From a virus, in IMG/VR virus record IMGVR_UViG_3300035698_009156, positions 1 to 27,666 of that record: a stretch of DNA of 27,666 nucleotides. One strand, written 5' to 3'. Both the position numbers and the translations under genes were made by a program. The notes beneath the pieces are model-generated. The model was not told the DNA's origin. It did no database searches and saw nothing but the letters and a program-made list of their open reading frames with translations. Below are positions 1-27,666 of the stretch, one piece after another. Position 1 is the stretch's first letter, and every line of letters begins with the position of its first letter.

Positions 1-455
1 CCACGCTGTGTCTCATGCTGTGACTGAAGCTGTGGCTGAAGCTGTGACCCAAGCTGTGACCAAAGCTGCGACCCAAGCTGCGACCCAAGCTGTGACCAAA
101 GCTGTGTCTCAAGCTGTGACCCAAGCTGTGACTGAAGCTGTGACCGAAGCTGTGTCTCAAGCTGTGGCTGAAGCTGTGACCAAAGCTGTGACCGAAGCTG
201 TGACTCTGTATTTTCTCCGGTTTCTTTTTCTGCAAACTTTCGCATGAAGTTAATCGCCATATTAGCTTGCATAGGGCTTTGTAAAATAATTAGAACAGGC
301 GGCTCTTTATCTATTAAAGAATACGCGTCATTAATGGCCGTTTGCAGTTTTTCCCTGTCAATTCTCGACCCGCCACAAGCAAATTCCAGCATTTTTTTCC
401 TGAATTCTGGCAGCTGTGTTTCTTGTTCTTTTGTTAGCTTTTCTATTCTTTCCAT
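1..455 (-). CDS. Tetrapeptide-repeat protein (SQLx repeats), 3' end outside window
   Basis: This leftward frame stays open from ATG at 455 to the window edge, giving 151 residues with the C-terminus missing. AGGA lies about 10 bases before the ATG. Residues 1-84 form a charged, mostly helical N-terminal part that includes LTKEQETQLPEF and a segment ILQSPMQANMAIN. From residue 85 the chain becomes a near-perfect tetrapeptide repeat, (S/T/P)-Q-L-(R/W/Q/E/G), 16 full copies and still running at the edge; the last visible copies degrade (SQHE, TQR). The N-terminal pattern followed by short repeats resembles the DUF6745-like proteins seen in bacteria and phages, from memory and not checked. Function is unknown. 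It is the last visible gene of the leftward early transcript. The opposite strand also has an open frame here, but its AVTx repeats are only a mirror of the DNA repeat. Confidence 0.7.
   Translation of the reverse strand, partial: MERIEKLTKEQETQLPEFRKKMLEFACGGSRIDREKLQTAINDAYSLIDKEPPVLIILQSPMQANMAINFMRKFAEKETGENTESQLRSQLWSQLQPQLETQLRSQLQSQLGSQLETQLWSQLGSQLGSQLWSQLGSQLQPQLQSQHETQR
3..203. repeat. Tandem 12-bp coding repeat
   Basis: About 16.75 copies of a 12-bp unit whose top-strand core is AAGCTGTGACCN. Each copy encodes one SQLx tetrapeptide on the minus strand. The CAG-CTT core (Gln-Leu) is almost invariant while the fourth codon changes between Arg, Trp, Gln, Glu and Gly. This looks like repeat expansion with selection on the first three positions. 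There are no spacers, so it is not a CRISPR array. Confidence 0.9.
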
Positions 456-479
456 GTCACTATCCTATCTATTTGTATT

Positions 480-731
480 TCAATATGGCTTTTTCGGTGG
501 TGGTAAAAGCAGCGGGTCATAATATGCGCCATGTATGCCTTCAATGTTAATTGACCATTCATTTTGACAAATTTTATATCCCTGCTCCCATGCTTCCACC
601 CTGTTATTGTTAATCTCTTCAGCCATGTTTACAGGTTTGATATACGAGACACCGATCAAGAATAAAAATAATATAAACACACACATAGAGGCAAATGCCC
701 AGTCCATCCAATATCGTTTAGTTTTTATCAT
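480..731 (-). CDS. Small single-pass membrane protein
   Basis: An 83-residue protein when started at ATG 731. An earlier in-frame ATG at 743 abuts the AGGAG with no spacing, so ATG 731 (spacing 12) is preferred, although neither is ideal. A short basic N-terminus (MIKTKRYWMD) precedes one hydrophobic segment rich in Phe, Leu and Ile around residues 11-32, followed by a polar tail ending in LLPPPKKPY. That layout suggests an inner-membrane anchor with a soluble C-terminal tail. I do not recognise a family. It sits between the repeat protein and a small exported protein in the leftward early transcript. Small membrane proteins in such regions often act on the host envelope or exclude other phages, but nothing here proves that. 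Confidence 0.6.
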   Translation of the reverse strand: MIKTKRYWMDWAFASMCVFILFLFLIGVSYIKPVNMAEEINNNRVEAWEQGYKICQNEWSINIEGIHGAYYDPLLLPPPKKPY

Positions 732-858
732 CTTAATAATCATCTCCTATGTTGTTAGTGGTGGGGCGGCTAGGGTACGGCTTATCCTAGAGCCTTGCAG
801 TACCGTTAATGTCCGCATCCTGCTTGTGACAAACGCTTCCGGTTACTCGCCCCATAAA

Positions 859-1023
859 TTATTTCAATGCGTCCATTCTCATATCATCGACATTCAATCG
901 CGCCTCGATAGGGTGTGCAAAGCTGATTGATATTTCCCTCGGTTTTATTGCACTTGCGCCGGTCGCCAAAAGACAACCCAAAACCAAGCCAATGCAAAAT
1001 GTTATGTAGTTATCTGATTTCAT
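859..1023 (-). CDS. Small exported protein with signal peptide
   Basis: A 54-residue frame from ATG 1023 (an ATG two codons earlier at 1029 is possible). AGAGG lies 9 bases upstream of ATG 1023. The N-terminus MKSDNYITF leads into a hydrophobic stretch CIGLVLGCLLATGASA that ends in an ASA signal-peptidase-I type site; the LVLGC inside it could alternatively be read as a weak lipobox. The mature part is only about 30 residues (IKPREISISF onward). The start overlaps the 3' end of the upstream leftward gene by about 14 bases, which supports translational coupling. Function unknown; too short for any family call. The stretch from 744 to 858 shows no convincing gene. Confidence 0.5.
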   Translation of the reverse strand: MKSDNYITFCIGLVLGCLLATGASAIKPREISISFAHPIEARLNVDDMRMDALK

Positions 1024-1573
1024 TTTCATACGCCTCTAAAGGTGGTGTGTTTCGGTCACGGAATCTTGCGACAATCGCCTTAAAACGATACTCAACATCG
1101 TCTTTAATTTCTGTTTTGCTTTTAATTTCGAGTATTGATTTTAAGTGCTGATCTCCATTCATTCCGGCCTCATGGCTAAAAGGAAATTCAACAAACAACC
1201 AATCTACAAATTCGCTAGAACTCACAAGTATTGCTGCTTGCTGGGAGGGTTTTAAATCAGACCACGACCTATCTCTACCTTGAGTCGTGGTATCAGGAGC
1301 GTGCGTAGGGGCACATTGAGCGGGAAGGCACTTCGTAGAGTCCTGAATCTCGGCTCCCGCGCCGTTTTGTTTTGGTGTTTCATCATCGTTTAAAGGAACG
1401 ATCACTGCTATATATCTCTGACCCATAGGATCGGCGTATAAAGAGCCTGGCATGTCACAAGGATTAACCGTAAATGTTACCTTCGTACTACCGTCCTGAA
1501 CCTGTCTTAGTGCGTCTTTTTTACACTCAAACTGATAGGACACTTTTTTTGCTATTTCTGCTTCTATCGTCAT
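1010..1573 (-). CDS. Conserved-looking phage protein of unknown function, early region
   Basis: A 187-residue leftward protein with GGGGA seven bases before ATG 1573. Two parts are visible: an N-terminal half (about 1-70) containing KVTFTVNPCDMPGSLYADP and MGQRYIAVIVPLNDDE, and a C-terminal helical half (about 105-187) with SWSDLKPSQQAAILVSSSEF and a terminal RFRDRN segment, joined by a low-complexity linker around 70-105. The same two-part pattern (a PGSLYADPMGQRY-like strand region, then a helical domain that starts with a Ser-Gln-Gln-Ala motif) occurs in phage proteins located beside ssb and recombination genes; that is from memory. No catalytic motif is evident. It lies directly downstream of ssb, so a role in recombination or replication is a contextual guess. 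Confidence 0.65.
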   Translation of the reverse strand: MTIEAEIAKKVSYQFECKKDALRQVQDGSTKVTFTVNPCDMPGSLYADPMGQRYIAVIVPLNDDETPKQNGAGAEIQDSTKCLPAQCAPTHAPDTTTQGRDRSWSDLKPSQQAAILVSSSEFVDWLFVEFPFSHEAGMNGDQHLKSILEIKSKTEIKDDVEYRFKAIVARFRDRNTPPLEAYENEIR

Positions 1574-1641
1574 TTCATTCCCCGCGATGAAATTTGATAC
1601 GTTTTTTATCTAACACCCTCTATTACCCCCTAGAGCGAAAC

Positions 1642-2076
1642 CTAAAATGGAATGTCGTCCTCAAGCTCGTCAACTGGTGGATTACCAGCCGGTGCTTGCA
1701 TTTCAGAATCCATAGGCTCATGTGCGCTTTTGGAATCAAGCATCACAAGCTCAGCCCTGAGTGCTCTTAAAACAACCTCTGTTGAGTATTTGTCCGCGCC
1801 GTTATTGTCTGTCCATTTACGGGTTTCAAGCTGCCCCTCAAGATAGACTTTAGAGCCTTTTTTGAGATAGGATTCAGCGACCTTTGCAAGCCCTTGGTTG
1901 AAAATTACAACACGATGCCATTCGGTTTTTTCTTTACGGTCACCTGTCGTTTTGTCTTTCCATTTCTCGGATGTTGCAATAGTTAAATTTACCACCTTGT
2001 CACCTGACTGCATGTGGCGCGTTTCGGGGTCTTTACCCAGATTTCCGACCAGAATTACTTTGTTTACTGAACTCAT
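1642..2076 (-). CDS. ssb: Single-stranded DNA-binding protein (SSB)
   Basis: A 144-residue protein with the full bacterial-type OB fold. It starts with [21 protein letters not shown], continues with [20 protein letters not shown] and [20 protein letters not shown], and then [18 protein letters not shown], all hallmark SSB segments within residues 4-112. A short Pro/Asp-rich linker leads to the acidic tip DDIPF at the C-terminus, the docking site for SSB partner proteins. AGGAG lies 8 bases before the ATG. Length is slightly shorter than host SSB (about 170), usual for phage copies. It shares an operon with a Rad52-type annealing protein. SSB-coated strands are the normal substrate of such annealases, so the two genes very likely work together in recombination-dependent replication. 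Confidence 0.97.
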
Positions 2077-2087
2077 TTATTATTCTC

Positions 2088-2840
2088 CTATCTCACTGAA
2101 AGTTTTTCGTCTTGATAAATTCTTGCACCACGCAACTCACGAACACCACCTCTTACAGCCGCCCGTATAGCTTTGTTTAACTCGTCCTCTGTGAAGTATT
2201 CCCGTAAGGCGTTCATATCCAATGCCGCGCGTGAATCTAAAACACCCGTCCATGGCTTTCTATTTGAAGATGTAGAGTAACCACCCCTAGATTTTGCCGT
2301 TACATTTGTAAGTGCGTTATTCAAGATCATGTCTGCTTTTTGCTCTTCTTGAATAGCAGCGCCCATCAACTCTTCGGCTGTATCGTCTATACCAGCCTCG
2401 GCATGTGTGGCAGCTTCGGCAGCAAGTTTGTCTGCTTCTTCTCTGGCTTTACGCGCTATCTCAAATTGCCTCTGGCGCTCTTCCTCTTCTTTCTTTTTAT
2501 TCCACGCCAAAACAGGAGGGCTTGCACCGTTGATAAGCTTATCAATGTCAGCCCATAGACCGTTTTTCCACTTATCCGCCTCTTTTGTGCATTCAAGAAA
2601 CGGCTCTTTTTCCTTTTTAAAAATCTTTTCAACGTCTTTACGAAGCCCTTTAAGCGCTTTGATGTGGTCGGTTACTGCCCCGGCCTGTTCATTGCTCTCA
2701 ATAACTTCTGGTATTTCCTTTTCTGATAAACGCTTTAGTGTCTCTTGCTCATCAGTGTGTGAGGCAAGGCGCTCTTTCAGTACTTCCATTTCAGATGGTG
2801 GGTTATTACCACCTATACTTAATCTACTATTGTGTTGCAT
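2088..2840 (-). CDS. Coiled-coil protein of the recombination module
   Basis: A 250-residue protein from ATG 2840. An in-frame ATG at 2852 exists, but its own second codon GAG is part of the GGAG that sits seven bases ahead of ATG 2840, so 2840 is the better start. The N-terminus carries a GGNNPPSE motif that recurs in phage proteins of this position. Residues about 25-190 are strongly charged and helical with many Glu, Lys and Ala, including KKKEEEERQRQFEIARKARE, predicting a long coiled coil. The C-terminus (KPWTGVLDSRAALDMNALRE onward) looks like a small globular domain ending VRGGVRELRGARIYQDEKL. No enzymatic motif. It overlaps the Rad52 gene by 14 bases and precedes ssb, so it is probably an accessory or scaffold for recombination. 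Function unproven. Confidence 0.7.
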   Translation of the reverse strand: MQHNSRLSIGGNNPPSEMEVLKERLASHTDEQETLKRLSEKEIPEVIESNEQAGAVTDHIKALKGLRKDVEKIFKKEKEPFLECTKEADKWKNGLWADIDKLINGASPPVLAWNKKKEEEERQRQFEIARKAREEADKLAAEAATHAEAGIDDTAEELMGAAIQEEQKADMILNNALTNVTAKSRGGYSTSSNRKPWTGVLDSRAALDMNALREYFTEDELNKAIRAAVRGGVRELRGARIYQDEKLSVR

Positions 2841-3471
2841 GATTTTCTCCATTTAATGGTGTTTGTGATACTGCTATAAGAAACTTTGCGTACCGCTCGT
2901 CAAGCCATTTGTTTTGTTCCTCTGATAGCTTTTGTCTTAAACTGACAACCGACTCCAATCGTGACCAGTCAACAAACTGATTAGGCTCTTTATATGTTCT
3001 AAAGAGCTTTACCTGACCCAGAATCCACTCTTGCTCCGGTGTTTTATCAACACCAACACTTTCTTTCTTCTTGTCGTACAAGGCTAATCCGAATGGGTTA
3101 CCAAAGGTCATAAGAGCGCGTTTCATAGCGTCCGTTTCCGCTTCTTTAATCGCAGACTCATAAGCATCATTGATTTGTTTTGACGCGCCAGACCCGTGAC
3201 CAGTACCCTCACGCACAGAACCGTTCACCTGCACGCGCACCTTTGCCCTAAACGATACAATCCAATTTTGTTTTTCGTTCTGATAGGGTTTGTGATTTTC
3301 GATCAGATCAACAGTCTCCCTTGACCATTCAGCATGACCAAAAATACGATTTGCCTCTGCAATTGAATGCCAACCCTCGATATAATCGCAATTACTAAAC
3401 GGATGCTTTTTTACGTGCTTTGGATCGAGCTTTTTACCAAGCTCTTTGATTTGATCTTCCGATAAACTCAT
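2827..3471 (-). CDS. Rad52/Rad22-family single-strand annealing protein
   Basis: A 214-residue protein recognisable as the Rad52-type annealase family of phages and bacteria. Key segments are KKLDPKHVKK and YIEGWHSIAEANRIFG (residues 13-45), the Trp-Ser-Arg-Glu-Thr-Val stretch near 49-54, FRAKVRVQVNG (74-84), REGTGHGSG (87-95), ESAIKEAETDAMKRAL (105-120) and TFGNPFGLALY (122-132). The C-terminal 80 residues are variable, as expected. The family forms rings that anneal complementary single strands, usually on SSB-coated DNA, in phage recombination. The start at 3471 overlaps the stop of the upstream small ORF as ATGA, with GGGA upstream. SSB lies two genes downstream in the same direction. Confidence 0.93.
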   Translation of the reverse strand: MSLSEDQIKELGKKLDPKHVKKHPFSNCDYIEGWHSIAEANRIFGHAEWSRETVDLIENHKPYQNEKQNWIVSFRAKVRVQVNGSVREGTGHGSGASKQINDAYESAIKEAETDAMKRALMTFGNPFGLALYDKKKESVGVDKTPEQEWILGQVKLFRTYKEPNQFVDWSRLESVVSLRQKLSEEQNKWLDERYAKFLIAVSQTPLNGENHATQ

Positions 3472-3569
3472 ACTTCTTTCCCTTCTAAATAATCTTGATA
3501 TTCATCTGCGCAATCGCGCTCCCATTTATCGTGCTTCCTGCGAAACACCATGTCTTTTAACCACTTCAT
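3468..3569 (-). CDS. 33-residue basic/acidic mini-protein
   Basis: A 33-residue frame starting at ATG 3569, which overlaps the stop of the upstream ORF as ATGA (ATG 3569-3567, TGA 3568-3566), and ending in an ATGA overlap with the Rad52-like gene. GGTGGTGAC precedes the start. Sequence features: MKWLKDMVFRRKHDKWERD followed by an acidic end with DEYQDYLEGKEV. A longer frame reaches back to 3785 but has no ribosome site and runs across the neighbour, so the short form is preferred. The double overlap makes it likely to be translated. Function unknown. Confidence 0.5.
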   Translation of the reverse strand: MKWLKDMVFRRKHDKWERDCADEYQDYLEGKEV

Positions 3570-3802
3570 GTCACCACCAAGAAAACCCAACCAACCAAGG
3601 AAACAGCCGCAATAAGAGGTAAGGAGAGTAGAAAGTTTCTTATGCGACCGCTCCCGCCTTGGTTCATTTGTTTTATCTGGCTTGCCAGATTCCTGCGACC
3701 GGCGCTTAAATTGTGCGTGGTCATGTTCTTTTGTACCCACTTGTGAACACGTAAATCGTGTGTGTCGTGGTAAACCGGTATCCATGCCTTAGGCTGCATC
3801 AT
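3566..3802 (-). CDS. Small tail-anchored membrane protein
   Basis: A 78-residue protein starting MMQPKAWIPVYHD. GGAGG lies seven bases before ATG 3802, and that ATG overlaps the stop of the upstream ORF in an ATGATG/TGA arrangement. The first 50 residues are soluble and basic, with HNLSAGRRNLASQIKQMN; the last 23 (FLLSLPLIAAVSLVGWVFLV) form one clear membrane segment ending almost at the C-terminus, so the protein is probably tail-anchored with its body in the cytoplasm. Longer in-frame ATGs upstream lie inside the neighbouring gene and have no ribosome site. Unknown function; it belongs to the chain of small overlapping leftward genes between the control region and the Rad52 gene. Confidence 0.6.
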   Translation of the reverse strand: MMQPKAWIPVYHDTHDLRVHKWVQKNMTTHNLSAGRRNLASQIKQMNQGGSGRIRNFLLSLPLIAAVSLVGWVFLVVT

Positions 3803-3987
3803 CTCCACTCCTCCGCTTCTTTTCGTGTCATAAAAAAATGAATACCGTTCGTGCATTCAATAAGTGGGTTGTCGTCATATGAATCAGGCTTTGTTATCCG
3901 GCCTTTTCTATATTCTGTATTTGTACACTCAATCGTTGTTGTAAAAATTACCCTGTCACACCATCTATGTAATATCTCATATTTCAT
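3799..3987 (-). CDS. Small early protein, unknown function
   Basis: A 62-residue protein from ATG 3987, whose A overlaps the last base of the upstream stop (TAATG), with GGAGAAGAG just before it. The N-terminal part MKYEILHRWCDRVIFTTTIE has a pattern often seen at the start of phage pentapeptide-repeat proteins; the C-terminal CTNGIHFFMTRKEAEEWR resembles the end piece of similar proteins. No repeat block lies between, so it may be a shortened relative of that group. An upstream in-frame ATG (4035) would add 16 residues inside the neighbour and lacks a ribosome site. Function unknown. Confidence 0.6.
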   Translation of the reverse strand: MKYEILHRWCDRVIFTTTIECTNTEYRKGRITKPDSYDDNPLIECTNGIHFFMTRKEAEEWR

Positions 3988-4262
3988 TACTCTTCTCCCC
4001 ACGTTTGGCCTGTTTCTTCCAAAGCCCGATTCCATATATCCATATCAAGACCCACGGCCTCGTTTATGATTGGTTCTAGTGTCGGGATTTCATCATCGTA
4101 ATCAGTGTCTTTGATTGTCTTTAGACACTTCTCATGTAGACGCTCTAGTGATGCGCTGTGTTTGAATTCACACTCGACCTCTAAAAGCATGATGGCTGTT
4201 TTTAAACTGGCGGCGAGAACGCGCCTTCTTATTTGCCCCTCGGGGGTGTAATCGAATTTCAT
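3987..4262 (-). CDS. Small early protein, unknown function
   Basis: A 91-residue acidic, mainly helical protein: MKFDYTPEGQIRRRVLAASL at the front, then LEVECEFKHSASLERLHEKC and a C-terminal part rich in Asp/Glu ending GQTWGEE. Both ends overlap neighbours by one base (TAATG). I see no membrane segment, metal site or catalytic motif and recognise no family. As the second gene behind the leftward promoter it should be made very early in infection. Confidence 0.6.
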   Translation of the reverse strand: MKFDYTPEGQIRRRVLAASLKTAIMLLEVECEFKHSASLERLHEKCLKTIKDTDYDDEIPTLEPIINEAVGLDMDIWNRALEETGQTWGEE

Positions 4263-4528
4263 TACACAACCCCCATTTCTTGACGGTTTAAGCTGTGCTG
4301 TCCGATGTAATCTTCATACTGATTGCCGTACTTAAGTGTGATTGGCTCGACTGTCTCGCCATCAACACTATCAGCGACAAGTTCCAGTTCGATTTCGTAG
4401 CTACCGAATTGACCGTCTTCAATTAATTGCTGTTCGTAAAATTCCCGAGCCTCGCTTACAACATCGTCACGGTTTGAACCGTCTGTAATGCAAGTCTGCC
4501 CACCTATGATTGAGTATGTTATTTTCAT
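4262..4528 (-). CDS. First gene of leftward early transcript, unknown function
   Basis: An 88-residue, very acidic protein (about 18 Asp/Glu). It begins MKITYSIIGGQTCITDGSNR and carries alternating beta-like stretches such as SYEIELELVADSVDGET and EPITLKYGNQYEDYIG. GGGAAGG lies seven bases upstream of the ATG, a good ribosome site. It is the gene nearest the leftward promoter at 4558-4586, so it is probably the first early product. Its acidity would suit a DNA mimic or host-protein binder, but no recognised motif supports that. Confidence 0.6.
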   Translation of the reverse strand: MKITYSIIGGQTCITDGSNRDDVVSEAREFYEQQLIEDGQFGSYEIELELVADSVDGETVEPITLKYGNQYEDYIGQHSLNRQEMGVV

Positions 4529-4557
4529 GATTGCCTTCCCAAGCTCGTTACAAGATG

Positions 4558-4586
4558 ATAATTACAAGAAAACTTGTGAAGGTCAA
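4558..4586 (-). promoter_or_regulatory. Leftward early promoter (PL-like)
   Basis: On the minus strand TTGACC (4586-4581) is followed by a 17-base spacer and AATTAT (4563-4558), a plausible sigma70-type promoter with 5/6 and 4/6 matches. The spacer is almost filled by the inverted repeat at 4564-4577, so a protein bound there would block RNA polymerase. Transcription would start about 20 bases before the ribosome site of the gene ending at 4528. Confidence 0.6.
4564..4577. promoter_or_regulatory. Operator 1, ACAAG-N4-CTTGT
   Basis: A perfect 5+4+5 inverted repeat with spacer AAAA, sitting between the -35 and -10 hexamers of the leftward promoter. It is one of four perfect copies plus one near copy within 380 bases around the helix-turn-helix gene. 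Confidence 0.75.
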
Positions 4587-4594
4587 GAAAAAAA

Positions 4595-4608
4595 ACAAGA
4601 AAACTTGT
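4595..4608. promoter_or_regulatory. Operator 2, ACAAG-N4-CTTGT
   Basis: A perfect copy with spacer AAAA, 31 bases (about three helical turns) from operator 1 and just upstream of the leftward -35. Same-face placement would allow cooperative binding. Confidence 0.7.
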
Positions 4609-4629
4609 AATTAAATTGCTATACTAAGG

Positions 4630-4658
4630 AAACCCAAGGCATTGCGCGGGGTTTTTTT
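4630..4658 (+). terminator. Rightward intrinsic terminator near the 3' side of the HTH gene
   Basis: AAACCC (4630-4635) pairs with GGGTTT (4649-4654) around a 13-base loop, and the T run extends to 4658. The T run works only for rightward transcripts, yet no rightward gene lies just upstream. It may end an antisense or small RNA, or block read-through into the HTH gene. The stem is only six pairs. Confidence 0.45.
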
Positions 4659-4694
4659 GTTGAAAAATAAGGGGAAAGAGGCTTATATGCTATT

Positions 4695-4709
4695 ATCACT
4701 TGAAGTGAT
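4695..4709. promoter_or_regulatory. 15-bp palindrome just beyond the HTH stop
   Basis: ATCACTT-G-AAGTGAT is a perfect 7+1+7 inverted repeat located two bases beyond the HTH stop codon in the direction of its transcription. It has no U run, so it looks more like a protein-binding site than a terminator. Confidence 0.4.
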
Positions 4710-4710
4710 T

Positions 4711-4869
4711 CTACACAGGATTAGGGATATTTTTATTTTTTTCATTACGCCAATTGTTAATTGCTTGCTGGGTAACGCCAATCTTTTTTGCTAACAACTC
4801 TTCGCTCACGCCTCTTAGGCCGAGGGCGTAGTCCAGTCTTTTAGCAAACGTGTCTAAAGAATCTTTCAT
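4711..4869 (-). CDS. 52-residue Cro/CI-type helix-turn-helix DNA-binding protein
   Basis: A leftward ORF of 52 residues with AGGA seven bases before ATG 4869. It reads as the first four helices of a lambda-repressor-like domain: FAKRLDYALGLRGV (helix 1), SEELLAKKIG (helix 2), VTQQAINNWRNEK (turn and recognition helix, residues 32-44), then KNKNIPNPV and stop. The family normally continues with a fifth helix and, in CI-type proteins, a dimerisation or cleavage domain; both are absent here, and no other frame after the stop continues the fold. It sits between two clusters of identical operators, the place of cI in lambda. Likely role: repressor of both early promoters and regulator of its own, inferred from position. 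It could also be a truncated repressor. Confidence 0.8.
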   Translation of the reverse strand: MKDSLDTFAKRLDYALGLRGVSEELLAKKIGVTQQAINNWRNEKNKNIPNPV

Positions 4870-4880
4870 GTCATAATCCT

Positions 4881-4894
4881 ACAAAATAACTTGT
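4881..4894. promoter_or_regulatory. Operator 5, near-copy of ACAAG-N4-CTTGT
   Basis: ACAAA-ATAA-CTTGT, one mismatch from the repeat, lies just upstream of the HTH ribosome site and 25 bases from operator 3. With operators 3 and 4 it makes a three-site array like lambda OR. Protein bound here would lie in the 5' leader of the HTH gene. Confidence 0.5.
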
Positions 4895-4896
4895 TG

Positions 4897-4925
4897 TGAA
4901 TCTCGACAAGATTTCTTGTTGTCAA
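4897..4925 (-). promoter_or_regulatory. Leftward promoter of the HTH gene (PRM-like)
   Basis: A perfect TTGACA (4925-4920) is followed by 17 bases and GATTCA (4902-4897), a poor -10. Operator 3 fills the spacer, and operator 4 lies four bases upstream of the -35. A consensus -35 with a poor -10 beside an upstream operator is what an activator-dependent maintenance promoter would look like. This is an inference only. Confidence 0.45.
4906..4919. promoter_or_regulatory. Operator 3, ACAAG-N4-CTTGT
   Basis: A perfect copy with spacer ATTT. It lies within the spacer of the leftward promoter for the HTH gene, so it would mediate negative autoregulation. Confidence 0.75.
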
Positions 4926-4947
4926 ATAACAAGTTTTCTTGTAACGT
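4919..4947 (+). promoter_or_regulatory. Rightward early promoter (PR-like)
   Basis: TTGTCA (4919-4924, 5/6 match) then 17 bases and TAACGT (4942-4947, weak -10). The -35 is on the same bases as the -35 of the divergent HTH promoter, because TTGTCAA reads TTGACAA on the other strand. Operator 4 fills the spacer. It would serve the replication genes from 5216 onward. Confidence 0.45.
4929..4942. promoter_or_regulatory. Operator 4, ACAAG-N4-CTTGT
   Basis: A perfect copy with spacer TTTT, 23 bases from operator 3. It lies inside the rightward promoter spacer and immediately upstream of the divergent leftward -35, so one bound dimer could repress one promoter and touch polymerase at the other. 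Confidence 0.75.
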
Positions 4948-4969
4948 TGTTTTGTAAGTCTGATTTCAC

Positions 4970-5198
4970 CCTCATGTCATGAGGATGTTCAGCCCGCAAC
5001 GGGGAAGAGTGGGAATGTATCTATCTAGTTTTAACAAAAGCGCACTACGACAAGGGGCTGCAACCCCTTACCGCGCTATTCGCATTAGTTTCAATAATCA
5101 TAGTTTCGATAATGAGTCAAGGGATTAACCCCCTTCACCATGTCCTTTCAAACGAGAGGGCATGTATGAACGGGTAATAAAAGGCACGTTAGATGCCT
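4970..5198 (+). promoter_or_regulatory. Long structured leader of the rightward early transcript
   Basis: About 260 bases between the rightward promoter and the first gene hold no convincing ORF but many inverted repeats: a 15-bp palindrome CCTCATG-T-CATGAGG (4970-4984); CCCG-CAA-CGGG (4993-5003); AAGGGG/CCCCTT (5052-5069); AAGGG/CCCTT (5119-5135); CATGTCCT/AGGGCATG with one G-U pair (5139-5164); and AGGCA/TGCCT (5182-5198). None has a T run, so they are not plain terminators. A structured early leader could serve antitermination (compare the put RNAs of HK022) or RNA stability; this is inference. Confidence 0.4.
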
Positions 5199-5215
5199 AA
5201 CTACAGAGAGGTTTC

Positions 5216-5404
5216 ATGTCTGGGAAAATCAAGATTACAAAGTATCCGGCTGCGTATGCATTCGGGTACGAGCCACAGTTAAAAAAAATGCATATAGAGG
5301 GTCTGGAAGAACAAAGACCAATGGGCGTTAGTCCGTTTGAAACACCAAAAAACTGGTCATGGGGCTGGCAAGACTGGGCGGTTAAAGATGAAGTTCAAGA
5401 TTAG
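5216..5404 (+). CDS. First rightward early gene, unknown function
   Basis: A 62-residue protein with GAGAGG five bases before the ATG. It opens MSGKIKITKYPAAYAFGYEP, has a Trp-rich end (NWSWGWQDWAVKDEVQD) and overlaps the rusA start by 17 bases. No helix-turn-helix is visible, so it is not an obvious Cro or CII equivalent despite its position. I do not recognise the family. Confidence 0.55.
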   Translation: MSGKIKITKYPAAYAFGYEPQLKKMHIEGLEEQRPMGVSPFETPKNWSWGWQDWAVKDEVQD

Positions 5405-5762
5405 TTTACCCATACCGCCAAGCGTCAACAGAATGTATCGCGGCGGTGGTTACAAAGCACGAGGGCGCAGGTTCAAAGCGCAGAATTACATTAACTGGCT
5501 GGATAAGTGCGAGGAAGTCATGCGGTCATATAAACCCCTCCCGGCATTCAATCAAAGAGCAAAGATCGAGTACGCGTTTTACTACAAGGACAAGAGGGCA
5601 GGGGACAATCAAAATTACCTGAAAGCCCTTACAGATTACATCGTTAAGAAAGAGATTTTAAAGGACGACCGGCACAATATTTTAATCGAAGAAAAGGTTT
5701 ATTTCGCTGGGTATGACAAGGGCAATCCAAGGGTGGAAGTAACGATACGGGGGGTGGAATGA
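5388..5762 (+). CDS. rusA: RusA-type Holliday junction resolvase
   Basis: A 124-residue protein, matching the usual RusA length of about 120, when started at ATG 5388; a further 17 in-frame residues upstream (from 5337) lie inside the neighbour and do not fit the family. Hallmarks: the N-terminal LPIPPSVNRMYR, then RAGDNQNYLKALTDY and LKDDRHN. Aligned by spacing to E. coli RusA, D73 matches D70, K79 matches K76 and D94 matches D91, but the D72 position is Gln75. RusA dimers cut four-way junctions; in phages they resolve recombination or replication intermediates before packaging. The neighbours are a replication initiator on this side and a Rad52-type annealase on the opposite arm. The Gln substitution leaves activity uncertain. 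Confidence 0.88.
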   Translation: MKFKISLPIPPSVNRMYRGGGYKARGRRFKAQNYINWLDKCEEVMRSYKPLPAFNQRAKIEYAFYYKDKRAGDNQNYLKALTDYIVKKEILKDDRHNILIEEKVYFAGYDKGNPRVEVTIRGVE

Positions 5763-5908
5763 TCTGGGTAATTGTAGACGGTCAAAAGATGGAGAAAATA
5801 TCAGACACAAGGCTTTCAAAGGCCGAGGGTCTAGCAAAGATATTGGAATACGCCAAAGAACATAAAATCGGTTTAGACGGAATTGAAATAGGCGAGTTTC
5901 ATGAGTAA
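5759..5908 (+). CDS. 49-residue protein between rusA and initiator
   Basis: The start ATG at 5759 overlaps the rusA stop as ATGA, and the end overlaps the next gene by 8 bases, so it is probably translated by coupling. The sequence opens MIWVIVDGQKMEKISD, followed by one helix (LSKAEGLAKILEYAKEHK) and an acidic end GIEIGEFHE. The strand-helix-strand pattern suggests a small folded protein. No family recognised. Confidence 0.55.
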   Translation: MIWVIVDGQKMEKISDTRLSKAEGLAKILEYAKEHKIGLDGIEIGEFHE

Positions 5909-6701
5909 GGGATGGGTTAAAAGACATAGACAATCTATCGAGTGGGAGTGGTACACAGACGTCGCCACATGCCGCCTATTCGATCACCTAATTCTTACAG
6001 CAAATTACAAGCCCACAAGTTGGCGCGGAATCAACTTGAAAGCAGGGCAGCTTATTGCCGGAAGAAAGTCTTTATCAGAGCAAACGGGCTTATCAGAACA
6101 ACAAATAAGAACTGCATTAAAAAACCTACAAAAAACTGGTGAAATTTCAATGCAATCAACCAGCAAATATTCGGTTGTAACCGTTAATGAGTGGGACGAA
6201 TACCAAACAGAGAGCGACAAGCCAACCAACAAACAACCAGCAAATCAACCAGCAAACAACCAGCAATCTAACCATCAATCAACCACAGATAAAGAAATTA
6301 AAAATACTACTGTTGTTGTTAACGCGCGCGTGGAGGTTTCAAAACAGATCGGAAAAATCCTTGGCTGGGAGAATAATCCGAACTGGTTTGGAGATTACTC
6401 CAGGCTTGAGCAGTGGTTAGCATCTGGATGGGACCCGGAGAAAGATATTTACCCGACCATCCACCGTTTGATGGGAAAGCGCACTGACCCGCCAAGCACC
6501 TTGAAATATTTTGAACAAGCGATCGCAGACGCTTACGCCTTACGAAAGACACCAACACCGAAAGGAAAAGTTAATGGAAACACTGGAAATAGCAGGACGG
6601 GAAGCAATCAAAAACCTTCCGTTGCAGAGGTCATCGAGCAAGCCCACAGAGAGTTTGGTTGCACGGAAGATGATAACGGACATGGTAGGCCAGTGCTTTG
6701 A
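5901..6701 (+). CDS. Phage replication initiator (winged-helix O-like protein)
   Basis: A 266-residue protein. Residues about 1-105 match the phage replication-initiator N-terminal winged helix: IEWEWYTDVATCRLFDHLI, then WRGINLKAGQLIAGRKSLSE, QTGLSEQQIRTALKNLQKTG and YSVVTVNEWDEYQ. A Gln/Asn/Pro-rich linker (about 108-130) follows, then a C-terminal domain with LGWENNPNWFGDYSRLEQWL and HRLMGKRTDPPSTLKYFEQA. The N-terminal half would bind origin DNA and the C-terminal half recruit helicase or loader, as in lambda O. The linker DNA carries repeated CAACCAGCAA elements that may be the origin. It overlaps the previous gene by 8 bases and the next by up to 128. The exact partner helicase is not in the window, so a host helicase is likely used. 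Confidence 0.8.
   Translation: MSKGWVKRHRQSIEWEWYTDVATCRLFDHLILTANYKPTSWRGINLKAGQLIAGRKSLSEQTGLSEQQIRTALKNLQKTGEISMQSTSKYSVVTVNEWDEYQTESDKPTNKQPANQPANNQQSNHQSTTDKEIKNTTVVVNARVEVSKQIGKILGWENNPNWFGDYSRLEQWLASGWDPEKDIYPTIHRLMGKRTDPPSTLKYFEQAIADAYALRKTPTPKGKVNGNTGNSRTGSNQKPSVAEVIEQAHREFGCTEDDNGHGRPVL
6157..6266. repeat. CAACCAGCAA iterons, candidate replication origin
   Basis: Four exact copies of CAACCAGCAA, at 6157-6166, 6234-6243, 6246-6255 and 6257-6266, lie inside the initiator gene. The last three are tandem at 12- and 11-base steps; the 11-base step breaks the codon frame, so the repetition is at DNA level and not only a Gln/Asn-rich peptide. The position matches the lambda ori inside gene O. 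An AT-rich stretch follows at about 6286-6320. Confidence 0.5.
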
Positions 6702-7116
6702 AACGCTGAATGTTTACGGCAAGACCACGGAGCAGCTATCAACGATCATCCGGATGTTTCAAACCTGTTTATCGGGGCATGAGGATAGGGATATTCAGGA
6801 AGCCTTTATCGGGCATTTGCAGAACAATTCAATCATGCCGACCCCTGCGGATATTATCGGTCGGCTGAAAGAAATCGTTGTACGTAAGGAGGAGCGTCAA
6901 AGGCTGGAGGGTAATAAATTTTTACCACAGCCGGCTATGGTGCGAAAGCAGGAACGCGCCGCAACGGTAAGATGGGCTTTCAAGCACTACAATCAACTAA
7001 CCGAACAGGACAAACGAAGCCTAAACGATCACCTGAAAACCATGAGCAAGGACGAGGCGAGAGAATATAAAAAATACCTCGTGAGCATGTGTGGTTTTCC
7101 GAACTGGAGGGAATAA
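6574..7116 (+). CDS. Replication-associated protein, possible helicase-loader position
   Basis: A 180-residue protein from ATG 6574 with AAGGA upstream. An alternative start at 6673 (MITDMVGQCFETLNVYGKTT) would shrink a 128-base overlap with the initiator gene to 29 bases. The body includes LSTIIRMFQTCLSGHEDRD, FIGHLQNNSIMPTPADIIGR and a basic helical C-terminus (RKQERAATVRWAFKHYNQL, then a long Lys/Arg-rich helix). The MPTPADI motif after a short helical domain resembles the region seen in DnaT- or P-like phage partner proteins, but I cannot assign a family. It has no Walker motif, so it is not a DnaC-type ATPase. Position directly after an O-like initiator suggests a role in replisome assembly. 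Confidence 0.6.
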   Translation: METLEIAGREAIKNLPLQRSSSKPTESLVARKMITDMVGQCFETLNVYGKTTEQLSTIIRMFQTCLSGHEDRDIQEAFIGHLQNNSIMPTPADIIGRLKEIVVRKEERQRLEGNKFLPQPAMVRKQERAATVRWAFKHYNQLTEQDKRSLNDHLKTMSKDEAREYKKYLVSMCGFPNWRE

Positions 7117-7118
7117 CG

Positions 7119-7313
7119 ATGAGTAAATTTGAAATTGGATCACAATGGAAAACCAAAAGAGGCTGGAGGGCTGTGGTGGTGGATCAGACGGCTTACGGGT
7201 TACTTGCTTGGCACGAATGTGGCGGTGTAAGGGATCATAACAACGATGGGTCTTGCAGTGATGTAACAGACCCAGCAGCTGTGGATTCTCGCCTCATAGA
7301 ACCATGGGTATAA
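7119..7313 (+). CDS. Small beta-rich protein, unknown function
   Basis: A 64-residue protein starting MSKFEIGSQWKTKRGWRAVV, with GGAGGG seven bases before ATG 7119; a start at 7089 inside the previous gene is less likely. It reads as a small SH3-like barrel: GSQWKTKRGWRAVVVD, YGLLAWHECGG and a C-terminal EPWV. The pair of Cys and His residues (HECGG, HNNDGSC) could bind metal but the spacing is not a known motif. Unknown function. Confidence 0.6.
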   Translation: MSKFEIGSQWKTKRGWRAVVVDQTAYGLLAWHECGGVRDHNNDGSCSDVTDPAAVDSRLIEPWV

Positions 7314-7330
7314 ACAACTGGGAGACGACA

Positions 7331-7813
7331 ATGAAAGACCAAGGCACGACAAAAGAACGGTTTACAAAATCAACTGTCATTACCGAAGTCAGGGAAACCA
7401 CACGAGGGGGAATAGCAAAATCATACGGCCAGAGAGAAACAGAGCCGACATTCCTCGACTACCTGAAAGCAAGAGGGCAATTAGGAACGGATAAGGATGC
7501 GCAAGAACGATACAACGCCGGGATGAAGTTACATGATTTATGGTTTAGATTCCATTGCGAGAGTAACGATTTTAACGAGGCAGGAAGCGCAAGGATTCAT
7601 TTTACGGTAGGTGACAAACTAACACCGACAGAACAGGCACAGGAGAGCTTTAACGCGGTTATGAGAGCCTTACCGATTAAGTACAAACTACCAGCACAGC
7701 AAATTTGCATTGATGGTCACTACCCCACAGGAATCCAAACAGACAGATATTTAATTCACGACACGCTGGATGCTTTAACGGGTGCGTTTTATAGAACGGA
7801 GAAGATGAGATAA
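7331..7813 (+). CDS. Protein in late-regulator position
   Basis: A 160-residue protein from ATG 7331 (GGGAG six to seven bases upstream; the ATG at 7304 has no ribosome site). The front is basic and disordered (KERFTKSTVITEVRETTRGG); the rest is helical: TFLDYLKARGQLGTDKDAQE, then YNAGMKLHDLWFRFH, and a C-terminal part ending THDTLDALTGAFY-like helices (exact: HDTLDALTGAFYRTEK). The pattern, a short helical unit LxxLxxRGxL followed by a late helical block, is reminiscent of DUF6456-like proteins found in alphaproteobacteria and their phages; not verified. It is the last gene before a terminator and the packaging genes, the position occupied by Q in lambda, so an antiterminator or activator of late genes is possible but unproven. 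Confidence 0.6.
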   Translation: MKDQGTTKERFTKSTVITEVRETTRGGIAKSYGQRETEPTFLDYLKARGQLGTDKDAQERYNAGMKLHDLWFRFHCESNDFNEAGSARIHFTVGDKLTPTEQAQESFNAVMRALPIKYKLPAQQICIDGHYPTGIQTDRYLIHDTLDALTGAFYRTEKMR

Positions 7814-7869
7814 AAGAGAAACTTAGTTTCGTTTTGAATTTATAGGATGTTGTTTTTTTAAAAACATAG

Positions 7870-7875
7870 TATATT
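7870..7875 (+). promoter_or_regulatory. Possible -10 element of a late promoter
   Basis: TATATT lies in an AT-rich stretch between the last replication-side gene and the terminator at 7910. A TTGTTT upstream is only 14 bases away, too close for a normal spacer, so the promoter call is weak. A hairpin TTGGG/CCCAA (7880-7897) follows. If real it would produce an RNA of about 60 bases ending at the terminator, as lambda pR' does. Confidence 0.25.
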
Positions 7876-7909
7876 GGGGTTGGGACATTGTACCCAAACA
7901 TATTTTTAA

Positions 7910-7944
7910 AAAGGCTCCTGGCTTGCGGTTAGGGGTCTTTTTTT
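7910..7944 (+). terminator. Intrinsic terminator between early-right and late genes
   Basis: AAAGGCTCCT (7910-7919) pairs with AGGGGTCTTT (7931-7940) through ten pairs including two G-U, with an 11-base loop and a T run to 7944. The next gene starts 60 bases later on the same strand. Confidence 0.75.
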
Positions 7945-8004
7945 ATGCGGGTCGAGCGCTCTTCCCCAAAGCTCCGCTCCCCGCGCCAAATTAGAAAGGA
8001 TGAC

Positions 8005-8289
8005 ATGAGGTTAAAAGACTCAATCATCCGTCAAAACTTCAACACAGCAATCTACGCACTGGAGGTTTACATGGACGATGACAATGTAACATACCTAAAG
8101 CCAGAGCATAAAGACATGGAGATTGAAGTAAGCGTTGTGATGCCAAACGAGGAAGCCTTGGAAAGCATCGTTTTAGATTTAGAGGATGATGGGTCTATTT
8201 CAATCATGACCACGGCAGACTGGAAAGAAACAATTTCAATCATGGAAGATGCATTGGCGAGTATTCGTGATAATGCGGATAGTGAATAG
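8005..8289 (+). CDS. Small acidic protein upstream of terminase
   Basis: A 94-residue protein from ATG 8005 with AGGA six bases upstream; an open frame extends back to the terminator at 7945 but lacks a ribosome site there. It opens MRLKDSIIRQNFNTAIYALE, then YMDDDNVTYLKPEHKDMEIE and a C-terminal helix with ISIMEDALASIRDNADSE. Very acidic. No family recognised. First gene of the late block. Confidence 0.6.
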   Translation: MRLKDSIIRQNFNTAIYALEVYMDDDNVTYLKPEHKDMEIEVSVVMPNEEALESIVLDLEDDGSISIMTTADWKETISIMEDALASIRDNADSE

Positions 8290-8294
8290 AAGAG

Positions 8295-8498
8295 ATGAAG
8301 ATAAAAGCCCGAAAGCCCAATGGCAAGCAGAGGGTAGTTTATTCACGGCTTACAGAGAAAAAGGCAAAAGATTTACTTATGGACATTAAGAAAAATCTAG
8401 AAACCAATACGAGCCAAACGCTCAGTATAGATACGGATGGGATGAGGCTATCGGGGATGATAAACGGCAATCCGGTTGAGTATTTAGTACAAGAATAA
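8295..8498 (+). CDS. Small protein upstream of terminase
   Basis: A 67-residue protein: MKIKARKPNGKQRVVYSRLT, a helix KKAKDLLMDIKKNLET and a C-terminal beta-like part DGMRLSGMINGNPVEYLVQE. AGAAGAG stands right before the ATG, a close but plausible ribosome site. Unknown function. Confidence 0.5.
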   Translation: MKIKARKPNGKQRVVYSRLTEKKAKDLLMDIKKNLETNTSQTLSIDTDGMRLSGMINGNPVEYLVQE

Positions 8499-8521
8499 CA
8501 ATAGGATAGAGCTGAAAAACA

Positions 8522-8845
8522 ATGGCATTTAAAAAAGGGCAGTCAGGAAATCCAAAGGGCAGACCAAAGAAATCTGATAAAGCGGCCATGCTTGCAAGAG
8601 AGCATACAGAAAAGGCCGTACAGGTTCATGTTGATGTTCTTTGCGATCTGGAAGCCACGCACGAGCAAAAAATGAAAGCTGGTAATTTTCTAATTGAAAG
8701 AGGGTACGGGAAGCCCAAGGAGTATGTAGAGCTTGACGCAACACACGATCATACCGTTCGAGAGTTACCCGAAACTGATGATTGGATTAAAACAATTATT
8801 GGAAGAGGAGAGAAGAAAGCATCTAAGGAAACTACTACGCACTGA
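8522..8845 (+). CDS. DUF5681-domain protein, probable small terminase subunit
   Basis: A 107-residue protein beginning with the DUF5681 signature FKKGQSGNPKGRPKK (residues 3-17), followed by helical ACMLAREHT-type sequence (exact: AAMLAREHTEKAVQVHVDVL) and EQKMKAGNFLIERGYGKP, a pattern of the helix-turn-helix core seen in small terminase-like proteins. DUF5681 proteins in phages lie directly before the large terminase, as here, where the two genes overlap by 68-113 bases. The likely role is recognition of the packaging site and loading of the large subunit; this is inferred from context and family habit, not from a catalytic residue. No pac or cos site is evident. Confidence 0.75.
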   Translation: MAFKKGQSGNPKGRPKKSDKAAMLAREHTEKAVQVHVDVLCDLEATHEQKMKAGNFLIERGYGKPKEYVELDATHDHTVRELPETDDWIKTIIGRGEKKASKETTTH

Positions 8846-10256
8846 TTTATATTTTCTTCTCCGTTACGGACTTCAACGCGAAGACATGGAGAAGGAGTGG
8901 TTGTTTGAAAGATGCGTTGAGGTTCAACACGCGCCTGATGGCTATCTGGATTTATGGGCTAGGGAGCATTACAAATCAACGATCATAACATACGGCAAGA
9001 CGATGCAGGATATACTGGCCTCGCACGGTGATGATCCTATTTATGATAGAGAGCTAACTTTCGGAATATTCTCTCATACACGCCCGATTGCAAAGGCATT
9101 CTTAAGGCAGATTAAAAGGGACTTTGAGGGCAATGTTCTTTTAAGGGAGTTGTTTCCCGACATATTATGGCAGAACCCACAGAGGGACGCGCCGAAATGG
9201 TCAGAAGACGATGGCATTATAGTCAGACGAAAGACAAACCCGAAAGAGGGAACTATAGAGGCGTGGGGATTGGTAGATGGGCAGCCGATTAGCAAGCACT
9301 TTGACCGTCTAATTTATGATGATGTGGTTACATCTGCCAGTGTTACGACACCAGAGATGATGGCAAAAACCACTGATGCACTGAGACTATCTTATAACCT
9401 TGGTGCGCAGGGCGGGGCGAAAAGATTTATCGGAACGCGTTATCATTTTAATGATTCATACAAAACGATAATAGATGCGAGAACAGCAAAGCCTAGAATA
9501 TACCCGGCTATCGATGAGAGTGGTGTACCTGCCTTATTGACACAGGAAGAGCTTGATGAAAAGAGAAGAGATCAAGGCCCGTATATTTATTCATGTCAGA
9601 TGATGCAGAATCCTAAAGGGGACGAAACGCAGGGATTTAAACGGGAGTGGATTAAATACCATGACGGCGTATCTCATAATAACCTGAATGTATATTTACT
9701 ATTTGATCCTGCGAACGAGAAGAAAAAGACCTCTGATTACACGGCGGGCTGGGCTGTTGGTTTAAGTTCCGATAGAAATGTATACGTTCTAAATATTATA
9801 CGTGACCGACTATCTCTTCCCGAGAGGGCAAATATAGTTTTTGATTGGCATTCCGCATACTTCCCCAAAGAGGTGCGATATGAGAAATACGGGATGCAAG
9901 CCGATGTTGAGCATTTTAAAGACCGTATGAAGCGGGATGTTTATAACTTCGACATTACAGAGGTTGGCGGGTCAACACCAAAGAATGACCGGATTAAGCG
10001 GTTAATACCATATTTTGAACAGGGCAGAATATTCCTTCCCAAAACTCTTTATTACACTAACTATGAAGGAAAGACGGTTGACCTTGTTCATGAGTTTGTC
10101 GAGCAGGAGTATATGGGTTTCCCCGTTCCAGCGCATGACGATATGCTGGATTCGCTTGCTAGATTATTTGAGCCAACTATCCCGTTAACATGGCCTAAGC
10201 TAAAAAAGAAAGCCACCAGATCATCATCACAACCACTTTCACCATATGACTTTTAG
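8733..10256 (+). CDS. terL: Terminase large subunit (packaging ATPase and nuclease)
   Basis: A protein of 507 residues if started at TTG 8733 (AAGGAG ten bases upstream), or 492 from ATG 8778 (no ribosome site); conserved sequence begins near residue 32. The modified Walker A is REHYKST (77-83), Walker B is LIYDDV (193-198). GIFSHTRPIAKAFLRQIKRD (111-130) and WSEDDGIIVRRKTNPKEG (156-173) are typical for this terminase type. The RNase H-like nuclease starts with LLFDP (D325) and SDYT (D335) and ends with HDDMLDSLA (468-476). The protein pumps DNA into the procapsid through the portal and cuts it to length. The packaging strategy (cos, headful or repeats) cannot be read from the sequence. Confidence 0.95.
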   Translation: MTQHTIIPFESYPKLMIGLKQLLEEERRKHLRKLLRTDLYFLLRYGLQREDMEKEWLFERCVEVQHAPDGYLDLWAREHYKSTIITYGKTMQDILASHGDDPIYDRELTFGIFSHTRPIAKAFLRQIKRDFEGNVLLRELFPDILWQNPQRDAPKWSEDDGIIVRRKTNPKEGTIEAWGLVDGQPISKHFDRLIYDDVVTSASVTTPEMMAKTTDALRLSYNLGAQGGAKRFIGTRYHFNDSYKTIIDARTAKPRIYPAIDESGVPALLTQEELDEKRRDQGPYIYSCQMMQNPKGDETQGFKREWIKYHDGVSHNNLNVYLLFDPANEKKKTSDYTAGWAVGLSSDRNVYVLNIIRDRLSLPERANIVFDWHSAYFPKEVRYEKYGMQADVEHFKDRMKRDVYNFDITEVGGSTPKNDRIKRLIPYFEQGRIFLPKTLYYTNYEGKTVDLVHEFVEQEYMGFPVPAHDDMLDSLARLFEPTIPLTWPKLKKKATRSSSQPLSPYDF

Positions 10257-10264
10257 GAGAAAAT

Positions 10265-10642
10265 ATGACCGCTACTAAAGAACAGTTTTTAACGCTTAAA
10301 AAATCGGAACTTGTAACACAAGCACATGAAATGGGTGTTGGCCTTTTAGAGGGTGACAACAAGGAAGTTATAGCGGAGAAGATCGAGAAGCATCTATCTG
10401 TTCTCCCTGCGCCGGAGAAGAAAGAGAAGAAAGAAAAGCTTATGATTGTGGCAAAAGATGAAGAGATTAAGGCGTTTATACAGGAGTTGGCCGACCTTGG
10501 TTTTGCAACGGAACAAGATGGCGATGTTATCACGTTTAAAAAAGGCGGTCGTGAAACCTGCGTTAATATCGATGCCCCTCTGGTTAATCTTAAACGGGCG
10601 CTACAGAGATTTCTACAGATGGAACTTCCGGTGGTTCAATAA
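10265..10642 (+). CDS. Small head-region protein with SAP/Rho-N-like helices
   Basis: A 125-residue protein with TAGGAG before ATG 10265. Residues 8-45 (LTLKKSELVTQAHEMGVGLL then KEVIAEKIEKHL) fit the helix-extended-helix pattern of SAP or Rho N-terminal domains, which bind nucleic acid. A Lys/Glu linker (EKKEKKEKL) leads to a C-terminal part with DEEIKAFIQELADLGF and NLKRALQRFLQMEL. Located between terminase and portal. Phage proteins with such helices here are mostly uncharacterised; a role in packaging or connector assembly is a guess. Confidence 0.6.
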   Translation: MTATKEQFLTLKKSELVTQAHEMGVGLLEGDNKEVIAEKIEKHLSVLPAPEKKEKKEKLMIVAKDEEIKAFIQELADLGFATEQDGDVITFKKGGRETCVNIDAPLVNLKRALQRFLQMELPVVQ

Positions 10643-10995
10643 TGAAGAAGCTGTTCAAGCCTAAAGACGTAGAGAAGTTCGCACGTGATACCCTTGGCCT
10701 TGATGTTGTTGTAAAAGAAAAAGAGACAACCGAGCATCTTATTCTCAAGTACCAGTGCCGCGTTCCTCAAGGTGTTGTGATTAATGGTAAGGCAACAGAT
10801 GTGTTTCATTCCCAGATCAAGGGCAGGAAGCAGTCAGACAATACCAAGGGAAGTGATATAACCGGATATGTTGACAAGGCTGCTCTTGCTGACTTTCTCT
10901 GCCAAACCCTTGCTATATCACTCAAGATATTAAAGATAATGATAGATAAGGGCGAGATAACACACACACCCGGATTCGGAGCGAAAGCCAGTTGA
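10642..10995 (+). CDS. Small head-region protein, unknown function
   Basis: A 117-residue protein whose ATG overlaps the previous stop by one base. It opens MKKLFKPKDVEKFARDTLGL and continues with KGRKQSDNTKGSDITGYVDK and a hydrophobic helix LADFLCQTLAISLKILKIMI (about 83-102). That helix is amphipathic rather than clearly membrane-spanning. It overlaps the portal gene through a TTGA junction. No family recognised. Confidence 0.55.
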   Translation: MKKLFKPKDVEKFARDTLGLDVVVKEKETTEHLILKYQCRVPQGVVINGKATDVFHSQIKGRKQSDNTKGSDITGYVDKAALADFLCQTLAISLKILKIMIDKGEITHTPGFGAKAS

Positions 10996-13037
10996 TTTCC
11001 GACCTTGATCTCATCACGCAGTATGAAGGACATAAAAAGCTTGCGAAGGGCAATTTGTCACGCCAATACAAGAACACGCGAGAGGCACAGGCGTTTTATT
11101 CAGGCGATACAATGAATCTTGCCGAAAAGGTGTCTTATAGAAACGAAGCGGGGCAAAGAAAGTCAATCCTCTGCCAGTTTAATAAGGTCAAGCCATATGT
11201 GAATGCGACAAGAGGCTTTCTGCTTCAAACCCGAAACGAGATGGGATTCTTTGCCCGGTCGCCGAAACAGATGCAATCCTTCTACTCTGAATATGCTGAA
11301 AACTACCACGAGTATAATAGAGATAATACGAGGGCAGACCAGGTAGAGTCGCGTCAAGACCTTGATTTACTGGTGAACGGGTACGGCGTTACAGATACAT
11401 ATCTTTCGTTTGGCATAGGTTACGCCACCACTAATCCTGATGGTGATATAGGTATGTGTAGGCTAGACCCTATGATGTATTGGTGGGATCCGTCATCAAG
11501 AGAAACCAATCTTATCGACCGTAAATTTGACGGTTACACGAAGCAATACAGCCTGGAAGAAGCCAAGAAGCTTTTTGACGCAGACGAGGATGATTTTAGC
11601 AAGGAAGATATAGGAGAGGGTAAGGGTGATTACAATTACAACCCTCAAGGCGGGGTAAAGAACCTCATCAGAGGTTACGAATACGCAAGTGAAGAAGACA
11701 ATATTATCAATGTTGATTTCTACCAATGGATAGAGATTGAGGATTATTACAGGGGTTACAATCCTCTTTACGATCAGATAGACCCCGAGGCTGTCCAGAA
11801 CATTAATGCTTTCATGGATATGGTTAAAGAGGAACTAGAAGATGAAGCCTTTGACCCGAAGGCGGAGATATTAAACTGCTCCACTGAAACGGCGAACAGG
11901 CTTTCAGAGTATATTGAAGTTGATTTTACCAAGTATAAGAGAAACGTTTATTACTCAGCGGTGATAAGTGGAAAGAAGGTATTCTCTCAATACCGTTCAA
12001 TTCATCAAGGTTTTACCCGTAAAGTTAAAACCGGAGACTTTGACGAAAATAATAAAATCTGGGTTGGAATGGTCAACGCCATGATGGAGCCACAGAAATA
12101 CTTTAACAAGACTATTACCGAGTTCTTATACACGATTGCATCCCTCGCAAAGGGCGGGAAGATGTACGAGGAAAGCGCTGTGGAGGATATTGTAGCGTTT
12201 GAAGAAGGGTTTTTAAAACCGAATGCAAACGTTCCTGTAGCTGATGGAGCGCTGCAAAACGGGCGAATAGTGGACAAGAGGCAGCCTTATCAGCCCACGG
12301 GACTGGAGCCGTTAATAGAGCTTTCAGATAGTGCGTTTCCTGATGTTACCGGTCTTCCTGATGGGTTCTTGGGGGCGATGCAAAGCGGAAGTGAAACAGC
12401 GGCGCTTGTTAAAACACGTATAAAACAGGCGTTAAATACGCTGGCTTCTTATGTTGATTCTATACAGCTGTATAGAAAAGAACATGCGCGTATGATGCTT
12501 GATCTAATGATGGAACTTGCTTCATTTGGCGGCGATAGATTCTTTAGAATGTTCGATATTGAGGGTGAGAGCGAGTTAGTTCCTGTTAAGCCTGATAACT
12601 TTGTCAATGAATATGATTTAGATATTAGAGAAATACCCGAAACGGATATTGAAAAATACGAGCGTATGAAGATTCTCTCTGAAATGGGTATGGGTTTTAT
12701 TGCCGTTGGCGATATGAATAGGGGCGCTGTTTTATTGGGCATGTCGATAGACGATCTAAACCTTGACCCACGGAAAAAAGCCAAGGTCATGAAGGTGTTA
12801 CAGCCACAAGATCAAATTAACCCGATGGAGCATGAAATGCTTAAGCAGAAGGTTCAGGAGTTGCAGGGAATTATACAGTCTGGTCAGCTTGCTAAAACCC
12901 AAAGCGAAGTCGAGAAAAACAAAGCACAGGCCGAGAAATACCAGACGGATAATATCAAGACCCTTGAGGATAGTCGCAAGACTGCAGCCGAGACTGATCT
13001 TATGACGTTTGCTACTGATATAAGTGTGACGATATAA
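10992..13037 (+). CDS. P22-type portal protein
   Basis: A 681-residue protein started at TTG 10992, which overlaps the upstream stop as TTGA and has GGAG about ten bases ahead. The portal pattern is clear: FNKVKPYVNATRGFLLQTRN near residue 65, a WWDPSS motif near 163, and a long segment GLPDGFLGAMQSGSETAALV (about 454-473) typical of P22-like portals, ending in a coiled-coil rich in Gln, Lys and Glu (from about 620). Size (P22 gp1 is 725) and the following scaffold-coat order agree. Twelve copies form the DNA channel at one capsid vertex, dock the terminase, and later hold the tail. Confidence 0.85.
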   Translation: MISDLDLITQYEGHKKLAKGNLSRQYKNTREAQAFYSGDTMNLAEKVSYRNEAGQRKSILCQFNKVKPYVNATRGFLLQTRNEMGFFARSPKQMQSFYSEYAENYHEYNRDNTRADQVESRQDLDLLVNGYGVTDTYLSFGIGYATTNPDGDIGMCRLDPMMYWWDPSSRETNLIDRKFDGYTKQYSLEEAKKLFDADEDDFSKEDIGEGKGDYNYNPQGGVKNLIRGYEYASEEDNIINVDFYQWIEIEDYYRGYNPLYDQIDPEAVQNINAFMDMVKEELEDEAFDPKAEILNCSTETANRLSEYIEVDFTKYKRNVYYSAVISGKKVFSQYRSIHQGFTRKVKTGDFDENNKIWVGMVNAMMEPQKYFNKTITEFLYTIASLAKGGKMYEESAVEDIVAFEEGFLKPNANVPVADGALQNGRIVDKRQPYQPTGLEPLIELSDSAFPDVTGLPDGFLGAMQSGSETAALVKTRIKQALNTLASYVDSIQLYRKEHARMMLDLMMELASFGGDRFFRMFDIEGESELVPVKPDNFVNEYDLDIREIPETDIEKYERMKILSEMGMGFIAVGDMNRGAVLLGMSIDDLNLDPRKKAKVMKVLQPQDQINPMEHEMLKQKVQELQGIIQSGQLAKTQSEVEKNKAQAEKYQTDNIKTLEDSRKTAAETDLMTFATDISVTI

Positions 13038-13270
13038 TGGCGAAAAATAAAACAATTAAACCAACCCCTAATTTTTCAGTGTCTTCTAATACAATAAAAC
13101 CTGAAAAGAAGAAGGTTAGATCAGAGCAAGAGGACACACATATAATCGTTGATGTGTCCCGTATTAATGAGGAAATGAATAGATTTACCAAGCCTGTTTT
13201 TAAGTCAATAACGGGTATCTGCAAGCAAGGTGTGCCTGAATTGTGGAGAATAGAACTAGAGGAGGGATAA
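13037..13270 (+). CDS. 77-residue basic head-region protein
   Basis: ATG 13037 overlaps the portal stop by one base. A lysine-rich, probably unfolded front (MAKNKTIKPTPNF, KPEKKKVRSEQ) precedes a small ordered end (IIVDVSRINEEMNRF, GVPELWRIELEEG). It is directly followed by a terminator, so it closes a transcription block with the portal. Unknown function; phages with this order often have small uncharacterised proteins here. Confidence 0.55.
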   Translation: MAKNKTIKPTPNFSVSSNTIKPEKKKVRSEQEDTHIIVDVSRINEEMNRFTKPVFKSITGICKQGVPELWRIELEEG

Positions 13271-13292
13271 CCCTCCCTGATTTGCGCAACTT

Positions 13293-13316
13293 ACCCGCCT
13301 TCGAGCGGGTTTTTTT
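13293..13316 (+). terminator. Intrinsic terminator between portal and scaffold genes
   Basis: ACCCGC (13293-13298), loop CTTCGA, GCGGGT (13305-13310), and a seven-base T run to 13316. The scaffold ribosome site begins two bases later, which leaves no room for a promoter between them. Confidence 0.8.
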
Positions 13317-13327
13317 ATGGAGAAGTC

Positions 13328-14263
13328 ATGACTAGCTATAGCGAACACATCAAGGATTTAAGAAGTAAAGTAGAAGAAGAAAACGGAGAGATTGAACAGG
13401 TCGAAGATAATAAACCCGATGATGAAGAAGATGGCGATGTTGAAGAAAATGTCGAGACTCAAGAAGATGTTGAGCCGGTAGCCGAACAGGAAGAAGAACA
13501 AGAAGAAAAATCAGAGGTAGAAGAGCAAGAGACTAAAAAACTACCGGATGCCAATGAGTTCGCCCGTTCACGTATTCTCGAGAAAGAAAACAGAGAATTA
13601 CAAGAAAAACTTAAGCAAGCGCAAATTACTCCTAAAGAGGAGCCTAAGTCTGAAAACAAAGACGTAGAGCCTAACCGTGATGACGATTATGAGGGATGGT
13701 TAGAGTGGAATAATAGCCAGTTAAAAACACAGCTTGAAGACCTTAGTGGAAAGTTTTCTAAATTTGAGGAAACAGCACAGGCCAGAGAGCAAAGAGAGCA
13801 GCTTGAGCAGAATATCAGCCAAGGTTTTTCCGAGCTTAATCAATATGTTCAAAAGGCAGGGATAGAGGATTTCAGCGATGCCATTGATCACATGGGTAAG
13901 CTGATGTTTAAATCTCTTAGCATTGCTTTCCCCGGCGATTCAAAGAAGCAAATAGAGGACGAAGTAAAGAAACAGGTTCTTGGTATTGCGGGATCATATG
14001 AGGGACAAGGGTATGACCCGGCATATGGTCTTTATCACTATGCAAAGAACGAGTTTGGTTATGCCCCTGCTGTTAAGATAACGGAGCAGAAACCCAAAGC
14101 GGACTTAAAGAAAATCGGTGATGCTAAATCACGATCTATGAATCCTGCGATGGGCGGTAGTAATAAAAAACAAGGAATTTCCAAAGAGGAGTTCTCTTCT
14201 ATGACAACGGCTCAAAAGGCGAGATTGTCAAAAGAGCAAAAAGAACAACTCTTTGCTGAATAG
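13328..14263 (+). CDS. Capsid scaffolding protein
   Basis: A 311-residue protein with GGAG seven bases before the ATG. Residues 14-75 are extremely acidic (long Glu/Asp runs), followed by coiled-coil stretches SRILEKENRELQEKLKQAQ and LKTQLEDLSGKFSKFEETAQ. The C-terminal 40 residues are basic with a helix KEEFSSMTTAQKARLSKEQK. An acidic coiled-coil body with a basic C-terminal helix directly before the coat gene is the classic scaffold plan, as in P22 gp8 (303 residues) whose C-terminal helix-turn-helix binds coat. It would guide coat assembly and then leave. No protease motif is present. Confidence 0.8.
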   Translation: MTSYSEHIKDLRSKVEEENGEIEQVEDNKPDDEEDGDVEENVETQEDVEPVAEQEEEQEEKSEVEEQETKKLPDANEFARSRILEKENRELQEKLKQAQITPKEEPKSENKDVEPNRDDDYEGWLEWNNSQLKTQLEDLSGKFSKFEETAQAREQREQLEQNISQGFSELNQYVQKAGIEDFSDAIDHMGKLMFKSLSIAFPGDSKKQIEDEVKKQVLGIAGSYEGQGYDPAYGLYHYAKNEFGYAPAVKITEQKPKADLKKIGDAKSRSMNPAMGGSNKKQGISKEEFSSMTTAQKARLSKEQKEQLFAE

Positions 14264-14442
14264 CGTCACGGCTATAACGTAGGCCATACGGGCTTTAAAC
14301 GTAAAGGCGGGAGCCTATATATCCCTACCACAATAAACTTTCGCAAGTATAAAGCAGGGGTTCGCACCCTTAAAAATGCAGAGTCCGACCTACTAAAAGG
14401 TTTCGTGGTGGTTGTTTTCAACAATCATTATGGAGAAAAACC
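14264..14442 (+). promoter_or_regulatory. 179-base untranslated region before the coat gene
   Basis: No ORF fits here. Two AT-rich hexamers, TATAAC (14273-14278) and TATATA at about 14314, could be -10 elements but neither has a good -35. Near the coat gene, TTGTT/AACAA (14412-14424) forms a small hairpin, and GGTTT (14399-14403) can pair with AAACC (14438-14442), enclosing the GGAG ribosome site (14432-14435). It may hold a coat promoter or a leader controlling coat translation; this is inference. Confidence 0.35.
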
Positions 14443-15582
14443 ATGTCAGAAACAGGTATGCTAACCGGCAACTCACTAGCAGTGCAGTTGTGGGAAGCAG
14501 AAACTTTCCAGCAAGCACTACGACAAGTGTGCTATGGCCGGATGGTAAATAGGGGGTCAGTATATTTTCCTCCTAAATTTAACGATAAGAGCGAAACGTC
14601 TAAAGGCGATACGATCACTTTCCCTTATCGTGGAAAGCTTACGGCTATTCCGCGTGGTGAAGGACAGGTTGCCTATGGTAACGAAGAAGCCCTTGACCTT
14701 CAAAATCAGTCTATGAGCATGAACGAGTCTCGTCTTCCGGTTTTGAACCCAAACACAGGCACTATTGAACAGCAAAGAACATATATTGATTTCGACAAAG
14801 AAACCAACGATGCCCTTGCTGATCGTGTTGCAGAGATATTGGATGCTTCGGCATTTCAGCAGCTTGCAGGTGCTTCATCTTCTACTATTTCAGTAGACGG
14901 TACTACCTACACCTCGGCAGACGAAAGATTGCATGTGACAGGTCATAATGCTGTAACCGCACCGACAACTAACCGTGTTGTCCGTGCCGGTGGAAAGTCT
15001 GATGATCAATCCCTAACCTCAAGTGATAAGTTTACTCTGCTTCTTGTGGATTACGCTATTGAACTTGCAGGGGTTTCTACGCAGCCGATCAAAATGCTGA
15101 AAGGCAACACGTTCGATCTGTATCTTCATAACTATCAGGAAACAGACCTTAAACATGATGCCGGGAGTGCTATTCGCTGGTTCGATATTCAGCTTGCCAA
15201 GATTCAGGCGGGTTCTGATAACGAGCTTGAGGACACGTTTGAAAACGACCTCTATTCGATGGGTCAATATAACAACGTCAATTTGCTCCGCGCTCCGCGT
15301 GTGGCTGGCGGTGTGAACTCATCATCTAATGCGGCTGTTTCAAATACGCATCGTGCGGTTCTTGTTGGTAAGGATGCGCTCGCTTTCGGTTCTCCGATGG
15401 GCGGTGGCAAACCTACTGCAAAATCAAGACCACCAGTGCGGTACTCAGACGAGTTGATCGATTACGGTCACAGCAAAGGTCGATGCGCTAACCTTCTTTA
15501 TGGCATGGAGAAAATGACTCCATCGAACAAAGAAGATATTGGCGTTATCACGATTCCAACCTACTCAGCAGCACACGTATAA
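14443..15582 (+). CDS. Major capsid protein, N4-gp56-like (DUF4043)
   Basis: A 379-residue protein following the scaffold gene, with GGAG seven bases upstream. The pattern fits the N4-gp56-type coat family: VQLWEAETFQQALRQVCYGR near residue 14, KGDTITFPYRGKLTAIPRGE (about 53-72), GNEEALDLQNQSMSMNESRL, and QRTYIDFDKETNDALADRVA. The middle has inserted surface-like segments, and the C-terminal region includes LVGKDALAFGSPMGG and YGMEKMT. Length agrees with this coat class, which adopts the HK97 fold. It is the main shell protein of the head. Confidence 0.85.
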   Translation: MSETGMLTGNSLAVQLWEAETFQQALRQVCYGRMVNRGSVYFPPKFNDKSETSKGDTITFPYRGKLTAIPRGEGQVAYGNEEALDLQNQSMSMNESRLPVLNPNTGTIEQQRTYIDFDKETNDALADRVAEILDASAFQQLAGASSSTISVDGTTYTSADERLHVTGHNAVTAPTTNRVVRAGGKSDDQSLTSSDKFTLLLVDYAIELAGVSTQPIKMLKGNTFDLYLHNYQETDLKHDAGSAIRWFDIQLAKIQAGSDNELEDTFENDLYSMGQYNNVNLLRAPRVAGGVNSSSNAAVSNTHRAVLVGKDALAFGSPMGGGKPTAKSRPPVRYSDELIDYGHSKGRCANLLYGMEKMTPSNKEDIGVITIPTYSAAHV

Positions 15583-15594
15583 GGAGGCGACCTC

Positions 15595-16050
15595 ATGACT
15601 ACACCTGATATAGTGCCCAGCAAATATGCTGGCGATTATACTGACTACTTAAAATCCCCCGGTGTGAAAGATGGAACGGCTAAAGTTATAACCGGTTCTG
15701 TTACTGTTCCTTCAGGAACAGCAGCGGCCTCTGTTGTTGGCCTAATTCCTTTTCAAGCGGGTTGCAGACTCCACCTTGACAGTCACTCGGTTTATTGTGC
15801 TGATTGGGGTGCAGGAACGACTACAGTCGATCTTGGATATGTCTATAGTGATAACGCGACATATACAAACGATGATGACGAGTGGGCCGCTGCTGACGCG
15901 GCACCTCAGTCCGGTGGATTTGTCGCAGTTGACCAAGGCGATCTTAACTTCGTTACGGAAGGTGATGGCTGGCTTGCTATCACGATCAACGCTGCCGCCG
16001 CAGACGCGGAAGCGGATATTGATTTCAACGTTGTTGTTCAGTACGACTAA
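15595..16050 (+). CDS. Probable capsid decoration protein
   Basis: A 151-residue protein right behind the coat gene with a strong AAGGAGG ribosome site 8 bases before the ATG. It is almost all beta strand and small residues: TVPSGTAAASVVGLIPFQAG, then CRLHLDSHSVYCADWGAG, and a repeated DEWAAADAAP-like acidic loop, ending DIDFNVVVQYD. Two Cys lie within this block (CRLH, YCAD). Such short all-beta proteins directly after the coat gene usually decorate the capsid surface, but I cannot place this one in a known family. Confidence 0.6.
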   Translation: MTTPDIVPSKYAGDYTDYLKSPGVKDGTAKVITGSVTVPSGTAAASVVGLIPFQAGCRLHLDSHSVYCADWGAGTTTVDLGYVYSDNATYTNDDDEWAAADAAPQSGGFVAVDQGDLNFVTEGDGWLAITINAAAADAEADIDFNVVVQYD

Positions 16051-16691
16051 TGACTTTAGGAACCGTAGTTGACAATATATCGGCTAAACTTCGGGATAGC
16101 GGTAATTCTGTTGTTACGGAAGCCCAAGTCAGAAAAGCGATTAATGACGCTATAAATTATTGGAAAAAGCGTGGGAAATTTTGGTTCTCAGAATTTAAAG
16201 AGGACATTACATTATCAGCCTCCGCTTTTTCCTTTTCTACTTACACCCCTCTTTCTATTAGAGAAAGAGGCGGGGTTGTTATCACCCATAATTCTATAAA
16301 GTACGAAGTTTCACACGTTCATTCCGGTAAATTCGATCACGATAATACTGGTTCTCCCGGAAGACCGTACATCTGGACTTTCAGAAATAACGGATATGAA
16401 TGTTATTTCGTTCCCGACCAGAGCTATACAGCGACTGTGAGGGGTTGGAAGGATTACACGGCTTTTGACCTTAATGGAAATGATGACCTCACAACTAATG
16501 ACTGGTTGGATAATGGGGAAACCCTGATAGAACACGAAGCCTTATCTCGTCTTTATATAGAACAAAGGCAGGATGCGGATATGAGTTCTTACTATGCAAA
16601 CAGCGCTCAAGACGAGTTTAAATATCTGAACCGGCTTCATAAAGAAAAAGTTGGTACAGGCCAAAATTCCCAACACTCAATCTTACTCTAA
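16050..16691 (+). CDS. Head-to-tail adaptor protein
   Basis: A 213-residue protein with a one-base start/stop overlap (TAATG). The start ISAKLRDSGNSVVTEAQVRK AINDAI... pattern, that is an N-terminal helical bundle with VRKAINDAINYWKKRGKFWF, followed by a beta part (RGWKDYTAFDLNGNDDLTTN) and a C-terminal helical tail (LIEHEALSRLYIEQRQDADM), fits the P22 gp4 / SU10-type adaptor class. It would bind below the portal and receive the tail nozzle after packaging. Confidence 0.75.
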   Translation: MTLGTVVDNISAKLRDSGNSVVTEAQVRKAINDAINYWKKRGKFWFSEFKEDITLSASAFSFSTYTPLSIRERGGVVITHNSIKYEVSHVHSGKFDHDNTGSPGRPYIWTFRNNGYECYFVPDQSYTATVRGWKDYTAFDLNGNDDLTTNDWLDNGETLIEHEALSRLYIEQRQDADMSSYYANSAQDEFKYLNRLHKEKVGTGQNSQHSILL

Positions 16692-16701
16692 GGAGAAGGA
16701 A

Positions 16702-17337
16702 ATGAATAAACTGCTTATCGCGGCGGCATTGGTGCTGTTCGCTTTACCCGCTTATGCGAACCCAACAACAAAGGGTTCTATTCAGGCAACTGACCTCGAT
16801 CATATTACGCTGGATGGCACAATTGTTACATCGACAGGTGCGGAGCTTAATATTCTTGATGGTGTCACATCGACAGCGGCAGAGGTTACACGCCCCACCG
16901 ATTTATCAGGTAGAGGCGTGACTCCGGACGCAACATGCACAATTACAGAGGCAGATAATGAGGGCAGAATTACATTTCTCTCCGCGTCAGGTGAATCACA
17001 AACATGTTCTCTACCGGAGGCGACAGGTTCATATGGTTGCTATGATTTCCAGATTTTAACAGCAGCCACATCTTCTTATACAATCAAGATACAGCCGGCA
17101 TCCGGAGATAATGCAGAAATCGAAGGCACTATCATAGCTGATGCCAATGACATTGCTTACACATCTTCTACGGCGGCGGGTGACGATACAATTACTCTAT
17201 CCGCAACAGTTGGTGTCGATGGTAATAAAGTACGCCTTTGTGATGTTGCTATATCATCATGGTTTGCTGAAGGTTTGATTGATACCGTTGGCGCTGGCGG
17301 TGTTCTCTTCTCATCCGCTGTTACGAGTGCTGACTAA
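16702..17337 (+). CDS. Exported fibre-like protein with signal peptide
   Basis: A 211-residue protein from ATG 16702, preceded by AAGGAGAAGGAA. Residues 1-19 (MNKLLIAAALVLFALPAYA) are a textbook signal peptide with an AYA cleavage site. The mature part begins NPTTKGSIQATDLDHITLDG and holds a tail-fibre motif, TGAELNILDGVTSTAAEV (about 47-64), known from repeat regions of phage fibres. The rest is beta-rich and low in charge, with four Cys in the mature part. The signal peptide is unexpected for a virion protein, which is normally assembled in the cytoplasm. It is followed by a second such gene with a one-base overlap (TAATGA). It could be a fibre, or a protein sent to the periplasm or surface. 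Confidence 0.7.
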   Translation: MNKLLIAAALVLFALPAYANPTTKGSIQATDLDHITLDGTIVTSTGAELNILDGVTSTAAEVTRPTDLSGRGVTPDATCTITEADNEGRITFLSASGESQTCSLPEATGSYGCYDFQILTAATSSYTIKIQPASGDNAEIEGTIIADANDIAYTSSTAAGDDTITLSATVGVDGNKVRLCDVAISSWFAEGLIDTVGAGGVLFSSAVTSAD

Positions 17338-18041
17338 TGAGATATTTCCTTCCCCTATTCCTTGCATTAGTAGTTAGCGGCTCGGCGTTCGCGTCGACCG
17401 CTACTTCTAATTACTCCTTCACGAAACCTGCTGTTAACTCTACGACAGATCAGGACTTGTGGGGGGACATGCTGAATGATAACTGGGATTCAGCAGATGT
17501 GTTATTTCAGTCTGTTAGTGATGCCATTTTCACGATTGAGAGCGCGGCTAGTGTTATTCCAGTTGGAACGGTTTCCCCTTATGCCGGTCTTACCGCTCCA
17601 TCGGGGTGGCTTTTATCTTACGGTCAAGCAATCTCCCGTAGCACGTACTCAGATCTGTTTACAGTAGTGGGAACGACATACGGATCTGGTGATGGCTCGA
17701 CAACGTTTAATGCGCCTGATTGCAGGGGGCGTGTTATAGCCGGGCAAGATGATATGGGCGGTGTTTCTGCAAACAGGCTCACAGACCAATCGGGTGGTCT
17801 TGATGGCGATACGCTTGGGGACACTGGAGGTAGTGAAACGCACACACTGACTACCGCAGAGATACCTTCTCATAGCCACTCTTACTCGGCAGTTATAAAC
17901 CCTGCTGGTGGAGCCGGTGGCGGTGGTAACGGGGCTAGTGTTGTAAGTTCTGGCAGCACAGGCAGCGCTGGTAGTGGTGGCGCTCACAATAACACACAGC
18001 CTACACTTATTCTTAACTGCATTATCTATACCGGTGTTTAA
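17337..18041 (+). CDS. Tail collar-domain protein with signal peptide
   Basis: A 234-residue protein. Residues 1-19 form a signal peptide ending GSAFA. After a short linker (TSNYSFTKPAVNSTTDQDLW), residues about 76-135 are a phage Tail Collar domain: VGTVSPYAGLTAPSGWLLSY, GQAISRSTYSDLF, and GDGSTTFNAPDCRGRVIAG. The C-terminal part has ETHTLTTAEIPSHSHSY and a Gly/Ser-rich stretch ending AHNNTQPTLILNCIIYTGV, where the spaced His residues resemble trimeric needle or fibre tips that bind metal. Collar-domain proteins form host-contact structures. Its start overlaps the previous stop by one base. The secretion signal is again unusual. Confidence 0.8.
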   Translation: MRYFLPLFLALVVSGSAFASTATSNYSFTKPAVNSTTDQDLWGDMLNDNWDSADVLFQSVSDAIFTIESAASVIPVGTVSPYAGLTAPSGWLLSYGQAISRSTYSDLFTVVGTTYGSGDGSTTFNAPDCRGRVIAGQDDMGGVSANRLTDQSGGLDGDTLGDTGGSETHTLTTAEIPSHSHSYSAVINPAGGAGGGGNGASVVSSGSTGSAGSGGAHNNTQPTLILNCIIYTGV

Positions 18042-20092
18042 TGACAACAAAGGTCATAGATTCCTACAGGCCAATACAATATGTTCCCGGAGTTAATAAA
18101 AACCGCGTTGGCGCGTCTAATACACAGTGGAGCGCAGCGCAGAGAATAAGGTTTGAAAACGGCTGGCCTGAAAAAATACAGGGATGGAGGTCTGTTACCT
18201 TGGATAATTCCAAAACGATTTCTGGATGCCCTAGGACGGTCTATTCTGCCATTATCAGCAATCTTACACATACGGTCATAGGGACAAACGAAAAGCTTTA
18301 CTCTCTAATAGGCACAGAATTAATAAATATAACACCGTTATCAGCGACCACAACGGCGATAGCTAACTCCATCTCTACACACTATGATACGCTTGGTAGC
18401 AATCCGGCAGCGACAACATCCGGCTCTAAGAACGTAGTTATTACCGACTCCGGGTACGCAAATTATACTGAAGGTGACACCATCACGCTTTCCGGTTTTT
18501 CGGGGGCGCAGAACGGCATTCCTGACACAGAATTAAACGCAGTCCATATTGTTAGGTCGATAGGGACTGGAGAATATACTATTCGTGTCACGACAGCGGC
18601 GACCTCTACAGGCTCGACAGGCGGTGCAAGTGTTGTGAGGGCTTCTGGACTGCTGACCTTTGCCGCTACTTCTCACGGACAAGAAAACGGGGACAGGGTG
18701 GCGATTGCCGCCGCTGCTGATACAGGCGGTATAACGGCCTCCACAGAGATTAATATCGAGCATATTGTCAGGAATGAAACTGACAATACCTTTGATGTAA
18801 TGACAACAGGAACGGCGACAAGTTCTGTTTCTTCTGGTGGTGGTGCAAATACAACATATCAAGTTGAAATAGCAGACGGACAGTGTGATGAAGTTGCGGC
18901 CTTTGGTTATGGGACTGGAAAGTTTGGAACGGGAAAGTTCGGAACATCGAGAGCCGGTACTGCTAGAATTTATCCTAGAATATGGTCATGGGATCGTTTC
19001 GGTGAGGTTCTTGTCGGTACATCAAGTGAGGGGACTGGGTTATATTCATGGGATGGCGATACAGGCGCTGCTCCTACTTTGGTTTCTAACGCCCCTACAG
19101 AAATAAATTATTCTTTTGTATCTAACAATATTGTGGTGACTTTAGGCGATTCCGGTGTTGATAACAGAATTAAAACCTGTGACCAAAATGGTTTAACAAC
19201 ATGGACGGCCGCTTCTACCAACCAAGTCTTTGTTGACGATGTTGAGGGTGCTAACAGGTTTTTCTCTCATATCCATGTAAAAGGCGTAAACCTTCTCTTT
19301 ACTCAAAACCAGACATACACATTTAGATATATTGGCCTCCCTTTACTTTGGGAGATCAAGCAACTTGATCCCAGAGTTGGCATTATCTCTCAAATGGCGA
19401 GATGCGTAGCTAATGGCATAGCGTTTTGGATGGGAACGGATAACTTTTATATGTGGCGCGGTGGTAATGTCGAGATAATTCCCTCAAACACAGAAGACCA
19501 GTCCACTTTAATTAACTATGTATTTGACGATATAAATTTAGGGCAAAAATCAAAATGCCATGCAAGGTATAATGCGCGTAAAAATGATGTTGAGTTTCAT
19601 TACCCTTCTGAAGGAACGGATGAACCGGACAGGCTGGTTAGGATTTGTCTAGATGATCTAACGTGGTCTTATGAGGAATCACATACAAGAACGGCCTGTG
19701 AATATCCGAATGTTCTCGGCGACAACATGCTTAAGGTCAATGATTCCGGTGTGGTTTATGAACATGACTACGGTGTTGACGATGATGGTAGTGCAATGGA
19801 TTGGAGCTTAACCAGCCCACTTGTTAATCTGGGAGCAAGCGTTTCCCAGATTGTTGCTGTAGTTCCTGAAAGCGCCACTAACGCCGACATTACGTTAACG
19901 ATTACAGAAAAGAATTACCCCCAGTCGGCAGGGTCATCGCAAGATAAAACCATAACCACGACTACAGATATTATGCCCGTGGCAACGATGAGCAAATATT
20001 ACCAATACAAGTTGGCTGGATCATCCCTTGGACAGACATTTGTAATGGGGCAATGGATGGAAGAGATTAAAAAATCGGGGGCGAGACATTGA
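18041..20092 (+). CDS. Tail nozzle / packaged-DNA stabilisation protein (P22 gp10-like)
   Basis: A 683-residue protein with one-base overlap at the start. The N-terminus (IDSYRPIQYVPGVNKNRVGA, NTQWSAAQRIRFENGWPEKI) and the C-terminal half (RVGIISQMARCVANGIAFWM, FYMWRGGNVEIIP, HARYNARKNDVEFHYPSEGT) match the beta-propeller pattern of P22 gp10-type nozzle proteins. A stretch of about 140 residues (132-270) is inserted in the first half and consists of two related beta modules (see findings). In P22 a gp10 hexamer closes the portal-adaptor channel after packaging and carries the spikes. P22 gp10 is 472 residues; the excess is mainly the insertion. Confidence 0.75.
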   Translation: MTTKVIDSYRPIQYVPGVNKNRVGASNTQWSAAQRIRFENGWPEKIQGWRSVTLDNSKTISGCPRTVYSAIISNLTHTVIGTNEKLYSLIGTELINITPLSATTTAIANSISTHYDTLGSNPAATTSGSKNVVITDSGYANYTEGDTITLSGFSGAQNGIPDTELNAVHIVRSIGTGEYTIRVTTAATSTGSTGGASVVRASGLLTFAATSHGQENGDRVAIAAAADTGGITASTEINIEHIVRNETDNTFDVMTTGTATSSVSSGGGANTTYQVEIADGQCDEVAAFGYGTGKFGTGKFGTSRAGTARIYPRIWSWDRFGEVLVGTSSEGTGLYSWDGDTGAAPTLVSNAPTEINYSFVSNNIVVTLGDSGVDNRIKTCDQNGLTTWTAASTNQVFVDDVEGANRFFSHIHVKGVNLLFTQNQTYTFRYIGLPLLWEIKQLDPRVGIISQMARCVANGIAFWMGTDNFYMWRGGNVEIIPSNTEDQSTLINYVFDDINLGQKSKCHARYNARKNDVEFHYPSEGTDEPDRLVRICLDDLTWSYEESHTRTACEYPNVLGDNMLKVNDSGVVYEHDYGVDDDGSAMDWSLTSPLVNLGASVSQIVAVVPESATNADITLTITEKNYPQSAGSSQDKTITTTTDIMPVATMSKYYQYKLAGSSLGQTFVMGQWMEEIKKSGARH

Positions 20093-20742
20093 GTCTTTAC
20101 CCCGATCTCGAAGGTGAAGATTTAGAAAGTGTTGTTAAGTGGGTTAAAGAAGCGACACGTCTTAGGTTAGAAGATCAAGGGGATGCTGATAACCTTAATA
20201 CTATCGCTAAAGAAACATTAGACGACAGGGCGGCAGAGTTATTTGATCTACCCTCTGGTGACGCGGCTCTTGTGGACAGCGTTATGTTTTTTGACAATGA
20301 CGCTGACGATGCGCCAAAAATTACCGCCATTAGTGGCCTCATGAATCTAATGCACCCCGTTGGAAGTCTTTATACATCCACCGATTCTACCAGCCCCGCA
20401 ACACTGTTTGGCGGTACTTGGAGCGCTGTTGAAGATGTGTTTCTTCTTGCAGCGGGCTCAACATATACGGCAGGGGCAACCGGCGGCGCAGCCACACACA
20501 CCTTATCAGAGGCAGAGATGCCAGCGCACAATCATAGAGCATGGGGCGATAATGCAGGAGCGTCAGGCGCACCGATGAGCGGCGCTAATGCAAAGTCGTT
20601 TATGGCGATAGAAAACGAGAACGCTTATTACGAGACAGCCGGTGGCAGTTCTACATCCCTTATAGAAGATTCAGGGAGCGGCTCGGCTCACAATAACATG
20701 CCACCCTATTTAGTTATATATATTTGGAAAAGGACAGCATAA
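20089..20742 (+). CDS. Second tail fibre/collar protein
   Basis: A 217-residue protein from TTG 20089, which overlaps the nozzle stop as TTGA, with GGGGG upstream. The N-terminal helical part (YPDLEGEDLESVVKWVKEAT) probably attaches it to the tail. The C-terminal domain runs from HPVGSLYTSTDSTSPATLFG through GGTWSAVEDVFLLAAGSTY to HTLSEAEMPAHNHRAW and SGSAHNNMPPYLVIYIWKR, the standard fibre-tip fold of phage baseplate and collar proteins with a His-x-His metal-binding motif. Unlike the other collar gene it has no signal peptide, so it is more likely the true virion fibre. Confidence 0.8.
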   Translation: MSLYPDLEGEDLESVVKWVKEATRLRLEDQGDADNLNTIAKETLDDRAAELFDLPSGDAALVDSVMFFDNDADDAPKITAISGLMNLMHPVGSLYTSTDSTSPATLFGGTWSAVEDVFLLAAGSTYTAGATGGAATHTLSEAEMPAHNHRAWGDNAGASGAPMSGANAKSFMAIENENAYYETAGGSSTSLIEDSGSGSAHNNMPPYLVIYIWKRTA

Positions 20743-21689
20743 TGGGATTTTTAAGCGGTATAATGGGAAGCCCATCAGAATCTAGCTCGTCTACAACAAG
20801 CGGATTTGATAACCTTCCTCGACCAATACGGGCGACCTACGCCAATTATGGCGATGCTATAGGGAAGACATTCTTTGGTAATGACTACACCAACCCCGGC
20901 TATGAGTCCCTTCAGAATACAGATGCCTTTAAGCCTTTAACCGAGACGGCAGATGAAACACGCGCCTTTGATTTAATGAGGGAGGGTTTTACACCGAATC
21001 CGGAGCAGTTGGGACAAGACCTTGACATGCTCCAAAACCCTTTTGACAGTTATGTGGTTGATGAAATTAATCGTCAGTCTGGTGGGGAATTTTCACTAAT
21101 CAAGCAAGCCCTGGATGAAGCCGGCCAAATGGGTTCTAATCGTTCGTTCTTTGCCGCTGATGAAGCTGAAAACCGCAGATTAGGTATGATAGGCCAGTTT
21201 AAGCAAGATCAGTATAATACTGCATTAGATACGGCCATTAATGTATTACCGCAATACAGAACGGCAGACGCTTATGGATTAATGGGGATAGGCGAGTTTC
21301 AAAGAGATTTGGACTGGCAGACTAAACAGGCACCATATAATCAGCTTGGATTCCTTGGTCAGTTATTTGGCAATGCTCCCCCGGGGGCTGGTACATCTTC
21401 TAGTACATCATCATCTACTGCAGCGCAGGCATCTAAAATCGGAGATATAGGAAACATCGCTAGCGCGTTCGGCTCCTTCTCTGACCCTAGATTGAAAGAA
21501 AATATAGAGTATCAGGGAATTGAAAACGGACATAAAGTTTATAAATTCAATTACAGAGGCGAGGAAGATAAATACATCGGTGTTATGGCTGATGATATTC
21601 TTGAAACCGTACCCGAAGCAGTGGGGAACTCCGAAGGATATTTAACAGTTAATTACGACATGATCGGTGTCGATTTTAGGAGGGTTTAA
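20742..21689 (+). CDS. Virion protein with C-terminal S74 chaperone domain
   Basis: A 315-residue protein from ATG 20742 (AAGGA seven bases upstream). Residues 1-240 are helical, ending in a Ser/Ala/Gly-rich stretch; they resemble head-tail internal or ejection proteins (MGSNRSFFAADEAENRRLGM). The C-terminal 70 residues match the Peptidase_S74 intramolecular chaperone: SDPRLKENIEYQG (S247, K252), YKFNYRGEEDKYIGVMADDI, VPEAVGNSEGYLTVNYDMIG. S74 domains help trimeric fibres fold and then cut themselves off, with the Ser-Lys pair in place here. Joining it to an ejection-like N-terminal region is unusual. It lies between the fibre and two large internal proteins. Confidence 0.75.
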   Translation: MGFLSGIMGSPSESSSSTTSGFDNLPRPIRATYANYGDAIGKTFFGNDYTNPGYESLQNTDAFKPLTETADETRAFDLMREGFTPNPEQLGQDLDMLQNPFDSYVVDEINRQSGGEFSLIKQALDEAGQMGSNRSFFAADEAENRRLGMIGQFKQDQYNTALDTAINVLPQYRTADAYGLMGIGEFQRDLDWQTKQAPYNQLGFLGQLFGNAPPGAGTSSSTSSSTAAQASKIGDIGNIASAFGSFSDPRLKENIEYQGIENGHKVYKFNYRGEEDKYIGVMADDILETVPEAVGNSEGYLTVNYDMIGVDFRRV

Positions 21690-22804
21690 TGTCATTGAAC
21701 GCATTACAAAGATTCGGTTATTCCCTACAGGGCAATCTTGGGGAAATGACGGAATATGAAAGACGCAGGGAAGAAGAAGAAAGAAAGCTCAAGGAACAGG
21801 AACAAGCTAAATCCGCTCTCCAACAAATAGCAATGGAAATGCAAGGCTCCCCCGCAGGATTAGATCAAAACACAGGCATTAGTTGGAATCAGGCAAGACC
21901 CGGCATGGACACGGAAACGGCGCTTTCAAGAATGGCACAGGTTCCGGGTATGGAAACTCAAGGGCTTCAAGCTTTGCTTAATTACAGAGGCAAACAAAAT
22001 GATCCAATGAGAAAGCTTGATTTACAACTAAAAGAGCAACAAGTAGCCAATGCACAAAGAGTCGAGCCTAAAACATTCACTATAGGCAATACGGTTTACA
22101 GGGATGATGACCCCTATGACGATGTGCCGCCAAAGCCTTATTTAAGTGCGCCGGAGCAGCCTACAAAAGAAGACCGTAAGTATTCCGCTCTAATGTCGTT
22201 CTACGATAATGACCCAAAAAAAGCCACAGCGGCTATGTATGGGCTTGATACCGCTAAGGACGGTTTTACTTTAGGTGATAACCAGAAAAGATACGATGCA
22301 AGCGGAACCCTGATAGCCGCAAATACAAAACCTCAAGAACCAGAAAAAGGAACAGTTGTGCCAGGCTTTAGCCCGATACAGGGGGCGATGCCGACAAAAG
22401 AAGATGCAAAGATCGTAAAAACAGCAGTTCAAGCTAAAGAAAATTTAGATACGCTTGTTGCAGACTATAAAGGGCTTGTTGAAAAATACGGTTATGAAAC
22501 GTCTGGAAGTCGGGACGCGGAGTTAATTGACCAGAAAAAATCACAAATAGCCCTTCAAATGAAAATCCTCGAAGACCTCGGTGCATTGCAGGAGGCGGAC
22601 AGAAAAATTATTGAGGATATGGTAGGGACTCCGGTTGGTGGATTCTTCTCGCAAATTAACCCCATGGCAAGAGCTACTGCGAGAGGGTCGGCTTTGCAAA
22701 AAATTGGCTCTTTCGAGAACTATCTTGATGACAGGTTCAATAGCACCCTTTCTACATACGGTTACACTCCGAATAATTCCGGCTGGTCTATTAAGGAGAA
22801 ATAA
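21689..22804 (+). CDS. Internal virion / ejection protein
   Basis: A 371-residue helical protein with TTAGGAGGG before the start and one-base overlap. The first 55 residues are a charged coiled coil (YERRREEEERKLKEQEQAKS). The middle is disordered with Pro and Asp, and the C-terminal third (KTAVQAKENLDTLVADYKGL, IDQKKSQIALQMKILEDLGA, LQEADRKIIEDMVGTP) is an all-helical module found in phage internal proteins beside the large ejection protein. In P22-like phages such proteins (gp7, gp16, gp20) are stored in the head and injected ahead of the DNA. No enzyme motif is seen. Confidence 0.65.
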   Translation: MSLNALQRFGYSLQGNLGEMTEYERRREEEERKLKEQEQAKSALQQIAMEMQGSPAGLDQNTGISWNQARPGMDTETALSRMAQVPGMETQGLQALLNYRGKQNDPMRKLDLQLKEQQVANAQRVEPKTFTIGNTVYRDDDPYDDVPPKPYLSAPEQPTKEDRKYSALMSFYDNDPKKATAAMYGLDTAKDGFTLGDNQKRYDASGTLIAANTKPQEPEKGTVVPGFSPIQGAMPTKEDAKIVKTAVQAKENLDTLVADYKGLVEKYGYETSGSRDAELIDQKKSQIALQMKILEDLGALQEADRKIIEDMVGTPVGGFFSQINPMARATARGSALQKIGSFENYLDDRFNSTLSTYGYTPNNSGWSIKEK

Positions 22805-24930
22805 TGCCAATTTATGAAATAACATCACCTGATGGCAAAACTTTTGAAATCACAGCACCAGATGGTGCGACCAAAGAGCAAATATTATCCTATGCCCAGC
22901 AGAATATGGGGCAAAATAAACAAGAGTCTGAGCCGTCTGCGCTATCTAAAATGGCCTCAAAAGGAAACGCTTTGTGGGAAGGTGCGAAGCAAGGAACTAC
23001 ATTTGGTTTTGGAGATGAATTACAAGCTGGTGTAGCAGCCGGAACTGTTGGATTAGCTAACCTTTTCGAGGACACTGGGCTTTCCATGAAAGACGCTTAT
23101 AATACGTCTCTTGATGATTTTAGGGGTGATTTAAAGCAAGCAAGAGAAGCCCATCCTGTTTTATCCGGAGTAGGGGAAGTCGGAGGGGCGCTTCTTACCG
23201 GACTTGCCGGGGCAGGAAGATTTGCGGGGGCTAAAGGTGGACAAACAGCATTACAACAAGTCGCAAGAGGATCTGGAGCTGGTGCGCTATCGGGGGGTGT
23301 ATATGGATTCGGAATTGGCGAGGACGGCGCACAGGAGAGACTTAAAACGTCTGGGGCGTTTGCTGCCATGGGTGCAGTTGGCGGTGCTGCTGCCGTTCCT
23401 ATTACTAGGGCGGTTGGTGCTGGAGTACGTGCTGCGGGTGATAAACTAGGTGTTCCACTAAAATCTACCGCTCAAAAAGCGCAGAACATAATCAGTAGAA
23501 ACGTAGACGAAACTGCCACAGACAAGGTGGTTAATAAATTACGAAAAGACTTTCCCGATCAACAGAAATTTGAAGCAGCCTTAAAAGAATGGGTCGATAC
23601 CGATGATGTTGCTTTAGCCGAGGTCGCCGGAAAACAAACTCAAAGGCTCGCAAGAGGTTCCGCTCAATATCCATCTGGTGATGATATTGCGGGTAAATAT
23701 GTTTACGAACAACGTATGCCTGAAATCAGAGATCAAATGAAAAAGGTTTTTTCTGATACTGTTAGTACCTCCACAAATATTTATGATTCAATAGATGATA
23801 TTGTAATGAAGGGCAGGGAGAAAGCCGCGCCTGTGTACTACAAGGCATACGCTGGCAATACTGCTGTTGTCAGTAATGAAATCGACTCTATTCTTGAAAG
23901 ACCTTCCGCCAAACCAGCCCTAAGAGAGGCTGTAAAAATTATGCGAAACGAGGGTAAGTATTTAGGCGCACCTGATAAAGAGTTAAAAGCTATTGTTAGG
24001 GATTTATCCGCTGTAGGAAAAATGAAAGACACGGATGGCGCTATTGCAGGAGGGTTGTCACTTAGAACGCTCGATCATGTTAAGCGATCCCTTGATGACC
24101 AAATTAATAAAGAAATCAGAAAGGGCGGGTCGGCAGGAGACCTGATTACGCTTAAGAATGATCTCGTTAAAGCTTTAGACAATGCAGATAAAACAGGTGC
24201 ATATAAAAAAGCAAGGGGTATAGCAGGAGATTATTTAGAGCATAAAAAAGCTATTACCGCCGGACGTGACTTTATGCGTACTGATAAGTTACTATTAAGC
24301 CGTCAAATGAAAGATATGACACCAGCAGAAGTTAATAGCTTTAAAATGGGGGTGGTTCAAAAACTCCGTGATATTGTGGATGATTCACCAGATAGAGCCA
24401 ATCTTTATAATAAGATAATTGGTAAAAATGAAACTATGCGTTCCAAGCTTCGATCAGTGATGGGTGAAGATGATTATAACGGACTGGTTAAGCAATTACG
24501 GGGAACAGATAGATATTACAAATTCAAAGAAAGCCTTGGTAATTCTATAACTGCAGCAAAGCAGATAGATGCTTCCGAGTTCTCGCCGGATGAAGTCGAG
24601 TTTCTTGATACGATTTCAAACCGTCTCGCCTTTGGCTATCAGGCGGCGGCTATATCATTATTCAGGGATGGTGTTAAAAGAATAAACACAAGCCTTAGTG
24701 ACCGTATGGCCGGAAAGGTTTCCAAGATACTTTTCGAAACAAATCCTGATAAAAAAATAGCCCTTCTTAAGCAGATTCAAAATAGTGGAGCCGTTACCCC
24801 TGTAGACAGGCAGCAAGCCATCCAAACATATTTCGCAATGGAAGGCGCAATAAAATCTCTTCGATCTACTCAGGCTGGCGCGGCGGCTGGCGCAACAGAA
24901 GCAGCTTTAACAGGTAATTTACAAGAATAG
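22804..24930 (+). CDS. Large internal / DNA-ejection protein
   Basis: A 708-residue protein with AAGGAG seven bases upstream. Residues 1-38 carry the repeat-like ITSPDGKTFEITAPDGATKE, a motif frequent at the front of phage ejection proteins. Residues about 85-215 are Gly/Ala-rich with several hydrophobic stretches (LSGVGEVGGALLTGLAGAGR, GAFAAMGAVGGAAAVPITRA), long enough to cross a membrane. The rest is charged and helical. The design, a hydrophobic Gly/Ala region in a mostly helical internal protein, fits a channel through the host envelope during DNA entry. No transglycosylase motif (such as an SLT Glu motif) is seen. Its stop is followed ten bases later by the next gene. Confidence 0.7.
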   Translation: MPIYEITSPDGKTFEITAPDGATKEQILSYAQQNMGQNKQESEPSALSKMASKGNALWEGAKQGTTFGFGDELQAGVAAGTVGLANLFEDTGLSMKDAYNTSLDDFRGDLKQAREAHPVLSGVGEVGGALLTGLAGAGRFAGAKGGQTALQQVARGSGAGALSGGVYGFGIGEDGAQERLKTSGAFAAMGAVGGAAAVPITRAVGAGVRAAGDKLGVPLKSTAQKAQNIISRNVDETATDKVVNKLRKDFPDQQKFEAALKEWVDTDDVALAEVAGKQTQRLARGSAQYPSGDDIAGKYVYEQRMPEIRDQMKKVFSDTVSTSTNIYDSIDDIVMKGREKAAPVYYKAYAGNTAVVSNEIDSILERPSAKPALREAVKIMRNEGKYLGAPDKELKAIVRDLSAVGKMKDTDGAIAGGLSLRTLDHVKRSLDDQINKEIRKGGSAGDLITLKNDLVKALDNADKTGAYKKARGIAGDYLEHKKAITAGRDFMRTDKLLLSRQMKDMTPAEVNSFKMGVVQKLRDIVDDSPDRANLYNKIIGKNETMRSKLRSVMGEDDYNGLVKQLRGTDRYYKFKESLGNSITAAKQIDASEFSPDEVEFLDTISNRLAFGYQAAAISLFRDGVKRINTSLSDRMAGKVSKILFETNPDKKIALLKQIQNSGAVTPVDRQQAIQTYFAMEGAIKSLRSTQAGAAAGATEAALTGNLQE

Positions 24931-24940
24931 GAGAATACAA

Positions 24941-25381
24941 ATGAGACTACTAATTTTAACCGCCCTTGTGGCGGTTTTTTCATACCCGGCGTATGCGATT
25001 GACAACGTAGAGCCAGTCAAAAAAACAAAGGCAAACGGCAATTGCTGGCTATGGGAGAATATAGAGTCTACCGAAGTAAACTATATTACCGATCTAGGAG
25101 ATTGGGCTGGTGGTCAGGGGTCTATTCTTGTCACAGGCTATGAGGGTGGCGTATCAAGCGCGGAAACTCTTGAGATCACTTTAGGGTATTCATCCGGCGG
25201 TACATATTCCATTGACGCGGACGATGCGCCTGACGGCCTGACATTTGATAGTGCTACCAAGTTTGGAGCCAACTTCAACTGGGCTGGTTCTCATATCGGA
25301 ATAGATTTTAGTTCTGGCTCTCTCTATCAGGATATTGACGTTGAAATATGCGAGGGCAGAGACCGCGTGAGGAATCGCTAA
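24941..25381 (+). CDS. Exported protein with signal peptide, unknown function
   Basis: A 146-residue protein with AGGAG before ATG 24941. Residues 1-19 (MRLLILTALVAVFSYPAYA) form a signal peptide with AYA cleavage site, like the two earlier exported proteins. The mature part is acidic and beta-rich: NGNCWLWENIESTEVNY, GQGSILVTGYEGGVSSAETL, EITLGYSSGGTYSIDADDAP, ending IDVEICEGRDRVRNR, with two Cys that could form a disulphide (NCWL and EICE). No family recognised. The codons for signal-peptide residues 6-14 contain a complete intrinsic terminator hairpin. It stands at the junction of the ejection and lysis genes. Confidence 0.65.
   Translation: MRLLILTALVAVFSYPAYAIDNVEPVKKTKANGNCWLWENIESTEVNYITDLGDWAGGQGSILVTGYEGGVSSAETLEITLGYSSGGTYSIDADDAPDGLTFDSATKFGANFNWAGSHIGIDFSSGSLYQDIDVEICEGRDRVRNR
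24958..24980 (+). terminator. Intrinsic terminator inside signal-peptide codons
   Basis: AACCGCC (24958-24964), loop CTTGT, GGCGGTT (24970-24976), T run 24975-24980: a seven-pair perfect stem with U tract, in the same direction as the gene. It starts 17 bases after the start ATG, so it would end transcripts unless a ribosome or antiterminator passes it. Confidence 0.75.
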
Positions 25382-25602
25382 TGAGTCAATTTACAGATAA
25401 AGACCGAGAACGAGCGCAAAAGACCCTAACCCTTGTTGAGCAGCATGTAAAAATCAGTGACGAGCGGCATAAGCAATATAAAGCGACACATGACGATCAT
25501 GAAAAGAGAATACGCGCCAACACAGGATTCAGAAAAACCCTCTTAGGGTGGATTGTCGGATCGGGTAGCGTTGGCGCGGCAATCGGTAAGATTATTAGCT
25601 AA
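25381..25602 (+). CDS. Small coiled-coil protein with C-terminal membrane segment (holin-like)
   Basis: A 73-residue protein from ATG 25381, which overlaps the previous stop by one base with GAGG eight bases upstream. A charged coiled coil (RERAQKTLTLVEQHVKISDE) is followed by a basic patch (DHEKRIRANTGFRK) and a C-terminal hydrophobic run TLLGWIVGSGSVGAAIGKII. The plan resembles XhlA-like proteins of phage lysis cassettes. Its position shortly before the endolysin supports a holin or holin-partner role, not proved by the sequence. Confidence 0.55.
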   Translation: MSQFTDKDRERAQKTLTLVEQHVKISDERHKQYKATHDDHEKRIRANTGFRKTLLGWIVGSGSVGAAIGKIIS

Positions 25603-25605
25603 AAA

Positions 25606-25629
25606 CGCGACACCCCTAAAGATGTCGCG
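25606..25629 (+). promoter_or_regulatory. Hairpin in the gap before the exonuclease gene
   Basis: CGCGACA (25606-25612), ten-base loop, TGTCGCG (25623-25629): a perfect seven-pair stem just after the holin-like stop. No T run follows, so it is not a standard intrinsic terminator; it may protect mRNA ends or bind a protein. Confidence 0.4.
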
Positions 25630-25661
25630 CTCACTTCAAAAACACTTATAAGCGCACTTTA

Positions 25662-25693
25662 GGAAAACCTCAACCTATAAACGGAAGGTTTCC
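25662..25693 (+). promoter_or_regulatory. Stem that hides the exonuclease ribosome site
   Basis: AAACCT (25665-25670) pairs with AGGTTT (25686-25691), extended by GG (25662-25663) with CC (25692-25693) and one bulged A. The GGAAGG ribosome site (25683-25688) is half inside the stem, two bases before the ATG. This could keep translation low until the stem is opened. Confidence 0.4.
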
Positions 25694-25695
25694 AC

Positions 25696-26436
25696 ATGAC
25701 TCGTATTCTATATTGGGATGTTGAAACGTCCACAATGGATTTATCCGTCCGGACGTACCAACTACGCAATTATACAAAATACTTCGACCCTAAATTAATC
25801 ACAAGAGATTGGACAATGTTAGGGGGAGCGTGGGCATTTGATGATGAAAGCCCTAAAGTTGTTTCTGTAAGCCCGCAGAATCCTCTGGATGATAGGATGG
25901 TTGTTGACACACTGCATCGTGTGTTGAGTGAGGCTGACGTTCTTATAGGGCATAATTCAGACAGTTTCGATATTAAGAAATTTAATACGCGGGCGATATT
26001 TTGCGGACTCAATCCCATTGCTCCGAAAGTACAAATAGATACTTTAAAAATGGCGCGGAAATACTTTAAATTCTCGTCAAATAAATTGAGCTATATCTGT
26101 AATTATTTAGGGTTGGATGCCAAGGACGAGTCTCCGGACTGGGATAGATGCCTCGAGGGGAACGCAAGAGAGCTGCGGTATATGCGGAAATATAACAAAC
26201 AAGACGTAATTGTTACCCGTGAACTTTATCACAAATTAAAATCATACCACCACACACACCCGAATACATCACCAACTATCAGAGATGTTGAGGGGTGCAA
26301 AGTTGATGTTTGCAGAAAGTGTAGCAGTCCGGAGCTATCAAAAAGAGGGACAAGACCTACTGCATCCGGAAGACGAAAACAAACATTCCAATGTAACGCA
26401 TGTGGTGGATGGCAAATAGGTGGTTTTGTAGATTAG
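25696..26436 (+). CDS. DEDDy exonuclease fused to a zinc ribbon
   Basis: A 246-residue protein. The exonuclease fold of the DnaQ/YprB-like RNase H type is clear: YWDVETS with D8 and E10, IGHNSDSFDIKKF with D92, and YNKQD (Y166, D170), so all four acidic residues and the tyrosine of the DEDDy set are present. After residue 200 comes a zinc ribbon, CRKC (C206, C209) and CNAC (C233, C236), with the GRRKQTFQCNACGGW pattern also found in transposase-type ribbons. It should degrade DNA or RNA from 3' ends, with the ribbon steering binding. Similar proteins in phages are sometimes labelled DNA polymerase, but there is no polymerase domain here. Its place inside the lysis block, far from the replication genes, is odd. 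Confidence 0.85.
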   Translation: MTRILYWDVETSTMDLSVRTYQLRNYTKYFDPKLITRDWTMLGGAWAFDDESPKVVSVSPQNPLDDRMVVDTLHRVLSEADVLIGHNSDSFDIKKFNTRAIFCGLNPIAPKVQIDTLKMARKYFKFSSNKLSYICNYLGLDAKDESPDWDRCLEGNARELRYMRKYNKQDVIVTRELYHKLKSYHHTHPNTSPTIRDVEGCKVDVCRKCSSPELSKRGTRPTASGRRKQTFQCNACGGWQIGGFVD

Positions 26437-26445
26437 GAGTATGCA

Positions 26446-26949
26446 ATGAGCTTTAACGCAGCCTTTAAAGAAGTTCTAAAACACGAGGGCGGGTATAACT
26501 TCCATCCGAGTGATAGCGGCGGTCATACGAATTTTGGAATCTCTCTCCGGTTCTATAAAGAAAACATAGACCCGATGGCAGACGATAAGACCATCCAGAG
26601 CTTAACAAAACAAGACGCGAGAGAGATATATAAAGACTATTTCTGGGAGCCTTACAAATATGACCAGATACCACACATCATAGCGGTTAAGTTGTTCTCG
26701 TTTTCTGTAAACATGGGTCATAAAAGGGCGCACAAGCTCTTACAAAGGGCACTGAGGGCTTCCGGTCATAATCTGGTAGATGATGGCATATTAGGAAAAA
26801 AGACTCACGAGGCGATTTCTGTGTGCGATCCATACAATGTTTTATGCGCATTAAGAAGTGAGGGGGCTGGGCGGTATAGATATATCGCTCTGGCTAACCC
26901 TGAATTAAAGGTATTTTTAACCGGCTGGCTCAATCGAGCCTATTCATAA
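26446..26949 (+). CDS. Endolysin, GH108-type muramidase
   Basis: A 167-residue protein with TAGGAG before the ATG. The N-terminal domain matches glycoside hydrolase family 108: FKEVLKHEGGYNF with catalytic Glu14 in EGGY, SDSGGHTNFGIS (residues 22-33), and DYFWEPYKYDQIP. The C-terminal part (HKLLQRALRASGHNLVDDGI, LGKKTHEAISV and SEGAGRYRYIA) fits the PG_binding_3 domain usually joined to it. It would cleave the glycan chain of peptidoglycan. No signal peptide or SAR segment at the N-terminus, so it needs a holin to reach the periplasm. Confidence 0.92.
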   Translation: MSFNAAFKEVLKHEGGYNFHPSDSGGHTNFGISLRFYKENIDPMADDKTIQSLTKQDAREIYKDYFWEPYKYDQIPHIIAVKLFSFSVNMGHKRAHKLLQRALRASGHNLVDDGILGKKTHEAISVCDPYNVLCALRSEGAGRYRYIALANPELKVFLTGWLNRAYS

Positions 26950-26960
26950 AGGAGAAAGAC

Positions 26961-27152
26961 ATGTCATTTTTTAAAGACTTACTGGAAAGCGACACTATCC
27001 AGAATCTAATCACAATCGCGGAAAAAGCAGCGTTTGAACAGATTTTAGATTTACTGGAGAAGCTTGTCGATAAAACAGAAACACTGGAAGACAATGAGGC
27101 TCTTGCTTTATTCCTAGAGGAAGCGGCTTCGCGGGTGCGTGATGCTGAGTAA
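26961..27152 (+). CDS. Small acidic helical protein in lysis block
   Basis: A 63-residue protein with AAAGGAG upstream. It is strongly acidic and fully helical: MSFFKDLLESDTIQNLITIA, FEQILDLLEKLVDKTET and ALALFLEEAASRVRDAE. No membrane segment is present. It overlaps the next gene by 11 bases. Its role is unknown. Confidence 0.55.
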   Translation: MSFFKDLLESDTIQNLITIAEKAAFEQILDLLEKLVDKTETLEDNEALALFLEEAASRVRDAE

Positions 27153-27375
27153 AATACTCGGTTGGTTTTCAGACAAGGTCTTTCGTTTAGTCGTCATGGG
27201 TGCGGCTTTTTTTTGGGCTTATATCAGCGGCTTTTTTAAGGGGAAAGATAATGAAAAAATCAAACATCTGGAAGCGGAAAAAACTGCGGGTGAAAGAGCG
27301 CGTCATAATGAGCATGTTGTTACTTATGACGCTGATGAGCGTGAACGGGTGCGGCGCGAGTTCGACCGCCCCTAA
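27142..27375 (+). CDS. Rz-like inner-membrane spanin
   Basis: A 77-residue protein from ATG 27142 (a GTG one codon earlier is possible). The N-terminus has a hydrophobic segment FRLVVMGAAFFWAYISGFF (about 14-32), followed by a charged helical region KDNEKIKHLEAEKTAGERAR and an end ADERERVRREFDRP. One membrane anchor plus a periplasmic coiled coil is the i-spanin plan, though this one is short. A second spanin gene starts inside it in another frame, as in lambda Rz/Rz1. Together they would fuse the inner and outer membranes at the last lysis step. Confidence 0.65.
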   Translation: MLSKILGWFSDKVFRLVVMGAAFFWAYISGFFKGKDNEKIKHLEAEKTAGERARHNEHVVTYDADERERVRREFDRP

Positions 27376-27481
27376 TTTCTGTCAGATATATAAATCAGTT
27401 CCAACCCTTCACGAAGGTACAGAGGAGCAAAAGTTAAATGTCGATATTAATAATTATAATTACGACGATTTTTGCCTGTAG
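27251..27481 (+). CDS. Rz1-like outer-membrane spanin lipoprotein, nested in Rz
   Basis: A 76-residue protein from ATG 27251 with GGGGA seven bases upstream; a later ATG at 27308 would give a shorter signal. A basic start (MKKSNIWKRKKLRVKERVI) precedes the hydrophobic MSMLLLMTLMSV and a lipobox-like VNGC (Cys34), so lipid attachment is expected. The mature part (GASSTAPNFCQIYKSVP, then acidic to the end) is short and lacks the Pro-rich tract of lambda Rz1, but has the usual size. It starts in the middle of the i-spanin gene in the +1 frame and ends in the next gene. The arrangement supports the spanin call for both. Confidence 0.65.
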   Translation: MKKSNIWKRKKLRVKERVIMSMLLLMTLMSVNGCGASSTAPNFCQIYKSVPTLHEGTEEQKLNVDINNYNYDDFCL

Positions 27482-27666
27482 CGGTGCGGTGCTGTCCCGT
27501 ATGGCTGGAGGGATGCCGCCAAAGCTTCCGTTTGGCTTAGATCAATGGATATACGCTATTCCTTATGGATTGATTGCGTTTCCGGCTGGATGGCTTGCAG
27601 CACTGGCATATCTTGGTGCATTCCTCGGTAAGAGGACAGGTCACGGTGGTTTTATGGATTTAGGCA
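27438..27666 (+). CDS. Membrane protein, 3' end outside window
   Basis: The frame from ATG 27438 stays open to the edge (76 codons), with AGGAG ten bases upstream. It overlaps the Rz1-like gene by 44 bases in another frame. A first hydrophobic segment ILIIIITTIFACSGAVL (3-19) is followed by a loop MAGGMPPKLPFGLDQW and a second hydrophobic region around YGLIAFPAGWLAALAYLGA, then GKRTGHGGFMDLG. Two membrane segments behind the spanins make it a holin-type candidate, but the sequence also fits small phage membrane proteins of unknown role. Confidence 0.65.
   Translation, partial: MSILIIIITTIFACSGAVLSRMAGGMPPKLPFGLDQWIYAIPYGLIAFPAGWLAALAYLGAFLGKRTGHGGFMDLG

Follow-up and report, generated by a model that had tools for sequence, protein, structure and literature searches.

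How are the early genes controlled in a phage that carries two clusters of one inverted repeat around a single HTH gene of only 52 codons? We asked this of the window, by which we mean the whole 27,666-nucleotide stretch of viral DNA that was analyzed (IMG/VR record IMGVR_UViG_3300035698_009156). The locus is recognizable as an early-gene control region because two operator clusters of the phage 434 type flank one short repressor-like gene. The reading that we favor, with moderate confidence, is that of an immunity-type region built on 434-type operators, in which the short, Cro-like HTH protein alone represses the early promoters and its own gene.

The original prediction had placed four perfect copies and one near copy of a 14-bp inverted repeat, ACAAG-N4-CTTGT, around a 159-bp HTH gene, and this description held for every site and for the gene, an open reading frame (ORF) on the minus strand between the clusters (positions 4711 to 4869, 159 bp including the stop codon). 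The left cluster consists of an outer site (4564 to 4577) and, 31 bp from it, an inner site (4595 to 4608), both perfect and both reading ACAAGAAAACTTGT. In the right cluster, the site nearest the HTH gene (4881 to 4894, ACAAAATAACTTGT) has one mismatch to ACAAG-N4-CTTGT and is a perfect ACAA-N6-TTGT, while the middle site (4906 to 4919, ACAAGATTTCTTGT), which abuts a TTGACA on the minus strand, and the outer site (4929 to 4942, ACAAGTTTTCTTGT) are perfect; the spacing here is 25 and 23 bp. All five operators share the form ACAA-N6-TTGT. The perfect repeat occurs in the whole record only at 4564, 4595, 4906, and 4929, and in dinucleotide-preserving shuffles of positions 4550 to 4960, the mean number of perfect sites was 0.001 per shuffle and the maximum was one, with two sites in 0 of 5,000 shuffles.

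These sites had been described as unrelated to those of the lambdoid phages. The idea that they resemble no known operator was dropped once the sequence records of phage 434 and Rhizobium phage 16-3 showed ACAA...TTGT operators; since operator sequence, spacing, and recognition-helix residues all match these two phages, the window sites are not unrelated, and by sequence they belong to the 434 branch of lambdoid operators. The phage 434 record has right operators starting at 1875, 1897, and 1920 (spacing, 22 and 23 bp), the one nearest cI with a mismatch, and left operators starting at 3049, 3080, and 3103 (spacing, 31 and 23 bp). The window shares with it the ACAA-N6-TTGT operators, a TQQ recognition helix, the 31-bp spacing between two left sites, and a TTGACA adjoining the middle right operator, as OR2 of 434 abuts the -35 element of PR. 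It differs in that its operators are more symmetric (ACAAG-N4-CTTGT), in that a single 52-residue protein stands where 434 has a 210-residue CI and a 71-residue Cro, and in that, on weak alignment evidence, the HTH gene apparently lies on the cro side of OR. When the right operator region was aligned with that of 434, placing the HTH gene on the cro side gave 56 points and placing it on the cI side gave 35, scores that were reached by 16 and 161 of 300 spacer-shuffle controls, respectively. This alignment is only suggestive of a similarity extending beyond the operators, and it points weakly to the cro position for the HTH gene, the reverse of an assignment as CI.

The record of phage 16-3 annotates OL1, OL2, OR1, and OR2 together with the promoters PL, Pr, and Pc; the right operators (ACAACTACAATTGT and TCAAGTACCATTGT) have 6-bp centers and the left ones (ACAATTGCTTGT and ACAATTGATTGT) 4-bp centers. 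As in the window, a single repressor gene (the C gene, with two pairs of sites in 16-3) lies between left and right ACAA...TTGT operators, PL and PR (putative in the window) diverge, and the recognition helices are nearly equal, TQQAINN in the window protein and SQQAINN in the C repressor. Unlike the window protein, the C repressor has 263 residues and a C-terminal domain; the 4-bp centers of the left operators are a further difference, and a third right site is not annotated in 16-3.

The HTH gene encodes a Cro/CI-type (HTH_3) repressor-like protein of 52 residues, MKDSLDTFAKRLDYALGLRGVSEELLAKKIGVTQQAINNWRNEKNKNIPNPV, with an SD-like AGGA 7 nt before the ATG. Its match to Pfam HTH_3 (PF01381) scored 25.6 bits against a cutoff of 23 and covered profile positions 7 to 33 of 55 only, and it also matched PHROG families of transcriptional repressors. 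The best sequence matches in the PDB were structures of the 434 repressor, weak (E value, 0.1) and over the HTH, in which the Gln-Gln of the 434 repressor aligns with Q34-Q35 of the window protein at the start of the recognition helix. In the 434 structures, these glutamines read the ACAA half-site. Further phage matches were weak and fell on the N termini of CI repressors; a Foldseek search returned general HTH matches only, none with an E value below 0.001; and no close relatives were found, only five distant viral loci at 37 to 52% over part of the protein. The nearest HTH relatives found are the CI and Cro of locus L034 (IMG/VR 2847754586), where, as in the window, there is a triple ACAA-N6-TTGT cluster (spacing, 23 and 24 bp), flanked by a CI and a Cro gene that diverge from it and each encode TQQ. 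In contrast to the window, L034 encodes a full CI (a 170-aa ORF) and a Cro of 70 residues. The window protein is 41% identical to this Cro and has a tryptophan after QQxIxx, as do Cro-like proteins of other loci, and it scored, weakly, against Pfam P22_Cro and YdaS; judged by these features, it resembles Cro more than CI.

Operator type, helix code, and layout are thus all of a known kind, and the odd point is the truncated protein. In the 434 repressor and Cro, helices 4 and 5 round off the domain and supply the dimer interface; in the repressor, the loop after helix 4, together with helices 4 and 5, completes the core and makes the dimer contact. The AlphaFold2 model of the window protein has three helices only (mean pLDDT, 72), and by both alignment and model the protein ends at the point expected for the start of helix 4, leaving the five-helix domain incomplete. 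Neither a plausible remainder of the domain (helices 4 and 5) nor a C-terminal remnant was found downstream of the stop in any frame, and only about 100 bp separate the stop from the left operators. For these reasons, the short gene is not explained by a simple nonsense mutation and should encode a minimal repressor, unless it is a remnant.

We then scanned other genomes for two ACAAG-N4-CTTGT sites lying 5 to 35 bp apart in viral contigs, which gave 27 stretches, or 5 to 25 bp apart in bacterial genomes, which gave 84, and HTH genes were sought within 400 bp of the pairs with a profile built for this analysis. Gln-Gln (QQ) at recognition positions 1 and 2 was found in 10 of the 17 distinct HTH proteins near pairs in viral contigs, some of which share one phage as its CI and Cro, and in 8 of the 25 near pairs in bacterial genomes, where 10 more had RQ. 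The background, HTH proteins from loci chosen by neighboring Rad52 or helicase-loader genes, had QQ in 3 of 62 (Fisher P = 3e-6 for the viral and 0.0016 for the bacterial set), and near pairs of an unrelated palindrome, AGAAC-N4-GTTCT, QQ was present in 0 of 6. The profile seeds included QQ proteins; the same profile still detected 59 non-QQ proteins. In other phages, the 434-type operator pair is associated with QQ HTH proteins far above background. The clear cases are L026, L021, L024, and L034, in which CI and Cro genes flank the operator cluster, and all other HTH ORFs near ACAAG-N4-CTTGT in viral loci have at least 70 residues. In L210 (terminase 60% identical), ACAA-N6-TTGT sites (ACAAGGTAAATTGT and ACAAGCAATGTTGT) lie on either side of a gene for a full CI with TQQAIMG. 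The short HTH gene itself was sought among the terminase relatives and was present in none. Among the relatives by helicase loader (L037 to L040), L037 has a small HTH-like gene, but it was rejected, as its palindrome is different and there are no ACAAG sites.

Other arrangements were also seen. Small SRQTISQIERGDYSPS-type regulators of bacterial genomes (L186, L132, L197, L157, L180, L135, L147, L181, and L192) have an ACAAG-N4-CTTGT pair at or near the gene, suggesting that the same half-site may be read by Arg-Gln instead of Gln-Gln. In L256 (about 4000 to 4830) and L258 (about 836 to 1556), AGAAC-N4-GTTCT pairs lie beside CI/Cro pairs whose recognition helices are of the GTQE and TQ/SQ types, which looks like another operator-helix pairing. 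Tannerellaceae and Tannerella bins contain tandem arrays with a 23-bp period and an ACAA-N6-TTGT palindrome in nearly every unit, up to 11 copies (L125, 5946 to 6206; L142, 1949 to 2215; L165, 6639 to 6882; L193, 1613 to 1764; L179, 188 to 344), at several places within one bin.

The prediction that operators 1, 3, and 4 (4564, 4906, and 4929) sit in promoter spacers has weaker backing: a promoter scan picked up the leftward promoter and missed the two right-hand promoters, which have good -35 elements and poor -10 elements by consensus. The putative leftward early promoter (PL-like; 4558 to 4586, minus strand) reads TTGACC-17-AATTAT with a TG before the -10 element, matches the consensus at 9 of 12 positions, and holds the operator at 4564 to 4577 in its spacer. 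The other two were read from the sequence. A putative promoter of the HTH gene (4897 to 4925, minus strand) combines the -35 element TTGACA (4925 to 4920) with a weak -10 element, GATTCA, around the operator at 4906 to 4919, and a putative rightward early promoter (PR-like; 4919 to 4947, plus strand) combines TTGTCA (4919 to 4924) with a weak TAACGT around the operator at 4929 to 4942. The scan found two promoter-like sites, no more than the 2.1 in shuffles. The layout fits divergent early promoters overlapped by operators, with the PL-like site detected and the right-hand promoters weak.

Two possible RNA signals lie in the same region. At 4617 to 4656, on the plus strand, an extended -10-like element (TGCTATACT, 4617 to 4625) next to the operator at 4595 to 4608 runs straight into a hairpin and a stretch of seven Ts. 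The element faces the 3' end of the HTH gene and could belong to a short antisense transcript or a terminator; the antisense RNA was discarded as a candidate, its hairpin folding hardly better than shuffled sequence (z = -0.99). In the interval from the right operators to the first clear rightward gene (5040 to 5180), the RNA folds better than shuffles (z = -3.45), and an 11-bp hairpin at about 5139 to 5164 may be a leader element or an antitermination site. Rfam and tRNA scans gave no match, for this hairpin or otherwise.

The genes on the two sides of the region are of different kinds. On the minus strand, the leftward early operon begins with an 88-aa ORF (4262 to 4528) that has an SD-like GGGAAGG and no Pfam or PHROG match, and it includes a Rad52-type recombinase (2827 to 3471; Pfam Rad52_Rad22, 4e-31), an exonuclease-like protein (2088 to 2852; phrog_10477, 8e-16), and a single-strand binding protein (1642 to 2076; Pfam SSB, 5e-37). 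The rightward early operon, on the plus strand, encodes a RusA Holliday junction resolvase (5388 to 5762; Pfam RusA, 4e-9) and a DnaD-like helicase loader or replication protein (5901 to 6701; phrog_2514, 4.5e-27), after which terminase, portal, and capsid are encoded on the same strand. As annotated, this content fits the split into PL and PR operons seen in lambdoid phages, but the genes are different ones. The DNA of positions 4400 to 5800 showed only a 23-base chance match to annotated phages. At the left end of the record (8 to 247) there is an ORF of repeated AVTEAV/AVTQAV units, which may not be coding on that strand.

If the short HTH protein is the sole early repressor, it would bind ACAA-N6-TTGT with the recognition-helix glutamines Q34 and Q35. 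Occupation of the left cluster (4564 and 4595) would repress the leftward recombination operon at the PL-like promoter, and occupation of the right cluster (4929, 4906, and 4881) would repress both the rightward replication operon at the PR-like promoter and the HTH gene itself. The support in hand consists of the five sites, which have the sequence and spacing of 434 operators, the recognition helix with its QQ, the operator/QQ association in other phages, and the PL/PR-type gene content; from these we infer that the promoters are real, that a protein this short dimerizes and binds, and that it represses. Against a lone autorepressor stand the end of the protein before helices 4 and 5, which form the dimer interface, the failure to find a close relative of this exact gene, and the weakness of the right-hand promoters.

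The alternative that survives best is that the HTH gene once encoded a full-length 434/16-3-type repressor, or a normal Cro of about 70 residues, and has since decayed, and that the operators are bound by another protein. This would be a repressor whose gene lies either on a part of the phage genome absent from the record or in a resident prophage. We consider this somewhat unlikely. The lack of helices 4 and 5 speaks for it, as do the length of at least 70 residues of all other HTH ORFs near the repeat in viral loci and the state of the record, which has no completeness estimate and is probably a fragment. There is also a precedent, Escherichia phage HK633, in which 434-type operators lie beside a short HTH frame, a truncated 434-type CI of 58 residues, in an otherwise intact region; it differs from the window in that its short CI retains most of helices 4 and 5, its cro is normal, and the truncation is a nonsense codon in a full-length cI. 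Decay is harder to reconcile with operators that are near-perfect and mutually consistent, with an ORF that retains its start, its SD-like site, and an intact recognition helix, and with the short distance to the left operators, which holds no C-terminal remnant.

More doubtful, in our judgment, is a natural repressor of about 50 residues that reads 434 operators with only the first three helices of the 434 fold, lacks the usual dimer interface, and alone controls both early operons. Such a protein would rely on a dimer contact of another kind or on cooperativity transmitted through the DNA at near-perfect palindromes. It is improbable that an error in assembly or sequencing, for example in the A/T runs at 4730 to 4745, cut short a longer, ordinary Cro or CI frame: A-rich runs do precede the stop and no second copy of the region was found for comparison, but neither alternative downstream frame resembles helices 4 and 5 of related proteins, and the interval before the operators leaves no room for a CI.

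A complete lambda-like bistable lysogeny switch, with sites 3 and 4 acting as OR sites in repression and activation, is very improbable: the OL-repressor-OR layout is there and some temperate phages do combine these operators with a full CI and a Cro (L026, L021, L034, and L210), but the record, probably a fragment that may lack a distant second gene, has one HTH_3 match overall, the protein lacks a cleavable C-terminal domain, which is found in no frame, no HTH ORF occupies the cro-operon position right of the operators, and no tyrosine integrase or resolvase was found, an absence that is not conclusive because the record is probably a fragment. Of the two-cluster design originally proposed, the layout over putative divergent early promoters is supported. 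The lambda OR logic, in which site 4 represses the rightward and could activate the leftward promoter while site 3 represses the HTH gene, is not supported, since it requires a pair of competing regulators and a CI that is cooperative and turns on its own promoter, and the product of the one HTH_3 gene in the record has neither a C-terminal domain nor helices 4 and 5.

With the short Cro-like protein as the predicted repressor of both early operons, the predicted 434-type operator specificity, a QQ helix reading ACAA-N6-TTGT, reaches as far as an uncultured phage whose early region is Rad52-based, and the 434-type operator recurs together with QQ proteins in many further phages. Should the 52-residue protein function in its present form, it would be unusually small for a natural protein that reads the classical 434 operator, and it would offer a simple way to test how small a part of the 434 domain suffices.
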